The notes below the pieces were generated by a model. The model had not been told where the DNA came from. It searched no databases and worked only from the letters and a program-made list of their open reading frames with translations. The translations under genes and the position numbers were made by a program. This document shows, piece after piece, positions 1 through 64,000 of a stretch of 64,000 nt of DNA. Within the stretch, counting starts at the first letter, position 1, and each line of letters starts with the position of its first letter. This DNA comes from Thermoleophilaceae bacterium (GTDB taxonomy: Bacteria > Actinomycetota > Thermoleophilia > Solirubrobacterales > Thermoleophilaceae): positions 62,001 to 126,000 of the forward strand of contig DASUWY010000034.1 of NCBI GenBank assembly GCA_036378175.1. Reading direction: 5' to 3'.

Positions 1-188
1 ACGCAGCCGTAGCGCCTGCCAAGCGTGGCCAGCAGGCGCGCCGTGGCTTCCGGCACCTTCGCGTCGTCCGCCCGCTGCACGATCGGCGCGAGCGTGCCGT
101 CGATGTCGCAGAACACGCCCGCCGCGCGCGGCGCCTGCGTGAGCGGCCTGAGTATCTCGGCGAGCTTTTCGGCGGTTGGCGCGGACAC
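1..188 (-). CDS. otsB: Trehalose-6-phosphate phosphatase-like HAD protein (N-terminal fragment)
   Basis: Only the first 62 codons are present; the gene runs off the left edge. The fragment contains the HAD motif I block CDIDGTLAPI (nucleophile Asp plus the DxDGT pattern) about 20 residues in, followed by VPEATARLLATL, which resembles OtsB-type trehalose phosphatases. These dephosphorylate trehalose-6-phosphate to trehalose in the cytoplasm. The GTG start was chosen because it precedes motif I at a normal distance. It lies only 10 bp from the divergent ATG of the next gene, so promoters must overlap coding sequence or one start is wrong. Another sugar-phosphate HAD phosphatase is possible. The nearby gpgS gene makes a compatible-solute or methylglucose-lipopolysaccharide role plausible (inference). 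Confidence 0.7.
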   Translation of the reverse strand, partial: MSAPTAEKLAEILRPLTQAPRAAGVFCDIDGTLAPIVQRADDAKVPEATARLLATLGRRYGC

Positions 189-198
189 GGCCCGTAGT

Positions 199-564
199 AT
201 GCCCCGCGTGTCTAAGCGGGTCGTGCGGCTGGGAGTGATCGGCACCGTGGCCGGTGCGTTCAGCGGGCTGTTCGGCATAGGCGGCGGCACGGTGATGGTG
301 CCGCTGCTCATCCTCTGGCTCGCGTACGAGGAGCGCGAGGCCACCGGAACGTCGCTGGCGGCGATCGTGATCATCGCTGCCTTCGGCGCCCTCTTGAACG
401 GCGTGTTCGGGAACGTGGACCTGTCGAAGGGGCTGCTGATCGGCATTCCGGCGGTGTTCGGCGTCGTGGCCGGCACCGAGCTCCAGCAGCGGCTGCCCGT
501 CCGAGTGCTCAACGGGCTGTTCGCGCTTCTCCTCGTCGTGTCAGCGGCCCTGCTGGTGTTTTGA
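199..564 (+). CDS. TauE/SafE (TSUP) permease, first half-size subunit
   Basis: The 121-residue hydrophobic protein carries the TSUP signature GLFGIGGGTVMVPLL near residues 20-35, followed by about three more membrane segments. Full TauE/SafE sulfite/organosulfonate exporters have roughly 240-260 residues built from two such repeats, so this gene encodes only one repeat. The ATG at 199 was preferred because the upstream reading frame is antisense to the phosphatase gene. Its stop overlaps the TTG start of the next gene by 4 nt (TTGA), and that gene encodes the second repeat, so the two are probably co-translated and form a heteromeric permease. The substrate cannot be told from sequence. Confidence 0.75.
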   Translation: MPRVSKRVVRLGVIGTVAGAFSGLFGIGGGTVMVPLLILWLAYEEREATGTSLAAIVIIAAFGALLNGVFGNVDLSKGLLIGIPAVFGVVAGTELQQRLPVRVLNGLFALLLVVSAALLVF

Positions 565-938
565 GCACCGGCACGATCGCGGCGACGCTCGCGATCGGCT
601 TCGCTGCGGGCATGTCGAGCGGGCTGCTCGGCATCGGCGGCGGCATCCTGTTCGTGCCCGGGCTCGTGCTCATCCTCGGCGAGTCACAGCTGCGCGCGGA
701 GGCCACCTCGCTTCTCGCGATCATCCCGGTGGCGCTGGTCGGGTCCATGCAGCAGAAGCGGCACGGCAACCTCAGGCAGCGGGACGCGCTTCTGATCGGC
801 GTCCTGTCCCCCATCGGCGTGTTCGGCGGCGTGGAGCTCGCGAACATCGTCTCCCAGAAGCTCCTCTCCTACCTGTTCGCCGCGATGATGTTGTACTTCG
901 CCTTCAACCTCGCGAAGCGCGCCGTGGCCCCGCGCTGA
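561..938 (+). CDS. TauE/SafE (TSUP) permease, second half-size subunit
   Basis: This 125-residue membrane protein repeats the TSUP signature (GLLGIGGGILFVPGL near residue 20) and has about four hydrophobic segments. It starts with TTG overlapping the preceding stop. The first ATG in frame would remove part of the first membrane helix, which supports the TTG. Together with the preceding 121-residue protein it equals one ordinary TauE/SafE transporter, so it is likely the C-terminal half of a split permease. The protein ends with a basic tail. A gap of 37 bp follows to the next gene on the same strand. Confidence 0.73.
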   Translation: MSTGTIAATLAIGFAAGMSSGLLGIGGGILFVPGLVLILGESQLRAEATSLLAIIPVALVGSMQQKRHGNLRQRDALLIGVLSPIGVFGGVELANIVSQKLLSYLFAAMMLYFAFNLAKRAVAPR

Positions 939-975
939 CCGTTTGTCCCGCGCGCGATGCGGTTATAGGCCTCAC

Positions 976-1380
976 ATGGGAAAGAAGATCATCGCGCTGG
1001 TGTCCGAGCCGATCTCGGGCGCCGCTTTGAAGAGCGCCGTGGGCGCAGACGCGCAGGACGCCGAGGTGCTTGTGGTCGCGCCCGCGCTCAACAGCCGCTT
1101 CAAGTTCCTCACCGCCGACTCCGACGAGGCGATTGCCCGCGCCGAGCAGGTGCAGGAGGAGACCGTGGAGCGGCTCGACGAGGAGGGCATCGACGCCGCC
1201 GGCGACACCGGCGAGTCCGATCCGCTGCTCGCGCTCCAGGACGCGCTTCAGACGTATCCGGCTGACGAGATCGTGGTGTGCACGCATCCCGGTGATGGCC
1301 GCAACTGGCTCGAAGAGGGGATCGTGGACAAGGCCCGCGAGCGCTTCGGCAAGCCGGTGAAGCACCTGGAAGTGGAGTGA
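976..1380 (+). CDS. UspA-like nucleotide-binding-fold hypothetical protein
   Basis: This 134-residue soluble protein begins KKIIALVSEPISGAAL and has alternating strands and helices (AEVLVVAPAL, ADEIVVCTHP), consistent with a universal-stress or Rossmann-like alpha/beta fold. The canonical C-terminal ATP-binding GxxG(9-10)G(S/T) motif of UspA is not obvious. The segment VCTHPGDGRNWLEEGIVDKARERFGKPV instead resembles small Usp-like proteins of actinobacteria. I chose the ATG at 976; the upstream extension is rich in Arg/Cys and unlike the family. The stop overlaps the GTG start of gpgS by 4 nt, so the two genes are translationally coupled. Function unknown. Confidence 0.6.
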   Translation: MGKKIIALVSEPISGAALKSAVGADAQDAEVLVVAPALNSRFKFLTADSDEAIARAEQVQEETVERLDEEGIDAAGDTGESDPLLALQDALQTYPADEIVVCTHPGDGRNWLEEGIVDKARERFGKPVKHLEVE

Positions 1381-2276
1381 CCGCGGCCGAGCGGGCGCGG
1401 CCGGGGCCGCGCACGTTCCACCACAGCCAGTTTCCGGCGGAGCGTCTGGCGGCCGAGCGCACCCGCTCGGTGTGGGTTTGCGTGCCTGCGCGTAACGAGG
1501 AGCGGACGGTTGGCGGCATCGTGTCCGACCTCGTATCGCTGCGCGAGCTGGGCGCAATCGACGAGGTGGTGGTGATCGACGGCGGCTCCACCGACTCGAC
1601 GGTGGCGATCGCCGAGAGCGCGGGTGCGCTCGTGCACCAGGAGGCGGAGCTCCTGCCGGAGTACGGCGACGTGCTGGGCAAGGGCGACGCGATGTGGCGC
1701 GCGCTGTCCGTGCTCGAGGGCGACGTGGTGGTCTACCTCGATGCCGACTCCGGAGGCTTCGGTCCGCACTACGCCTGCGGCCTCGCCGGCCCGCTCGTGT
1801 GCGGCGATGGCCGCGTGGAGTTCGTGAAGGCCTTCTACCGGCGGCCGTTCAAGGTCGGCGACGTGTCCTTGCCGGAGGGCGGCGGGCGCGTGACCGAGCT
1901 CACGGCTCGCCCGCTGCTCAAACTCTTCTACCCCGAGCTCGCCGGCTTCCGGCAGCCGCTGTCGGGCGAGCTGGCGGCCACGCGCGACCTCCTCACGCGA
2001 CTGCCGTTCGCCACCGGCTATGCGGTGGAGATCGCGATGCTGATCGACGCGTGGAAGGAGGTGGGCCTGGACGCGCTCGCGCAGGTGGACATCGAGCTGC
2101 GCCAGAACCGCCACCAGCCGCTGAGCGACCTGGCGCCGATGGCAGACGCCGTGCTGCGCGCGGTGTGCGTGCGCCTCCAGCGCGAGGGGCGACTGCACGA
2201 GCTGGATGGCGACGAGATCGTCGAGCGCCCGCCCTTCATTCGTACAGGGCAACCACCGCGACAATCGCGTAGATAG
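1377..2276 (+). CDS. gpgS: Glucosyl-3-phosphoglycerate synthase (GT81-type glycosyltransferase)
   Basis: The 299-residue protein has a GT-A fold: the nucleotide-sugar strand VWVCVPARNEERTVGGIV near residue 32, VVVIDGGSTDSTVAIA, LGKGDAMWRAL, and the metal-binding YLDADS. Later blocks such as VEFVKAFYRRPF, GGGRVTELTARPLL and ATGYAVEIAMLID match GpgS, which transfers glucose from an NDP-glucose donor to 3-phosphoglycerate as the first step to glucosylglycerate and methylglucose lipopolysaccharide. The GTG start overlaps the preceding stop (GTGA). The 3' end overlaps the convergent antiporter gene by 41 bp, so its terminator must lie inside that gene. No dedicated GpgP phosphatase is visible here, unless the HAD phosphatase at the left edge fills that role. 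Confidence 0.88.
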   Translation: MTAAERARPGPRTFHHSQFPAERLAAERTRSVWVCVPARNEERTVGGIVSDLVSLRELGAIDEVVVIDGGSTDSTVAIAESAGALVHQEAELLPEYGDVLGKGDAMWRALSVLEGDVVVYLDADSGGFGPHYACGLAGPLVCGDGRVEFVKAFYRRPFKVGDVSLPEGGGRVTELTARPLLKLFYPELAGFRQPLSGELAATRDLLTRLPFATGYAVEIAMLIDAWKEVGLDALAQVDIELRQNRHQPLSDLAPMADAVLRAVCVRLQREGRLHELDGDEIVERPPFIRTGQPPRQSRR

Positions 2277-3288
2277 CCACAAGCGCCCAACCCTCGAACT
2301 CCGTGGCCTCTCCATCGCCCGTCACCTGCGCGAGCACGATCGCCGTGAGGATGATCGCGCCGATGTAGACGGGCGCGAGCACGAACGTGAGAGTGGACGC
2401 GAACAGGAGCGACACCAGCACCAGCGCCGGATAGAGGAACGCGGCCACCTGGGCGACCGAGTTCTTCACGACGCTGATCGCGAGCTCCGATTCGCCCTTC
2501 GACGCCATCACGAGACCCGTGGCGTTCTCGGCGGCGTTGCCGGCGATGGCCACGATCACGAGGCCGGCGAACGCCTTGGATATCCCGAGCGACTTCACCG
2601 CCGGGTCGAGTGCCGTGATGAACCAGTCGGACACGAACGCGGCCCCCACGCCGCTGACGGCGAGCAGCACGACGGCGACCGGCAGCCGTACGCGTGGCTG
2701 CGTCTCCACCTCGCCGCCGCCGGAACGGATGTACGGAATCGCCCAGGCCACGTAGACGGCGAGGATGCAGGCGGCGCCCACCACGGAGATCGTCTTCACG
2801 TGATGGCTGGCCTTGTCCCCGGACGCGAGCGACAGTCCCAGGATCACGATGATCGAGGAGGCCAGCAGCATGAGCGTGGCCGTGTCGCGCGGGAGCCCGG
2901 TGCTGAAGCGCATCACACCGTCGTTCGAGTGCTTCGCCCCGACGACGATCACCAGCCCGAGGACCAGCAGCGCATTGGCCAGCACGGAACCGATCAGCGA
3001 GGTCTGCGCCACCACCGTCTCGCCCTTCTGCAGCGCGAACAGCACGACGAAGAACTCCGGCAGGTTCCCGAGGGTGGACTGCAGCATCCCGGTGGCAGCC
3101 GGGCCCAGCCGTGAGCCCACCTGCTCCGTGCCCAATGCCACCAGCCACGCCATGCCCGCGAGGGCCACACCCGAGGCCGCGAATGCGAGCACCTCGGGCA
3201 CGTTCGCGTACCGGGTGAAGGCGGCCAAGGCGGTGGCCGCGACCAGCGCCGCCAGCATGTAGCGCTCGCCGCGCGTGAGGCCCCCCAT
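2236..3288 (-). CDS. CaCA-family Ca2+(Na+)/H+ antiporter
   Basis: The 350-residue membrane protein has about eleven hydrophobic segments in two homologous halves, each holding an alpha-repeat motif: [20 protein letters not shown] in the first and [18 protein letters not shown] in the second. The acidic residues in GN.PE and GNAAEN coordinate the cation in the calcium/cation antiporter superfamily (Cax/ChaA type). The ATG at 3288 gives a short basic N-terminus (GGLTRGERY) before the first helix; the open frame extends further upstream but into low-hydrophobicity sequence that overlaps the aceA promoter region. Its 3' end overlaps gpgS by 41 bp. It likely extrudes Ca2+ from the cytosol; exact ion preference is not readable. 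Confidence 0.85.
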
Positions 3289-3373
3289 GGCGCGCGAGCA
3301 TAGGGAATCGTGCTTTACCCACGCGATTTGGGGGAACCCTTTCTTCGGATACAAAACGAAAAGGAAGGGGCAC

Positions 3374-4624
3374 GTGGCTACAGGAAGGTTCAAGACGGCA
3401 CGCTTTGATGGCGTGGAGCGCCCGTATTCCGAGGAGGACGTGGACCGGCTCCGAGGGTCGGTGCAGATCGAGAACACGCTCGCCAGGATCGGCGCGGAGC
3501 GGCTGTGGGAGCTGCTCCAGCGCGACGAGCCCGTGCGCGCGCTGGGCGCCTCCACGGGCAACCAGGCGGTGCAGCAGGTGAAGGCTGGGATCGAGGCCAT
3601 CTACGTGAGTGGCTGGCAGATCGCCGCCGACGCCAACAACGCGGGCCAGATGTATCCGGACCAGAGCCTTTATCCGGCGAGCAGCGGCCCCGACGTTGTC
3701 CGCCGCATCAACCAGGCATTGCGTCGTGCCGACGAGATCGCGCACGCCGAGGGCGATGACTCGACGCACTGGTTCGCGCCGATCCTGGCCGACGGCGAGG
3801 CAGGCTTCGGCGGTGCGCTCAACGTGTTCGAGCTCACCAAGGCGATGATCGAAGCGGGCGCGGCCGGCGTTCACTTCGAAGACCAGGTGGCCTCGGAGAA
3901 GAAGTGCGGTCACATGGGCGGCAAGGTGCTGCTGCCGACGTCATGGGCGATCCGCAACCTGATCGCGGCCCGGCTAGCGGCCGACGTTGCCGGAGTGCCC
4001 ACCATCATCGTCGCCCGCACCGACGCGCAGGACGCGGAGCTCCTGCTCAGCGATGTGGACGAGTCCGATCAGGAGTTCATCACGGGCGACCGTACGAGCG
4101 AGGGCTTCCACCACGTGAACTGCGGCATCGAGCAGGCGATCGCCCGAGGTGTGGCGTACGCGCCGTACGCCGATCTCGTGTGGTGCGAGACGAAGGAGCC
4201 GGACCTCGAGCAGGCCAAGCGGTTCGCCGACGCGATCCACGCGGAGCATCCGCACAAGCTGCTCGCCTACAACTGCTCGCCGTCGTTCAACTGGAAGAGC
4301 CATCTCTCGGACGAGGAGCTGCTCACGTTCCAGAAGGAGCTCGGCAAGATGGGCTACGCGTTCCAGTTCATCACGCTGGCGGGCTTCCACACGCTCAACT
4401 ACGCGATGTTCGACCTGGCGCGCGGTTACCGCGAGCGCGGGATGGCCGCGTACGCGGACCTGCAGCAGCGCGAGTTCGCGAGCGAGGAGCACGGCTACAC
4501 GGCCACCAAGCACCAGCGCGAGGTGGGCGCGGGCTACTTCGACCAGGTGGCACAGGTGATCGCGGGCGGCGAGGAGGTCGCGACCGCCGCGCTAACCGGC
4601 TCGACCGAGGAAGCGCAGTTCTGA
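3374..4624 (+). CDS. aceA: Isocitrate lyase
   Basis: This 416-residue cytosolic enzyme cleaves isocitrate to glyoxylate and succinate, the first step of the glyoxylate shunt for growth on acetate or fatty acids. The family hallmark KKCGHMGGK, carrying the catalytic cysteine, lies near residue 177. Other conserved blocks are [31 protein letters not shown] and NCSPSFNW. The GTG at 3374 is favoured by a purine-rich Shine-Dalgarno (AAGGAAGGGG) a few bases upstream and by the expected N-terminus. It is a single gene between a divergent antiporter and a downstream redox operon; malate synthase is not in the window. The length is typical for bacterial isocitrate lyases. Confidence 0.96.
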
Positions 4625-4635
4625 TCTAACGGGTT

Positions 4636-4668
4636 GCCCCGCCGCCGCCTCAGCGGTCGTGGCGGGGC
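4636..4668 (+). terminator. GC-rich hairpin after aceA
   Basis: GCCCCGCC at 4636-4643 pairs perfectly with GGCGGGGC at 4661-4668. A second small hairpin (CCGC/GCGG) can form in the loop. It starts 11 bp after the isocitrate lyase stop. There is no T-run, so it is either a weak or factor-assisted terminator, or a 3'-end stabilising structure. Confidence 0.45.
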
Positions 4669-4743
4669 GGCTCGTACCCTGGTGCGGTACCTGCGCCTCG
4701 GCTCGGCCGAGGGCCGGCGCGTCCCGCCAGAAGTAGGACGATT

Positions 4744-4785
4744 GGCGGCTTAGAGAAGTCTTACGGGCGGCTTAGAGCGTCTTAC
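4744..4785. repeat. Tandem direct repeat phased at about 21 bp, operator-like
   Basis: Two near-identical units lie head to tail: 4744-4764 and 4766-4785. Each has GGCGGCTTAGAG followed by GTCTTAC, with one base fewer in the second unit. The GTCTTAC boxes at 4758 and 4779 are 21 bp apart, two helical turns. The repeat lies 25 bp before the start of the small membrane protein/apbE operon and is the only striking sequence in the 185-bp gap after aceA. It is most simply a binding site for a regulator on one DNA face (inference). Confidence 0.5.
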
Positions 4786-4809
4786 AAACGGTGAGTCACA
4801 CTTTTGGCC

Positions 4810-5109
4810 ATGGATGAGCGGCAAGGCAGCCCTGCGAGCGCGCGGGAGGCTGCCCTGGCCCGCGCCGAGCGCGCGAAGCGCTGGGTGGCCGGCGGCGCGG
4901 TGGCGCTGACCGGGATCTTCTCGGTGGTGGCTGCGCACGCCCTGCCCGCCAATCACTCGAAGGCGAAGTCGAACTCCGCGCCCACCGCCCCACCTGCGCC
5001 GGCCAGCGACGACGGCAGCGGCGATCAGCAGGCCGCGCCGATCGCGCCGCCGGATCAGGCGCCGCTTCCATCGGCCGCCGGCAGCGGCGCCGTGTCGGGA
5101 GGCTCATGA
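4810..5109 (+). CDS. Small membrane-anchored hypothetical protein of the ApbE operon
   Basis: The 99-residue protein has a charged N-terminus (ARAERAKRW), one transmembrane segment (VAGGAVALTGIFSVVAAHAL, about residues 30-50) and a long extracytoplasmic tail rich in Pro, Ala, Ser and Gln. No cofactor motif is visible. Its stop overlaps the ATG of apbE by 4 nt (ATGA), and apbE in turn overlaps the ferric-reductase-like gene, so the three make one translationally coupled unit. The ATG at 4810 was taken; a TTG two codons upstream is possible. A role as assembly or anchoring subunit is inferred only from context. Confidence 0.65.
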   Translation: MDERQGSPASAREAALARAERAKRWVAGGAVALTGIFSVVAAHALPANHSKAKSNSAPTAPPAPASDDGSGDQQAAPIAPPDQAPLPSAAGSGAVSGGS

Positions 5110-6023
5110 CGGCATCCGCGCGCTGGCGAGCGATCGGCACCACGGCCGAAGTGTTCGTCACCCACGAGCGTGAGCTGCCCGCCGCCCGGCAGATCCTCGA
5201 GGAGGAGCTCGACGCGATCGACCTCGCCTGCAGCCGGTTCCGGGATGACTCCGAGCTGGCGCGCGTGAACCGCGCGCCCGGGCACTGGGTGGAGGTGAGC
5301 CCGCTGTTCCTCGAGGCGCTGGACGCCGCGCTCGGCGGGGCGCGCGCGACCGAGGGAGACGTGGATCCCACCGTTGGGCGCGCACTGCGCGTGGCGGGGT
5401 ACGACCGTGACTTCGCCCAGCTTCCCGCGGTACGGACGGGACGGGTGCGCTTCGCGCCCGCGCCGGGCTGGCGCCTCGTGCAGGTGGATCGCCGGCGCCC
5501 GTCCGTGCGGGTGCCGCGTGGCGTGGAGCTCGACTTCGGAGCCACGGCCAAGGCCCTGACGGCCGACCGCGCCGCCCGCCGCTGCGCCGACACTCTGAGC
5601 GGCGGCGCGCTTGTGAACCTCGGCGGCGACCTGGCGGTGGCGGGACCCGCGCCCCCTGGTGGATGGAGCGTGCACGTGACCGAGAACCACGAGGCGGACT
5701 TCCACTCGCCGGGGCAGACCGTGTCGATCAGTTCGGGTGGCCTGGCCACGTCGAGCGTGGCCGTGCGGCGCTGGCGCAACGGGGACGAGCCGGCACACCA
5801 CATCATCGACCCTTCGAGTGGACGCCCGGCCGCCGAGTTCTGGCGCACCGTGAGCGTGGCGGCCGCGAACTGCGTGGCCGCGAACGTGGCGAGCACCGCC
5901 GCGATCGTGCGCGGCGCGGCGGCGCTTCCGTGGCTCGACTCGCTACGCCTTCCTTCTCGCCTGGTTGGGCTGGACGGAGAGGTGGCGCGGGTCGCGAACT
6001 GGCCCGCCGAGGCGAGAGGTTGA
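5106..6023 (+). CDS. apbE: FAD:protein FMN transferase
   Basis: The 305-residue protein has the ApbE features: an N-terminal substrate region (CSRFRDDSELARVN), the glycine motif VELDFGATAKALTAD, VNLGGDLAVAGPAPPGGWSVHV, the ISSGGLATSS block, and HHIIDPSSGRPAAE with metal-binding residues. ApbE uses FAD to attach FMN covalently to a Ser/Thr of an acceptor protein and acts outside the cytoplasmic membrane in most systems. No signal peptide is evident at the chosen ATG, so location is uncertain. It sits between a single-TM protein and a ferric-reductase-like membrane protein, overlapping both by 4 nt, which suggests a flavinylated electron-transfer unit. An acceptor with a clear flavinylation motif is not seen in the neighbours. 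Confidence 0.9.
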   Translation: MTASARWRAIGTTAEVFVTHERELPAARQILEEELDAIDLACSRFRDDSELARVNRAPGHWVEVSPLFLEALDAALGGARATEGDVDPTVGRALRVAGYDRDFAQLPAVRTGRVRFAPAPGWRLVQVDRRRPSVRVPRGVELDFGATAKALTADRAARRCADTLSGGALVNLGGDLAVAGPAPPGGWSVHVTENHEADFHSPGQTVSISSGGLATSSVAVRRWRNGDEPAHHIIDPSSGRPAAEFWRTVSVAAANCVAANVASTAAIVRGAAALPWLDSLRLPSRLVGLDGEVARVANWPAEARG

Positions 6024-7090
6024 CGCTCACGCTCGCCACGGCGGGCGCCCCAGCGCTCTGGTATCTGAGCCGCGGCAGCGGAGCGGTGTCCTTGATCCTG
6101 CTGTCCACGTCGGTGGTCCTCGGCATCGTGGACCAGCGGCGTTGGCGCTCTGAGCGCTGGCCGCGCTTCACTCTGCACGGGCTGCACCGCTGGGTGTCGC
6201 TGTTCGCGGTGAGCTTCCTCTCGGTCCACATCCTGAGCGCGGTGCTCGACAGCTTTGCGCCGATCAGGCTGGTGGATGCGGTGGTGCCGTTCGCGGGAAG
6301 GTACCGGCCGCTGTGGCTCGGCTTGGGCGCGGTGGCGTTCGACATCTTGCTGGCGGTCGCGATCACCAGCTTGCTGAAGAAGCGGATCGGACAGCGCAAC
6401 TGGCGCGCCGTGCACTGGCTCTCCTACGCGGCATGGCCGGTGGCCGTGGTGCACGGGCTCGGCACCGGCAGCGACGTTCGCGCCGGCTGGCTGCTCGCGA
6501 TCACCGCCGCGTGCGTGGCCGCTGTGTGGCTGGCGGTGTTCGTCCGCATCTGGGACGCCGCGCCGGCGCCACGGCTCGCAAGCTTCGGCGCTCTTGCGGC
6601 GCTGCCACTCGCCGCCGTGATCTGGCTCCCCCAGGGGCCGCTCGCAAAAGGCTGGGCGCGGCGAGCCGGCACACCGGCGCGCCTGCTGGCCGTGAGCAGC
6701 GTTACGAAGCCGGCGGCGGCTGCGCAGCGGCAGCTCTTCTCCCCGCCATTCAGCGCGTACCTCGGCGGCAGCGAGTCCGAGAGCGGCAGCGACGGGGGCC
6801 TCGCGCGCGTGGACCTTGCCATGCGGCTCACCGGAGGGGCCAACGGAGCGGCCGACATCGTGCTCGTGGGGCAGCCTCTGCCCGGCGGCGGCGTGTCCGT
6901 TCAGCAGAGTCAGGTGACGCTTGGTCCCGCGTCCGCTCCCACGCGCTACCAGGGCCGCGTCGTATCGCTCGAGAACACCCACGTGGTGGCGGAGGTGAGC
7001 GATCAGGCGGGCCACACGCTGCGGGCCGACTTCCGTCTCGCGCTCGAGCGGGGACGGGTGGAGGGCACGATAAGCGTCGTGCCGGCGTAG
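6020..7090 (+). CDS. Ferric-reductase-like transmembrane protein
   Basis: The 356-residue protein starts with TTG overlapping the apbE stop (TTGA). Residues 1-200 contain about six hydrophobic segments. Histidines are placed like heme ligands of the ferric-reductase/MsrQ superfamily: LHGLHRW, SVHILSAVL, AVHWLSY and VAVVHGLG. A further helix near residue 190 precedes a roughly 120-residue extracytoplasmic C-terminal domain with beta-like character (residues about 235-356). The membrane part probably carries electrons from a cytosolic or quinone donor through b-type heme to the outside. The C-terminal domain is not recognised. Coupling to apbE suggests that a flavin is involved. Confidence 0.75.
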   Translation: MTLTLATAGAPALWYLSRGSGAVSLILLSTSVVLGIVDQRRWRSERWPRFTLHGLHRWVSLFAVSFLSVHILSAVLDSFAPIRLVDAVVPFAGRYRPLWLGLGAVAFDILLAVAITSLLKKRIGQRNWRAVHWLSYAAWPVAVVHGLGTGSDVRAGWLLAITAACVAAVWLAVFVRIWDAAPAPRLASFGALAALPLAAVIWLPQGPLAKGWARRAGTPARLLAVSSVTKPAAAAQRQLFSPPFSAYLGGSESESGSDGGLARVDLAMRLTGGANGAADIVLVGQPLPGGGVSVQQSQVTLGPASAPTRYQGRVVSLENTHVVAEVSDQAGHTLRADFRLALERGRVEGTISVVPA

Positions 7091-7111
7091 CGGAGGTGCG
7101 AAGATCGCCTG

Positions 7112-8458
7112 ATGAGCGGACCGCCTCCTGGCCCTAAGCTGCCCCGCCTCGTACAGACTGGGTTCTTCATCTTCGGTCCGCGCCGCTTCATCGCGCGCAT
7201 GCATCGCCGGTACGGGCCAATCGTCCGGCTCGGCACAGCGTTCGACCCGAACTTCGTGATGGTGTTCGACCCTGTGCTCGTGAAGGAGGTGTTTCGCGCG
7301 CCTCCCGATCGCCTGCGGGCGGGTGAGGCGAACGCGGTGCTCGGGCCCGCCCTCGGGATGCGCTCGGTGCTGCTCCTCGACGGCGACGAGCACCTGCGCC
7401 AGCGGCGGCTGATGCTGCCGGCCTTCCACGGTCAGCGCATGCGCGCGTACGAGGACGTGATGCGCGAGGCGGCGGACCGCGCGATCGACGCGTGGCCGCT
7501 CGACAGCGAGTTCGCGCTCCTGCCGTGGACGCAACAGCTCACGCTCGACGTGATCCTGCGTGCGGTGTTCGGCGTCGAGGAGGGACCGAAGCAGGACGAG
7601 CTGAAGCTGCGGCTGCGGGAGATGATCGAGCCGGTGGCCAACCGCTTCGGGCTTCTGATGATGGTCCTCATGCCGAAGCTCGGCAACAACTCCGCCGTGC
7701 GCCAGTTCGAGGAGCGGCGCCGGCTCGTGGACGAGCTGATCTACGACGAGATCGCCCGCCGTCGCGACGCGCCCGACCTCGAGGAGCGCGAGGACGTGTT
7801 CTCGATGCTTCTTCTCGCGCGCGACGAGAACGGGCGGCCGATGACCGACGAGGAGCTGCGTGACCAGCTCGTCACGCTGCTGGTGGCGGGGCATGAGACC
7901 ACCGCCACCGGCCTGGCGTGGGCGTTCGACCTCATCCTGCGGACGCCGCGCGTGCGCGCCGAGGTCGAGCGTGCGGTGGAAGCGGGCGATGACGCTTACA
8001 TCGACGCCGTCGCGAAGGAGGCGCTCCGCATCCGCCCGGTGATTCCCGGAGTGGGCCGCGTGGTGCGCGGCGGGCCATTCGAGCTCGGCGACTACACCCT
8101 GCGCGAAGGCACGGAGATCAACCCGTCCATCGCCGTGATCCACGCCCGCGGCGACTGCTTCCCCGGCCCGCGCGACTTCCGCCCCGAGCGCTTCCTGGAA
8201 GAGGACCCGCCGGACACCTACACCTGGATCCCCTTCGGCGGCGGCACGCGGCGCTGTCTCGGCGCGTCGTTCGCCCAGTTCGAGATGCGCGTGGTGATCC
8301 GCCGGGTGATGGAGCGGGCGCGGCTCGAGCCCGTGGGTTCAGAGCCGGAGAAGGTGGAGCGGCGAGGCATCACGATGGTCCCGAAGACCGGGACGCGTGT
8401 GGTGATGCGCGAGCGCCGCGCGGCGCCCGCTGCCGAGCCGGTGGCCGCTCAGCGCTGA
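7112..8458 (+). CDS. Cytochrome P450
   Basis: The 448-residue protein has all diagnostic P450 elements: the I-helix oxygen-activation motif AGHETT (about residues 259-264), the K-helix ExxR in KEALRIRP, PERF in DFRPERFLEE, and the heme-binding loop FGGGTRRCLGA with the axial cysteine at about residue 382. No membrane anchor is present, so it is a soluble bacterial class enzyme needing ferredoxin and a reductase, neither of which is encoded nearby. The substrate is unknown. It follows the ferric-reductase-like gene by 21 bp and may be co-transcribed. The last ten bases, TCAGCGCTGA, form a perfect palindrome shared with the stop of the convergent gene. Confidence 0.95.
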   Translation: MSGPPPGPKLPRLVQTGFFIFGPRRFIARMHRRYGPIVRLGTAFDPNFVMVFDPVLVKEVFRAPPDRLRAGEANAVLGPALGMRSVLLLDGDEHLRQRRLMLPAFHGQRMRAYEDVMREAADRAIDAWPLDSEFALLPWTQQLTLDVILRAVFGVEEGPKQDELKLRLREMIEPVANRFGLLMMVLMPKLGNNSAVRQFEERRRLVDELIYDEIARRRDAPDLEEREDVFSMLLLARDENGRPMTDEELRDQLVTLLVAGHETTATGLAWAFDLILRTPRVRAEVERAVEAGDDAYIDAVAKEALRIRPVIPGVGRVVRGGPFELGDYTLREGTEINPSIAVIHARGDCFPGPRDFRPERFLEEDPPDTYTWIPFGGGTRRCLGASFAQFEMRVVIRRVMERARLEPVGSEPEKVERRGITMVPKTGTRVVMRERRAAPAAEPVAAQR

Positions 8459-9624
8459 CCGACGAACGCCGGCGCCCTCGAGGTGACGTGCACGGAAGCG
8501 CGTCCGCTGCGGAAGCCGCTCTTCGTAGCGCGAGCCGTATAGCGGCCGGGCTTGCTCAGGCTCAGATGCACCGTTGCCGTGCCGAGATCGTTCGTCACCA
8601 CCCGGTGCCCGGCGAACGTGATCGCCACGCCTTTGATCGGGCCCTTCCCGCCGAGCTGCGCGAAGGTCACAACGAACTTGAAGCTCGTAGGTGTTCCCGT
8701 CCGCACATGTGAGGGCGACACCTTCAGCCTCAGCCTGATGACGCCCGCCGGCGCGAAGTTCACGAGCGCGCCCTTGCCCGGGCCGAAGGTCGGGTTCGTC
8801 ACCCCGAAGGCCGGCAGGACCATCGCGTGCAGGATTCCTCCGAGTCCGGTGAACGTGGCGAGCCCCTCAGGCTCGCCGCGGTAGTCGCGTTCGAGCTCGA
8901 GCTGTCGCTGGCCGGTGGCGGTGTCCACGGACCAGATCTGGAGCTGGTGGTTGCCGACGTTGCTGGCGAGGAACAGGCGGCCGTTGTAAAAGGTCGCGCC
9001 CGTGATGCCGTTGGGCGGCGCTGCGCCGGCGAGGCGCACCGCGGGCCTCAGCAGCGGCCCGCCCGGCGCAGCATTCGCCGGGCTGACGTCCGCCGCGTTG
9101 TAGGCGAGCAGATCGTTGCCCGCCGAGGTCCAGAGGAGCCTCCCGTCGGGCGAGCTCTCCACCCACATGGCCTTCGGGATGTCGGCCGGATCGAGCTTCA
9201 CGTAATAGCGCCAGTGCAGAGTGGCCGGATCGGCCACGCCGAACGCGCCGGTGCCGCAGGTGTTGCCGCCGTTCGGGCCGCCTGGCGTGAAGCACTCGAG
9301 CGGCAGGAGCACGCGGCCGCCCTCGCCCGGATCGAAGCTCAGGTCGCCGATGTGGTTGTAGCCGTCGCGACTCGTCACATCCGCGGGGATCACGGGCGTG
9401 GCACCAGCGGTCTGCTTGAGCTGCCTGTCCGTCTTGAAGAGCCCGTTGAAGCTGAGCAGCGTGCCGTCGAAAAAGAGCGCGCCGCTCGGGTCGATCGTGA
9501 TGCCCTGGTTGTAGCTCTCTGGGAAGCGGGACACGCTCGTGTCCACCCAGCCGGCGGAAGCGCTCGTAGCGCCGACACAGGTGATCAGCGCGCAGGCCAG
9601 TGCGGCGGCGAGTCCCCTCCTCAC
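8449..9624 (-). CDS. Secreted hypothetical protein, beta-propeller-like with C-terminal Ig-like domain
   Basis: From the GTG at 9624 the protein has 391 residues with a clear signal peptide (VRRGLAAALACALITCVGATSASA). The mature part has repeated strand patterns such as FPESYNQGITIDPSGALFF, MWVESSPDGRLLWTSAGNDLLAY, NGITGATFYNGRLFLASN and LQIWSVDTATGQ, typical of six- or seven-bladed propellers. The last about 90 residues (VIRLRLKVSPSHVRTGTPTSFKF onward) resemble an Ig-like or surface-adhesion domain common in Solirubrobacter-like secreted proteins. The gene overlaps the P450 by 10 bp, end to end. Function unknown. The start is uncertain, because the purine-rich GATGAGGGG directly abuts the GTG. 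Confidence 0.65.
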   Translation of the reverse strand: MRRGLAAALACALITCVGATSASAGWVDTSVSRFPESYNQGITIDPSGALFFDGTLLSFNGLFKTDRQLKQTAGATPVIPADVTSRDGYNHIGDLSFDPGEGGRVLLPLECFTPGGPNGGNTCGTGAFGVADPATLHWRYYVKLDPADIPKAMWVESSPDGRLLWTSAGNDLLAYNAADVSPANAAPGGPLLRPAVRLAGAAPPNGITGATFYNGRLFLASNVGNHQLQIWSVDTATGQRQLELERDYRGEPEGLATFTGLGGILHAMVLPAFGVTNPTFGPGKGALVNFAPAGVIRLRLKVSPSHVRTGTPTSFKFVVTFAQLGGKGPIKGVAITFAGHRVVTNDLGTATVHLSLSKPGRYTARATKSGFRSGRASVHVTSRAPAFVGQR

Positions 9625-9682
9625 CCCCTCATCGTACGCGGTGGCGGAAGGGGACGGCCGTAGCCGCCCCCTCGCCTGCCCG

Positions 9683-11273
9683 CTACTTGACCTTGATCCT
9701 CTTGGTGACGGTGGTGATGACGCCGTCGTTGTTGATTGCAACCACGCTGAGCTTCAGGTTCGCCTTCCTGCCGATCGCCCTCTTCGTGCGGCGGTTCAGC
9801 TTCAGCGTGACCTTGACCTTGTGGCCGCTCGACTTGAGAGACCTCGCCGCGAGAACGACGTCGCCGACCTTGGCCACGTGGCCACCGCGGTAGGTGCCGG
9901 TGAGCTGCGCGTTGTAGACCACCGCCTCGTTGGCGCTGAGCGTGAAGCTCACACCGTGCTTGAGGAACGACGCTCGCCTGACCGAGGTCTTGATCGAGCC
10001 AAACCTCACCTTCGCCGGGGCCAGCCTCGGCTTCGGGGCGCCCGGGACCGTGATCGTTTGCACCGGCAACGTCGCCGTGAACACGTTGTTGGTCTCGCAC
10101 TCGGACACCTGGTCGATGTTGTCGGTGGTGGCGGTGTCGTTGCCCGCGTCGCACTCGACCACATCCGGTGCGTTGTCACGCGCCTGGATGTTGTCATTGC
10201 CGCTGTCGCCCACCAGGAAGTCCGACCCGCCGCCGCCGTCGATGGTGTCGTTGCCGGACTCGCCGTCCAGTTCGTTGAAGCCGGCGCTGCCTGTGAGCGT
10301 GTCATTACCGCTGGTGCCGTACACGCCCTCCACATCGGAGTGGACGTTGTCAGCGGCGGTGCCGGCGCCGTCCAGGCCCGGCCCGTCCTGACCCGTCATG
10401 CCGTCGTTTGCCAGGTCGTCGAGCGAGACGTTGACGCTCGGATCCCCTGACCCCGTCCACGGCTCATCCCAGTAGTAGACGACGTCGAAGTCGGCGCCAC
10501 CGTGGATGTTGTCGGCTCCCGGGTCGTACCCGAACTCGTCCTGGCCGCCGTTGCCGTTCTCGGTGTCATTCCCCGCGTCGCCCTCGATGTAGTCGGGTCC
10601 GCTGCCCCCGTTCAGCGTGTCGTTGCCCTCTCCGCCGTACAGCTCGGTGCAATCAAAGCTGCAGTCGGACGGCACGTTGTTCGTCGCGGTGAGTGTGTCG
10701 TTCTGAGCGGTACCGTCGATCTCCTCGACGTCCGTCCCGATGTTGTCGCTCTCGCCCGCCTCACCGTCGTTCGCCACGCCGTCGGCACTCACGTTCACCG
10801 GCCCGGCCATGTCGGCGTAGGTGACCCAGTCGTAATCGTCGCCGCCGTTGAAGGTGTCCTGCTCGGGGCCGGCGTACATGCTGTCGTTGCCCGCACCGCC
10901 GTTTGAACGTGAGCGGGAAGCCGGCCGGTGCGTTGGCGGTGTACACCCGGTCGCTGCCGGCGTTGCCGTTCGCGACGATCCCGTTCAGCGGGTCCGTTGC
11001 ATCGGCAGTGCACCGAACGTCGGTGCCGTTGTAGGCGGCGCAGATACCGCTGCCCGGCGGATCGATCGTGCCGCCGTATGAGTCATGGAACGTGATCTGC
11101 GGATATCCGCTCGAGGTGGCGAACGTCACCTCGAAGTTGTTGTCGTTCGAGTCGCCATTGACCGTCACGGCGCCGCTCGAGTTCGAGTACGTGACGGAGC
11201 TGTTCGCGAGCGCGGCCGCCGGTGCCACGCCGAGCGCCGCGGCCGCGAGCGCGGCGATCACTGCAGCTTTCAT
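9683..11273 (-). pseudogene. RTX-like Ca2+-binding repeat protein, interrupted by a frameshift
   Basis: The reading starts at an ATG (11273) with a good Shine-Dalgarno (AAAGGA) and a signal peptide (KAAVIAALAAAALGVAPAAALA). It runs as a secreted repeat protein to about 10904, then the frame breaks at an AAA run (TTT on the given strand, 10902-10904). Removing one base restores NGGAGNDSMYAGPEQDTFNGG and the downstream frame, which continues to 9683. That part has degenerate nonapeptide RTX motifs (GGEGNDTLNGGSGPDYIEGDAGND, GTSGNDTLTG) and ends in a basic beta domain (KTSVRRASFLKHGVSFTLSANEA). Either the gene is broken or the base is a sequencing error; programmed shifting is less likely. Confidence 0.8.
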
Positions 11274-11365
11274 TTGCGGAGTCCTTTCGAGGGTGGGCCT
11301 GCCCTCGACCCTAAGCCGACATTGGGCCGACGCGCCAACCCGCACGTCAGCGAGATGACCGCTCA

Positions 11366-11458
11366 CGGAGCGGCGAAGGAATCGAACCTTCCAAGCGGAG
11401 GGCTGCTCCGCCCTGCCGGTTTTGAAGACCGGATGGGCCACCAGGCCCATGCCACTCC
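11366..11458 (-). tRNA. selC: tRNA-Sec (UCA anticodon), selenocysteine tRNA
   Basis: On the minus strand the sequence folds into the bacterial selenocysteine tRNA. It has an 8-bp acceptor stem (GGAGTGGC with GCCGCTCC), a 6-7 bp D stem (TGGGCC-TGGT-GGCCCA), the anticodon arm CCGGT-CTTCAAA-ACCGG with anticodon TCA, a long variable arm (GCGGAG-CAGCC-CTCCGC) and a 5-bp T stem (GAAGG-TTCGATT-CCTTC). The 8+5 geometry and extended D stem separate it from tRNA-Ser and from ordinary suppressors. CCA is not encoded. It reads UGA as selenocysteine with SelB. No selA, selB or selD gene is in the window. Confidence 0.95.
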
Positions 11459-11465
11459 GCGGGGC

Positions 11466-11471
11466 AGTGTA
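11466..11471 (-). promoter_or_regulatory. Candidate -10 element for selC
   Basis: On the minus strand TACACT lies 7 bp upstream of the first base of tRNA-Sec, so transcription would begin about at the mature 5' end. A -35 element is not convincing (TGGCAA at a 19-bp spacing is the best). Confidence 0.4.
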
Positions 11472-11531
11472 GAGCGGGGTACCGAGCGGCTTGCCACCGC
11501 GGGCGAGCCGTACTAGCGTCGGAGCGGCGGG

Positions 11532-12452
11532 ATGAACGTGACTCGCTTCGCACCCGTTGGCCGCGCTGCTGTGTGCGGGGTCGTGGCGGCGCTCGCGCCG
11601 GTGGTCGCCGGGTGTGCAGGGAGCTCCAGCGCCGGCCACGCCGCCGCGGCCACCACCTCCACGGTGGCTCAACGCCCGCGGCCGCACCGTCACGCACGGC
11701 GCCGCGGCCACCACCACCGCCACCATCGATCCCGCACTGCCACGTCGCGGCCCCTGGCGGGTTTTTGTCCCGCGTCCTCGCATGTGCTCGACGGCGTCTA
11801 CCACCCAGAGCGACTCACGGTGCTGTCTCCCTGCCGAGAGGCCGCCGGCGTGGTCGAGATCGTGCGCACCGAGGAAGACGGGGACTCCCACTTCGACATC
11901 CGTCTCGACCCGGCGTATCGCTCAATGCTCGCGCCCGGCAATGCCGCGCAGAACGGGGATCTGGTGGTGGAGTACATGCCACGCGACCACGGACACCTGT
12001 ATACGCCACAGGTTGGAGAGCACATCACCCTGGTGGGGGCTTGGGTGGACGACACCGACCACTCGTGGAACGAACTGCATCCGGTGTGGGCGGCGCGAAT
12101 CGGCAGCGGCGACTGGCAACGCAGTGGCCCGCAATACGGGGGCAGTCCGGCCCAGGCGCGTTCCTACGACGCCATCAGCAGCTGCAGGACCGCCGCGGGG
12201 AGCGGGTGCCAGGGCTACGCGAACGGCGGCTCGGGCGGCTTGCCGCGAACGTCATCCGGCAGTTCATCGAACGGCAGCACGCATTGCGATCCGAACTACG
12301 CCGGCAGGTGCCTTGACCCGAACGCCTACGACTACGACTGCGCCGGCGGCTCCGGCGACGGGCCCAAGTACGTACAAGGCCCCGTCCGCGTGGTCGGCAA
12401 TGACCACTACCACCTCGACGCCAACGGCGACGGAATCGCCTGCGCGGGCTGA
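11532..12452 (+). CDS. Lipoprotein with C-terminal excalibur-like Ca2+-binding motif
   Basis: The 306-residue protein has a lipoprotein signal (PVVAGC, Cys near residue 28) and a His/Arg-rich linker (HRHARRRGHHHRHHR). A middle domain follows (about residues 75-200; GVVEIVRTEEDGDSHFDIRLDP and HITLVGAWVDDTDHSWNELHPVW). The C-terminus is CDPNYAGRCLDP...HYHLDANGDGIACAG, closely resembling excalibur repeats (DxDxDGxxCE) that bind calcium at the cell surface. The middle block resembles domains in secreted actinobacterial proteins of unknown function. It is exported and lipid-anchored (inference from the lipobox). It is monocistronic, downstream of selC on the other strand. Confidence 0.75.
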   Translation: MNVTRFAPVGRAAVCGVVAALAPVVAGCAGSSSAGHAAAATTSTVAQRPRPHRHARRRGHHHRHHRSRTATSRPLAGFCPASSHVLDGVYHPERLTVLSPCREAAGVVEIVRTEEDGDSHFDIRLDPAYRSMLAPGNAAQNGDLVVEYMPRDHGHLYTPQVGEHITLVGAWVDDTDHSWNELHPVWAARIGSGDWQRSGPQYGGSPAQARSYDAISSCRTAAGSGCQGYANGGSGGLPRTSSGSSSNGSTHCDPNYAGRCLDPNAYDYDCAGGSGDGPKYVQGPVRVVGNDHYHLDANGDGIACAG

Positions 12453-12893
12453 TCAGCCCAGCAGCTTGCGAAACGCCTTGCCCATGTCCCGCATTCCGAA
12501 CGCCCCGTAGAAGCGGTGCGCCTCCACGCGGTGATGGGCGGACTCGAGCGACAGCGCCCAGCATCCGCGCTCGATCGCGCGCTGCTCGGCGTGCTCCAGC
12601 AGCGCCTTGCCGATCCCGCTGCGCCGCAGCTTCTCGCTCACGATCAGGTCCGGCACCCAGGCCTCCGGCGTGGTGTAGTTGAGGCGCTTGCGGAAGTGGA
12701 GCGAGCAGAAGCCGACGATCGCGCCCTCGTGGTCTTCGGCCACGAGGTGGTCGGCGCCCGGGTCCGACACCTGCGCCGCGTAGATCTCGCGGCAGCGGTC
12801 GCGCGTGGCGTCGGTCACCTCCTGGCGCCCGAGCGATTCGAGCAGCAGGGTGACCGCGTCGAAATCGCGCGGCTCGGCGCTGCGCACCTTCAT
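12453..12893 (-). CDS. GNAT-family N-acetyltransferase
   Basis: The 146-residue protein shows the GNAT fold in order: KVRSAEPRDFDAVTLLL, DHLVAEDHEGAIVGFCSLHF, PDLIVSEKLRRSGIGKALLEHAEQRA with the acetyl-CoA pyrophosphate loop R-R-S-G-I-G-K, and a C-terminal AHRFYGAFGMRDMGKAF block. It acetylates an amine of an unknown substrate using acetyl-CoA. Its ATG overlaps the stop of the upstream YhaM-like gene (ATGA), so the two are co-translated. The substrate cannot be inferred. Confidence 0.88.
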   Translation of the reverse strand: MKVRSAEPRDFDAVTLLLESLGRQEVTDATRDRCREIYAAQVSDPGADHLVAEDHEGAIVGFCSLHFRKRLNYTTPEAWVPDLIVSEKLRRSGIGKALLEHAEQRAIERGCWALSLESAHHRVEAHRFYGAFGMRDMGKAFRKLLG

Positions 12894-13729
12894 GCCGTGG
12901 CGAGGCCGTGCTCGAGCGCGCCCTTCACGCCGGCGTCGAGCGCATTCAACCTGTAGAGGGCGAGCGCCTCCGGCGAGCCGAAGCGGCGCGTGGGCACCCC
13001 GTCCGCACCGTGGTGCGTGAGGATGCAGTGGGTGAGCGCGAGCAGCGTGTGGGCCGGGAAGCCCTCCACACGCGACGCAAGCTCGGCGACGATCTGCTGC
13101 CCGAGCGCGAGATGCCCCACGAGCCGCCCCTCCTCGCTCAACGCGATCTCCGCACCAAGCTCGAACTCTCGCGTCTTGCCGATGTCATGGACGATCGCGG
13201 CGGTGATCAGGAGATCCGAGTTGAGCCGCGGATGCAGCACGCAGGTCTCCTGCGCCAGGGTCGCGACCGCAACGGTGTGCTCGAGCAGACCACCGAGGTA
13301 CGCGTGGTGGCCGCCGCGCGTACAGGGACCCAGCCGCATCTGCCCCCTCAGCGTGGCATCGCCAAGCAACTCCGCCAGCAGCCCTCTGCAACTCTGGTCG
13401 TAGACCTCGCGCGCGAGATGCTCGAGGAAGCCGTCGAGCTCATCCAGATCGCGGTAGGCGCTCGGCAGGAACTCCGCTGGGTCGAGCCCCTCCGAATCCG
13501 CGCGCCGGATCGCCCGTAGCTCGAGCTGCAGCTCGCCCCGGAAGCGCTCCACCCGGCCGCTCACCCACACGAGCTCGCCGCGCTCGAACTGGCCCGCCAG
13601 GAAGTCCGCCTCACGGAAAGCCCGCGCGGGGATCGTGCCGGTGCGGTCGCGCAGCTCGAGCGACAGGTAGCCGCTGCCGTTGCGCGCCGTGAGCCGCTCC
13701 TTGCGTGTACAGGCGAACACGCCCTCCAC
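12890..13729 (-). CDS. YhaM-like 3'-5' exoribonuclease (OB fold plus HD domain)
   Basis: From the GTG at 13729 the protein has 279 residues. Residues 1-75 form an OB-fold nucleic-acid-binding domain (YLSLELRDRTGTIPARAF, GELVWVSGRVERFRGELQLEL). Residues 110-270 form an HD phosphohydrolase domain with HHAYLGGLLEHTVAVA, the HD pair in ITAAIVHDIGKT, and H residues in LTHCILTHHG. This arrangement matches YhaM/CBF1-type 3'-5' exoribonucleases. The open frame continues upstream of the GTG as SIAELRPGAEVEGVFACTRKE, which fits the usual family N-terminus. No ATG, GTG or TTG lies there, so the true start may be a rare codon (ATC at 13756 or 13780). Confidence 0.82.
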   Translation of the reverse strand: MEGVFACTRKERLTARNGSGYLSLELRDRTGTIPARAFREADFLAGQFERGELVWVSGRVERFRGELQLELRAIRRADSEGLDPAEFLPSAYRDLDELDGFLEHLAREVYDQSCRGLLAELLGDATLRGQMRLGPCTRGGHHAYLGGLLEHTVAVATLAQETCVLHPRLNSDLLITAAIVHDIGKTREFELGAEIALSEEGRLVGHLALGQQIVAELASRVEGFPAHTLLALTHCILTHHGADGVPTRRFGSPEALALYRLNALDAGVKGALEHGLATA

Positions 13730-13848
13730 CTCCGCCCCCGGGCGCAGCTCGGCGATCGATGTGCGAACGCTCGCTTCGATACCTCAATACTGGGTACCCG
13801 GTCGGACGCTCGCCCGAGCCGCGAGCGCTCCGCTACGGTGAGTGGTGG

Positions 13849-14724
13849 ATGGAGCCGCTGATCTGGACCGACAAGCCCGAGCTGCGCGACCCCGTGCTGG
13901 TGGCCGCGTTCAAGGGCTGGAACGACGCCGGCGAATCCGCCACGGCGGCGGTCGGCTTCCTCGTGGAGAGCTTCGACGCGACCGAGGTCGCGCGCATCGA
14001 CCCTGAGGACTTCTTCGACTTCACGGCCGTCCGGCCAACCGTGCGTCTGACGGAGGGAGAGAGCCGCGCGATCGACTGGCCGGCCACGGTGATCACGGCG
14101 GCTCACATTCCGGCCGCGGAGCGTGACCTCGTGTTCATTCAGGGCGTGGAGCCGTCGCTGAGGTGGCGCACCTTCACCGGCGCGATCGCCGACGCTGCAA
14201 GCCAGCTCGGCGTGAAGCTCGTGCTCACGCTGGGCGCGCTGCTCGCCGACGTGCCTCACTCGCGCGCGGTGAACGTGTCGGGCCTCGCGTCCGACCAGGC
14301 GCTGATCGATCGGCTGGGCCTCGAGCGAACCACCTACGAAGGGCCCACCGGCATCGTCGGCGTGCTCCACGACGCCTGCCAGCGCGCGAGCCTCCCGTCC
14401 GCGAGCCTGTGGGCTGCAGTGCCTCATTACGTCGCGGCCGCGCCCAATCCGAAGGCCGCACTGGCGCTCGTGCGGCGCTTCGAGGGCATCGCCGGCGTGG
14501 CGGTGGACGGCAGCGCGCTCGAGGAGGCAAGCGAGGACTACGAGCGCCAGGTGAACGCAGCCGTGGCGAGCGATCCGGACGTTAAGGCGTTCGTCGAGAA
14601 GCTCGAGGAGACGATGGACGAGGCTGGTGAGCCCCCGCCGTTCGGCGAGAACCTCCCCTCCGCCGACGCGATCGCGCGCGACTTCCAGCGCTTCCTGCGC
14701 CAGCAACGCCCGGACGAATCCTGA
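13849..14724 (+). CDS. PAC2-family protein (proteasome assembly chaperone-like)
   Basis: The 291-residue protein belongs to the PAC2/DUF75 family: PVLVAAFKGWNDAGESATAAVGFL near the N-terminus, LVFIQGVEPSLRWRTFTGAI, LVLTLGALLADVPHSRAVNVSG, GPTGIVGVLHDAC and ASLWAAVPHYVAAAPNPKAALAL. Bacterial members are common in actinobacteria that may carry proteasomes and are named after the eukaryotic assembly chaperone; their role is not settled. I chose the ATG at 13849 because the preceding 48 codons are low-complexity Pro/Arg sequence overlapping the divergent gene's leader. A hairpin CTCGG/CCGAG follows the stop at about 14727-14744. Confidence 0.85.
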   Translation: MEPLIWTDKPELRDPVLVAAFKGWNDAGESATAAVGFLVESFDATEVARIDPEDFFDFTAVRPTVRLTEGESRAIDWPATVITAAHIPAAERDLVFIQGVEPSLRWRTFTGAIADAASQLGVKLVLTLGALLADVPHSRAVNVSGLASDQALIDRLGLERTTYEGPTGIVGVLHDACQRASLPSASLWAAVPHYVAAAPNPKAALALVRRFEGIAGVAVDGSALEEASEDYERQVNAAVASDPDVKAFVEKLEETMDEAGEPPPFGENLPSADAIARDFQRFLRQQRPDES

Positions 14725-14768
14725 CGCCTCGGACTTAAGCCCGAGCACATAAGCACCGACAAAGAGGT

Positions 14769-15761
14769 ATGGCCGACCGTTTGGTGTCGGAGCTGGCCCA
14801 TCTTTGCGCGAGTCGCTTCGTGAGTCTCGGGGATGCCGTCCGGTCCCTGGTCACGTTCCTCGAGGAGACGCTCCCGTCCGGCCGCGTGATCTTCGGTGAG
14901 CTCAACTACAACACCGACGAGTACCGCGTGCTCGATGCTCTGGGCGAGGGCGTGGACGCGCTCTCCGCGGGTGTGCGAATGCCGCTGCGCGAGTCGTTCT
15001 GCATCCACATGGCCAACGACGCCGCGCCCGCGCTGACCGGCACGGCTTCCACGGACCCCGTGTACCGGACGCTCGAGCTGTGCGCCTCGGCCGGCATCGA
15101 GAGCTACGTGGCGGCGCCGCTCGAGCTTGCGGACGGCAGCCGCGTGGCGAGCGTGTGCGCGATGAGCAGCGCGAAGAACCAGTACAACGAGGACCACCGC
15201 GAGCTCTTCACGATCGCGGCGCGGCTGCTCGCCTACGAGTGGGAGTACGTGACACGCGAGGGCGAGCTGCGGCGGCTGTCGCAGCTTCAGCGCGACGCGA
15301 CGAGCGACCCGCTCACGGGACTTCAGCTGCGCGAGCCCTTCCTCGACAAGCTCGACCGCGAATGGCACCTCACCGAGCGCGGCATCACCGAGTCGTATTT
15401 GCTTGCCGTGCAGCCGGTGGGCATCGAAGCGGTGCGAACCACGAGCGGCGACGCCGTGGCCGACCTCCTGCTCAAGAACTGCGCCGAGGTGATCTCCGCC
15501 GCCGTGCGCCGCAGCGACATCGCGGGGCGGGTGGGCGAGGACGTGTTCGGCGTGATCCTCGTGGGCTGCAAGGGCATCGAGGGCGCGCTCGCGTTCCGCT
15601 CGCGGCTCGAGGCGTCGTTCGAGCGCGCGATGAGCCAGCGGCCCGAAGAGGTCTATCTGATCGCCGGCATCGAGAAGCTCGGCGAGGCCGACTCGCCCAG
15701 AGAGGCGCTCCAACGCGCCGAGGAAGCCCTCGGACCCGAACCAGTAGGGGCGGCCGGATGA
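14769..15761 (+). CDS. GAF domain protein with degenerate GGDEF domain
   Basis: The 330-residue protein has an N-terminal GAF-like sensor (about 10-160; SGRVIFGELNYNTDEYRVL, RESFCIHMAND, VAAPLELADGSRVASVCAMS). A C-terminal diguanylate-cyclase-like domain (about 175-320) begins with the typical DPLTGLQLREPFLDKLDRE. The active-site GG(D/E)EF is replaced by GEDVF in AGRVGEDVFGVILVG. So diguanylate cyclase activity is doubtful, and a GTP- or c-di-GMP-sensing role is more likely (inference). The stop overlaps the ATG of the MshEN-coiled-coil gene (ATGA), a strong hint that the two proteins work together. The protein is soluble; no transmembrane segment is visible. Confidence 0.8.
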   Translation: MADRLVSELAHLCASRFVSLGDAVRSLVTFLEETLPSGRVIFGELNYNTDEYRVLDALGEGVDALSAGVRMPLRESFCIHMANDAAPALTGTASTDPVYRTLELCASAGIESYVAAPLELADGSRVASVCAMSSAKNQYNEDHRELFTIAARLLAYEWEYVTREGELRRLSQLQRDATSDPLTGLQLREPFLDKLDREWHLTERGITESYLLAVQPVGIEAVRTTSGDAVADLLLKNCAEVISAAVRRSDIAGRVGEDVFGVILVGCKGIEGALAFRSRLEASFERAMSQRPEEVYLIAGIEKLGEADSPREALQRAEEALGPEPVGAAG

Positions 15762-17215
15762 TGACGGTCGAACCTCGCCGGGGGGTAACTCCTTACCAGC
15801 CGCGCGAGGGTGCGCCAGTTTTCCTCAGTGACATGATCATGGAGCTGGGCTTCGCCTCCCAGCAGCACGTGGAGGCGGCCGTCGAGACGGCGCGCTCTTC
15901 CGGCGAGACGGTGGGGCGCATCCTGGTCCGCGAAGGTCGTCTCAGTGAAGATCAGCTTGCCCGCGCCCTCGCCGCCCGTTACGGGCTGAACCACATCGAC
16001 CTGGCTGAGTTCGACGTGGACGCCAGCGCAGCCAACCTGCTTCCGCCGGCCGCCGCGCAGCGCTACCGCGCCGTGCCGGTGGAGTTCGAGCCGGACGGCA
16101 GCCTGCTGGTGGCCATGGCCGACCCGTCGGACTCGCTGGCGCTCAACGACATCGCGTTCATGACGAAGCTGGAGGTCCACGCCGCGGTGGCCGCGGAAGA
16201 TCTGATCGGTGATCTCGTCAGGCGCCTCCCGCTGCCTCCCAGTGAGAACCGCACCTCGGGCTTCCCGACCCCTCTCACCTCGGCCGCGCAGATCCACCCG
16301 CCGCCCGCGCCGCCGCCGTCAACCGCGGAGCCCTTCGCTCCACCTCCGCCCCCCGCGGCCCACGAAGCGCCTCCGCCCGACCACAGCGCGGAGATCACGG
16401 CGCTCCGGGCAGAGCTCGAATCAGCCACCGCCGGCCTCGACGACGAGCGCTCGAAGCACGCCGCATCCGTCGCCGAGCTGCGCCAGGAGCTCGGCGCGAA
16501 GGCCAGCGAGCTCGAGAGCGCCCGCTCCGAGTTGGGCCAGAAGAACGAAGAGCTCGAGCGGGTGCGATCGGAGCTTGGGCACAAGGGCGGCGAGCTGGAG
16601 CGGGCACGGACCGACCTCGCGCAGAAGGCAGGCGAGGTGGACCAGCTTCGGAGCGATCTGGAGCAGGGCCGCGCGGAGGTCGAGCGCCTGCGATCCGAGC
16701 TCGAGGGAAACCGCGGCGAGCTCGCGCAGGCGCGTGCAGAGCTCGATCAGAACCGTGCCGAGCTCGAGGAGGCCCGCGCGCAGGTGGCGCGCGCCGGCGA
16801 GGCGCTGCGTCGCCTTGACGAGCTCGACGAGGCGGAGGCGCGCGTGAGCGAGGCGCATGCCACCTTGGAGAAGATGCGGAATGACTTCGAGCTCGAGCGT
16901 GAGCAGCACGCCACCACGGAGCGCGACCTGCGTTCGCTGCTCGCGGCCGAAACGCAGCGAAGCGAGGCGCTCCAGGAGACCCAGGCAACCATGCAGAAGC
17001 GGGTGGATGCGCTGAGGACGCAGAACGCGGCGCTGCTCGACGCCTACGCGACCGCCAAACGCTGGTCGGCCGAGTTCGCGCGCGGGGCGCGCGAACTTGC
17101 GGACACGCTGGAGCAGCCGGTGCTCGACGACGCGGTGCGAGCCCAGCAGCAGTCGGGCGAGGCTCCTCCCGCGCCGCCGGAGGACCCGGGGCGCTTCAGC
17201 CGCAACGACGGCTGA
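15758..17215 (+). CDS. MshEN/GspE-N domain protein with long coiled coil
   Basis: The 485-residue protein has a type II secretion/T4P ATPase N-terminal (MshEN) domain at residues about 20-145: two 24-residue motifs (FLSDMIMELGF... and TVGRILVREGR...) separated by exactly five residues, then LPPAAAQRYRAVPVEFEPDGSLLVAMADPSDSLALNDI. A Pro-rich linker (about 160-210) follows, then a coiled coil of about 250 residues with repeats such as ELESARSELGQKNEELERVRSEL. No ATPase domain is present. MshEN domains can bind c-di-GMP, but the first Arg of both motifs is replaced here (Phe, Thr), so binding is uncertain. The gene is coupled to the degenerate GGDEF gene by a 4-nt overlap. Confidence 0.8.
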   Translation: MMTVEPRRGVTPYQPREGAPVFLSDMIMELGFASQQHVEAAVETARSSGETVGRILVREGRLSEDQLARALAARYGLNHIDLAEFDVDASAANLLPPAAAQRYRAVPVEFEPDGSLLVAMADPSDSLALNDIAFMTKLEVHAAVAAEDLIGDLVRRLPLPPSENRTSGFPTPLTSAAQIHPPPAPPPSTAEPFAPPPPPAAHEAPPPDHSAEITALRAELESATAGLDDERSKHAASVAELRQELGAKASELESARSELGQKNEELERVRSELGHKGGELERARTDLAQKAGEVDQLRSDLEQGRAEVERLRSELEGNRGELAQARAELDQNRAELEEARAQVARAGEALRRLDELDEAEARVSEAHATLEKMRNDFELEREQHATTERDLRSLLAAETQRSEALQETQATMQKRVDALRTQNAALLDAYATAKRWSAEFARGARELADTLEQPVLDDAVRAQQQSGEAPPAPPEDPGRFSRNDG

Positions 17216-17218
17216 TCG

Positions 17219-20200
17219 CTACTTCTCCGCCGCCGGGCAGATGATTCGGTAGTCGCAGAACGAGCAGATGTCGGGCGAGGGCGTGGGGTCGAAGTCCTGC
17301 CCGAGGATGCCCTCGGCGATCGTCGCCACCGTGCCGCGCACGCGCTCGAGCTCCTCCTCAGAGTGCTCCACCGGCACCTTCTCGTTGGCGAGCACGTAGT
17401 AGTAGCTCTGCGCCGCGGTGCGCAGGTCCCACGACTCGCGCGCGCCCATCTGGTAGAGCGAGAGCTGGATGTCCTGGCTCAGGTCCTCGGCGGTCTTCGG
17501 CTTGCCGGTCTTGTAGTCGATCAGCTCGTAGCGGCCATCCGGATGACGGTCCACGCGGTCCACGCGCCCGCGCAGGAGATGCGGGCCGAGCTTGAACGCG
17601 AAGCTCCGCTCGAACCACACCGGCTCGGAGTCGCGCGCGCGGTCGAGCTCCCAGTAGCGCCTCAGCGCCGCCACCGCCTTGTCGCGGAACTGGAGCTCGT
17701 CGTTGGAGTCTCCGAAGCCGCTGCGTCGCCAGCTCGCCTCGAACAGGTGCATGAGGTCCTCGAGCGAGCCCCCGCCGGCCTGGTGGAAGCGCTCGAGCAC
17801 CTGGTGCACCACGATGCCGAAGCGCTGGTTGATCGTCGGCTCCTGCGGGATCCGGAACACGCGCGCGAACTTGTACTTGAGCGGGCAGAGGCGGTAGGTC
17901 TCGATGTCCGAGGCGGACAGCATCAGGCCATCGCCGCGGCGCGGGATGAACGTCTCGAGCGACTGGTCGCCGCCGTGGGAGATCGCCTCCGCGCGGCGGC
18001 GCTCGTCGCGCTCGGTGTCCGCGAGGTAGTCGTCGAGCGCCGAGCTGAGGAAGATCTCGCGCTCCACGGGAGTCACCTCCTGCAGCAGCAGCTCGTTCAC
18101 CTCGGGCAGCGCCTGCGCGAGCGACTGTCCCTCACGCTCGCGTTCGATCAGCGCAGCCACCTTCAAGAGCTCCAGGTAGCGCACCACCGACTGCGCGACG
18201 TCGACGTAGGTGTCAAGCCGCATCTCGCTGAGCCGCGCGCCCACGCTCGACACGGAGTCGAGCAGCTCGTCGCGCAGCATGCGGAACGTGGAGTGCAGCC
18301 CTTCGGCCGGCCCGAACAGCTCCTCCTCGCGCAGCTCCTCGCCCGCCCGCAGCGCGGCCCGGGCCTCCTCGTAGAACGGCGACGGCCGCGAGCGCTCGCC
18401 GCCCTCCGGCCAGGCGAGCACGAGGCCCCTGCGCGCGCGGGTCATCGCCACATGCAGAAGGCGCCGCATCTCGTCCTCGTAAGCGGCGCGCCCGTCCTCG
18501 GGCAGCTCCTCCTTGAGCAGCTCGGCGGGCACGCCGTCGCCGGACCCGCGGCGGACGCCCGGCATCCGCGCCGCGTTGAGGCCGCCGATCAGCACGTGAT
18601 CGAACTCGTGCCCCTTGGCCGTGCGCATCGACATCACCTGCACCGCCGGCGGCAGGTCCTCCGGGGCGGCCTCCTCCTCGCGCAGCCCCGCCTCCGCCAT
18701 GGCGGCCACGTAGCGCACGAAGTCGCGTGGCGTCGCGTCCGGCTGGCGGCGCATGTACGCGCTCGCCAGCTCGCTGAGCTTCGCGATGTTCACGAGGCGC
18801 TCGACCGTGTCCGCCTGCGCGGCGAACACCTGCTGGCGTCGCAGCCCGATGCGCTCGATCAGACGGTGGACGAAAGCATCCGGGCGCATCTCGGCGAACG
18901 CTGCCGACGCGCTGCGGTACAGACGCAGAAACGCCTGTGCGCGGTCGCGGCCCTCGGGCGAGAGCTGCGGGCCGTCGCATGCCGCGATCACGCCCGCCAC
19001 CATGTCGAGCCGCCGCCGGCGAGCGTGCTGGGTGAGGCGCGCGATGTCCACCGAACGCAGCTCGATTGGCGGGCGCGAGAGAGCGCGCACGACGGCACCC
19101 GAATCCGCCGGGTCGGCGAGCAGGCGGAGCCACGCGAGCACGTCGCGCACCTCGGTGCGCTGGAAGTAGGCGGCGGCGCCGGTGAGGCGGAACGGCACGG
19201 CGCGCTCTTCCAACGCCGCCGCGATCGTCTGCCCCTCGTCGCGCACCGAACGTACGAGCACGCAGATCTCCTCGGGCGGCACGCCCTCCTGGCTCACGAG
19301 CCGCTCGCACTCCGCGGCGATCGCCTGCGCCTGGGCGCGCTCGGAGCGGCAGCGCCAGAACGCCACCGAGCCGCCGCGTCCGCCGCGCAGCCGCTTCTCG
19401 ATTCGCTCTCCCCCACCCGCAACCACCGCGTCCGCGGCGTCGAGTATCGCCCTGCCGCTGCGGTGACTCTGCTCGAGACGCACCAGCTTGCAGTCCTCGT
19501 ACTCGCGCTCGAAGTCCACGAGGTTCTTGCGCGACGCCGCGCGGAAGCGATGGATCGCCTGATCGTCGTCGCCGGCCGCCGTGAGGTTGCGATGCTCCTG
19601 CGCGAGCAGCCGCAGCAGCGCGCCCTGCGCGAAGTTCACCTCCTGGAACTCGTCTACGAGAACGTGCTGCAACCGCTGCGCCACGCGGGCGCGCACGTGA
19701 GGCTTCTCGTGCAGCAGGCGGAACGCGTGCAGCACGAGGTCGCCGAAGTCGAGCGAGCCGGACTCCGCCAGCAGGCGGTCGTGGTCGGCGTAGACCTGCG
19801 AGAACTCGAGCTCGCGCTCCGCGTGAGCGCGCGTCGCGTCATCACCGTCGCGGCACCTTTCGGCGAGCCGGCGCGCCCAGGCGCCGTACTCCGGCGGGCT
19901 CACCATCTCGTCCTTGAGACGGTCGATGCGCGCGATGAAGCTGGCTAGCAGCGGCGCCGGGTTGCCGCGAATCTCGTGGCGCCGCAGCGTGAGGTCCTCG
20001 ATCCTGTCGAGCATCAGGGCGAGCCTGTCCGCCGGCGTGACCGGCGAGAAGAACGGGTCGAGCCCCGCCTCGAGCGCCTCGTCCTGCAGCAGGCGCGTGG
20101 AGAACGAGTGGAACGTCTCCACCCACAGGTCCACGCCCGCCGCGCCGGCCAGGTCCTCCACGCGCTCGCGCATCTCCGCGGCGGCCGCCGGAGAGAACAC

Positions 20201-20371
20201 GAGAGCGAGCACGCCGTCGGCGGGGGCGCCCTCGTCGATCAGCCAGCCGAAACGGCGGGTGAGCACGCGCGTCTTGCCGCTGCCCGCGCCGCCCACCACG
20301 AGCAGCGGTCCGCCGGGATGGGTGACCGCCTCGCGCTGTGCAGCGGTCAGGCCGTCAAGCGGGCTCGGCAT
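17219..20371 (-). CDS. UvrD/PcrA-type SF1 helicase fused to RecB-like PD-(D/E)XK nuclease
   Basis: The 1050-residue protein carries a SF1A helicase (about 1-640): Walker A GGAGSGKTR near residue 27, VLVDEFQEVN, GDDDQAIHRFR, and motifs V-VI in MSMRTAKGHEFDHVLIGGL and RRLLHVAMTRAR. The C-terminal 220 residues are a RecB-family nuclease: FGIVVHQVLERF, then GRVDRVDRHPDGRYELIDYKTGK with the catalytic D...D-Y-K. Four cysteines (YRLCPLKYKF and DICSFCDYRIICPA) match an AddB-type Fe-S clasp. Such helicase-nucleases process double-strand breaks, as mycobacterial AdnAB does; a partner subunit is not encoded here. The stop is 3 bp from the convergent coiled-coil gene. Confidence 0.9.
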   Translation of the reverse strand: MPSPLDGLTAAQREAVTHPGGPLLVVGGAGSGKTRVLTRRFGWLIDEGAPADGVLALVFSPAAAAEMRERVEDLAGAAGVDLWVETFHSFSTRLLQDEALEAGLDPFFSPVTPADRLALMLDRIEDLTLRRHEIRGNPAPLLASFIARIDRLKDEMVSPPEYGAWARRLAERCRDGDDATRAHAERELEFSQVYADHDRLLAESGSLDFGDLVLHAFRLLHEKPHVRARVAQRLQHVLVDEFQEVNFAQGALLRLLAQEHRNLTAAGDDDQAIHRFRAASRKNLVDFEREYEDCKLVRLEQSHRSGRAILDAADAVVAGGGERIEKRLRGGRGGSVAFWRCRSERAQAQAIAAECERLVSQEGVPPEEICVLVRSVRDEGQTIAAALEERAVPFRLTGAAAYFQRTEVRDVLAWLRLLADPADSGAVVRALSRPPIELRSVDIARLTQHARRRRLDMVAGVIAACDGPQLSPEGRDRAQAFLRLYRSASAAFAEMRPDAFVHRLIERIGLRRQQVFAAQADTVERLVNIAKLSELASAYMRRQPDATPRDFVRYVAAMAEAGLREEEAAPEDLPPAVQVMSMRTAKGHEFDHVLIGGLNAARMPGVRRGSGDGVPAELLKEELPEDGRAAYEDEMRRLLHVAMTRARRGLVLAWPEGGERSRPSPFYEEARAALRAGEELREEELFGPAEGLHSTFRMLRDELLDSVSSVGARLSEMRLDTYVDVAQSVVRYLELLKVAALIEREREGQSLAQALPEVNELLLQEVTPVEREIFLSSALDDYLADTERDERRRAEAISHGGDQSLETFIPRRGDGLMLSASDIETYRLCPLKYKFARVFRIPQEPTINQRFGIVVHQVLERFHQAGGGSLEDLMHLFEASWRRSGFGDSNDELQFRDKAVAALRRYWELDRARDSEPVWFERSFAFKLGPHLLRGRVDRVDRHPDGRYELIDYKTGKPKTAEDLSQDIQLSLYQMGARESWDLRTAAQSYYYVLANEKVPVEHSEEELERVRGTVATIAEGILGQDFDPTPSPDICSFCDYRIICPAAEK

Positions 20372-20446
20372 CGAGGGAAGGATACGCCGCCCCGGCTGCG
20401 GCCAAACGGGGTTTTCCCGCGCTATGCGGGGGAACTATTCGATCTC

Positions 20447-21496
20447 ATGGCTCGACTCCGCAAATCCGACTGCTCGGGACCCGGCATCCGCAGGCGCCGC
20501 CGTGGCAAGGGCTTCGAGTACCGGGACGACGACGGGAACAAGGTCACCGAACCCGAGGTGCTCGAGCGCGTCGGGGAGCTGCGCATCCCGCCGGCGTGGG
20601 AGGACGTGTGGATCTGCCCGCACCCGTTCGGTCACCTTCAGGCCACCGGCGTGGACGCCGCCGGACGCAAGCAGTACCTCTACCACCCGCGCTGGCGCCA
20701 GCGGCGCGACCAGGAGAAGTTCGACGAGATGATCGACTTCGCGCGTGCCCTGCCGCTCATGCGCAAGCGGGTGGCACGCGACCTGCGCGGCAGCGAGCTG
20801 AGCCGTGAGCGCGTGCTCGCTTGCGCGGTGCGCCTGCTCGACCGCGGCTTCTTCCGCGTGGGCGGCGAGGACTACGCCGTGGAGAACGAGAGCTACGGCC
20901 TCGCCACGATGCGGAAGGAGCACGTGACGGTCGAGCGCTCCGGCGCGATCACCTTCGACTATCCGGCGAAGAGCGGCCAGCGCCGCGTGCAGTCGCTGGT
21001 CGATCCCGACGTGTACGACATCGTGAAGCGCCTCAAGCGCCGCCGAGGCGGCGGGGACGAGCTGCTCGCCTACCAGGAGCGAAGGCGCTGGCGCGACATC
21101 AAGTCGGCCGACATCAACGAGTACGTGAAGCACGTGAGCGGCGGCGACTTCTCGGCGAAGGACTTCCGCACGTGGAACGCGACCGTTCTTGCCGCCGTGG
21201 CCCTCGCCGTGTCGGGCCAGGCCACGCAATCGAAGACCGGCCGCAAGCGGGCGATGACGCGCGCCGTGAAGGAGGTGGCCCGCTACCTCGGCAATACGCC
21301 CGCGGTATGCCGCGCGTCGTACATCGACCCGCGCGTGTTCGACCGCTTCCAGGGCGGGCTCACGATCGGCGGAGTTCTCCCGATGCTGGTGGACGTGGAG
21401 ACGGACAACGCGTCGCTCCAGGGAGCCGTCGAGGAGGCCGTGATCGACCTGATCGCGGAGGATGTCCATTCCCCAGCACTCGAAAAGGTGGCCTGA
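20447..21496 (+). CDS. DNA topoisomerase IB
   Basis: The 349-residue protein is a small eukaryote/poxvirus-type topoisomerase IB. Its N-terminal domain (about 1-90) includes GKGFEYRDDDGNKV, LRIPPAWEDVWICPHPFGHLQATGVDAAGRKQYLYHPRWR. The catalytic domain has RVLACAVRLLDRGFFRVGGEDYAVENESYGLATMRKEHV, DIKSADINEYVKHVSGGDFSAKDFRTWNATV, and the nucleophile Tyr in VCRASYIDPRVF near residue 285. It relaxes supercoils through a 3'-phosphotyrosine intermediate, without ATP. The ATG at 20447 matches the family N-terminus. The stop shares one base with the start of the next gene (TGATG). Confidence 0.93.
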   Translation: MARLRKSDCSGPGIRRRRRGKGFEYRDDDGNKVTEPEVLERVGELRIPPAWEDVWICPHPFGHLQATGVDAAGRKQYLYHPRWRQRRDQEKFDEMIDFARALPLMRKRVARDLRGSELSRERVLACAVRLLDRGFFRVGGEDYAVENESYGLATMRKEHVTVERSGAITFDYPAKSGQRRVQSLVDPDVYDIVKRLKRRRGGGDELLAYQERRRWRDIKSADINEYVKHVSGGDFSAKDFRTWNATVLAAVALAVSGQATQSKTGRKRAMTRAVKEVARYLGNTPAVCRASYIDPRVFDRFQGGLTIGGVLPMLVDVETDNASLQGAVEEAVIDLIAEDVHSPALEKVA

Positions 21497-22149
21497 TGCC
21501 CCCCACGGCGATCCTCGACATCGACGGCACGCTCGTCGACACGAACTACCAGCACGCGATCGCGTGGTACCGGGCGTTCCGGCAGCACGACGTGATCCTG
21601 CCCGTGTGGCGCATCCACCGTCACCTCGGCATGGGCGGCGACCAGCTCGTGGGCGCGCTCGCCGGCGACAGGATCGAGGAGGAGAAGGGCGACGACATCC
21701 GCACCGCCGAGAAGGCGCTGTACCTGGCGCTCATCGAGGAGGTGGAGCCGATGGAGGGTGCGCGGCAGCTGATCGTCGACCTCAAGGAGAGCGGCCACAC
21801 GGTTGTGCTCGCATCGTCCGCGAAGGAGGACGAGGTGGAGCACTACCTCGACCTTCTCGACGCGCGCGAGCTGGCCGATGACTGGACCACCTCCGCGGAC
21901 GTGGAGGCCACCAAGCCGCAGCCAGACCTCGTGGAGGCCGCGCGTGACAAGGCGGGTGGCGGCGAGGCGGTGATGGTGGGCGACACGCCGTGGGACGTGA
22001 AGGCCGCGGCGCGTGCCGGAGTGGAGACGATCACCGTCCTCACCGGCGGCTTCGCCGAGGCGGAGCTGCGGGATGCCGGCGCGTGCGCCGTGTTCGAGTC
22101 GATCGAAGAGCTGCGTCAGCGGCTCGGTGAGACGCCGCTGGGCGGCTGA
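21496..22149 (+). CDS. HAD-superfamily phosphatase (phosphoglycolate phosphatase-like)
   Basis: The 217-residue protein has HAD motif I (ILDIDGTLVDTN, nucleophile Asp8), a four-helix cap (residues about 15-80; YQHAIAWYRAF), motif II (TVVLASSAKEDEVEHYL), motif III Lys in VEATKPQPDLVEAA, and motif IV (VMVGDTPWDVKAAARAG). This places it in the Gph/beta-phosphoglucomutase-like subgroup; the substrate is unknown. It is translationally coupled to the topoisomerase IB gene by a 1-nt overlap, although a functional link is not obvious. Confidence 0.88.
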   Translation: MPPTAILDIDGTLVDTNYQHAIAWYRAFRQHDVILPVWRIHRHLGMGGDQLVGALAGDRIEEEKGDDIRTAEKALYLALIEEVEPMEGARQLIVDLKESGHTVVLASSAKEDEVEHYLDLLDARELADDWTTSADVEATKPQPDLVEAARDKAGGGEAVMVGDTPWDVKAAARAGVETITVLTGGFAEAELRDAGACAVFESIEELRQRLGETPLGG

Positions 22150-22167
22150 CGCCGCGCGGTCCGCTGG

Positions 22168-22767
22168 CTACTTCGGCAGCAGCAGGTGGCCGTCGGCCAC
22201 CGCACCCGCCACGTCCACGAGCTTGCGGTTGTTCGCGCGCGCGTGTGAGCGCAGCATCTCGAACGCATCGCGGTCGTCGATCGAGTGGCGCTCCATGAGA
22301 ATGCCCTTCGCGCGCTCGATCACCGCGCGCCGCTGGATCGCGCCCTCGAGCACGTCCACCTCGTCGCTCAGCCGCTCGAGCTCCGCGTGCCGGCGCAACG
22401 CGATCTCGATCGCGCCCTGCACCGTCTCGGCCGTGACCGGCTGCACGTAGGCGAAGATGCCGTGCTTCGCGGCGCGGCTGATGAAGGACGGCTCGGGCAC
22501 CTCCATCAGCGCGATCACGGGGCAGGTTGCCTCGTCCACGATCTCGTCGATCAGGTCGAGCGCGTGCTCGTCGTCGTCATGCAGCTTCACGAGCGCGACG
22601 TCCGGATCGTCCTCGTCGATGGCGTGTGACACCTCGCCGACGCCGATGGCCCGCGCGCACACCTCGTGCCCGAGCGCGTGGAGAAGCTGCGCCACAGTGT
22701 CGAGCGCTGCGCGGCTCTCGTCCGCCACCAGCACCTTCAACCCTTTGGCTCCGTCCGCCTGGCTCAT
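22168..22767 (-). CDS. ANTAR-domain RNA-binding regulator with atypical receiver
   Basis: The 199-residue protein has a CheY-like receiver fold (about 8-125) and a C-terminal ANTAR domain (about 140-195): RRAVIERAKGILMERHSIDDRDAFEMLRSHARANNRKLVDVAGAV. ANTAR domains bind two-hexaloop RNA to block terminators. The usual phosphoacceptor Asp is replaced (DPDVALVKL, Lys instead of Asp), and the switch Thr/Ser and Lys are also altered (VIALME, AYVQPV). It is therefore probably not activated by His-Asp phosphorelay, like AmiR. The ATG at 22767 has GAGGTGAG upstream at good spacing. It is divergent from the sigma factor gene. Confidence 0.85.
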   Translation of the reverse strand: MSQADGAKGLKVLVADESRAALDTVAQLLHALGHEVCARAIGVGEVSHAIDEDDPDVALVKLHDDDEHALDLIDEIVDEATCPVIALMEVPEPSFISRAAKHGIFAYVQPVTAETVQGAIEIALRRHAELERLSDEVDVLEGAIQRRAVIERAKGILMERHSIDDRDAFEMLRSHARANNRKLVDVAGAVADGHLLLPK

Positions 22768-22939
22768 CGCTCTCACCTCGTCTGGGTGCTATCTTCGCCG
22801 CACGGGCGAGGCCCAGCAGCACGCCGCCCCGATTCGCGCCCCAGAGACCTGGCGCTGCCGTCCACCAGGTTTCGCTTGTCCAGAGGGGCGCACATATCTA
22901 TCAGCATCCAGTAGCCGACCCGCTGTCGGCGCGGCCGCG

Positions 22940-23725
22940 ATGACGGATCGTATTAACGGTCGGCCATCGAGCGGCGGCACCGCTCGAATCCGCGAGGACC
23001 TGCGCCTGCTCGAGCGCTACCGGGAGACCGGCGATCCCGCACTGCGCGACGCGGTGGTGGAGCGCTTCCTGCCGCTCGCCCGGCAGCTCGCGCGGCGATA
23101 CGAACGGGCCGACGAGCCGATCGACGACCTCGTGCAGGTCGCGAGCATGGGGCTCGTGAAAGCGGTCGAGCGCTTCGACCCGACCCGCGGCATCGCGTTC
23201 TCGAGCTTCGCCGTGCCCACGATCCTCGGCGAGCTGAAGCGCTACTTCCGCGACGTGGGTTGGGCGGTGCATGTGCCACGCAGCATGCAGGAGCGGGCGC
23301 TCGAGGTGAACCGCGCGGTGACGGAGCTGTCGCGCACGCTCGGGCGCTCCCCCACCCCCGCCGAGCTCGCGGAGGCAACGGAGTTCACGCATGAAGAGGT
23401 GCTCGAGGCACTCGAGGCCGCGACCGCGTACGACAGCGTGCCGCTCGACGCGCCCCGCTCCGACGACGGCGACGAGGTGGGAGTGGTGGCGCGGTTGGGC
23501 GCGGAGGACCCGGGCTATGAGCTCGCCGAGTACTCGGCCACGCTCGCGCCCGAGTTGCGGGCGTTGCCGGAGCGCGACAGGCTCGTGCTTCACCTGCGCT
23601 TCGTGGAGGACCTCACGCAGTCGGAGATCGCGGAGCAGATCGGCGTTTCGCAGATGCACGTGTCGCGGCTGATCCGGGCGGCGCTCACGAAGCTGCGCAA
23701 CGGCGTCGAGGCTCAGGGCTCGTAG
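22940..23725 (+). CDS. SigB/SigF-family alternative RNA polymerase sigma factor
   Basis: The 261-residue protein has the group 3 layout. Region 2 (about 25-100) contains RFLPLARQLARRYERADEPIDDLVQVASMGLVKAVERFDPTRGIAFSSFAVPTILGELKRYFRD. Region 3 contains VPRSMQERALEVNRAVTELSRTLGRSPTPAELAEATEF. Region 4 contains LPERDRLVLHLRFVEDLTQSEIAEQIGVSQMHVSRLIRAALTKLR. The RYFRDxGWAxHVPR stretch is typical of SigB/SigF/SigG. It likely directs a general stress regulon. No anti-sigma (RsbW) or antagonist gene lies beside it. The ATG at 22940 is consistent with family starts. A strong hairpin follows the stop. Confidence 0.9.
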   Translation: MTDRINGRPSSGGTARIREDLRLLERYRETGDPALRDAVVERFLPLARQLARRYERADEPIDDLVQVASMGLVKAVERFDPTRGIAFSSFAVPTILGELKRYFRDVGWAVHVPRSMQERALEVNRAVTELSRTLGRSPTPAELAEATEFTHEEVLEALEAATAYDSVPLDAPRSDDGDEVGVVARLGAEDPGYELAEYSATLAPELRALPERDRLVLHLRFVEDLTQSEIAEQIGVSQMHVSRLIRAALTKLRNGVEAQGS

Positions 23726-23731
23726 AAGCAC

Positions 23732-23761
23732 GAAAGCCCCCTCTTCCCAGTGGGGGCTTTC
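23732..23761. terminator. Bidirectional hairpin terminator between sigma factor and antiporter
   Basis: A perfect 10-bp stem, GAAAGCCCCC (23732-23741) with GGGGGCTTTC (23752-23761), surrounds a 10-nt loop. A-rich and T-rich stem ends on either side let it act in both directions. It lies 7 bp after the sigma factor stop and 38 bp beyond the stop of the convergent antiporter gene. Confidence 0.75.
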
Positions 23762-23798
23762 GGCACTCGCCTGTTGGCCGAGAGGATAGGCGGCGCTG

Positions 23799-25598
23799 TC
23801 ACGCCTCGGGTGCCGCAAGAGCACCCACCACCTCGCGCCACCACGCGCGCTCAGCGTCGGTCGCCGCCTGGCGCACCTTCCGGCGGGCCGCATCCTGCAC
23901 GTGCCGCCGGCCGCCGATCAGCACGGTGTCTCCGCTCACGGCGTAGCGCCCGTCCTCGAGCAGCACGAGCGCTCCCGGATGTCCGTCGCGGCGTGTCCGC
24001 AGCTGATCGAGCACGGGCACACCGCTCAGCTTCGACGGGTGGCCGCGGTCACCGGCATCCGAGGTCGCCGACCATGGGCGGGTGGTGTGCACCGGCTGGG
24101 TCCCGGTGATCGGGCGGCGGCGGCGATGCTGGCGACCGATCGGCCCCGTACGCCAGCGCTCGAGCAGGCGCGTGAAGTCGATCGCCGCCTCCTGGCGCAC
24201 GAGCACGTGGAGGCGGTCTCCCGCTTCTATGCGCGTCGAGCCTCTGGGCGGTATTGCCTGGTCGCCCCGCACGATCACGTTCAGGAGGGCGTCGCGCGGC
24301 ATGCCGAGCTCGCGCACGCGTAGGCCGACGATCGCATCGTCGGGAGCCACCGGATACTCGGCCACCTCCGCCCCGAGGCGCCGGATCGTCCCGGTCTCAG
24401 CGAGCGGCCGCGGCAGAGCCGCCACGGCCGAGGTCACCTTCAGGAAGCGGGCCAGGGGTTCGAACGTGGTTCCCTGGAGCAGCGTCGACAGGAGGACCGC
24501 GAAGAACACGATGTCGAAGAACCTCACGCTCTCCGGTATCCCGCGGATCACGGGGAACGTGGCCAGCACCACCGGCACCGCGCCGCGCAGGCCCGCCCAG
24601 CCGAGCACTATTCGCTCGCGGGCGCTGTAGCGGCCGAACGCGGTCGCGACCGCCGCGCCGACGGGACGCGCCACCAGCGCAACCACGAGCGCGAGCACCG
24701 TTCCCTCCACCGCCACGTCCCCGAGCTCGGAGGGAGACACGAGCAGACCGAGCGTGAGGAACATCGCGAGCTGCGCGAGCCATGCGAGGCCGTCGTGAAA
24801 GACGGTGATCGTGCGCTTGGCCGGAAGTGTGGACGACCCGAGCCACAGGCCGGCCAGGTACACGGCGAGGAAGCCGGAGCCGTGGGCCACGTCGGCCGCG
24901 CCGTACGCCACCGCGGCCGTGGCGAGCGAGGCCACCGGATAGAGACCCGTCGACGAGAGGCGCGTTCGCTGCAGGGCGCGCACCGCAGCCCACCCCACCA
25001 CGAAGCCGACCGCGAGTCCGATCGACAGCTGCCTCACGAACAGGAGCACCATGTCCCACACGCCGTAACCCGGCTGCTCGATCCAGTTCATGAAGCCGAG
25101 CACCAGGAGCACGGCCACCGGGTCGTTCAGGCCGGCCTCGCCTTCGAGCGTTCGCGCGAGGCGGCGGCGGAGCGTGGAGCCGCGAAGGATGGCGAAGATC
25201 GCGGCACCGTCCGTGGACGCAATGATCGAGCCGACGAGGAGTGCCTCCAGCGTCGAGAAGTCGAACAGCGCGTTCGCGGCGAACCCTCCGATGAGCGCGG
25301 TGACGAGCGTCCCGACGATCGCGAGGCTCACCGCGCTGCCGAGGACCGGACGGATCTCGTCGAACCCCGCGGCCAGGCCACCCTCGAACAGGATCAGCGC
25401 GAGCGCGATGATCCCGATCGACCGCTCGAGGTTGTAGTCGCTGAAGGAGATCCAGCCGAGGCCGTCCGAGCCCACGGCCATCCCGATCCCCAGGAACAGG
25501 ACGAGTCCGGGGATCCGCAGGCGCGGTGCGGCGAGGGAGGCAGCGAGTCCCACCGCGAGCAGAGCGCCCGCGATGAGCATGAGCCGTCCTACTTCCAC
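23799..25598 (-). CDS. CPA1/NhaP-type K+(Na+)/H+ antiporter with C-terminal RCK-C domain
   Basis: The 599-residue protein has about twelve transmembrane segments (residues 5-395) with CPA signatures: ALILFEGGLAAGFDEIRPV, GSIIASTDGAAIFAIL, EGEAGLNDPVAVLLVLG (essential ND), and GWAGLRGAVPVVLATFPV. The cytosolic part (about 420-500; VGLRVRELGMPRDALLNVIVRGDQAIPPRGSTRIEAGDRLHVLV) is a TrkA-C/RCK-C ligand-binding domain, as in the CvrA/NhaP2 group. A further tail of about 90 residues is of unknown type. The GTG at 25598 has AAAGGTG upstream. It exchanges monovalent cations for protons and may be gated by a nucleotide. It converges on the sigma factor gene. Confidence 0.88.
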   Translation of the reverse strand: MEVGRLMLIAGALLAVGLAASLAAPRLRIPGLVLFLGIGMAVGSDGLGWISFSDYNLERSIGIIALALILFEGGLAAGFDEIRPVLGSAVSLAIVGTLVTALIGGFAANALFDFSTLEALLVGSIIASTDGAAIFAILRGSTLRRRLARTLEGEAGLNDPVAVLLVLGFMNWIEQPGYGVWDMVLLFVRQLSIGLAVGFVVGWAAVRALQRTRLSSTGLYPVASLATAAVAYGAADVAHGSGFLAVYLAGLWLGSSTLPAKRTITVFHDGLAWLAQLAMFLTLGLLVSPSELGDVAVEGTVLALVVALVARPVGAAVATAFGRYSARERIVLGWAGLRGAVPVVLATFPVIRGIPESVRFFDIVFFAVLLSTLLQGTTFEPLARFLKVTSAVAALPRPLAETGTIRRLGAEVAEYPVAPDDAIVGLRVRELGMPRDALLNVIVRGDQAIPPRGSTRIEAGDRLHVLVRQEAAIDFTRLLERWRTGPIGRQHRRRRPITGTQPVHTTRPWSATSDAGDRGHPSKLSGVPVLDQLRTRRDGHPGALVLLEDGRYAVSGDTVLIGGRRHVQDAARRKVRQAATDAERAWWREVVGALAAPEA

Positions 25599-25628
25599 CT
25601 AGGCACCTTTCGGCCGGATCAACGAACG

Positions 25629-25655
25629 AAAAAACCCCGCGGGTGGTGCGCGGGG
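25629..25655 (-). terminator. Intrinsic terminator downstream of tRNA-Ile
   Basis: On the minus strand CCCCGC pairs with GCGGGG around an 8-9 nt loop, and is followed directly by six T residues (25629-25634). It starts about 10 bp after the tRNA-Ile 3' end. It is one of the few textbook intrinsic terminators in the window. Confidence 0.85.
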
Positions 25656-25664
25656 CGTGGGCAG

Positions 25665-25738
<74 letters not shown>

Positions 25739-25751
25739 GTTCCGACGGCCG

Positions 25752-25757
25752 ATTGTA
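25752..25757 (-). promoter_or_regulatory. -10 element for tRNA-Ile
   Basis: TACAAT on the minus strand lies 13 bp upstream of the tRNA 5' end, the expected place for its -10 box. A -35 box at normal spacing is poor in this GC-rich region. Confidence 0.5.
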
Positions 25758-25786
25758 GCGGCAGGCGGGCGGCGCGCCCCGGCGTC

Positions 25787-26695
25787 TCAGGCCGCCCGCG
25801 TGCGCTGCTGCCCGGCTATCCGGGCCGCCAGCTCCGCGGCTTCGCGGGCGTCCTCGAGTTCGAACTCGACCTTGTAGCGGCTGCCCTTCGGCGTGACCTT
25901 CACCTCGCGCCCGATCGCCGCCGCCAGCGCGTCCTCGGCGCCTGCGAGCAGCTCCGCCAGGTCCGGGTGAATGACGACCTGGCGGCCGCCTCGCGGCTCG
26001 CTTCTCCGGCCCTGCTCCTCCTTCGCGTGACGCTCGGTCTCACGCACGGACCAGTCTCGATCGCGGGCCTCCCGCGCCAGGCGGCGGCGCTCGGTGTGGT
26101 CCTTGCAGAGAAGCAGCGCGCGTCCGTGGCCCGCGGACAGCTCGCCGGACTGCACCATCGCCTGCACCTCGTCCGGGAGGTCGAGCAGGCGTACGGCATT
26201 CGAGATCGCCACGCGGCTGCGGCCGACCCGGCGACCGAGCTCCTCCTTCGTAACGCCGAGGTCGTCAACGAGCGTCGCGCATGCGCGCGCCTCTTCGATC
26301 GGGTTCAGATCCTCGCGCGCCATGTTCTCGATGAGCGCGAGCTCGAGCCGCTCGCCCTCCTCGGTGTCGCGCACGATCGCCGGAACCTGCTCGAGGCCAG
26401 CGAGCTTCGCAGCGCGCAGACGGCGTTCGCCCGCGATCAGCTCGTAGCTCCCTCCGGGGAGCGGCCGCACCACGAGCGGCTGGAGAATGCCGCACGCCTT
26501 TATCGACTCGGACAGCGCGAGCAGGGTCTCCCCGTCGAAGTCGTGGCGCGGCTGGTTGGGGTTCGGCCGGATGAGCTCGATTGCCAGTTCGCGAAGCGCG
26601 GGCGCGGCGTCGGCCCCGCTCCCGCCGCTCGCAAGCAGCGCCGCCAGCCCGCGGCCCATTCCGCGCTGACCGCTCTTTCCACCCGTCTCAGCCAC
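25787..26695 (-). CDS. parB: Chromosome partitioning protein ParB
   Basis: The 302-residue protein binds parS and spreads on DNA as a CTP-dependent clamp. Order: N-terminal ParA-contact motif GMGRGLAALL (about 10-20), ParB/Srx CTPase domain (IELIRPNPNQPRHDF, GILQPLVVRPLPGGSYELIAGERRLRAAKLAGLEQVPAIV with GERR), ENMAREDLNPIEEA, and the helix-turn-helix region (VTKEELGRRVGRSRVAISNAVRLLDLP). A central region ends in a C-terminal dimerisation segment. The GTG at 26695 is fixed by an excellent Shine-Dalgarno (AAGGAGGTG) seven bases upstream. It overlaps the parA stop by 8 nt. Confidence 0.96.
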   Translation of the reverse strand: MAETGGKSGQRGMGRGLAALLASGGSGADAAPALRELAIELIRPNPNQPRHDFDGETLLALSESIKACGILQPLVVRPLPGGSYELIAGERRLRAAKLAGLEQVPAIVRDTEEGERLELALIENMAREDLNPIEEARACATLVDDLGVTKEELGRRVGRSRVAISNAVRLLDLPDEVQAMVQSGELSAGHGRALLLCKDHTERRRLAREARDRDWSVRETERHAKEEQGRRSEPRGGRQVVIHPDLAELLAGAEDALAAAIGREVKVTPKGSRYKVEFELEDAREAAELAARIAGQQRTRAA

Positions 26696-27446
26696 GTGCG
26701 GCCACCTCCTTCGCAAGCTTCAAATACGCCATCGAGCCGCTGCACGTCGGATCGTGCCGCGTGACCGGCAGCCCGAAGCTCGGCGCCTCACCCACACGCA
26801 CGTTACGCGGAATCACCGTGTCGAACACGAGCTCGGGGAAATGCTCGCGAACCTCTCGCTCCACATCCTGCGCCAATCTGGTCCGGCCATCGTGCATGGT
26901 CAGGATCATTCCAGCAACCGCGAGGCGAGGGTTGAGCTCCCTCTGGATCAGCGACAGAGTGTCGAGCAGCCCGGCGAGTCCCTCGAGCGCGAAGTACTCC
27001 GTCTGGACCGGAACGATCACGCGGTCGGCCGCCACAAGCGCGTTCACGGTCAGCGGACCGAGCGACGGCGGGCAGTCCAGCAGCGTGAACAGGAAGCGAT
27101 CGCGCACGTCGCCGAGCGCATCGCGAAGGCGCGTCTCGGAACCGGGCAGGCGCGGCAGCTCGACGTTGGCCCCGGCGAGGTCCGGCGTCGACGGGACGAC
27201 CGAGAGGTTCTCGATATTGGTGCCGTGGGTGGCGTCCGCGAGCTTGACGTCGCTCGAGAGGCAGTCGTAGATGGATGGCTCGCAGTCCTTCGGGAGGCCC
27301 ACCGCGACCGTGGCGTTGCACTGGGGATCCAGGTCGACCAGGAGAGTCGGGTAGCCGGCATCGGCCACGCAGGCGGCGGTGTTGACGGCGGTGGTGGTCT
27401 TTCCGACGCCCCCCTTCTGGTTTGCGATTGCGTAGATCGTGCCCAT
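26688..27446 (-). CDS. parA: Chromosome partitioning ATPase ParA (Soj)
   Basis: This 252-residue Walker-type ATPase has the deviant Walker A (ANQKGGVGKTTTAVN, residues 8-22), LLVDLDPQCNAT, TLLDCPPSLGPLTVNAL (Walker B) and a C-terminal PRNVRVGEAPSFGLPV, all typical of Soj/ParA. It forms ATP-dependent dimers on the nucleoid and moves ParB-parS complexes. The length matches chromosomal ParA without an N-terminal HTH. It precedes parB, overlapping it by 8 nt. The 80-bp leader holds a perfect inverted repeat (27497-27514) that could be its operator. Confidence 0.96.
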   Translation of the reverse strand: MGTIYAIANQKGGVGKTTTAVNTAACVADAGYPTLLVDLDPQCNATVAVGLPKDCEPSIYDCLSSDVKLADATHGTNIENLSVVPSTPDLAGANVELPRLPGSETRLRDALGDVRDRFLFTLLDCPPSLGPLTVNALVAADRVIVPVQTEYFALEGLAGLLDTLSLIQRELNPRLAVAGMILTMHDGRTRLAQDVEREVREHFPELVFDTVIPRNVRVGEAPSFGLPVTRHDPTCSGSMAYLKLAKEVAARG

Positions 27447-27496
27447 CTCTGGCGAAGGTAGCGGTGGAAGCGGTCAGAAACCGCACCTCTGTGTAA

Positions 27497-27514
27497 ACGT
27501 TCGGCACCGAACGT
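27497..27514. promoter_or_regulatory. 18-bp inverted repeat upstream of parA
   Basis: ACGTTCGG, spacer CA, then CCGAACGT: perfect 8-bp arms, 51 bp upstream of the parA start codon and 13 bp beyond the rsmG stop. A smaller hairpin (GCGGT/ACCGC, 27470-27484) lies nearer to parA. It lacks a T-run, so an operator or mRNA-end structure is likelier than an intrinsic terminator. Confidence 0.5.
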
Positions 27515-27526
27515 GCGAAATCCTCT

Positions 27527-28231
27527 CTACGCCAGCGGACGCTTCGCAGCGACGCCGGGACGCCTCGGGAACCGTGCGGGAGTGGCCCTCTCCTTCAAGT
27601 AGAGGTGAAGGTTGAGGTGACGAGCCCCTGCAAATGGCACAACTCCGGTCACATCCAGGGTTCGCAGGCCAACCATTTCCGCAGCGGCACGACCGCTCTC
27701 CTCCTCGGCGGCATCGCGCGTGCCCTTCCAGGCGATCAACATGCCGCCCGGGGTGAGAAGTGGAGCGGCGTATTCCACCAGCACCGGTAGGCGCGCCACT
27801 GCGCGCGCGGTTGCGAGTTGGTAGGCATCGCGCCCTTCCGACAGCCCCCACTCCTCAGCTCGCATCGATATGGCCCGTGCATTCGCCACGCCGGCGGCCT
27901 CGGCCAGCCGCTCGATCACCCCGACCTTTCGCCTGGCGGATTCCAGGAGATCCACGCGCGCCGTCGGCAGCGCGATCGCCAGAGGAAGCCCTGGAAAGCC
28001 AGCGCCCGCTCCGATGTCCACGATCGACGGGGCCCGCCGGACACCATCGATCTTGAGGGCGCAGAGGCTGTCGGCTATGTGCTGATCGACTGCCGCGACG
28101 GGGTCCGTGATCGTCGTGTGCGGATCGGGCTCCGCCGCCAGCGCCAGCAGAAGACGATCGAACTGGTGGACGGCTTCGGGCGGAAGGTCGTACTCGGAGA
28201 CGAGTGAACTCAGGTTGTCGGAGAGCGCCAT
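27527..28231 (-). CDS. rsmG: 16S rRNA (guanine-N7) methyltransferase RsmG (GidB)
   Basis: The 234-residue SAM-dependent methyltransferase modifies N7 of G527 in 16S rRNA. The SAM-binding motif I is IVDIGAGAGFPGLPLAIALP near residue 70. Other RsmG blocks are DQHIADSL, VDLLESARRKVGVIERLAEAAG, ATARAVARLPVLVEYAAPLL and GGMLIAWKG. The ATG at 28231 gives the normal N-terminus; an upstream GTG would put the start inside the parS palindrome and was rejected. No Shine-Dalgarno is seen. It sits in the conserved rpmH-rnpA-yidD-yidC-jag-rsmG-parAB order next to the origin. Confidence 0.95.
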   Translation of the reverse strand: MALSDNLSSLVSEYDLPPEAVHQFDRLLLALAAEPDPHTTITDPVAAVDQHIADSLCALKIDGVRRAPSIVDIGAGAGFPGLPLAIALPTARVDLLESARRKVGVIERLAEAAGVANARAISMRAEEWGLSEGRDAYQLATARAVARLPVLVEYAAPLLTPGGMLIAWKGTRDAAEEESGRAAAEMVGLRTLDVTGVVPFAGARHLNLHLYLKERATPARFPRRPGVAAKRPLA

Positions 28232-28270
28232 GCGGGACAGGTTTACGTCACGCGTGGGTCGGCGGTGCCT

Positions 28271-28288
28271 CCGTTTCACGTGAAACGG
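28271..28288. promoter_or_regulatory. parS centromere site 1
   Basis: CCGTTTCACGTGAAACGG is an 18-bp perfect palindrome containing GTTTCACGTGAAAC, which agrees with the bacterial parS consensus core. It lies between rsmG and jag, about 1.6 kb from parB and 2.7 kb from dnaA. ParB would nucleate here. Confidence 0.92.
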
Positions 28289-28310
28289 CGCAGCCCACGC
28301 CCTCGCCGAA

Positions 28311-28327
28311 GCGTTTCACGTGAACGC
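28311..28327. promoter_or_regulatory. parS centromere site 2 (imperfect)
   Basis: GCGTTTCACGTGAACGC keeps the TTTCACGTGAA core but differs from the consensus in the last two positions of the right arm (12 of 14 match). It is 40 bp from site 1, centre to centre, and overlaps the region just before the jag stop. Confidence 0.72.
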
Positions 28328-28330
28328 TGG

Positions 28331-29017
28331 TCAGCTGCGCGGATTGAGGGGTGTGACGACCAGCCGGCGATCCGGCTCATCGCCCTCGCTGTGCGTCTGC
28401 ACGTCGGTGCGGTCACGCAGATACACGTGCACGATCCGCCGTTCCTGCGGCCCCATCGGCTCGAGCTCCACGGCGCGGCCGAATGACAGCGCGTCCTCTA
28501 CGGCGCGATCGGCCGCTCGCTTCAGCGCCGCCTCGCGTCGCTCGCGATACCCGGCAGCGTCCACCACAACGGCCTTGTGCTCCGCCGTGCTGTGGAAGGC
28601 CGCGCGCATCGCCACGTGCTGCAGGGCGTCGATCGTGGCGCCGTGCCGTCCAATCAGGAGCCCCAGGTCATCGCCGTTCACCGTGGCGCGGATCTCGTCC
28701 GCTGTCTCCTCGATGTCCACGCTCGCGCGCAGCCCCAGCGCGCCCACGACCCTGGAAACGACGGCCCGCACGCGCTCTGCCGGCGTCTCCGGGATGTCCC
28801 GCGCGATCGCCTCATACGCCTCCTCGTCCAGCTCGGCGCGCACCCGCGCGGGCGTTCCCGCCCCCTCATCGCCCTCATCGAGGACTTCGAACGACACGCA
28901 GTCGCCGGTGACGCCGGGAAAGCGGGGTTCGAGCTGTTTCACAGCGTTCCACTTGGCCTCGCCGAGCGAGTTCCCCTCCGCCTGAGCGGTCAGATCCTTG
29001 GCAGTTTCGTCAGTCAT
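28331..29017 (-). CDS. jag: Jag/KhpB RNA-binding protein (Jag-N, KH, R3H)
   Basis: The 228-residue protein has an N-terminal Jag domain (about 10-60; AEGNSLGEAKWNAVKQLEPRF), a KH domain (about 85-160) with the GxxG loop in LGLLIGRHGATIDALQ, and an R3H domain (about 165-225) with MGPQERRIVHVYLRDR. Jag/KhpB binds RNA with KhpA and affects cell elongation and division; no khpA is seen here. It is adjacent to yidC, a nearly universal pairing. The acidic linker (LDEGDEGAG) is short for the family. Confidence 0.93.
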   Translation of the reverse strand: MTDETAKDLTAQAEGNSLGEAKWNAVKQLEPRFPGVTGDCVSFEVLDEGDEGAGTPARVRAELDEEAYEAIARDIPETPAERVRAVVSRVVGALGLRASVDIEETADEIRATVNGDDLGLLIGRHGATIDALQHVAMRAAFHSTAEHKAVVVDAAGYRERREAALKRAADRAVEDALSFGRAVELEPMGPQERRIVHVYLRDRTDVQTHSEGDEPDRRLVVTPLNPRS

Positions 29018-29026
29018 CAGTCCTCG

Positions 29027-29890
29027 TCAGCGCCGCCGGCCGGACCGCTTCTTCTTTTTGCGCGGCGAGGGCGGTGGCGCCTTCGCCGCGCCATTCCCGC
29101 CGCTGCTCTCCGCCGCAGGAGCACTGGGCTTGGGCTTGGGAGGTCGCTTGGTTCCGGCGCCGCCGTCTCCGTCGCCGCCACCGCCGCCTCCCTTCTCGAC
29201 GACCGCCGCGGCTCCAGCAGGTAACGGCTCGGGTGGGGGCAGAAAGCGCTTGATGACCAGCTGCTGGCCAATCGTCCACACGTTTGTGGTCACCCAGTAC
29301 ACGAGCAGGCCCGCCTGGAACCTGAACACGAAGATCACGAACACAAACGGCAGCGCCAGCATCAGCCGCCGCTGGTTGGGATCCGCGCTCATCGCCGTCA
29401 GCATTGTTGAGGCGAGCTGCGTCCCCACGTACAGCACGATCATGATCGCGAGCGGCACCGGGTGGCCGGTGAGCGGCTTCGTCAGGTCCGGGATGAAGAG
29501 GAACGCCTTCTCGTTTCCGACATCCGCCTTGAACGCCGAGCTCCGGAGCAGATAGAAGAGCGAGAAGAAGAACGGGAGCTGCAGGACGAGCGGCAGGCAC
29601 GAGCCCAGGGGATTGACCCCGTGCTCCTGGTAGAACTTCATCATCTCCTGCTGCTGGCGCTGCTTGTCGTCCTTGTAGCGCTCCTGGATGCGCTTCATCT
29701 CCGGCGCCAGTCGCTGCAGCGCCTGCATCGAGCGCACCTGCCGGAAGGTCAGCGGCAGGATCGCCGCGCGCACCACAACGGTGAGCCCGATGATGGCGCC
29801 GCCCCATGAGAGTCCGACCGTGTTGTGCCAGAACTTCAGGATCGCTTCGTTCAGATCGACGAGCGGCTGTAGGAAGGTGGCAAAGAGCAT
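29027..29890 (-). CDS. yidC: Membrane protein insertase YidC/Oxa1
   Basis: The 287-residue protein is the short Gram-positive type, without a large periplasmic domain. The first hydrophobic segment is followed by VVVRAAILPLTFRQVRSMQAL with the conserved groove Arg, a cytosolic helical hairpin (LAPEMKRIQERYKDDKQRQQQEMMKFYQEHGVNPLGSCLPLVLQLPFF), and three further membrane segments ending VYWVTTNVWTIGQQ. The C-terminal tail is Gly/Pro/Lys-rich (RKKKKRSGRRR) and would contact the ribosome. No lipobox Cys is seen at the N-terminus. The neighbours yidD and jag are as expected. Confidence 0.95.
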   Translation of the reverse strand: MLFATFLQPLVDLNEAILKFWHNTVGLSWGGAIIGLTVVVRAAILPLTFRQVRSMQALQRLAPEMKRIQERYKDDKQRQQQEMMKFYQEHGVNPLGSCLPLVLQLPFFFSLFYLLRSSAFKADVGNEKAFLFIPDLTKPLTGHPVPLAIMIVLYVGTQLASTMLTAMSADPNQRRLMLALPFVFVIFVFRFQAGLLVYWVTTNVWTIGQQLVIKRFLPPPEPLPAGAAAVVEKGGGGGGDGDGGAGTKRPPKPKPSAPAAESSGGNGAAKAPPPSPRKKKKRSGRRR

Positions 29891-29899
29891 GGTGTTGGC

Positions 29900-30154
29900 T
29901 CAGCGGACGCGCGGACGCGCGCGGAACAGCTTTTGGTCCTCCACGAGATCGACGCCGCCCAGGCTCCACGGATTGCAGCGCAGGAGCCGCCACGCGGCGA
30001 GGACGAGGCCTCTGAGTATGCCGTAGGAACGTACCGACTGCACCGCATACTCCGAGCAGCTCGGGTAGTACTTGCAGCGATTCGGCAACGCCGGTGAGAT
30101 CGCGCGCTGGTAGACGCGGATGGGGGCGACCGCCAGCATCCGAAGGGCGCTCAC
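29900..30154 (-). CDS. yidD: Membrane protein insertion efficiency factor YidD
   Basis: The 84-residue protein carries the YidD signature: RVYQRAISPALPNRCKYYPSCSEYAVQSVRSYGILRGLVLAAWRLLRCNPWSLGGVD, with three conserved cysteines and an amphipathic membrane-associating helix. It aids YidC-dependent insertion. The GTG start overlaps the rnpA stop by 4 nt (GTGA), as in many genomes. Confidence 0.95.
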   Translation of the reverse strand: MSALRMLAVAPIRVYQRAISPALPNRCKYYPSCSEYAVQSVRSYGILRGLVLAAWRLLRCNPWSLGGVDLVEDQKLFRARPRVR

Positions 30155-30552
30155 GCGCTCGCACCTCCGGCCAGGCCGGCCTTGTCCAGCAGCTCGCGCA
30201 GCGCCTCCTCCACCCCAGCTTCGCCACGTTCGCGCGCGAGCTCACCCGCGTCCGGGCGGGCGACCAGCACGAAGTCATGGCCCGCCGGCAGGGCATCAGA
30301 CGAAGCCCAAAACGCCTCCCGGAGAAGCCGCTTCACGCGGTTCCTCTCCACGGCGCCGCCCACCTTGCGCCCGACGGACACGCCGAGCCGTGGCTCCTCC
30401 TCGGCGCGCTCGGGCCGCGGGAACGCATGGAGTACGAGATAGCGGCTCGCATGCGAGCGGCCTTCGCGGAACACGCGATCGAACTCGGCGCTGCGCGACA
30501 GGCGACGACGCTTCCCGCGGCGGGCACCGCCTCCCTCGCCGGGGACAGCCAT
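30151..30552 (-). CDS. rnpA: Ribonuclease P protein component
   Basis: The 133-residue basic protein helps RNase P RNA to mature tRNA 5' ends. The signature RNRVKRLLREAF is near residue 75, preceded by LSRSAEFDRVFREGRS and LGVSVGRKVGGAVE. The N-terminus is extended by about ten residues relative to most family members (AVPGEGGGARRGKRRR), and a start nearer RRRLSR cannot be excluded. The gene follows rpmH by 2 bp and overlaps yidD. Confidence 0.94.
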   Translation of the reverse strand: MAVPGEGGGARRGKRRRLSRSAEFDRVFREGRSHASRYLVLHAFPRPERAEEEPRLGVSVGRKVGGAVERNRVKRLLREAFWASSDALPAGHDFVLVARPDAGELARERGEAGVEEALRELLDKAGLAGGASA

Positions 30553-30554
30553 GG

Positions 30555-30689
30555 CTACGGCGTCAGGCGTGCGCGGCCCTTGTCGCGACGGCGCTTGAGC
30601 ATCGCGCGCCCCGCGCGCGTGCGCATACGGGCGCGGAACCCGTGGGTACGGGCGCGCTTGCGCTTCTTGGGCTGATAGGTGCGCTTCAT
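30555..30689 (-). CDS. rpmH: 50S ribosomal protein L34
   Basis: A 44-residue, strongly basic protein beginning [21 protein letters not shown] and continuing [22 protein letters not shown], the standard L34 sequence. It is the first gene of the leftward rpmH-rnpA-yidD-yidC-jag operon and faces dnaA across a 261-bp gap. That gap holds promoter-like sequence for both but no clear DnaA boxes. Confidence 0.98.
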
Positions 30690-30717
30690 GGATTCGACTC
30701 GCGGACGGAGTGGCGGA

Positions 30718-30723
30718 AGTATA
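30718..30723 (-). promoter_or_regulatory. Candidate -10 element for rpmH operon
   Basis: TATACT on the minus strand lies 28 bp upstream of the rpmH ATG. It is one of the few A/T-rich hexamers in the gap. No good -35 is found at 16-18 bp. Confidence 0.5.
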
Positions 30724-30833
30724 GGCAGCGCGTCTCTGGGCGACCCGCGACCGCCGCGAGTCGCTTTTCCCGCGATTTGCGCCAACCCCTGCCGCGCCGC
30801 CCCCGGCAAGTCCTGCGCGGGTATCGGCAGCGC

Positions 30834-30839
30834 TATACA
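30834..30839 (+). promoter_or_regulatory. Candidate -10 element for dnaA
   Basis: TATACA lies 111 bp upstream of the dnaA GTG and would give a leader of about 105 nt. The -35 region (around 30811) is GC-rich and weak. The rest of the 261-bp gap between rpmH and dnaA shows nothing else I can name. Confidence 0.4.
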
Positions 30840-30950
30840 CTCGCCCTCGCCAACCGCCCGGGAGACTCGCTCAACCGGCTGGGGAAGGGCACCGACCCCC
30901 GGGCCACATGTAGTCGCCACGAACTGCCCCCGGAGGGCTGTCTCTGACCC

Positions 30951-32279
30951 GTGCCCGAAGAGCTCGAGAAACTGTGGGATGACGTCCGCCGCGAACTGCG
31001 GGACGACGTCACGGACTTCACCTTTCACATCTGGCTCGAGCCTCTCCAGCTTGTCCACCGCGATGGCGATGCGCTCTTCGTCCGCGCGCCCGGCCACATC
31101 CGCACCTGGGTCAAGGAGCGCCATCACGCGCACCTCCAGCGGGCGGCCGAGCGCGTGCTGGGGCCACGCGCCGCCGTCGAAGTGGTCGACGAGCACTGGT
31201 CCCCGGCCGCGACGCCTCCGCCGGCCTCGGATCAAACCCTCGACCGCTCAACCCTCAACCCGAAGTACACGTTTGGACAGTTCGTCATCGGCGACGGCAA
31301 CCGGCTGGCGCACGCAGCCGCCCTCGCCGTCGCGGAAATGCCTGCACACGCGTACAACCCGCTGTTCATCTACGGTCCCCCGGGCCTCGGTAAGACCCAC
31401 CTTCTCCAGGCGATCGGCAACTACGTGCAGATGTACGGAAACGGGCTTCAGGTGCGCTACGCCACGGTCGAGGACTTCACGAGTGACTTCGTCCGCTCGC
31501 TGCGCTCCGGCAACACCGGCGCATTCCGCGATCGCTTCCGCGGCGTGGACGTGCTTCTGATCGACGACGTGCAGTTCCTCGCGGACAAGCTGAAGACGAA
31601 AGAGGAGTTCTTCCACACCTTCAACGCCCTCTACGAGACCGGTCGCCAGCTCGTCCTCACGAGTGATCGCGCTCCCGCCGACCACGACGAGTTCGAGGAC
31701 CGCCTTCGAGAGCGCTTTGCCTCCGGCCTGGTCGCCGATCTCCAGCCTCCCGAGCTCGACGTTCGCCTGGCGATTCTGCGCAAGCGTGCGCGCCTCGACT
31801 CCCTCCACCAGGTGAGCGATGACACCCTCGCCGAGATAGCTACGCGCGTGCGCGCGAGCGTGAGGTCCCTCGAGGGTGCGCTCATCCGCGTTGTGGCCTA
31901 CGCCTCGCTGAAGGGCGAGGAGCCAAGCCCCGAGGTGGCCCGCCGCGTCCTCGCCACGCTCTATCCGCCGGCGGAGGCTCGCGGCTGCTCTCTGGATGCC
32001 ATCCAGCAGGCGGCGGCCGAGGAGTTCGGCATCTCGCGCGACACCCTGATCGCCCAGGACCGCCGGCCCGGCGTCGCCTTCGCCCGCCAGGTCGCGATGT
32101 ATCTCGCCCGTGAGCTCACCGACGAGAGCCTCCCCACGATCGGCCGGCGCTTTGGTGGGCGCAACCACTCCACCGTCCTGCATGCCCATCGCAAGATCTC
32201 CGCCGACCTCCAGCACGACCAGGAGGTTGTTCACAAGGTGCACGCGCTCAGGCGCCGCCTGGGGACCGATCCCTCATGA
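30951..32279 (+). CDS. dnaA: Chromosomal replication initiator protein DnaA
   Basis: The 442-residue protein has domain I (about 1-85; [28 protein letters not shown]), a very short Pro-rich domain II, and the AAA+ domain III with Walker [10 protein letters not shown] (about 142-150), [12 protein letters not shown] and LTSDRAPAD. The C-terminal domain IV ends in the DnaA-box-binding signature [20 protein letters not shown]. It opens the origin for helicase loading. The GTG start fits domain I; the purine stretch CCCGGAGGG lies rather far upstream. Domain II is unusually short for an actinobacterium, where it is often 100 residues or more. Confidence 0.97.
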
Positions 32280-32380
32280 CGACCGGACCTACTGACAGAA
32301 TCAACAAGCTCGTCATCAGGACTTCAGACCCGAACTTCCACTCCCAGCGCGGATCGCGGCCACCCATCCACATCTCCACA
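32227..32380 (+). promoter_or_regulatory. DnaA-box-like cluster, possible origin element
   Basis: Three near-consensus boxes lie on the same strand: TTGTTCACA (32227-32235, in the dnaA 3' end), CCATCCACA (32364-32372) and a weaker ATCTCCACA (32372-32380). The last two are in the 127-bp dnaA-dnaN gap. High-GC actinobacterial origins usually hold many more boxes, so this may be only part of oriC, or an autoregulatory site. Confidence 0.35.
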
Positions 32381-32406
32381 ACCCCTACTGTCACAACTCT
32401 TCCTAG

Positions 32407-33519
32407 ATGAAATTTTCCGTCTCACGTGACCAGTTCTTGAGTCAGCTCGGCATCGCCGTTCGCGGCGTCTCCACGCGCAGCGCCATCCAGACGCTCGCCG
32501 GCGTGATGATCCGCGCGGAGGGCGGCAGCTTGGAGCTCCAGGCCACCGACATGGAGCTCGGCATCCGGGTCCGCGTCGAGACCGCTCCCGAGCGAGATGG
32601 CGCTGTGGTCCTGCCCGGCCGGTTGCTCCTCGACGTCGTGCGGTCGTTGCCCCAGGACGACCTGTCGCTCGAGCACCGTACGTCCGAGCAGGACGTGGAA
32701 GTGGTGTCCGGCCCAGCCAAGTTCCACCTGCGCACCCTTCCGCTGGACGACTTCCCGAAGCTGCCGGAGGCGGGCGGCGCTGCCGCGATGCACGTGCCGG
32801 CAGGGGCCTTCGTCGAAACCATCGGGCGGGTGGCACGCTCAGCCTCGCGCGACGAGACGAGGCCGCACCTCACGGGGGTGCTCGTGTCGGCCTCGGGGCA
32901 GGAACTGCGAATGGTCGCCACGGACTCCTATCGCCTGAGCGTGAAGGAGACGACGCTCGAGAAGCCCGTCGATGGCTCGCTCGAGGCAAACGTTCCGGCC
33001 CGAACCTTGCAGGAGCTCTCGCGCGTGGCCTCGGCGGGTGGGGCGGAGGAGATCGAGATCGCGGCGCTCGAGAACCAGGTGATCTTCAACCTCGGCGACG
33101 TCGTGATCTCGTCTCGGCTAGTGGAGGGTCGCTTCCCGAACTACCGCCAGCTCCTACCCGAGTCATACGAGCACGAGCTGAACGTGAACGGGCCCGAGCT
33201 CCTCGACGTCGTGCGGCGCATCAGCCTGCTCGCCCAGAAGAACGCGCCGCTCCGGATGTCGTTCAGCGAGGGTGCGGTCGAGGTGTCGGCACAGACGCCG
33301 GACGTGGGCGAGGCGAGCGAATCGCTGCCCGTGCCGTTCAAGGGGGAGCCGCTCGAGATCGGCTTCAACCCGGAGTTCTTCCGCGATGGCCTGGAGAGCG
33401 CCGAGTCATCGGAGGTGGTGCTCAAGCTGATCAGCCCGCTGCGGCCGGGGCTGATCGAGTCGGGTGGGGAGGACGGCGGCTTCATCTACCTGGTCATGCC
33501 GATCAGGCTGAACGTGTAG
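32407..33519 (+). CDS. dnaN: DNA polymerase III beta subunit (sliding clamp)
   Basis: The 370-residue protein has three clamp domains in order: KFSVSRDQFLSQLGIAVRGVSTRSAIQTLAGVMIRAEGG (I), FVETIGRVARSASRDETRPHLTGVLVSASGQELRMVATDSYRLS (II) and VVISSRLVEGRFPNYRQLLPE onward (III). The final YLVMPIRLNV is the usual C-terminus that contacts clamp-binding motifs. It tethers Pol III to DNA. It sits between dnaA and recF, with only 9 bp to recF, so the two are co-transcribed. Confidence 0.97.
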   Translation: MKFSVSRDQFLSQLGIAVRGVSTRSAIQTLAGVMIRAEGGSLELQATDMELGIRVRVETAPERDGAVVLPGRLLLDVVRSLPQDDLSLEHRTSEQDVEVVSGPAKFHLRTLPLDDFPKLPEAGGAAAMHVPAGAFVETIGRVARSASRDETRPHLTGVLVSASGQELRMVATDSYRLSVKETTLEKPVDGSLEANVPARTLQELSRVASAGGAEEIEIAALENQVIFNLGDVVISSRLVEGRFPNYRQLLPESYEHELNVNGPELLDVVRRISLLAQKNAPLRMSFSEGAVEVSAQTPDVGEASESLPVPFKGEPLEIGFNPEFFRDGLESAESSEVVLKLISPLRPGLIESGGEDGGFIYLVMPIRLNV

Positions 33520-33528
33520 TAGAGCCTC

Positions 33529-34629
33529 ATGGTGCGGGTCACGCGCCTGGAGCTCCGGAACTTCCGCAACTACGAGCGGGCGGAGGTCGCGCTGGCGCCT
33601 GGCCTGACCGTGATCTGCGGGCCCAACGGCGCCGGCAAGACCAATCTTCTCGAGGCTCTCTACTTCGGCTGTACGGGCCGCTCGTGCCGGACATCGAATG
33701 AGCGCGAGCTGGTCCGCTTCGGCGAGAAGGTCACGCGCGTGTCCGTGGGCGTGGAGGCCGAGGACGGGGCGCACCGGCTCGACGTGGGCTTCGAGCCTGG
33801 CGAGGCGAAGCGCTTCCGGATCGACGACGCTCCGGTCGATCGGCTTACGTCCGCGGAGGTGCGGCCGCTCGTGGGCGTGTTCATGCCCGATCGCCTCGAC
33901 CTGGTGAAGGGAGCTCCGGCGCTGCGGCGAGCGCACCTGGACCAGGTGGTTGCGGCGCTGTGGCCCGCCCGCGCCACGGCACGGGCCGAGTACTCACGCG
34001 CGCTCGCGCAGCGCAACGCGCTGATTGCGCGGATCCGAGCCGGCTCCGCTCGGCGGGACTTGCTCGACCCCTGGGACAGCGAGCTGGCGCGCCACGGCGC
34101 CGCGCTGATGGACGCGCGGAGGGCGGCGGTGGAGAAGCTGCAGGAGCCGTTCGCACTTCTCGCCGGCGAGCTGGGCTTGCCGGGCGACTGCGGCGTGGAG
34201 TACCGGCCGAGGTCGCGGGCTTCGGATCCGGAGGGCCTCAGGGCCGAGCTCTCCGAGCGACGGGATGAGGATCTCACGCGCGGGTTCACGGCCCATGGCC
34301 CGCATCGCGACGACATCGCGCTCGTCCGCGACCGGCGCGCGCTGCGCTCCTACGGCTCGCAGGGGCAGCAGCGCGTGGGCCTGCTCGCGCTCCTGTTCGC
34401 TGAGCGGGACGTCCTGGGCGCCACCGGCCGCCCGCCCTTGATGCTCCTCGACGACGTGATGTCCGAGCTGGACGCCTCGCGGCGCGAGCGGCTGGTCGAG
34501 CTCGTCCGCTCCGGCGGCCAAGCGGTGGTGTCGGCGACCGAGGCTGAGCACGTGCCCGGCGCCCGCGAGGCCGACGTGGAGCTCCTCTTCGTGACGGAGG
34601 GCGCGGTGGCGGTGGAGGCGGCGCTGTGA
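33529..34629 (+). CDS. recF: DNA replication and repair protein RecF
   Basis: The 366-residue SMC-like ATPase has Walker A GPNGAGKTNLLEAL (about 28-41), the RecF signature GRSCRTSNERELVRFG, an ABC-like signature in LRSYGSQGQQRVGLLALLFAE, and Walker B/D-loop LMLLDDVMSELDASRRERL. It loads RecA at gaps with RecOR. The final stop overlaps the GTG of the next gene by 4 nt. The length and motif order are normal. Confidence 0.96.
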   Translation: MVRVTRLELRNFRNYERAEVALAPGLTVICGPNGAGKTNLLEALYFGCTGRSCRTSNERELVRFGEKVTRVSVGVEAEDGAHRLDVGFEPGEAKRFRIDDAPVDRLTSAEVRPLVGVFMPDRLDLVKGAPALRRAHLDQVVAALWPARATARAEYSRALAQRNALIARIRAGSARRDLLDPWDSELARHGAALMDARRAAVEKLQEPFALLAGELGLPGDCGVEYRPRSRASDPEGLRAELSERRDEDLTRGFTAHGPHRDDIALVRDRRALRSYGSQGQQRVGLLALLFAERDVLGATGRPPLMLLDDVMSELDASRRERLVELVRSGGQAVVSATEAEHVPGAREADVELLFVTEGAVAVEAAL

Positions 34630-34934
34630 GCTACAGGGAGCCGCGAACTCTCGCCGACGCCCTTGCCCGCGTGGTCGAACGGGCAGCGCCGGCCACCACG
34701 ATCGCCCGGATCCAGGGGTCCTGGGAGGGCGTGGCGGGCCCGGTGATCGCGGCCGAGGCGGAGCCCGTTTCGGAGCGCGACGGGGTGGTCACGGTCGCCT
34801 GCCGATCGGCCGTTTGGGCGAACGAGCTCGAGCTGCTCGCGCCAGGCCTCGTGGAGGGTTTGAACGAGGCGCTTGGAGGCCCCGCAGTCGGCGCTCTCAG
34901 GTTCGTGATTGGCCCACCCGGACGCGCTGGATAA
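34626..34934 (+). CDS. DUF721/DciA-like replicative helicase loader
   Basis: The 102-residue protein fits the DUF721 family: TLADALARVVERAAP, IARIQGSWEGVAGPVIAAEAEPVSERDGVVTVACRSAVWANELELLAPGLVEGLNEALGG. DciA members help load DnaB in bacteria lacking DnaC/DnaI; the KH-like fold is suggested by the W-x-x-V-x-G-x-x-I-A pattern. It starts with GTG overlapping recF (GTGA). Position between recF and gyrB is conserved in actinobacteria. The 180-bp gap to gyrB that follows is relatively AT-rich (TTTAG/CTAAA hairpin at about 34991). Confidence 0.85.
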   Translation: MSYREPRTLADALARVVERAAPATTIARIQGSWEGVAGPVIAAEAEPVSERDGVVTVACRSAVWANELELLAPGLVEGLNEALGGPAVGALRFVIGPPGRAG

Positions 34935-35039
34935 CCGATGTCAACAACTCCCCTGCAAACGTACCCATTTTTTCGCGATTTGCGGGCATTTTAGTCACCT
35001 AAATGACGCTTCCTGACCGTCCTCTTTGCTACCCTCTGA

Positions 35040-37535
<2,496 letters not shown>

Positions 37536-37540
37536 GCCTC

Positions 37541-40150
<2,610 letters not shown>

Positions 40151-40307
40151 GCGCCGCAGCGGCCAATCCTTCGGCGCCCGCTACGCCGATTTGTGGAACT
40201 TGCGGGGACGTTGCGGTCGTCAAGCGGACCGCTTCTGGTTGACCCCTGTTTCTCCGCTTGCTCGTCTGCTTTCATAAGGACTACCAGGGAAAGGAGGTGG
40301 TCCTAAC

Positions 40308-40352
40308 TTGAGTGACAGTTTTTTCGGGACCCTGGAGGTGTCCGGCCGTTAG
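40308..40352 (+). CDS. Possible 14-residue peptide ORF inside the structured RNA
   Basis: TTG at 40308 opens a 14-codon frame (SDSFFGTLEVSGR after the start) ending in TAG. The upstream AAAGGAGGTGGTCC is almost fully complementary to the 16S rRNA 3' end (one G-U), ending 10 nt after GGAGG, a slightly long but workable spacing. The stop codon lies in the loop region of a hairpin (40341-40357), so translation would alter folding of that element. The heptamer T TTT TTC is in register for a -1 slip, which would give a roughly 20-residue product ending at TAA (40370). It could be a regulatory leader peptide; it may also be untranslated. Confidence 0.35.
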   Translation: MSDSFFGTLEVSGR

Positions 40353-40470
40353 CCGGAGCTGAAGCGGACTAACGGAGTCCATCCAGGGCACCGTCGGATG
40401 GCGTAGGTGGGGGCTGGTCCCGCCCACCCAACCTGATCAGGTTGAGGACCGCCGCCGGAAGTTCAGCGAA

Positions 40471-40507
40471 ACGAGAGGGGGGCGCTTCGGCGCCCCTCAC
40501 TCGTTTT
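40471..40507 (+). terminator. Intrinsic terminator closing the gyrA-downstream region
   Basis: ACGAG...GGGGCGC-TTCG-GCGCCCC...CTCGT forms a long stem with a UUCG tetraloop and ends in TTTT (40504-40507). It ends 9 bp before the stop of the convergent oxidoreductase gene and, because the flanks also read AAAACGAG on the other strand, may serve both directions. Confidence 0.8.
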
Positions 40508-40516
40508 CGGCCGAGG

Positions 40517-41632
40517 TCAGGTGGTCTGGGCCGGCTCGCCGGTCTCTTTGAGCCCGATCTCGGCGCAGGCTGCCTCGAGCGGGCGCAGGCCGAAGGCCTC
40601 CACGGGACCGAGGGAACCGGCGCCCTCCACGCCCTCCTCGGCCGCCTGTACGGCACCCCAGGCGAGGATCTCGCCGGTGAAGGTGTAGCCGTTCGGGCCG
40701 CGGAGCTCCACGCGCTCGATCACCGAGCCGGCCGAGTCCTCCACCTCGGCCACCACGAGGGAGCCACTCTTGGCACGCGCCTCCGGTCCGGGTCCGCCGG
40801 TGGATCCCTTCACGAAGCGCTCGGCGAGCCGTTGCGAGCCTGCCGTGACCCCGGGAATCGCGGATAGCGCTGACATGCCCTGCATCACGCGTGAGGCGGG
40901 GCCGAACCAGCCGAGGTACACGTCCACCTCCCGTAGCGACGGGTAGATGCGAGGCAGCGAGAGATGCTCCGAGCAGCCGATCGAGATCCCGCTCAGCTGC
41001 TTGCCGCCGGTGCTGAAGGCCCGCACGCGCTTGGCCGAGCGCTCGGTGACCACCCGGCCGTTCTCGAAGCGGAATGCCGGGGCCATCATCACGCCCGCCA
41101 CCGAGGAGGCGGTGCCGCCGCTCATGGCCTCCCTGGGGCTGCCCCCGCCGGTGAGGAAGTAGCCCACCGACACCTTCGCGCCTCGCTCACCCGCCCGCTC
41201 GAGCGCGATAGCCGCCGCGAGGTTGCCCGGCACGAAGTCGTATCCGAATGCGGTGATGAGCGTGGCCCCGCGGGCGCGAGCGGGCGCGTCGCGCTGCTCG
41301 AACACCTGGCGGATGAACGGCGGCTCGCCCGTGGAGTCGAGGTACACCGCGCCGGCATCCACCGCCACGCCAACCGCGGTCGATCCCCAGCGGAGGAACG
41401 GACCGACCGTGCTCACGAGCACGGTGTACTCGTCCACGAGCTCGCGCAGCGTGTCGGGCCGGGTCACGTCGGCCACCGCGCTCTCAAGGCCGCCGAGCTC
41501 CTCCGCCATCTGCTTGACGGCGTTCTCGTTGCGCGCCGCGAGCAGCGGATGGGCGCCCCGCTTGGCAAGTGCGTCGGCCACCAGCCGGCCCGTGTAGCCG
41601 GTGGCCCCGAAGAGAACAATCGGTCGCGCCAT
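40517..41632 (-). CDS. Saccharopine-dehydrogenase-like NAD(P)-binding oxidoreductase
   Basis: The 371-residue protein starts with a Rossmann motif (PIVLFGATGYTGRLVADALAKRG), then HPLLAARNENAVKQMAEELGG, VLVSTVGPFLRWGSTAVGVAVDAGAVYLDSTGEPPFIRQVFE and AFGYDFVPGNLAAAIAL. This is the saccharopine dehydrogenase/trans-acting enoyl reductase family, including mycobacterial proteins of lipid metabolism. The substrate is unknown. The middle region (PREAMSGGTASSVAGVMMAPAFR) matches the family. It lies immediately downstream of the DMT transporter gene on the same strand (9 bp), possibly an operon. Confidence 0.85.
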   Translation of the reverse strand: MARPIVLFGATGYTGRLVADALAKRGAHPLLAARNENAVKQMAEELGGLESAVADVTRPDTLRELVDEYTVLVSTVGPFLRWGSTAVGVAVDAGAVYLDSTGEPPFIRQVFEQRDAPARARGATLITAFGYDFVPGNLAAAIALERAGERGAKVSVGYFLTGGGSPREAMSGGTASSVAGVMMAPAFRFENGRVVTERSAKRVRAFSTGGKQLSGISIGCSEHLSLPRIYPSLREVDVYLGWFGPASRVMQGMSALSAIPGVTAGSQRLAERFVKGSTGGPGPEARAKSGSLVVAEVEDSAGSVIERVELRGPNGYTFTGEILAWGAVQAAEEGVEGAGSLGPVEAFGLRPLEAACAEIGLKETGEPAQTT

Positions 41633-41641
41633 GCCCGCAAG

Positions 41642-42505
41642 CTAGCGAGCTTGAGCCTCCCTGTGCAACGCCACCCCCCCGACGACCAGCGCCACCCCCA
41701 CCGCTTCGGCCGTCCGCGGCACCTGCGCGAGCACAACCAGGCCGATCACCACCGCCATCGCAGGGAGCAGCGACACCATCAGCGCGTACGTGGGCCGAGC
41801 GAGCCGTGCAAGCGCGAGCTGATCGGTGACGTACGGAATGACGGACGACGACACACCCACGCCCACACCGGCCAGCAGCGCCTCAGGGTGACCGAAAGCG
41901 GGCGCCGCGGCCCAACCGCCGAGTGGCGTGACAGCGACGGCCGCAACGAGCATCGCGGCGCCGAGACCGTCCACGCCGCCCACCGCAGGGTCCTTCGCCG
42001 CCCGATCGGCAAGCACGATGTAAGCGGCAAACAGGGCCGCGTTCGCGAACGCAAGCGCCAGCCCGAGCGGCTGCGCCTGCAGCTGCACGTGCGTGACCAG
42101 ATACACGCCGGTCACCGCGAGCGCGAGCGCGCCCAGGTTCCGCAGCGTTCGCACACCCGCCGCAGCCAGCGCAATCACCGGCAGGAATTCGATCGCGGCC
42201 ACCGTGCCGAGCGGCAGCCGGTCGATCGCGAGGTAGAAGCAGCAGTTCATCAGCGCGAGCACCATCCCCCAAGCGAGAAGAGTCCGCAGGCTCGCGCGGC
42301 GGACACCTCGCCACGGCTTGCGCCAGACGGCGAACACGAGCGCCGCCGAGGCGATCCGCAGCCAGGCCACGCCGAGCACGTCAACGCGTGCGAACAGCAG
42401 AACCGCGAAGGCGGGGCCCAGGTAGTGAAAGGTCGCGCTGACCACGAAGTAGGCGTGCGGTGGCAGTTCAACCCGACGCCTGACGGGAAGGGAAACAGCG
42501 TTCAC
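41642..42505 (-). CDS. EamA/DMT-family transporter (RhtA-like)
   Basis: The 287-residue protein has ten hydrophobic segments in two EamA repeats (FVVSATFHYLGPAFAVLLF... and GVGVGVSSSVIPYVTDQLALARLARPTYALMVSLLPAMAVVIGLVVL), as in RhtA-type amino-acid and homoserine exporters. Starts at ATG 42547 or GTG 42505 are possible; I chose GTG because the longer form begins with a charged, non-family extension. The gene is divergent from an Lrp/AsnC regulator 50 bp away, a common layout for amino-acid efflux pumps controlled by the Lrp protein. The actual substrate is inferred, not shown. Confidence 0.8.
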   Translation of the reverse strand: MNAVSLPVRRRVELPPHAYFVVSATFHYLGPAFAVLLFARVDVLGVAWLRIASAALVFAVWRKPWRGVRRASLRTLLAWGMVLALMNCCFYLAIDRLPLGTVAAIEFLPVIALAAAGVRTLRNLGALALAVTGVYLVTHVQLQAQPLGLALAFANAALFAAYIVLADRAAKDPAVGGVDGLGAAMLVAAVAVTPLGGWAAAPAFGHPEALLAGVGVGVSSSVIPYVTDQLALARLARPTYALMVSLLPAMAVVIGLVVLAQVPRTAEAVGVALVVGGVALHREAQAR

Positions 42506-42555
42506 ATGGGCAGTGTTCCGCGGCCGGGCTCCGGAATCCATGCGCAAACGCAGGT

Positions 42556-43026
42556 ATGCTGGAGCCGATGCCTTCGAATCAAAACCTCGACCACACCGAC
42601 CGAAAGCTCCTCCAAGAGCTCCAGCAGGACGCGCGCGTGAGCCTGGCGGAGCTGGGGCGCCGGGTGCGGATGTCGGCTCCCGCGGTGGCGGACCGGATCA
42701 GGCGGCTCGAGGAAGACGGCGTGATCAGGGGCTACCACGCGGATGTGGATCCCCGCGCGATCGGTTACGACCTCGGCGCCGTAATTCGCGTCCGTCCCCA
42801 CGCGCGGCAGATCCCCAAGGTGGCGCAGATCGCACGCGACACACCCGAGGTGGTGGAGTGCGAGCGCATCACCGGCGACGACTGCTTCTTCATGAAACTG
42901 CACGTCCGCGACGTGGAGCACCTCGAGGAGGTACTCGACCGCTTCACGCCCTTCGGGCAGACGACCACCTCGATAGTGCAGTCGGCCCCCGTGCCGGCGC
43001 GTGGGATCGCGCTAAGCGGCGACTAG
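42556..43026 (+). CDS. Lrp/AsnC-family transcriptional regulator
   Basis: The 156-residue protein has an N-terminal winged HTH (about 14-62; LDHTDRKLLQELQQDARVSLAELGRRVRMSAPAVADRIRRLEEDGVIRGYHADVDPRAIGYDL) and a C-terminal RAM effector domain (about 75-150; VVECERITGDDCFFMKLHVRDVEHLEEVLDRFTPFGQTTTSIV). It would bind an amino acid and control the divergent DMT exporter. The start at ATG 42556 is tentative; a second ATG four codons on is also possible. The end overlaps the convergent HNH gene by 15 bp. Confidence 0.92.
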   Translation: MLEPMPSNQNLDHTDRKLLQELQQDARVSLAELGRRVRMSAPAVADRIRRLEEDGVIRGYHADVDPRAIGYDLGAVIRVRPHARQIPKVAQIARDTPEVVECERITGDDCFFMKLHVRDVEHLEEVLDRFTPFGQTTTSIVQSAPVPARGIALSGD

Positions 43027-43623
43027 GTACTGCTGCCAGGCGTCAGGAATGCGCGTCATGGCGACGTGCACGAACAGCGTCGGGCTCGGCGGTCGCGGCG
43101 CGTGGCGCGGGTGCATGTTCGCCTGGCGCGGAAGGCGGTCGCCCTTCCGCCGGTTGCACGGCGCGCAGCACGTGACGATGTTGTCCCAGGAGGAGCTGCC
43201 GCCCTTTGAGCGCGGGATCACGTGATCGATCGTGAGCGTGCCGCGCTCGCTCCCGCAGTACTGACAGGTCCAGCCGTCGCGGGCGAAGATCGCCCGGCGC
43301 GTGATCTTCCGGCTGTGGGCGTCGCGCGGGATTCGCACGTACGTGACGAGCCGGATCACCATCGGGCGCGGCATGGTCAGGTTCTCGGCGTGGAGCGGCC
43401 AGTCCGACTGCTCGAGTACCTCGGCGCGCTGCTTGAGCACGAGCACCGCGGCGCGCCGAACCGTGCACACGTTGATCGGCTCGTACGACGCGTTCAGCAC
43501 CAGCACCCGGCCCAATGTGGCCCCACGCTGCTCCAGCCGGGCACCCGGCAGCGTGGGGACGGAAGCTGGCTGTTCGCCAGCCTCCTCTACGACCGCAGGT
43601 ACGGTGCTGCTCACCCTGGTCAC
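43012..43623 (-). CDS. HNH endonuclease-domain protein
   Basis: The 203-residue protein has a conserved N-terminal part (VLVLNASYEPINVCTVRRAAVLVLKQRAEVLEQSDWPL, MPRPMVIRLVTYVRIP) and an HNH nuclease domain: RDGWTCQYCGSERGTLTIDHVIPRSKGGSSSWDNIVTCCAPCNRRKGDRLP. The four zinc-binding cysteines (CQYC, CAPC) and catalytic DH are intact. The family is widespread in actinobacteria as a chromosomal single-copy gene whose role is unsettled; it is not tied to a mobile element here. GTG start. It overlaps the Lrp gene end to end. Confidence 0.88.
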   Translation of the reverse strand: MTRVSSTVPAVVEEAGEQPASVPTLPGARLEQRGATLGRVLVLNASYEPINVCTVRRAAVLVLKQRAEVLEQSDWPLHAENLTMPRPMVIRLVTYVRIPRDAHSRKITRRAIFARDGWTCQYCGSERGTLTIDHVIPRSKGGSSSWDNIVTCCAPCNRRKGDRLPRQANMHPRHAPRPPSPTLFVHVAMTRIPDAWQQYLVAA

Positions 43624-43672
43624 CCTGCGGCCAGTGTAGCGGCACCCCCTGCCGCAAATGCGCAGACTCCGC

Positions 43673-44188
43673 TCAGGAAGCCGGGTTGCCGGCGGGAGAG
43701 AGCGCGGCGTCGATCGCCTCGCGCTCCTCGGGGGACAGCTCGAGCTCCGACTCGCCGTTGTGCACGCGTTTGACGTACACGCGCGCCTGCTCGCGGTGCA
43801 GGATCGACGAGATCACCACGCCGGAGCGGTGGGAGTCGAGCAGCGCGTAGGAGCTGGATTGCTGGCCGGACATCTCGCCGTACGCGTCGTAGCGCACGAG
43901 CGAGGTGTACGCCAGGCAGCCGTCGATCCGTTGCTCGGCCGTGCCCACCCGCCGGTCGAGCGTGGCGAGCACCTCCTCGACCCAGTCGCGCAGATCCACG
44001 AACCCCGTCTCGAGCCGCTCCGCGTGCGTTACGAGGTCACGCTCGCCGTGGGCTCCGAGGACCACCTCCTGTGCGGCCCGCAGCCGGCGCAGCTTCACGG
44101 CCAGGACGATCGCGAAGAGGAGAGCCGCAACCGCCACGGCGGCGGCCGCCAGCGCGACGATCCCCTGGGTCGTGGTCAGGTCGTTCAC
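43673..44188 (-). CDS. DUF4446-family membrane-anchored protein
   Basis: The 171-residue protein has one N-terminal transmembrane segment (GIVALAAAAVAVAALLFAIVLAV), a helical region (VLGAHGERDLVTHAERLETGFVDLRDWVEEVLATLDRRVG) and a compact C-terminal domain (CLAYTSLVRYDAYGEMSGQQSSSYALLDSHRSGVVISSILHREQARVYVKRVHNGESELELSPEEREAI). The pattern YDAYGEMxGQQSSSxALLD is diagnostic for DUF4446, common in Firmicutes and Actinobacteria, sometimes near the chromosome origin. No function is established. It is 37 bp from the next leftward gene. Confidence 0.85.
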   Translation of the reverse strand: MNDLTTTQGIVALAAAAVAVAALLFAIVLAVKLRRLRAAQEVVLGAHGERDLVTHAERLETGFVDLRDWVEEVLATLDRRVGTAEQRIDGCLAYTSLVRYDAYGEMSGQQSSSYALLDSHRSGVVISSILHREQARVYVKRVHNGESELELSPEEREAIDAALSPAGNPAS

Positions 44189-44225
44189 CGGGCCAGCAGA
44201 GTAGCGCCAGCCTCAGCGGCCTTGG

Positions 44226-45326
44226 TCAGTGGGTGAAGATGGCCGGATAGGTGGCCTTGTTGTTCGCCAGGTTCTTCTCGCCCGGTACGGGCAGCACCTG
44301 CACCGTGATCTTCACCGGCTGGCCAGTCGGCGGTGTCTGCGAGAGCGCGACGTTCACCGTCTGTTGCGTGCCCTTCGGCAGCGTGGCGATCTTCTGCTCG
44401 GTGACGATCGGCTTGCCGGCGCCCGAGATGGTGATGCGCACGGTCACGTTCGTCTCGTCGTTCGTGCCGCCGTTCGTGAGCTGAACGTCGAAGGAGGTGT
44501 TGGCGCTCGAGGGGATTGCCACCGCCGAGGTGGTGCTGAGCGTCTGGCCGCCGGGCTTGACCACCACGCTGTCAAGCGACGTGCCGTGCAGTCCCGGCGC
44601 CACCGGACCGGATGAGCTGCTGCCGCCACGGATGCGCGCGATCCGGTCGGCCACCGTGGTGGGATCCAGCCACGCGATATCGGGCAGGAACGCGCTCTTC
44701 GGCGTCTGCACCTCACCCAGCAGACCCTGGGACTTGAACTGCTTCTGGAACTCGGGCACGAAGCGCTGGGAGAAGATCACGTCGCTCGCGTCGAAGTTCC
44801 GCATCTGCGCGGCGATGGCGTTGGTGGCCGCCTGCCGGCCCTGGTCGCCTAGCGCGGTGCGCAGCTGCGTGGCGATGTTCGCGATGCCGTCGCGCCTGAA
44901 CTCGAGCACCTCGAGCAGGTAGCGCTGGGCGGTGTTCAGCTCGCCCGGGTGGCTCGTGCCGCGCGCGCGGTCCACGAGCTGCTCGGCCTGCACGCGGACC
45001 CCGTTGGCGTTGTTGGTCACGTCCACGGGGTTGGCCGAGCTGCCGCTCGGGTTCTTCAGCAGGTTGAACAGCTCGCCGCTCTGCTGGCCGGACTCTTGTA
45101 GGAGAGCGCTTACGTCCCGGTTGTAGTTTCGGAAGGCACTGTGCTTCCGCGAAACCTGGCAGGAGTGGATGCCCCACACGAGCAGGATCAGAATCAGTAC
45201 GCCCACGCCAATGGCGATCAGGCGCCGCACCCACAGCGTCTGCTGGTCCACGCCCGGCCCACGAGGTGGGGGGCGACGGCTTCTACGCCGGGGGCGGTCG
45301 TCGATTTCTTCGTCGAGGAATGACAC
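44226..45326 (-). CDS. Single-pass membrane protein with extracytoplasmic CARDB-like domain
   Basis: The 366-residue protein has a basic, Pro-rich cytosolic N-terminus (RPRRRSRRPPPRGPG), one TM segment (LIAIGVGVLILILLVWGIHSC, about 37-57), a helical stalk domain (about 60-205; SALLQESGQQSGELFNLL, AEQLVDRARGTSHPGELNTAQRYLLEVLEF) and a C-terminal beta domain (about 255-366; FDVQLTNGGTNDETNVTVRITISG, VNVALSQTPPTGQPVKITVQVLPVPGEKNLANN) resembling CARDB folds. GTG start. It faces the kinase gene divergently over 118 bp. Its position next to the Ser/Thr kinase cluster suggests a wall-related role, but no function is known. Confidence 0.72.
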   Translation of the reverse strand: MSFLDEEIDDRPRRRSRRPPPRGPGVDQQTLWVRRLIAIGVGVLILILLVWGIHSCQVSRKHSAFRNYNRDVSALLQESGQQSGELFNLLKNPSGSSANPVDVTNNANGVRVQAEQLVDRARGTSHPGELNTAQRYLLEVLEFRRDGIANIATQLRTALGDQGRQAATNAIAAQMRNFDASDVIFSQRFVPEFQKQFKSQGLLGEVQTPKSAFLPDIAWLDPTTVADRIARIRGGSSSSGPVAPGLHGTSLDSVVVKPGGQTLSTTSAVAIPSSANTSFDVQLTNGGTNDETNVTVRITISGAGKPIVTEQKIATLPKGTQQTVNVALSQTPPTGQPVKITVQVLPVPGEKNLANNKATYPAIFTH

Positions 45327-45444
45327 GCAAGCTCCGCGGCCTGCAGCGGCCCCGTGTCAGGCTATTACAACCCGCACGGACGCAGTATGACCCCCGCTCC
45401 GGCGGCAGGGGCGAGGTGTTGATGCGCGAACAGAGGAACTTGTG

Positions 45445-47229
45445 ATGGAACGCTCTACAGCGCGAACCGAGCCTCTGGCTCAAGGGTCGCAGGTCGCAGG
45501 TCGCCGGGGCGAGGGCTCGGATGGCGGATACGTGCTCGGCCGCTACCTGCTGCGCCAGCGGCTGGGGGCCGGTGGGTATGGCGTCGTCTGGCTCGCTTGG
45601 GATGAGAAGCTCGAGCGGGAGGTGGCGGTGAAGGTCATCCCGCGCGAGGCCGAGGGGCCGGCGCCGGTGCGGGCCGAGCGTGAAGCGCGGGTGGCGGCGC
45701 GGCTGAACCATCCGGGCATCGTGTCCCTGTACGAGCTCGGGTCGGATGACGAGGCGGTGTACCTCGTATCGGAGCTCGTTCGTGGCCGAACCTTTGCGGA
45801 GCTCCTGCGTGGGGGAGCGCTCTCCGACCGCGACATCGCGCGCATCGGGATCGCGCTCTGCCAGGCGCTCCAGCACGCGCACGAGAAGGGCGTGATCCAC
45901 CGCGACGTGAAGCCGCAGAACGTGATGGTGGTGGCTGAGCCCGCCGCGGGCGCCGGCTTCGCCAAGCTCACGGACTTCGGCGTCGCGCACCTCGCGGAGA
46001 GCGACCTCACCCGTACCGGCGACGTGGTGGGCACCCTCGCTTACATGGCGCCGGAGCAGGCGGAGGGCGAGCGGATCAGCGGGGCGGTGGACGTCTACGC
46101 GCTCGCCCTCACGCTGTACGAGGGGTGGACGGGCTCGAACCCCGTGAAGGCGCGCGGACCCGCCGCAACGGCGCGCAACCTCGGGCGCGCCCTCCCGCGG
46201 CTGCGCTCACGCCGCAGGGACCTTCCGGAGCGGCTGTGCCTCGCGATCGATGCCGCGCTCGACCCACGGCCCGAGCGGCGCCCGTCGCTCGAGGTGCTGC
46301 AGCGCACGCTCGAGCACGCCGAGAAGGAGCTCACCGAGGAGGGCGGCCTGGTGGACACCGCCACGCTCAAGCGCTTCGGCCTCGCGGAGCGCGAACACGG
46401 CCACAGATTGCGGGAGCCGGTTGCGGTGCCCGCGCGGGCGGTGGCCGCGGTGGCGGGTGGCTTGCTCGTGTTCCTCGCGCTTCAGCTTCTAGGCCCGGCG
46501 CCGCCCGTGGCGCCGATCGCTGCCGCCGCCGCGGCGGCGCTCGCCGTTGCTCTTCTCCCGCGAATCGGCTGGCTGGCGGCCGCCGTGTGCGTGATCGGCT
46601 GGCTTGCAACCAGGCAGCCGGGCACCGCGCTCGTGCTGGCACTCGCGGCTGCCGCCGTGCCCGTTCTGCTGCTGCGAGGCGGCCCGCTGTGGTCGATGCC
46701 CGCCCTCGCGCCGGCGCTGGGCGCGATCGGCCTGGCGCCCGCCTACATTGCCCTTGCCGGCCTCGGCTCTCGCAGCCCCTGGCGCAGGGCGGGGCTTGGC
46801 GCGGCCGGCTTCCTCTGGATCGTGGCCGCGGAGGTGATCACGGGCAGGTCCCTTCTGTACGGCGTGGCCGCTGGCACGCAGCCGCGAGCGCGCTGGGACG
46901 GCTCGCTCACCCACGCCGTGTCGCACGCTGTGTTTCCCACCCTGAGCGGGCCGGCGCTCGCGCCGGTGGTGGTGTTCGCCGCCGGGGCCGCGCTTCTGCC
47001 GCTCGGGGTGCGCGGCCGCAACCTCACTTTCGACGTGATCCTCGCCTCCGCCTGGGCGGCCGGAGTGGTGGCTGCTCTGCATGCCCTGGACGGCGTGCTC
47101 TCGCCGGATGTCCACCTGGCCGCTGCGCGCGGTGCCACCGTGGGCGCTCTCCTCGGCGCCGGGCTGGCCGTGGCAGCCGCCCACGTGCGCACTCCGCCAG
47201 CGCCCGTGACACCATCCACTGTTCCCTAG
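45445..47229 (+). CDS. Ser/Thr protein kinase with multi-pass membrane C-terminus
   Basis: The 594-residue protein has a Hanks-type kinase (about 30-295): glycine loop LGAGGYGVVWLA, VAVKVI, catalytic loop GVIHRDVKPQNVMVV, DFG in LTDFGVAHL, and activation segment TGDVVGTLAYMAPEQAEGERI. From about residue 330 onward there are eight or so hydrophobic segments and no PASTA or other sensor domain. It heads the fhaA-fhaB-PP2C-rodA-pbpA-pknB-ddl cluster. It could be the PknA-like partner, but PknA has a single TM, so the multi-TM tail is distinctive. ATG 45445 follows AGAGGA. Confidence 0.88.
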   Translation: MERSTARTEPLAQGSQVAGRRGEGSDGGYVLGRYLLRQRLGAGGYGVVWLAWDEKLEREVAVKVIPREAEGPAPVRAEREARVAARLNHPGIVSLYELGSDDEAVYLVSELVRGRTFAELLRGGALSDRDIARIGIALCQALQHAHEKGVIHRDVKPQNVMVVAEPAAGAGFAKLTDFGVAHLAESDLTRTGDVVGTLAYMAPEQAEGERISGAVDVYALALTLYEGWTGSNPVKARGPAATARNLGRALPRLRSRRRDLPERLCLAIDAALDPRPERRPSLEVLQRTLEHAEKELTEEGGLVDTATLKRFGLAEREHGHRLREPVAVPARAVAAVAGGLLVFLALQLLGPAPPVAPIAAAAAAALAVALLPRIGWLAAAVCVIGWLATRQPGTALVLALAAAAVPVLLLRGGPLWSMPALAPALGAIGLAPAYIALAGLGSRSPWRRAGLGAAGFLWIVAAEVITGRSLLYGVAAGTQPRARWDGSLTHAVSHAVFPTLSGPALAPVVVFAAGAALLPLGVRGRNLTFDVILASAWAAGVVAALHALDGVLSPDVHLAAARGATVGALLGAGLAVAAAHVRTPPAPVTPSTVP

Positions 47230-47241
47230 CATGCCTCTGGA

Positions 47242-47994
47242 ATGAGCGTTCTACGCAACCTCGAGGCGAAGCTCGAGGCCTTTGTCGAAGGGGCCTTCAG
47301 CCGAGCCTTCAAATCACGCGTCCAGCCGGTCGAGCTGGCGCGCAAGCTTGCCAAGGAGATGGAGGAGAACCAGGTGGTCTCCATCTCGCGGACCTACGTT
47401 CCAAACGAGTACGTGGTCTTCCTGTCGCCCGGCGACCGGGAGCAGTTCTCGAGCTACGAGGGCGCGCTCAAGAAGGAACTGTCCGATTACCTGCTCGAGC
47501 ACGCGCGCGGGGAGGGGCTCGCCCTCGTCACCCGGCCCACCGTCGAATTCAAGACGGACGAGCGCCTCGGCCTCGGCGAGTTCGGCATCCAGGCTCATCT
47601 GATCCAGCCGCCGGACGAGGAGTCCGGGGAGATGGAGCCCCAGCAGGCCGACTACGGCCACACGATGGTCTACTCGCCCGACGCGGAGGCTCGCAAGCTC
47701 GTGGAGACGCCGGCTCTCGGCCGGGCGTTGCTCGTGGCCGACGGCCGGCGGACTGTGCTGAGCGGCGCACGCGTGGTGCTCGGCCGCAGCCGGGACTGCG
47801 ACATCGTGCTCGACGACCCGAACGTGTCCCGCCGCCACGCCGAGCTGCGCCGCCAGGGCGACACCTGGATGCTGGCCGACCTCGGCTCCACCAATGGTGT
47901 GAAGGTGAACGGGCGGCGGGTGGAGCATGCCGTGCTCAAGCCGGGCGACGAGATCACGCTGGGACTCTCCCGACTGTCCTTCGAGCAGGAGTAG
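47242..47994 (+). CDS. fhaA: FhaA-like protein (DUF3662 plus FHA domain)
   Basis: The 250-residue protein starts with the DUF3662/FhaA-N domain (about 1-125; VLRNLEAKLEAFVEGAFSRAFKSRVQPVELARKLAKEMEENQ, NEYVVFLSPGDREQFSSYEGALKKELSDYL) and ends with an FHA phosphothreonine-binding domain (about 160-248; VVLGRSRDCDIVLDDPNVSRRHAELRR, DLGSTNGVKVNG). In mycobacteria FhaA binds the kinase-phosphorylated MviN/MurJ complex to control peptidoglycan synthesis. The linker is much shorter than in mycobacterial FhaA. It follows the multi-TM kinase by 12 bp. Confidence 0.92.
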   Translation: MSVLRNLEAKLEAFVEGAFSRAFKSRVQPVELARKLAKEMEENQVVSISRTYVPNEYVVFLSPGDREQFSSYEGALKKELSDYLLEHARGEGLALVTRPTVEFKTDERLGLGEFGIQAHLIQPPDEESGEMEPQQADYGHTMVYSPDAEARKLVETPALGRALLVADGRRTVLSGARVVLGRSRDCDIVLDDPNVSRRHAELRRQGDTWMLADLGSTNGVKVNGRRVEHAVLKPGDEITLGLSRLSFEQE

Positions 47995-47996
47995 AA

Positions 47997-48491
47997 GTGA
48001 CGACCGATCCGGTCGCGGTAGCGCTCAAGTTCGCCTTCTTGATCGTGCTCTACCTGTTCCTCCTGTGGGTGGCGCGGAGCTCGCTCAAGGACATGCGCCG
48101 CACGGGCCAGTACGTCGAGCCGGCCACGGACGCCGCTCCGCCGCCCGGCGCGCGCGAGCCGCGCAAGCGCAGCGGCCCCGATCTGCGGGCGGGCGTGGAG
48201 CCACGGCTCGAGGTGATCGCCGCGATGGGCCACGAGCCAGGGACGGTGTTCTCCCTGGGCGATGGCGGCGCGACGATGGGACGCTCGGCCAACTCCGACA
48301 TCGAGGTGGACGACCCCTTCGCGTCGTCCGCCCACGCGCGCATCTTCCCCCGCGGCGACTTCATGTTCATCGAGGACATGGGCTCGACCAACGGCACCTT
48401 CCTCAACGGCCGCCAGCTGCGGCGCGCGGAGCAGTTGAAGGTGGCGGACAAGATCCGCATCGGCGACACCGAGTTTCGCTACCAGGAGTAG
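47997..48491 (+). CDS. fhaB: FhaB-like membrane-anchored FHA protein
   Basis: The 164-residue protein has an N-terminal transmembrane segment (VALKFAFLIVLYLFLLWVARSSL, about 8-30), a Pro/Ala linker, and an FHA domain (about 70-162; ATMGRSANSDIEVDDPFASSAHARIFP, EDMGSTNGTFLNGRQL). GTG start two bases after the fhaA stop. FhaB (FipA) recruits phosphorylated partners such as FtsZ/FtsQ in mycobacteria. It is the standard partner in the PknAB cluster. Confidence 0.9.
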   Translation: MTTDPVAVALKFAFLIVLYLFLLWVARSSLKDMRRTGQYVEPATDAAPPPGAREPRKRSGPDLRAGVEPRLEVIAAMGHEPGTVFSLGDGGATMGRSANSDIEVDDPFASSAHARIFPRGDFMFIEDMGSTNGTFLNGRQLRRAEQLKVADKIRIGDTEFRYQE

Positions 48492-48493
48492 GC

Positions 48494-49753
48494 GTGCTGA
48501 GGGTCGCGGAAGAAGTGGGGCTCACAGACGTCGGCCGGCAGCGGCAGACGAACGAGGACCGGTTCTACGAGTCGCCGCCGGTGTTCGCGGTGGCGGACGG
48601 GATGGGCGGCGCGCGCTCCGGCGAGGTGGCCTCGCAGATCGCGGTGGACGAGTTCTCCGAGCAGGAGAACGCGGACCGGAGTCCCGAGGATCAGCTCGCC
48701 GCGATCGCGCACGCGGCCAACCGCAAGATCTACGAGCTGGCGCAGTCGGACGAGTCGCACGCGGGAATGGGCACGACCCTGACCGCCGCGATGGTGGGGG
48801 AGAACGAGATCTCTCTCGGCCATGTGGGCGACAGCCGCGCGTACCGCTTCCGCGACGACAAGCTCGAGCGGCTCACGCAGGACCACTCCCTGGTGGAGGA
48901 GCTGATGCGGATGGGCAAGCTCTCCCCGGAGGACGCCGAGGTGGACCCGCGCCGCTCGATCATCACGCGCGCGCTCGGCCCGGAGCCGACGGTGGACGTG
49001 GAGACCTGCACGTATCCGGCCAGGGACGGGGACGTCTACCTGCTCTGCTCCGACGGGCTCACGGGCATGGTGTCCGAGGAGCGCCTGGCGGAGATCCTGC
49101 GCGGGCGCTCGTCGCTGAAGCAGGCCGCCGAGGAGCTCGTGAAGGCGGCGAACGCGAACGGCGGGAAGGACAACATCACCGTCGTCCTCTTCAAGCTCGT
49201 GGATGAAGCGGCGGTGCGCGAGCCGCGCGAGGAGTCGGACACCCTGTCGGGAACGGAGAAGCTGCCGGTGCAAAGCGGCCCCACCGTGGACCCAGGCGGG
49301 GACACGATGGTGATCAGCGGGTCGGAGGCGGGAGGGGGGAGGTCGGAGGAGTCGATCGGCCAATCGACCGCCACGGTCGCGCGACCCCGCATCGAGCCAA
49401 GACCTCCGACCTCCGACCTCCGACCTCCGGCCCCCATAGGGCGGCGCCGCGCCCGCTGGCCCCTCGCGGCGGCGATCTCGCTGATCATCCTCGCCGCGCT
49501 CATCGGCGGCGGCTATGCGGCGAGCCGGCAGTTCTACTTCGTCGGCACCGACAACGCCGGCCTGATCACGCTCTACCGCGGGCTGCCGTACGACCTGCCG
49601 CTCGGAGTGAAGCTCTACACGCAGCAGTACGAGAGCACCGTGCCGGCGTCGTCGCTGCCAACGCGTCAGCGGGATGCCGTGCTGAACCACCAGCTCCGCA
49701 GCCGCGGCGACGCCGTCGATCTCGTGCGCTCACTCGAGCGGGGCGAGGGCTAG
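48494..49753 (+). CDS. pstP: PP2C-type Ser/Thr phosphatase (PstP-like)
   Basis: The 419-residue protein has a PP2C domain (about 1-240): LTDVGRQRQTNEDRF, VADGMGGARSGEVAS (metal Asp), MGTTLTAAMV, GHVGDSRAYRF, LLCSDGLTGMV and GGKDNITVVLFKL. A disordered linker (about 250-315) contains a DNA-level heptamer repeat. A TM segment (WPLAAAISLIILAALIGGGYAA, about 318-340) is followed by an external domain of about 80 residues (FYFVGTDNAGLITLYRGLPYDL). It reverses PknA/PknB phosphorylation. GTG start two bases after the fhaB stop. Confidence 0.93.
   Translation: MLRVAEEVGLTDVGRQRQTNEDRFYESPPVFAVADGMGGARSGEVASQIAVDEFSEQENADRSPEDQLAAIAHAANRKIYELAQSDESHAGMGTTLTAAMVGENEISLGHVGDSRAYRFRDDKLERLTQDHSLVEELMRMGKLSPEDAEVDPRRSIITRALGPEPTVDVETCTYPARDGDVYLLCSDGLTGMVSEERLAEILRGRSSLKQAAEELVKAANANGGKDNITVVLFKLVDEAAVREPREESDTLSGTEKLPVQSGPTVDPGGDTMVISGSEAGGGRSEESIGQSTATVARPRIEPRPPTSDLRPPAPIGRRRARWPLAAAISLIILAALIGGGYAASRQFYFVGTDNAGLITLYRGLPYDLPLGVKLYTQQYESTVPASSLPTRQRDAVLNHQLRSRGDAVDLVRSLERGEG
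49402..49429. repeat. Heptamer tandem repeat in pstP linker
   Basis: ACCTCCG is repeated four times in a row within the coding sequence for the disordered linker. A related triple GGTCGCA lies near the start of the multi-TM kinase (about 45485-45505). Seven-base units would shift frame when copy number changes. Confidence 0.7.
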
Positions 49754-49756
49754 CGC

Positions 49757-51067
49757 ATGTCGGCGCGCTCCCGTGAGCTGTTCGGCCTGCTGCCGGTCAC
49801 GCTGCTCGTCACCGCCGGCTTCACGGCCGTGCTGATCACGCGCTCGTCGCAGACGGGCAAGGTGACCATCACCTACGGGCTGTTCTTCCTCGGCTGCTGC
49901 CTGTTCGCGCACATCTTCATCCGGGCCCGGCTGCCGAACGCGGACCCGTACCTGTTCCCGCTCGGCGCCCTGCTCGCCGCGTTCGGGCTGGTGATGATCT
50001 ACCGGATCGATCCGAAGCTGGCGCGCCAGCAGGCCGAGTGGTTCGTGGTGGGGCTCGTGCTGTTCTGCGCGACGATCGTGTTCCTGCGTGACTACCGCGT
50101 GCTCGAGCGCTACCGCTACACGATCGCCCTGGCGAGCATCGGGCTGCTCCTCTTGCCACGCGTTCCCGGCATCGGCGGGGCCACCAACGGCGCGTACCTG
50201 GCGATCCACGTCGGCTCGCTCCAGTTCCAGCCCGCGGAGTTCGCGAAGATCGGCATCGTCATCTTCCTGGCGAGCTACCTGCGCGAGACGCGCGACGTGC
50301 TCGTTCGCGGCCGCATCCCGCGCATCAGCCTGAAGCACTTCGGCCCGCTGCTGCTCGTCTGGGGCCTCGCGATGCTGATGCTGATCTTCATTCGCGATCT
50401 CGGCAGCTCGATCATGTTCTTCGGCGCCTTCCTCGCGATCCTCTACGTGGCCACGGGGCGGATCTCATTCATCGTGGTGGGGCTCGCGATGTTCGTGCTC
50501 GGCGCGATCTTCTTCGCGAACCACGTGCCTCACGTTCACGAGCGCGTGCAGATCTGGCTGCATCCGTTCCGCCCGGATCTCGTGGAGTCCTCGGGCTACC
50601 AGATCGCGCAGGCGCTTTTCGCTCAGGCTGACGGCGGGTTATTCGGCCGCGGCTTCGGCCTGTCGCTGTTACAGCTGCCGGTGGCCGGCGGGCACACGGT
50701 CACGATCCTGCCCGCCGCGCACACGGACACGATCTACGCGGTGATCACGAACGAGCTCGGCCTGTTCGGCGCGGCCGCCCTCATCCTCGTGTACCTGCTG
50801 TTCGTGGCCCGCGGGTTCAAGACGGCGCTGATGGCGCACGACGGCTTCTCGAAGCTGCTCGCAGCGGGCCTCGCCTCGGTGGTGGCGCTGCAGGTGTTCG
50901 TGATCGTGGGCGGGGTGACTCGCGTGATCCCGCTCACCGGCGTCACGCTCCCGCTCGTGTCCTACGGCGGCAGCTCGATCCTCGCGAACTTCGTCGTGCT
51001 CGCCCTTCTGCTGATGATCTCGAATGAGGCCCGCAGGGTGCACACGGAACGTGGAGGCGTGGTTTGA
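49757..51067 (+). CDS. FtsW/RodA/SpoVE-family SEDS peptidoglycan polymerase
   Basis: The 436-residue protein has about twelve TM segments, with the SEDS core IHVGSLQFQPAEFAKIGIVIFLASYL, LIFIRDLGSSIMFFGAFLAILYVATG and, near the C-terminus, GVTRVIPLTGVTLPLVSYGGSSILANFVVLALLLMISNEARR (catalytic Asp near the RDLG motif). It polymerises glycan strands together with the class B PBP encoded next. In the PknB cluster this gene is conventionally called rodA. It starts 3 bp after pstP, and its stop overlaps the pbpA start by 4 nt. Confidence 0.93.
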   Translation: MSARSRELFGLLPVTLLVTAGFTAVLITRSSQTGKVTITYGLFFLGCCLFAHIFIRARLPNADPYLFPLGALLAAFGLVMIYRIDPKLARQQAEWFVVGLVLFCATIVFLRDYRVLERYRYTIALASIGLLLLPRVPGIGGATNGAYLAIHVGSLQFQPAEFAKIGIVIFLASYLRETRDVLVRGRIPRISLKHFGPLLLVWGLAMLMLIFIRDLGSSIMFFGAFLAILYVATGRISFIVVGLAMFVLGAIFFANHVPHVHERVQIWLHPFRPDLVESSGYQIAQALFAQADGGLFGRGFGLSLLQLPVAGGHTVTILPAAHTDTIYAVITNELGLFGAAALILVYLLFVARGFKTALMAHDGFSKLLAAGLASVVALQVFVIVGGVTRVIPLTGVTLPLVSYGGSSILANFVVLALLLMISNEARRVHTERGGVV

Positions 51068-52509
51068 ACAGGCAGATCACGCACCTGTTCGGCGTGGTGC
51101 TCGTGCTGTTCACGCTGCTCGTGGTGTTCACCTCGCGCTGGACGGTGTTCGAGGCGAAGAGCCTGCAGAACCAGACGGCCAACCGGCGCCCTCTGCTCGA
51201 GCAGCTCCAGATCCCGCGCGGCTACATCTACGCGGACGACGGCACGGTGCTGGCGAAGAACATCCGCAGCGGGCACGGCCCCACGCTCCGCTACAGCCGC
51301 ACCTACCCGACGAACGAGCTCTTCTCCCACACGGTCGGCTACTCGTTCATCTCCCACGGCAGCGCCGGACTCGAGAAGGAGTACAACGACCAGCTCGCGG
51401 GAAGCGCGAACGAGTTCTCCTCGATCATCGATCAGCTGTCGGGGCAGAAGAGGGTCGGCAATGACCTTCACACGACGCTCGATCCCGCGGCACAGCGGCT
51501 GGCCCTGCAGCTGCTGGCGGGGAGGCCGGGTTCCGTCGTGGCTCTCGACCCGCGAAACGGCGCCGTGCGGGTGATGGCGAGCGTGCCGAACTACAACCCG
51601 AACAACGTCCCGTCCCAGTTCAAGCAACTCAACACCGACAAGGCGGCGCCGCTGTTCAACCGCGCCACTCAGGGCGGCTACCCGCCGGGCTCGACGATGA
51701 AGGTCGTGACCGCCACGGCGGCGATCGACAGCGGGCGCTACACGCCCAACTCGATCGTGTCGGGCAAGTCTCCGAAGATCCTCGGAGGCGTGCCGCTCTC
51801 CAACTGCTGCACCGAGGGCAGCGGCAACTACGGGCCGCTGTCGCTCACCGAGGCGCTCGCGAAGTCGGTGAACACGGTGTGGGGCGAGGTGGGCGAGAAG
51901 CTCGGCAAGCAGACCATGTTCAAGTACATGCAGCGCTTCGGCTTCGACTCGAGGCCAAAGCTCGACCTGCCGACGGACGAGCTCGGAGTGAGCGGCGTGT
52001 ATGGGTCGAAGGGGCAGCTGCTCGGGCCGAGCGACGCGATCGACATCGCCCGCGTGGCCATCGGCCAGGAGCGGTTGCGCGTCTCGCCCCTGCAGATGGC
52101 CGAGGTCGCCGCCGCGGGGGCGAACGGCGGGAAGCTGATGAAGCCGCGCCTGGTTGACCGCGTGGAGTCGCCGGACGGTCGCACCGTCGACTCGCGCGGA
52201 CCCGCCGAGCTGCAGACGGTGATGAAGGCCTCCACCGCACAGCAGGTGACAGCCATGATGGAGCAGGTGGTGAAGGCCGGCACCGCCACCGCCGCTCAGA
52301 TTCCGGGCGTGACCGTGGCAGGGAAGACCGGCACGGCGGAGGTGGCGAACGGCACCGCCAACCAGGCGTGGTTCATCGCGTTCGCGCCGGTGCCCAACCC
52401 GCGCGTGGCGATCGCGGTGACGGTCGAGCGCACGCAGGGTGAGGGCGGCACCGTGGCCGCGCCGATCGCCAAGCAGATCATCCAGCAGCTCCTGAAGGGG
52501 AACGGCTGA
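51064..52509 (+). CDS. pbpA: Class B penicillin-binding protein PbpA (transpeptidase)
   Basis: The 481-residue protein has a short cytosolic N-terminus, a TM anchor (LFGVVLVLFTLLVVFTSRW, about 8-27), a dimerisation region (PRGYIYADDGTVLAKN) and a transpeptidase domain. The SxxK motif is GSTMK (Ser about 210), SxN is SVN (about 268) and KTG is GKTGTAE (about 421). It crosslinks peptides in step with the SEDS polymerase. TTG start overlaps the previous stop (TTGA). The order kinase, FHA, phosphatase, SEDS, PBP, PknB matches the actinobacterial wall-signalling operon. Confidence 0.95.
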   Translation: MNRQITHLFGVVLVLFTLLVVFTSRWTVFEAKSLQNQTANRRPLLEQLQIPRGYIYADDGTVLAKNIRSGHGPTLRYSRTYPTNELFSHTVGYSFISHGSAGLEKEYNDQLAGSANEFSSIIDQLSGQKRVGNDLHTTLDPAAQRLALQLLAGRPGSVVALDPRNGAVRVMASVPNYNPNNVPSQFKQLNTDKAAPLFNRATQGGYPPGSTMKVVTATAAIDSGRYTPNSIVSGKSPKILGGVPLSNCCTEGSGNYGPLSLTEALAKSVNTVWGEVGEKLGKQTMFKYMQRFGFDSRPKLDLPTDELGVSGVYGSKGQLLGPSDAIDIARVAIGQERLRVSPLQMAEVAAAGANGGKLMKPRLVDRVESPDGRTVDSRGPAELQTVMKASTAQQVTAMMEQVVKAGTATAAQIPGVTVAGKTGTAEVANGTANQAWFIAFAPVPNPRVAIAVTVERTQGEGGTVAAPIAKQIIQQLLKGNG

Positions 52510-54383
52510 TGGCCGAAGTGGTTGGCAACACGATGGTGGACGGCCGCTACCGGATCCTCAACCGGATCGGCTCGGGCGGGATGGCCGACGTGTACTGCGC
52601 GGAGGACACGCACCTGGGCCGCCAGGTGGCGCTGAAGGTGCTGCACCACCGCTTCGCGCAGGACCAGGAATTCGTGGAGCGCTTCCGCCGCGAGGCCTCG
52701 GCCGCAGCGGGATTGCAGCATCCGAACGTGGTGGGCGTGTTCGACCGCGGCGCCCACGACGGCACCTACTACATCGCGATGGAGTTCCTCCAGGGGGAGA
52801 CGCTCAAGGACCTCATCAGGCGCGAGGCGCCGCTGTCCCAGGAGCGCGCTATCGACATCGGGATTCAGATCCTCCGCGCCGCCGGGTTCGCCCACAAGCG
52901 CGGCGTGATCCACCGTGACTTCAAGCCGCAGAACGTGATGATCGGCCCGCAGGGCAACGCGAAGGTCACGGACTTCGGCATCGCGCGCGCCGGCGCGTCC
53001 GAGATGACCGAGACCGGCTCGATCATGGGCACTGCGCAGTACCTCTCACCGGAGCAGGCGCAGGGTCACGGCGTGACCGCGGCGTCCGACCTCTACTCGA
53101 TCGGCGTGATCCTCTACGAGATGCTCGCCGGCAAGGTTCCTTTCGAGGGCGACAGCGCGGTGTCGATTGCGCTCAAGCACCTCAGCGAGCAGCCGCAGCG
53201 GCTCGCGTCTCTGAGGCGCGACATTCACCCTGCGCTCGAGGGCGTGGTGATGAAGGCGCTCGCAAAGCAGCCCGCGCAGCGCTATGCCAACGCCGACGAG
53301 TTCATCGCCGCGCTCGAGGCGGCGCGCTCCGCGATCGCGTCAGGCACCAACGGCGGCCAGGACACCGCGGTGTGGGCGGCGCCCGTCGGGCCCCCGCCGC
53401 CTGTGGTCCGGGAGCCGCGTGAACGCGGTCCGCGCCGCTGGCCGTGGATCGTGCTCGCGCTGCTCCTCGCCGCCGGCATAGCCGTGGGAGTGTGGGCGCT
53501 GCTTCAGAACTCGCGCGTGGCCGTGCCGGACGTGGTGGGCCAGCAGTCCTCCGTTGCCACCGCCGATCTGAGCAACCGCGGCTTCCGGGTGCAGATCCAC
53601 CGGACCGAGAGCGGGTCCCCCGTCGGGCAGGTGGTGGGCCAGAGCCCCGAGGGCGGCACGAAGGTGGACAAGCACTCCACGGTGGTCCTGCAGGTGTCGA
53701 GCGGCCCTGGGACGGTGCAGGTGCCGCTCGTGGTCGGCTTGAGAGAGTCCACAGCCACGAAGGCGCTCAACAGGCGAGGCCTGACCGTGGACTCGAGCTC
53801 GCAGCACTCGACCACGGTGCCGAAGGGCGAGGTGATCAGCACGGATCCACCTGACGGCACCACCGTGCCGAAGGGGTCGCGCGTGCATCTGGTGGTGAGC
53901 AGCGGGCCCGTGCAGGTGAAGGTGCCCGACGTGACCAACATGACCGCGGCGGCGGCTCATTCCGCCCTGCACAACGCGGGCTTCTCCTACACCGACAACC
54001 AGGTGAACGCCGCGCAGCCGAAGGGCACCGTGATCTCGCAGGATCCGGTGGGAGGCACGACGGTGGACAAGGGCACGAGCGTCACGCTCACCATCTCGAA
54101 GGGCCCCGACACCGCGAAGGTGCCGGACGTGACGGGCCAGACGCAGGCCCAGGCCACCGCCACACTCCAGGCGGCGGGGTTCCAGGTGCAGGCCAAGCCC
54201 AAGGTCACGAAGGACCAGACCCAGGACGGGCTCGTGGTCCATCAGCGCCCCGCGGTGGGCACGCAGCTCAAGAAGGGCCGCACCGTGGTGATCTACATCG
54301 GCAAGTTCCAGCCCACCACCAACAGCCCCGGGTCGAACAACGGCACGCCCGCCGAGCCCACCCCGACCACGCCGAGCGGGTGA
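52509..54383 (+). CDS. pknB: Ser/Thr protein kinase PknB with four PASTA domains
   Basis: The 624-residue protein has a kinase domain (about 15-275; IGSGGMADVYCAED, VALKVLH, GVIHRDFKPQNVMI with Phe in place of the usual Val/Leu, DFGIAR, GTAQYLSPEQAQG), a juxtamembrane linker, a TM helix (WPWIVLALLLAAGIAVGVWALL, about 315-336) and four PASTA repeats (about 340-605; VPDVVGQ, VPLVVGL, VPDVTNM and VPDVTGQ mark their starts). PASTA domains sense muropeptides and lipid II. ATG shares one base with the pbpA stop. The C-terminus is Pro/Thr-rich. It is coupled to ddl by a 4-nt overlap. Confidence 0.95.
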   Translation: MAEVVGNTMVDGRYRILNRIGSGGMADVYCAEDTHLGRQVALKVLHHRFAQDQEFVERFRREASAAAGLQHPNVVGVFDRGAHDGTYYIAMEFLQGETLKDLIRREAPLSQERAIDIGIQILRAAGFAHKRGVIHRDFKPQNVMIGPQGNAKVTDFGIARAGASEMTETGSIMGTAQYLSPEQAQGHGVTAASDLYSIGVILYEMLAGKVPFEGDSAVSIALKHLSEQPQRLASLRRDIHPALEGVVMKALAKQPAQRYANADEFIAALEAARSAIASGTNGGQDTAVWAAPVGPPPPVVREPRERGPRRWPWIVLALLLAAGIAVGVWALLQNSRVAVPDVVGQQSSVATADLSNRGFRVQIHRTESGSPVGQVVGQSPEGGTKVDKHSTVVLQVSSGPGTVQVPLVVGLRESTATKALNRRGLTVDSSSQHSTTVPKGEVISTDPPDGTTVPKGSRVHLVVSSGPVQVKVPDVTNMTAAAAHSALHNAGFSYTDNQVNAAQPKGTVISQDPVGGTTVDKGTSVTLTISKGPDTAKVPDVTGQTQAQATATLQAAGFQVQAKPKVTKDQTQDGLVVHQRPAVGTQLKKGRTVVIYIGKFQPTTNSPGSNNGTPAEPTPTTPSG

Positions 54384-55351
54384 GGGTCGCTCTCCTAGCC
54401 GGCGGGCGCTCCAGCGAGCACGAGGTGTCGCTGTCCTCGGCCGCGGCCGTGCGCGACGGTCTCGAGAACGGCGGGCACGAAGTGGTGACGATCGAGATTG
54501 GCCGCGAGGACGGCCGCTGGACCTGCGACGGCGAGCCGGTCACGCTGGCACCCGGTGCCGCGCCGCTCGACGCGGACATCGTCTTCCCCGTGCTGCACGG
54601 ACCGTTCGGCGAGGACGGCACGGTGCAGGGCCTGCTCGAGACCGTGGACGTGCCGTACGTGGGTGCGGGGGTGCTCGCCTCGGCGCTGTGCATGGACAAG
54701 GCGGTGTTCAAGGACCTGATGGCGAGCCGCGGCCTGCCGCAGGTGGAGTACGCGGCGGTGCGCGAGGGTGCCGACCCGGCGGAGCTCGTGGAGCGCCTCG
54801 GGCTGCCGCTGTTCGTGAAGCCGGCACGGCTCGGCTCGTCCGTGGGGATCTCGAAGGTGGGCATAGCCGAGGAGCTGGCCCCGGCGCTGGCGCTGTCGTT
54901 CTCGCACGACCCGGTGGCGATCGTCGAGCGCATGGCCACGGGCATCGAGGTGGAGTGCTCCGTGATCGGCAACCGCGAGCCGCTGGCGTCCACGCCGGGG
55001 GAGATCGTCGCGCATGCCGACTGGTACGACTACGAGGCCAAGTACACGCCCGGCGGCATGGATCTCATTGTTCCGCCGCGGCTCGGCGACGAGGTGATCG
55101 AGCGGGTGCGCGAGCTGGCGGTGGAGGTGTACCGCAGCGCCGGCTGCACGGGCTTCGCGCGCGCGGACTTCTTCGTGGAGGAGGGTGAGCGCGTGCTGAT
55201 CAACGAGCTCAACACGATCCCCGGCTTCACGCAGACGAGCGGCTTTCCGAAGATGTTCGAGCGGTCCGGGCTGTCGTTCACGGAGCTGCTCGACCGTCTG
55301 CTCGAGCTGGGGCTCGAGCGCTACCGCGAAGAGCGCGCGTACCGCTTCTAG
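54380..55351 (+). CDS. ddl: D-alanine--D-alanine ligase
   Basis: The 323-residue ATP-grasp enzyme makes D-Ala-D-Ala for the peptidoglycan stem. It has RVALLAGGRSSEHEVSLSSA at the N-terminus, VFPVLHGPFGEDGTVQGLLE, FVKPARLGSSVGISKV (ATP site), and RADFFVEEGERVLINELNTIPGFT (metal ligands E and N). GTG start overlaps pknB by 4 nt (GTGA). Placing ddl at the end of the PknB operon links precursor supply with kinase control; this extension is not part of the mycobacterial cluster. Its 3' end folds with the convergent kinase's 3' end in a terminator-like hairpin. Confidence 0.95.
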   Translation: MRVALLAGGRSSEHEVSLSSAAAVRDGLENGGHEVVTIEIGREDGRWTCDGEPVTLAPGAAPLDADIVFPVLHGPFGEDGTVQGLLETVDVPYVGAGVLASALCMDKAVFKDLMASRGLPQVEYAAVREGADPAELVERLGLPLFVKPARLGSSVGISKVGIAEELAPALALSFSHDPVAIVERMATGIEVECSVIGNREPLASTPGEIVAHADWYDYEAKYTPGGMDLIVPPRLGDEVIERVRELAVEVYRSAGCTGFARADFFVEEGERVLINELNTIPGFTQTSGFPKMFERSGLSFTELLDRLLELGLERYREERAYRF

Positions 55352-55368
55352 CGCCGCGCTAGCGGTAC
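55339..55368. terminator. Bidirectional hairpin at the ddl/kinase convergence
   Basis: GTACCGC (55339-55345) pairs with GCGGTAC (55362-55368), and inside lies TAGCG/CGCTA, with a 2-3 nt bulge. The structure spans the last codons and stops of both convergent genes, so each gene's coding end forms part of the terminator. No T-run is present. Confidence 0.5.
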
Positions 55369-56852
55369 AGCGTGAGCTCGTTGATCGCGGCCTGCCCGCC
55401 GGCCGGCAGCTTGGTGATCCACACGAGATAGAAGCGGTACCCCTTGCCGTTGGTGTCCACCGGGATGCGGGTGGTGCCGTTGCCGACGGTGGTGGACCGC
55501 GCGACCGGGGCCCAGTCCTGAATGCGCGTGGGTGCCGAGGAACCTGCCGCGCCCAGAACCTGCGCGGTGTAGCCGGACTCCTCGCGGGCGAGGATGTCGA
55601 GCCGGCGGGCGATCACGGGGCTTGCCGCGTCCACGTAGATGCCCACGCCCGGCTTCTGCAGGCCGCTGTCGTAGCGCTCCGTGGTCCAAGCGGTGAGCGC
55701 GTTGTGGTCGATCACCTTGGGGGTGTCGGCCGGGTGCTCGCCGTCGCCGCCGAAGGGGTCGAAGTCCGTGGCCGCGTTCGGCGCGAACTTCACGGGGGCG
55801 AGTGCGGGAGCCCCCTTGGGCTGCGGCGGCGCGCTGCTGCGGCTCGGGGTGTTCTCGTGAGTGCGAGACACCACCAGGACGACGATCACGGCGGCCACAG
55901 CCGCGAGGAGCAGAGTGAGGGCCGCCGCCCGCCGCGGGAAGCGCACCCGCCAGGGAACGCGAAAGCGCTCGCCCGGCAGCGCGCGGAGGACGGTGGTGGC
56001 CTCTCCGCTCGTCTGCCCGGCGCGAGTGGCCTCGAGCGCGAGGGCATCTTCGAGGTCGATCAGCATCTGCTCGATCGTCCGGTAGCGGTTGCGCGTCTCC
56101 TTGGCGGTGGCGCGGTCCACGATCGCGGCGGTGTTGGCGGACACCTCCGGGCGCGCCAGCTGCACGTCGGGCATCGGCTCGCGCACGTGCTTCATCGCCA
56201 CGGCCACCGGCGCGTCAGCCCTGAACGGCACGTCGCCCGTGAGCATCTCGTACAGCACGACGCCGAGCGAGTAGATGTCGGACTGCGGGGTGACCTCACG
56301 GCCGAGCGCCTGCTCGGGCGACACATAGTCGGTGGTGCCGAGCACACGCCCCGCGAGGGTGAGGCCGTCCCCGCCCTCGAGCGAGCGAGCGATGCCGAAG
56401 TCGGTGACCTTCGCCCGGCCGTCCGTATCGAGCAGGACGTTCTGCGGCTTCACGTCGCGGTGCACGAGCATCTCCGAGTGTGCGGCCTGGAGCGCACGCG
56501 CGATCTCGATCGCATAGGCGAGCGCCTCGGGCACCGGGAGGCGGCCGAGCCGGCGGATGCGCTCCTTCAGCGTCTCGCCCGAGATGTACTCGAACACGAT
56601 GTACGGGCAACCCTGGTCCTCACCCGCATCGATCACGGTGACCACGTGCGGATGGTTGAGCCGCGCGACCGCGCGCGCCTCGCGGCGGAAGCGCTCGAGC
56701 TGGTCGTCGTCGTCGGCGATCTCGTTCTGGAGGATCTTGATCGCCACCCAGCGCTCGAGCGTCTCATCGAAGGCGCGGTAGACCGTGGACATGCCCCCGG
56801 AGCCCACCCGCTCCTCCAGGCGAAAGCGTCCGCTTAGAAGGGTGCCGATCAC
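55359..56852 (-). CDS. Membrane Ser/Thr protein kinase with C-terminal extracellular beta domain
   Basis: The 497-residue protein has a kinase domain (about 10-270; VGSGGMSTVYRAFDE, VAIKILQ, MLVHRDVKPQNVLL, DFGIARSL, GTTDYVSPEQALG), a TM segment (AAALTLLLAAVAAVIVVLVVS, about 308-328) and an external domain (about 345-497). The latter (DFDPFGGDGEHPADTPKVIDHNALTAWTTERYDSGLQKPGVGIYVDAASPVIARRLDIL) resembles discoidin/CBM-like domains with the W-x-T signature. It is a second kinase next to the PknB cluster, on the opposite strand. The ligand is unknown. Its start is 24 bp from the divergent gene. Confidence 0.9.
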   Translation of the reverse strand: MIGTLLSGRFRLEERVGSGGMSTVYRAFDETLERWVAIKILQNEIADDDDQLERFRREARAVARLNHPHVVTVIDAGEDQGCPYIVFEYISGETLKERIRRLGRLPVPEALAYAIEIARALQAAHSEMLVHRDVKPQNVLLDTDGRAKVTDFGIARSLEGGDGLTLAGRVLGTTDYVSPEQALGREVTPQSDIYSLGVVLYEMLTGDVPFRADAPVAVAMKHVREPMPDVQLARPEVSANTAAIVDRATAKETRNRYRTIEQMLIDLEDALALEATRAGQTSGEATTVLRALPGERFRVPWRVRFPRRAAALTLLLAAVAAVIVVLVVSRTHENTPSRSSAPPQPKGAPALAPVKFAPNAATDFDPFGGDGEHPADTPKVIDHNALTAWTTERYDSGLQKPGVGIYVDAASPVIARRLDILAREESGYTAQVLGAAGSSAPTRIQDWAPVARSTTVGNGTTRIPVDTNGKGYRFYLVWITKLPAGGQAAINELTLYR

Positions 56853-56876
56853 TGCTCGTCTATTTTGGGCGACCGC

Positions 56877-57677
56877 ATGGCCGTAGGTGTCCAGTACTTC
56901 ACCGATCCCGCAAGTGTCTGGTCCTGGGGCGCGGAGCCGAAGATCCGCAAGTTGATGGTGGAATTCGGCGACTCACTGTCCTGGACCTACGTGATGGGCG
57001 GTCTCGTCCGCCAGTACGAACTACCCGCAGAACGCGAGCAACACATCATCGAGTGGCTCTCGGCTGCCGACGATAGCGCCATGCCGGTGGACCCCCGTCT
57101 GTGGACGGAAGGGCCGATTTCCAGCACGTTTCCCGCCTGTATGGCGGTGAAGGCCGCGGCGGAGCAGGCGGACGACGGCGGTTATGGCTACCTGCGGGCC
57201 CTGCGCGAGGGGCTCATGTGCTTCCGGCGCAAGCTGGACACCACCGAGGCGCTCGTTGAGGAGGCACGCTCGGCGAGGCTCAACGTGGAGCGCTTCCGAG
57301 TCGACCTCGGCTCGCACGCCATCGTGGAGGCCTTCGGCGCCGATCTCGAGGCCACACGCGGCGCCACGAGCGGCCAGGACGGCGAGCGCCTGCCATTTCC
57401 CACGGTCGTGTTCGGCGGCTCCCATGTGGTCCACGGGCCGAAGCCGTACGAGGACTACCGCGCGGCGGCCCTCGCCGCGGGCGCCGAGCCGGGCGGGGCT
57501 GAGGTGCCCGGCGTGCTCGACGCGGTGAAGCGCTTCGGCCGCATGGCCACCGCGGAGGTGATGGAGGTGTGCGAGCTGCCGGAACCGCGCGCGGCGCTCG
57601 GGCTCTGGCAGCTTGCCGCCGAGTGGAAGCTGCGACCGGTGAAGGTGCTTACGGGCCTTCTGTGGGAGACGACCTGA
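56877..57677 (+). CDS. DsbA/FrnE-like thioredoxin-fold protein lacking the CxxC
   Basis: The 266-residue protein resembles DsbA-family/2-hydroxychromene isomerase-like proteins: VQYFTDPASVWSWGAEPKIRKLMVEFGDSLSWTYVMGGL at the N-terminus, where redox members have DPxCxWCW, and FPTVVFGGSHVVHGPKPYEDYRAA near residue 175 with the cis-Pro region. Here the cysteines are replaced (ASVWSW), so a dithiol-disulfide role is unlikely. A C-terminal helical segment (about 205-266; EVMEVCELPEPRAALGLWQLAAEWKLRPVKVL) may be a winged helix. The ATG at 56877 is preceded by TATTTT at the right distance for a leaderless mRNA. Confidence 0.75.
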   Translation: MAVGVQYFTDPASVWSWGAEPKIRKLMVEFGDSLSWTYVMGGLVRQYELPAEREQHIIEWLSAADDSAMPVDPRLWTEGPISSTFPACMAVKAAAEQADDGGYGYLRALREGLMCFRRKLDTTEALVEEARSARLNVERFRVDLGSHAIVEAFGADLEATRGATSGQDGERLPFPTVVFGGSHVVHGPKPYEDYRAAALAAGAEPGGAEVPGVLDAVKRFGRMATAEVMEVCELPEPRAALGLWQLAAEWKLRPVKVLTGLLWETT

Positions 57678-57879
57678 GCAGCGCCACCAGGCTGTCGTGC
57701 TCCTCGGAGCACGCCGGGCAGCCTTCCAGGTGGGCCGCCATGCCGGGCACCGCGGCGTCGGGATCGCCGCCGGCCACCTCGATCTCCACGTAACGGTCGA
57801 GCTGCTCGAAGCAGGCGTCGCACGTGACCTCCGGACCCTCGGGTCCGAGCAGGCGGCGAGTGAGCTCGCGATCGTTCAT
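57649..57879 (-). CDS. Soluble zinc-finger anti-sigma factor
   Basis: The 76-residue protein has the HxxxCxxC zinc motif (HLEGCPAC) preceded by CDACFEQLDRYVE, the ZAS/zf-HC2 signature. There is no transmembrane segment, so it is cytosolic, like RsrA-type redox-responsive anti-sigma factors. The ATG overlaps the ECF sigma stop by 4 nt (ATGA), the standard pairing. Its 3' end overlaps the convergent DsbA-like gene by 29 bp. Confidence 0.85.
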   Translation of the reverse strand: MNDRELTRRLLGPEGPEVTCDACFEQLDRYVEIEVAGGDPDAAVPGMAAHLEGCPACSEEHDSLVALLRSSPTEGP

Positions 57880-58529
57880 GCGGCCGCCTCCTTCCGTCCG
57901 GCGTCGATGTGGAAGCCCTGCTCCGCGAGCCGCAGCCGCAGCTTGCGCCGGGCGTCGTGCAGCGTCTTGTACAGGGCGCCGCGCGTGCTGCCGAGCCGCT
58001 CCGCCAGCACGTCGATGGGCACGCCCTCGATCGCCACCTGAACCAGCACCAGGCGCTGGTGCGGCGTGAGCGCCTCCTGAATGGCGCGCCGCAGCGCCAG
58101 CATCAGCTCGCTCGCCTCGGCGCTGCCGGCCGGCCCGGCGGCGAGATTGGGCATACGGGTCCATGCGTCCGAGTCGAGCGACACCTCGCGCTCGCGCCAG
58201 GCCCGCCGCCGCACCTTCACGGCGGCCTCCAGCAGCGCGAACTTGTAGACCCAGGTGGTGAAGCGGCTGTCGCCCCTGAAGGTGTGGAGCTTCGCCATCA
58301 CGGCCATCAGCGCGTCGTGCGCGGCGTCGGCGGCAAGCTGATCCACGTCCACCGAGCTGTCGAGAGCGTTGCGGCGGCGATTCACCTCGAAGCGGGCAGC
58401 GCGCAGCAGCAGCTCGTGAAGCCGCCGCGTGGCGTCCTCCTGCTCGTGCCCACCCGCAGAGAGAGCGGACACCCAATCGAAGGTCTGCTCGGACATGCCC
58501 GTTGGAATGAGGGTAAGCGCTGGAGCCAT
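57876..58529 (-). CDS. ECF-type RNA polymerase sigma factor
   Basis: The 217-residue protein has region 2 (about 35-105; LLRAARFEVNRRRN, DQLAADAAHDALMAVMAKLHTFRGDSRFTTWVYKFALLEA, with FTTWVY typical of region 2.3-2.4) and region 4 (about 140-200; IQEALTPHQRLVLVQVAIEGVPIDVLAERLGSTRGALYKTLHDARRKLRLRL). No other domain is fused. It would be held by the zinc anti-sigma encoded next. The operator-like repeat upstream and the divergent DoxX-like gene suggest the target regulon. The ATG at 58529 was used; a later start near SEQTFDW is possible. Confidence 0.9.
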   Translation of the reverse strand: MAPALTLIPTGMSEQTFDWVSALSAGGHEQEDATRRLHELLLRAARFEVNRRRNALDSSVDVDQLAADAAHDALMAVMAKLHTFRGDSRFTTWVYKFALLEAAVKVRRRAWREREVSLDSDAWTRMPNLAAGPAGSAEASELMLALRRAIQEALTPHQRLVLVQVAIEGVPIDVLAERLGSTRGALYKTLHDARRKLRLRLAEQGFHIDAGRKEAAA

Positions 58530-58561
58530 GTCTCACCACGTGAGCGTCCCCTGGCGCGAGG

Positions 58562-58578
58562 TTCTTACCTCGTAAGAA
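58562..58578. promoter_or_regulatory. Palindrome between ECF sigma and DoxX-like gene
   Basis: TTCTTACCTCGTAAGAA has perfect 7-bp arms (TTCTTAC/GTAAGAA) with a 3-bp centre. It overlaps a second repeat, CTCGT-AAGAA-ACGAG (58569-58583). It lies 33 bp from the sigma start and 50 bp from the divergent gene, well placed as an operator for both. Confidence 0.55.
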
Positions 58579-58627
58579 ACGAGTTTCGCGGGACGCCAAT
58601 GCCATAGGTCCCAACAAAGGAGAACCA

Positions 58628-59095
58628 ATGGCAACAGAAGCTCTCAGAGTCCCGCCTCTCGAGACTCGAAACTCCACGCCCGACCGTACGGCCGCCTGGC
58701 ACGACCCGCGCTACCAGGCGTTTGCGCTGATGCGCCTCGCCTTCACCGTGGCCCCGATCGCGTTCGGCGTGGACAAGTACTTCAACGTGATGGTGCACTG
58801 GCCGAAGTACCTGGCGCCGTGGATCAACAACATCGCGCCGGGCTCCGGGCAGGACTTCATGTACTTCGTCGGAGCGGTCGAGATCGTCGCCGGGCTCGTG
58901 GTGGCCATCAAGCCACGCTACGGCTCGTATCTCGTGGCCGGCTGGCTGTTCGGCATCGTGATCAACCTGCTGAGCTACTCCGGCTTCTACGACATCGCGC
59001 TGCGCGACTTCGGCCTGATGCTGGGGGCGCTCACGCTGGCCCGCCTCGCCGCGGTGTACGACCCGCCGCTGCGCATCTTCGGCGGACGCTTCTGA
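58628..59095 (+). CDS. DoxX-like four-helix membrane protein
   Basis: The 155-residue protein has four hydrophobic segments after a 30-residue hydrophilic N-terminus: ALMRLAFTVAPIAFGVDKYFNV, FMYFVGAVEIVAGLVVAI, YLVAGWLFGIVINLLSY and FGLMLGALTLARLAAVY. The layout and the RLxxGxxxFxxGxxK-like first helix resemble DoxX/DoxD-type proteins. A strong Shine-Dalgarno (AAAGGAG) is 6 bp upstream of the ATG. It is divergent from the ECF sigma factor and is its likely target, which suggests a redox or envelope-stress role (inference). Confidence 0.75.
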   Translation: MATEALRVPPLETRNSTPDRTAAWHDPRYQAFALMRLAFTVAPIAFGVDKYFNVMVHWPKYLAPWINNIAPGSGQDFMYFVGAVEIVAGLVVAIKPRYGSYLVAGWLFGIVINLLSYSGFYDIALRDFGLMLGALTLARLAAVYDPPLRIFGGRF

Positions 59096-59133
59096 TCAGA
59101 GGTGCGGTATTGCGGAGTCGCGGAATTGCCGGA

Positions 59134-59559
59134 CTAGTCGGGTAGATCGCTGGGCAACGGGACCTCCTGGGGCGGGCGGCCGTCCCCGCCTTCGTCCCAG
59201 GACTCCCACGCCCGGCCATCTCGTCCCACGTGCTCGCCCGCGCCGCCGAGGGCCAGCAGCACGAGCCGTTCGGGGCCCCGGTTCACGAGCTGGCGCCGCA
59301 CCCCGGGCCCGACGCGGACGGCGCCGTCGCGCTTCACGCCGTGCTCCTCGGCACCGTCCAGCACGAGCGCGAGCTCGCCCTCGAGCACCAGGTAGACCTC
59401 CTCCTGCCGCTCGTGCGCGTGAATCCGCCCACGCTCGCGCGGCTGGAGCGTGATCAGGTTGATGCCGAAGCTCGACACTCCGAGCTCGCGGCGCAGCGAC
59501 TGGAAGCGCTCGCCGGTGGCGGGATCGAGCGTGGTGAAGGCGACGTCCTGTTCGGCCAT
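59134..59559 (-). CDS. Cupin-domain protein
   Basis: The 141-residue protein is a single-domain cupin: motif 1 HAHERQEEVYLVLEGELALVLDG (metal ligands HxH...E) and a motif 2-like segment VRVGPGVRRQLVNRGPERLVLLALGG, in which the usual His is replaced. It may bind or isomerise a small molecule, or act as a sugar-binding regulator. There is no clue from neighbours. Its ATG is 10 bp from the end of the MmcQ-like gene, so the two may be in one transcript. Confidence 0.85.
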   Translation of the reverse strand: MAEQDVAFTTLDPATGERFQSLRRELGVSSFGINLITLQPRERGRIHAHERQEEVYLVLEGELALVLDGAEEHGVKRDGAVRVGPGVRRQLVNRGPERLVLLALGGAGEHVGRDGRAWESWDEGGDGRPPQEVPLPSDLPD

Positions 59560-59569
59560 GCGCGCGAGC

Positions 59570-59932
59570 TTACGACAGCCAGCCGAGCTCGGTCTGCTTG
59601 GCCTTCGGCAGCTTCGCCACCACGAGGTCGTATGAGTCCTCGATCATCTCCAGCACCATCCGCTCCGGCACCGACCCGTCGAGCACGACCGTGTTCCAGT
59701 GCTTCTTGTTGAGGTGGTAGCCGGGGATGATCGAGGCGTGCGCGGCCCGCAGCCCCTCCGCCAGCTCGGGCTCGCACTTCAGGCTGATCCGCAGCGGAGG
59801 CTCCGCGCCGAGGCGCGATATGGCGAACATCTTGCCCGCGACCTTGAACACGGAGTTCTCGGGGCCGAAGGGGAAGGTCTCTTCCGCGCCGGTGAGCGCG
59901 AGGCAGGCGCGGCGAACCCGCGCGGCGGTCAT
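59570..59932 (-). CDS. MmcQ/YjbR-family DNA-binding-fold protein
   Basis: The 120-residue protein matches the MmcQ/YjbR family: RRACLALTGAEETFPFGPENSVFKVAGKMFAISRLGAEPPLRISLKCEPELAEGLRAAHASIIPGYHLNKKHWNTVVLDGSVPERMVLEMIEDSYDLVVAKLPK. These proteins share a CyaY/YjbR fold and are often fused to or found with regulators, but their role is not settled. The ATG overlaps the purM stop by 4 nt (ATGA). Confidence 0.9.
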   Translation of the reverse strand: MTAARVRRACLALTGAEETFPFGPENSVFKVAGKMFAISRLGAEPPLRISLKCEPELAEGLRAAHASIIPGYHLNKKHWNTVVLDGSVPERMVLEMIEDSYDLVVAKLPKAKQTELGWLS

Positions 59933-60996
59933 GCGCGGTGAAAGCCCTCGCCGCGGCGGCCTGCGAGCCCGGCGGCGGGGATCTCCACGAGTCCCGGCCT
60001 GTCCGTCACCGAGCCGATCGTAGCCGCGCCGGGATGCCGCCGCGCGAGCAGCTCGATCGCCGCATCGGCGTGCTCCGCCGGCACGACGCAGCAGAAGCCG
60101 CAGCCCATGTTGAACGTCTCCCACATGTCCTCCGCCTGCACCGACGCGCGCTCCGCGATCAGCCCGCAAACGGCTGGAACCGGCAGCGGCGAGTCGATCG
60201 ACCAGCCCACGCCGTCGCTGAGCCGCGGCAGGTTGAGGAAGCCGTCGCCGGTGATGTGCGCGAGGCCATGAACGTCCACGCCGTCAGAGCGCAGCAGCTC
60301 AAGCGCGGCGCGCACGTAGATCGCGGTCGGGCGAAGGAGCTCGTCTCCAACGGTCGCGCCGCCGAGCTCGGACGGCGCTTCGAAGAGATCGGGAAGCGCT
60401 CGCCGGGCGAGTGTGTAGCCGTTCGAGTGAAGCCCGTTCGACGGCAGGCCGATCACGGCGTCGCCGGGAGCGATCGCCTCGCCGCTCACGATCCCGTCGA
60501 GCGGCACAACGCCGATCGACGCCGCGGCGAGATCGAACCCGCGGGGCGACGGATGCCCGCGGATCAGCTCGGGCAGCTGGGCGAGCTCTCCGCCGGGGAT
60601 CTCCACCCCCGCCTGCTCCGCGCCCTCCTTCAGCCCTACGCCGATCTGGCGCAGCACATCCGGGTCCGCGTCCTCCACCGCGATGTAGTCGAGCAGCGCG
60701 ATGGGCTCCGCTCCCACGCACACGAGGTCGTTCACGTTCATAGCCACGCAGTCGATGCCGACGGTGTCGTAACGGCTGAGCTGCTCGGCAACGATCACCT
60801 TGCTGCCAACGCCGTCGGTGGAGAGGGCGAGGCCCACGCCGTTGAGGTCGATCACCGTGGCGTAGTGCCCCGAGCCGAGCACGACGCGCGACGGCCGCCC
60901 GATGTCGATCGTGCGCAGCACCCCGACCAGCGCTGAGATTGCGCTGTCCGCGCGGCTCGTGTCCACGCCTGCTCGGGCGTACGCGCCATCGGCCAT
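59929..60996 (-). CDS. purM: Phosphoribosylformylglycinamidine cyclo-ligase (AIR synthetase)
   Basis: The 355-residue protein forms 5-aminoimidazole ribotide from FGAM and ATP in purine synthesis. Family blocks are YARAGVDTSRADSAIS, LALSTDGVGSKVIVA, DTVGIDCVAMNVNDLVCVGAEPIALLDYIAVE, GGELAQLPELI, IGLPSNGLHSNGYTLAR, LAHITGDGFLNLPR and MWETFNMGCGFCCVV. It is PurM rather than the related SelD, because the SelD catalytic N-terminal Cys/Sec loop is absent and the purine-type DxDGVGSK and GIDCVAMNVND are present. Other pur genes are not in the window. The gene overlaps the downstream MmcQ-like gene. Confidence 0.95.
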   Translation of the reverse strand: MADGAYARAGVDTSRADSAISALVGVLRTIDIGRPSRVVLGSGHYATVIDLNGVGLALSTDGVGSKVIVAEQLSRYDTVGIDCVAMNVNDLVCVGAEPIALLDYIAVEDADPDVLRQIGVGLKEGAEQAGVEIPGGELAQLPELIRGHPSPRGFDLAAASIGVVPLDGIVSGEAIAPGDAVIGLPSNGLHSNGYTLARRALPDLFEAPSELGGATVGDELLRPTAIYVRAALELLRSDGVDVHGLAHITGDGFLNLPRLSDGVGWSIDSPLPVPAVCGLIAERASVQAEDMWETFNMGCGFCCVVPAEHADAAIELLARRHPGAATIGSVTDRPGLVEIPAAGLAGRRGEGFHRA

Positions 60997-61009
60997 TGCG
61001 GCTATTCAA

Positions 61010-61798
61010 TCAGCGCGTCCGGAGGCGCCGGAGCGCGAGCGCGCCGATGGCCACGCGGTACGCCGCGAAGGGCAGGTACGAGCGCGCGCGGTCCATCACG
61101 CCGATCAGGCGGCGTGAGCCCAGGGTCGAGACGAACGCAGCCCCGGCGCCCACGGCGAAGGGCGCCCGGAGATCGCCCGGCAGCCCGCGTCGCGCCAACC
61201 GCAGGCCCTTCAGCCCGGTGGCTCCGGCGATCACGGGAAGCGCCGCGTGGCGGGAGAGCACGCTCGCGGCGCGGCGCTCGAAGCGCAGGAGCCGAGCCGC
61301 GGTGAGTGTGGCGCCGTTGCGTGACACGCCGGGCACCAGCGCTGCGGCCTGGCCGCAGCCGATCAGCAGGTGGTCGATCGCGCCGGCGGATGAGTACGGC
61401 CGCTCGGCCGGGCGGAGGTCCGCGAGGGCGAGCGCCGTGCCCGCCACGAGCTGCGCGACCGCCACGGAGCGGGCCGAGCCGAGGCGCCGCTCGATCGCCC
61501 GCTCGAACACGGCCGCCACGGCGGCGGCCGGCGCGAACGTGAGCGCCACCCCGGCCACCCGCCGCACGTCGAGCGCCACGAGAACCCCCAGCACCTCGTC
61601 GCGCAGCGCGATCGCGAGCGCCGCGGCGGTACCCGTGTGCAGAGCCACCTCGAAGGACTTGCGGAACTCCGGGTCGAGCGAACCGGAGTCCCAGCCCAGC
61701 AGCTCGGGCACGAGCGCGAGATGACCGGAGCTCGATACCGGCAGAAGCTCCGTGGGTCCCTGAAGCGCGCCGAGCGCAGCGGCGCGCCCGATGCCCAG
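61010..61798 (-). CDS. uppP: Undecaprenyl-diphosphatase UppP/BacA, atypical start
   Basis: The membrane enzyme recycles undecaprenyl diphosphate to the monophosphate carrier. The diagnostic N-terminal motif QGPTELLPVSSSGHLALV (catalytic Glu and Ser/His) lies about 15-30 codons upstream of the first ordinary start (GTG 61711). Further blocks are KSFEVALHTGTAAALAIAL and GQAAALVPGVSRNGATLTAARLL (second catalytic loop with Arg). No ATG, GTG or TTG precedes the motif in frame; CTG at 61798, 4 bp after the dedA stop, is the best candidate and gives 262 residues, the normal length. Translational coupling to dedA may allow the weak start. Rare-codon initiation or a sequence error are the alternatives. 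Confidence 0.82.
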   Translation of the reverse strand: MGIGRAAALGALQGPTELLPVSSSGHLALVPELLGWDSGSLDPEFRKSFEVALHTGTAAALAIALRDEVLGVLVALDVRRVAGVALTFAPAAAVAAVFERAIERRLGSARSVAVAQLVAGTALALADLRPAERPYSSAGAIDHLLIGCGQAAALVPGVSRNGATLTAARLLRFERRAASVLSRHAALPVIAGATGLKGLRLARRGLPGDLRAPFAVGAGAAFVSTLGSRRLIGVMDRARSYLPFAAYRVAIGALALRRLRTR

Positions 61799-61802
61799 CG
61801 TC

Positions 61803-62438
61803 TCAGACAGCCTCGGTCTCGGCGGGGCGGGAGCGCCGCCGCACCACGAGGTAGACGATGCCGATGACGATCGCCGCGAGCGCGACGTAGTCGAGGTAGC
61901 TGAAGTAGTGCTTCCAGTGGCGCCAGTTGTCGCCCGCCGCGTTGCCGATCGCGGTGAGCATCAGTACCCACGGAATGCAGCCGAGCACCGTGAAGAGGGT
62001 GAAGCGCCAGAAGGGCATCTTCGCCACGCCGGCCGGCAGCGAGATGAACGTGCGGATGATCGGCAGCATGCGCGAGAAGAACACCGTGGCCTCGCCGTGG
62101 CGCTCGAACCAGCGGTCCGCCCAGTCGAGGTGGCTGCGCTTGATGTGCAGCACGCCCATGTGCTTCTCGAGCAGGTCGATGCGGCCGAAGTAGCCGATCG
62201 CGTACGCGATCCAGGAGCCCACGACGTTCGCGGCCACGCCAACCACCACGGGCTCCCAGAGCGGGTAGTGCCCGTTCGACACGTTGAAGCCGGCGAACAG
62301 CATCGTCGCCTCGCTCGGAATCGGGATCAGGGCGCTCTCGGCGAGCATCAGGACGAATACGCCGCCGAGGCCGAGATCGCCGATCACGTTGACGGCGAAG
62401 GTGACGAGCCGCTCGCTGATCGAGGCGAGAAGGAGCAT
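61803..62438 (-). CDS. DedA-family membrane protein
   Basis: The 211-residue protein has the DedA/VTT pattern: LAESALIPIPSEATMLFAGF (conserved acidic and Pro residues), VVGVAANVVGSWIAYAIGYFGRIDLLEK, WFERHGEATVFFSRMLPIIRTFISLPAGVAKMPFWRFTLFTVLGCIPW (F.SR..P.(I/V)R), and a final TM. Some DedA-family proteins translocate undecaprenyl phosphate, which would fit functionally with the uppP gene directly downstream. The C-terminal tail is cytosolic and Arg-rich (RRRSRPAE). Confidence 0.92.
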   Translation of the reverse strand: MLLLASISERLVTFAVNVIGDLGLGGVFVLMLAESALIPIPSEATMLFAGFNVSNGHYPLWEPVVVGVAANVVGSWIAYAIGYFGRIDLLEKHMGVLHIKRSHLDWADRWFERHGEATVFFSRMLPIIRTFISLPAGVAKMPFWRFTLFTVLGCIPWVLMLTAIGNAAGDNWRHWKHYFSYLDYVALAAIVIGIVYLVVRRRSRPAETEAV

Positions 62439-62514
62439 CGCGGGCGCAGAAGCCTAGCGGCGGCGGGTGAGAAGACCCTTAGAGCGGCCACGGGACGCCC
62501 GCATCGTCGCTAGC

Positions 62515-64000
62515 ATGAAGCCCGTCCGGCTGCTGGTTTCGCATGCCGTTTTTCCTGTAGTAGGAAGAAGGCAACCCCTGACTGCCCTGAAGTCCCGCTT
62601 CTTCTCATCAATCGGTGCCCGCCGCGCGGGCCAGGTATTGATCGACGGCTGCGTGGTGGCGGCTGCGTGGTGGCTCGCGTTCGCCCTGCGCTTCGACAAC
62701 GGGGTGCCGGAGCGCTACAAGACGCTTCTCTGGGGCACGATCCTGTTCGTAGTCCCCGCGAAGCTGATCGTCTTCGCGCTCTTCCGCATGTACCACAAGC
62801 TCTGGCGCTTCGTTGACCAGAAGGACTTCGAGGCGATCTTCCAGGCGGTCGCGATCTGCACGGCGGGGCTCGTGGTCGCGCTCTTCCTCTTCACGCCCGG
62901 CGGCACCGACCCGCCGCGCGGCGTGATCGCACTCGACTTCCTGCTCACCCTCGCCGGCGTGGGCGGCACGCGCTTCCTCGTGCGCACGATGCTCGTGGAA
63001 CGCTCGTTCCGGGCGGCGCTCGGGCCGAAGGACGCGCGCGAGGTTCTGGTGGTCGGCGCCGGCAACGGCGGCCAGCTCGTGGCCTCCGAGCTTCGCCGCA
63101 ACCCGGAGCTCCACCAGGTGGTGATCGGCTTCGTGGACGACGACCCGCGCAAGCAGGGCATGCGCGTGGCCGGCCTGAAGGTGCTCGGCCGCACCGACGA
63201 GCTCCCCGAGGTGCTCGACGTGTCCGACCCGGACGAGGTGATCATCGCGATCCCGTCGGCCCCCGGCGAGCTGCGCCAGCGCGTGGTGTCCGCGTGCCGC
63301 GAGCGCGGCATCCCGGTGCGCACGCTGCCCACGGTGTTCGAGATCCTGCGCGGCGGCGTGAACCTCATGCGCCAGGTGCGCGAGGTGCGCGTGGAGGACG
63401 TGCTGGGCCGCGAGCCGGTGCGCATGGAGATCGACCGCCTGGGCCGCTACCTGGCGGACGAGACCGTGCTCGTCACCGGCGCCGGCGGGTCGATCGGCGC
63501 GGAGCTGTGCCGCCAGATCGCACGCGTGGGGCCCCGGGAGCTGATCCTCGTGGACAACAGCGAGAACAGCCTCTTCGAGATCCGTCGCGAGCTCGCCGAC
63601 GGGCGCCACTTCAACCGCGCGCGTGCCGTCCTCGGCGACTGCAAGGACGCCACCCGCATGCGCGAGCTGTTCATCGAGTTGCGCCCTAACGTGGTGTTCC
63701 ACGCGGCGGCGTACAAGCACGTGCCGCTGATGGAGGAGAACCCGATCGAGGCGGTGCGCAACAACGCCGTGGCCACGCGCCTCGTGGCAGCCGCCGCCGG
63801 TGAGTCCGGTGTGCAGCGTTTCGTTCTCGTGTCCACCGACAAGGCGGTGTCGCCCGCCACGGTGATGGGCGCGTCGAAGACGCTGGCGGAGTGGGCTGTG
63901 GAGGCCGCGCAGCATCGCTTCCCGCACACGCGCTACACCACCGTGCGCTTCGGCAACGTGCTTGGCTCGTCGGGGTCCGTGGTGCCGATCTTCCGCCGCC
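62515..64000 (+). CDS. CapD/WbpM/PglF-type membrane UDP-sugar 4,6-dehydratase (partial, right edge)
   Basis: The reading runs off the window after 495 codons. It has an N-terminal membrane region of about four hydrophobic segments (roughly 45-155; GCVVAAAWWLAFALRFDN, GTILFVVPAKLIVFALF, AVAICTAGLVVALFLF), a first nucleotide-binding domain (EVLVVGAGNGGQLVASELRRN) and a second SDR domain (TVLVTGAGGSIGAELCRQI, VFHAAAYKHVPLMEENPIEAV). The catalytic block STDKAVSPATVMGASKTLAE has Met in place of the SDR Tyr, as in WbpM/PglF. These enzymes make UDP-4-keto-6-deoxy sugars for glycans. The ATG at 62515 was chosen as the first start in the open frame; a later start near the first TM is possible. Confidence 0.9.
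   Translation, partial: MKPVRLLVSHAVFPVVGRRQPLTALKSRFFSSIGARRAGQVLIDGCVVAAAWWLAFALRFDNGVPERYKTLLWGTILFVVPAKLIVFALFRMYHKLWRFVDQKDFEAIFQAVAICTAGLVVALFLFTPGGTDPPRGVIALDFLLTLAGVGGTRFLVRTMLVERSFRAALGPKDAREVLVVGAGNGGQLVASELRRNPELHQVVIGFVDDDPRKQGMRVAGLKVLGRTDELPEVLDVSDPDEVIIAIPSAPGELRQRVVSACRERGIPVRTLPTVFEILRGGVNLMRQVREVRVEDVLGREPVRMEIDRLGRYLADETVLVTGAGGSIGAELCRQIARVGPRELILVDNSENSLFEIRRELADGRHFNRARAVLGDCKDATRMRELFIELRPNVVFHAAAYKHVPLMEENPIEAVRNNAVATRLVAAAAGESGVQRFVLVSTDKAVSPATVMGASKTLAEWAVEAAQHRFPHTRYTTVRFGNVLGSSGSVVPIFRR

Follow-up and report, generated by a model that had tools for sequence, protein, structure and literature searches.

What kind of transcript lies between gyrA and the next gene of the window (the whole 64,000-nt stretch of DNA that was analysed), and what might it do? 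A sequence-only reading had proposed a structured, terminator-ended RNA starting at 40277, had suggested that, if conserved in relatives, it would be a new family tied to gyrase or to the origin region, and had seen in two complementary 7-mers the makings of kissing loops or a hairpin swap. The gap is bounded by the stop codon of gyrA at 40150 (Pfam DNA_topoisoIV match) and by a convergent saccharopine-dehydrogenase-like gene (40517-41632, minus strand), and by direct reading it contains the RNA, the 7-mers and the terminator. A putative −10-like promoter element, TGC-TTTCAT, was identified by conservation at 40267..40275 (plus strand); a T-rich or TANNNT-like block, 20 to 14 nt before an AAAGG motif, was conserved in several clades, and a simple scan returned no match to the sigma-70 consensus. 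As an invariant A (the first A of helix P1, described below) lies 7 nt after the conserved −10-like element, transcription probably starts near 40283, just 3′ of that element and from a promoter of its own, rather than at 40277. The 3′ end is formed by a predicted intrinsic terminator at 40477..40503 (plus strand), with a hairpin at 40477-40498 and a T-rich tail, and most close homologues carry a GC-rich hairpin at the equivalent place. The RNA is thus predicted to be a stand-alone gene of about 220 nt, from about 40283 to 40503. Neither ARAGORN nor Rfam found a tmRNA in the window. Elsewhere, a tRNA-Sec with a UCA anticodon was present at 11366-11458 (minus strand), so the organism probably makes selenoproteins.

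The earlier expectation that no known Rfam RNA would be found held for the window at gathering cut-offs, where no family matched, but a permissive search returned RF02471 (Ms_IGR-5) as the best sub-threshold match to the RNA (18.2 bits, E 0.047). Since the gathering cut-off of that family is 45 bits, the window copy was filed as a divergent homologue rather than a scored member. With 40270-40507 as query, DNA similarity was found in 77 of 101 related genomes, almost invariably at one locus per genome, and the most conserved block was about 40283-40352; the genomes compared are probably mostly metagenome assemblies. When the relatives were searched with RF02471, the same loci were found, and in one of them (L031, in genome G040 of the window's order) the score rose over the cut-off (45.5 bits) at the DNA-homologous locus, which removes the claim of a new family. 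RF02471 matches were spread across the phylum, the top copies being of mycobacterial and streptomycete type, with up to 176 bits. A covariance model (R1) trained on 30 sequences from beyond the window's order, many being RF02471 matches themselves, gave the window RNA a score of 72.5 bits (E 2.3e-17), while the second-best place in the 64 kb reached 18.3 bits. Together with the loci shared with RF02471, this indicates by sequence comparison that the RNA is almost certainly a divergent homologue of Ms_IGR-5. RNA-seq has revealed transcripts related to it in Streptomyces lividans, S. avermitilis and M. smegmatis (PMC8079986, PMC8780764, PMC10454040). The window RNA and Ms_IGR-5 are both stand-alone intergenic RNAs and share the Shine-Dalgarno (SD) block, GAGGTG, the stop, and the GAAUCC and P5 blocks; in contrast, P1, P2 and P3 in the form described below are missing from the Rfam structure, and the family is labelled a non-coding 'Actinobacteria sRNA', whereas a micro-ORF is present in our alignments.

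This micro-ORF, preceded by an extended SD sequence, is the central feature of the RNA and had been missed by the sequence-only reading. In the window it runs from TTG at 40308 to TAG at 40352 on the plus strand (14 codons, MSDSFFGTLEVSGR), in a frame that is kept in the homologues. These were aligned on the SD block and GAGGTG, and 114 distinct sequences were counted, which are mutually related, so that the counts are not independent. The stop was the fifth codon after GAG (GAG-GTG, three codons, stop) in 114/114, as TAG in 95, TGA in 14 and TAA in 5, and this exchange among TAG, TGA and TAA is the clearest sign in the alignment of a constraint on termination. In 113/114 a start-type codon lay in frame 8-13 nt to the 3′ side of the SD and no stop intervened before GAG; the same test applied to the other two frames gave 38 and 0. 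The starts were mostly non-AUG (TTG 60, CTG 16, ATC 16, ATG 13, GTG 4, ATT 3 and ATA 1, where CTG, ATC and ATT were assigned by position alone), and the ORF length ranged from 12 to 17 codons. GAGGTG was demanded when the loci were located, and its invariance therefore carries no independent weight; no start was demanded, and a stop solely in the looser pattern that placed seven loci. In codons 2-6 the third position was no more variable than the first and second, the residue before E-V varied with the P1 pairing, and the last sense codon was nearly always NGC, a pattern in which selection seems to act little on the peptide as such and strongly on where the ribosome stands. We consider it very probable from this conservation that the micro-ORF is really translated. 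Ribosome reads have been found by Ribo-seq on the Ms_IGR-5 homologues of M. abscessus and M. smegmatis (PMC4974804), with the caution from the same study that classical non-coding RNAs give ribosome-associated reads too.

The extended SD, GGAAAGGAGGTGGTCC (40288..40303, plus strand), complements the 3′ end of 16S rRNA, GGATCACCTCCTTTCT, with G-U pairs included. The complementarity spans 14-16 nt and takes in the 16S 3′ tail in full. The 16S rRNA of two single-contig genomes (G034 and G066) ended in GGATCACCTCCTTTCT, and searching these genomes with the 16-mer, allowing at most one mismatch, gave just two places, the 16S 3′ end and the SD of the RNA; the same search gave the 16S match alone in G004 and the RNA match alone in G047. 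The window's own genome contained the exact 14-mer SD once, and its assembly returned no 16S match. Among the Acidobacteriota homologues, the complementarity to 16S runs on through GGTCCAG. In S. aureus, an extended SD combined with a non-canonical start is reported to mark regulated initiation sites (PMC13009471). The infC, cvfC1 and ccpN sites described there resemble the window RNA in their strong extended SD and conserved non-AUG start, but they are starts of ordinary proteins, whereas the ORF here has 12-17 codons and lies in a structured stand-alone RNA.

The folding of a 251-nt RNA was 3.7 standard deviations more stable than that of its dinucleotide shuffles, of which 0/200 were as stable, and four predicted helices, all on the plus strand, carry the structure. 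P1 is formed by CCAGGG (40284..40289) and CCCTGG (40330..40335), the latter inside the ORF, with variants CCAGRG/CYCTGG, CACGAG/CTCGTG and CGTAGG/CATACG; nearly every standard pair type occurred at its positions two and three, and 0/2000 shuffles were as good. Its inner part, TCC (40301..40303) paired with GGA (40327-40329), closes the start-codon loop and is invariant, with 100% of cells paired, so it offers no evidence of covariation. P2 joins GGTG-T-CCGG (40337..40345, inside the ORF) to CAGG-G-CACC (40384..40392) with one A/G mismatch in the window and the rest paired; across 30 other sequences (GGTGNCYGS with SCRGNCACC) 100% of cells were paired, with changes on both sides. The 7-mers of the sequence-only reading, CCGTTAG (40346..40352), which holds the stop and the sense codon before it, and its exact complement CTAACGG (40369..40375), do pair, as helix P3 (92.8% of cells paired, changes on both sides), and in L114 the change of TAG to TGA within P3 is matched by a change in the partner strand. 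Between P3 and P2 lies GGAGTCCATC (40374..40383; consensus GGARUCCAA), predicted to be unpaired save for its first two bases. P5 (GGTGGG..CCCACC, 40406..40428) showed changes on both sides at all five counted pairs, and its conserved GTCC loop (40417-40420) is present as GUCC in most lineages. The covariation score of P1, P2, P3 and P5 was strong in all three alignments: 0/500 shuffles reached the observed value (counts that are not probabilities, because the sequences are related), and slid versions of the helices all scored lower. RNAalifold recovered P2 and P3 unguided from alignment A2 and gave a different, nearly invariant fold with little covariation for that region from alignment A1, so the structure of P1 to P3 rests on the pair counts. 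In the structure so predicted, P1 is shown to enclose the SD and the start codon, and P2 and P3 the stop together with the final codons. Rfam pairs the SD with a CUGC segment; this pairing was rejected, as compensatory changes directly support P1 and P2. With this covariation and the conservation in 77/101 genomes, the structured, terminator-ended RNA first noticed downstream of gyrA is borne out.

Two variations on this layout were observed. In L091, L092, L104 and L105 the part after the stop is rebuilt, with SD, ORF and stop retained, and a scan of these four found no GAAUCC/P2 anchor. Between P5 and the terminator, the window RNA contains a perfect 14-nt palindrome, AACCTGATCAGGTT (40430-40443), which is absent from the aligned relatives and therefore apparently species-specific.

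The distribution of the RNA was not confined to the window's phylum. A pattern scan of named genomes gave at least 120 loci, and among the matches listed most were from Actinomycetota, along with Acidobacteria, Sumerlaeota and single others. Within the window's phylum the DNA pattern was found in 85/296 genomes, a few of these being chance coding matches. RF02471 exceeded its own cut-off in an Acidobacteria contig (L134), and the covariance model matched 16/40 Sumerlaeota and 9/80 Acidobacteriota genomes, compared with 0/61 genomes in the phylum of a single match labelled Nitrospirae; given this difference, an origin of the non-actinobacterial matches in misbinned contigs was not supported. 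The Acidobacteriota and Sumerlaeota homologues retain P1, GAG-GTG, three codons and the stop, and by these features the predicted RNA is present in at least three phyla, Actinomycetota, Acidobacteriota and Sumerlaeota. One contig labelled Acidobacteriota (L190) has an actinobacterial-type sequence and may be misbinned. The match labelled Nitrospirae (L192, 525-582, minus strand) has an SD and the micro-ORF MGSTNPTASEVAAS (23.6 bits, weak structure) and is unproven given the 0/61 in its phylum; L182 (4046-4103, minus strand) has an SD and the micro-ORF MKSTDLVICEVVAP (28.2 bits, weak structure), and both may be outlying members or chance. In L269-L272, from Acidobacteriota, two copies of GAGGTG stand in the micro-ORF (about MSYHSSSEVSYRTREVAAT), as though by duplication of a segment. 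Spread by phage was considered and rejected, since no viral contig fitted the pattern.

Several other explanations of the RNA were weighed, beginning with those that the locus itself invites. Kissing or swapping between the exact 7-nt complements of the window would need two separate hairpins, and these (CCGGC-CGTTA-GCCGG and GGACT-AACGG-AGTCC) are indeed present in the window species; in 43 relatives, however, 62.9% of their cells were paired and shuffles were as good in 145/500, so that a conserved pair of local hairpins with complementary loops was rejected as being at chance level. The local hairpins neither persist nor covary, while the 7-mer helix nested in P2 does both, making such a switch the least probable of the explanations considered. 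Nearly as improbable is a leader or attenuator of a downstream gene, an idea that would fit an ORF which resembles a leader peptide and precedes structures and a terminator; the gene 3′ of the RNA varies from lineage to lineage and is convergent in most relatives, as it is in the window, and a transcription-attenuation leader was rejected on this synteny, 40517-41632 (minus strand) not being co-directional. The upstream neighbour is no more constant. In most close families the RNA follows gyrA on the same strand, in L002, L071, L073, L075, L076 and L079 gyrA lies downstream in the opposite orientation, and in the other families, searched with the window's GyrA alone as query, it was not found beside the RNA; a tie to gyrase or the origin does not survive a neighbourhood limited to part of the order and found in either orientation. 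One representative of the mycobacterial group has an aminotransferase class IV gene upstream of the RNA, and a gene for a THAP4-type heme-binding protein comes after the RNA in a related genome; this position probably corresponds to the Rv0812/Rv0813c gap of M. tuberculosis.

The remaining explanations accept the RNA and differ in what they regard as its product. A base-pairing regulatory sRNA, as the Rfam label has it, in which the ORF is incidental or just protects the RNA, is consistent with a stand-alone gene with a terminator, with the conserved GUCC loop of P5 and the conserved unpaired GGARUCC, and with the RNA-seq transcripts of Streptomyces and M. smegmatis; an incidental ORF would, however, not hold an in-frame stop in 114/114 sequences through exchanges of TAG, TGA and TAA, and we regard this explanation as unlikely. 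A similarly low probability is given to a micropeptide of 12-17 aa with the core T-x-E-V as the product, the RNA structure just tuning its synthesis. T was found in 101/114 and E-V in 114/114, S/R-E-V-A recurs in Acidobacteriota and Sumerlaeota, and the frame is strictly retained; yet E-V is encoded by GAGGTG, which also begins P2 and was the hexamer used to collect the loci, codons 2-6 lack an excess of third-position variation, and the last residue exchanges freely among R, C, G, S and H. That the RNA captures or protects free 30S subunits through its 14-16 nt complement, translation being secondary, would account for the coverage of the whole 16S tail, for the sole such match in two genomes and for the extension through GGTCCAG in Acidobacteriota, but it leaves the conserved frame, start and stop unexplained and would require very high expression from a single chromosomal copy, and we consider it rather improbable. 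Among known systems, SgrS/SgrT is a dual-function sRNA that encodes a small peptide, and it likewise combines an ORF and a structured regulatory part in one RNA. Unlike in SgrS/SgrT, the ORF of the window RNA overlaps conserved helices, and its peptide is shorter and mostly unconserved; we know of no sequence relation between the two. tmRNA is also a structured RNA with a very short ORF, but the window RNA has no tRNA-like end.

The explanation that we prefer, and to which we give an even chance as a whole, is that the RNA would be a tiny mRNA and a structured RNA in one, whose folding is gated by the ribosomes on its micro-ORF. P1 would offer the SD in a bulge at which a 30S subunit can dock, and the mostly non-AUG start would set the efficiency of initiation, as at other sites with an extended SD and a non-canonical start. 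A translating ribosome would have to open P1, P2 and P3, and at the stop it would cover P2 and P3 on their 5′ sides. Ribosome traffic would thereby decide whether the downstream RNA, made up of the GGARUCC segment and of P5 and its GUCC loop, is presented in folded form or accessible to a partner. The RNA could in this way report the state of translation initiation or termination in trans, and the frame and the position of the stop would matter more than the peptide. The gating step itself, in which translation sets the downstream fold, is drawn from the geometry of the helices and is proposed tentatively.

Annotation misses this RNA in many genomes, the window's own included. To the existing listing of Ms_IGR-5 the analysis adds that the RNA reaches at least three phyla, bears a conserved micro-ORF and an extended anti-16S sequence, and has a revised structure that covaries, and an orphan sRNA listed as non-coding in mycobacteria and Streptomyces becomes a directly testable translation-linked system. 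In its fullest form, which we offer as a possibility still short of probable, the proposal is that of an ancient RNA common to at least three phyla (Actinomycetota, Acidobacteriota and Sumerlaeota), whose obligatory micro-ORF, starting mostly at a non-AUG codon and having the genome's strongest complementarity to the 16S tail, may serve as a built-in ribosome sensor: the translation of a nearly sequence-free peptide would set the fold of a trans-acting RNA and so report the capacity of the cell for initiation or termination.
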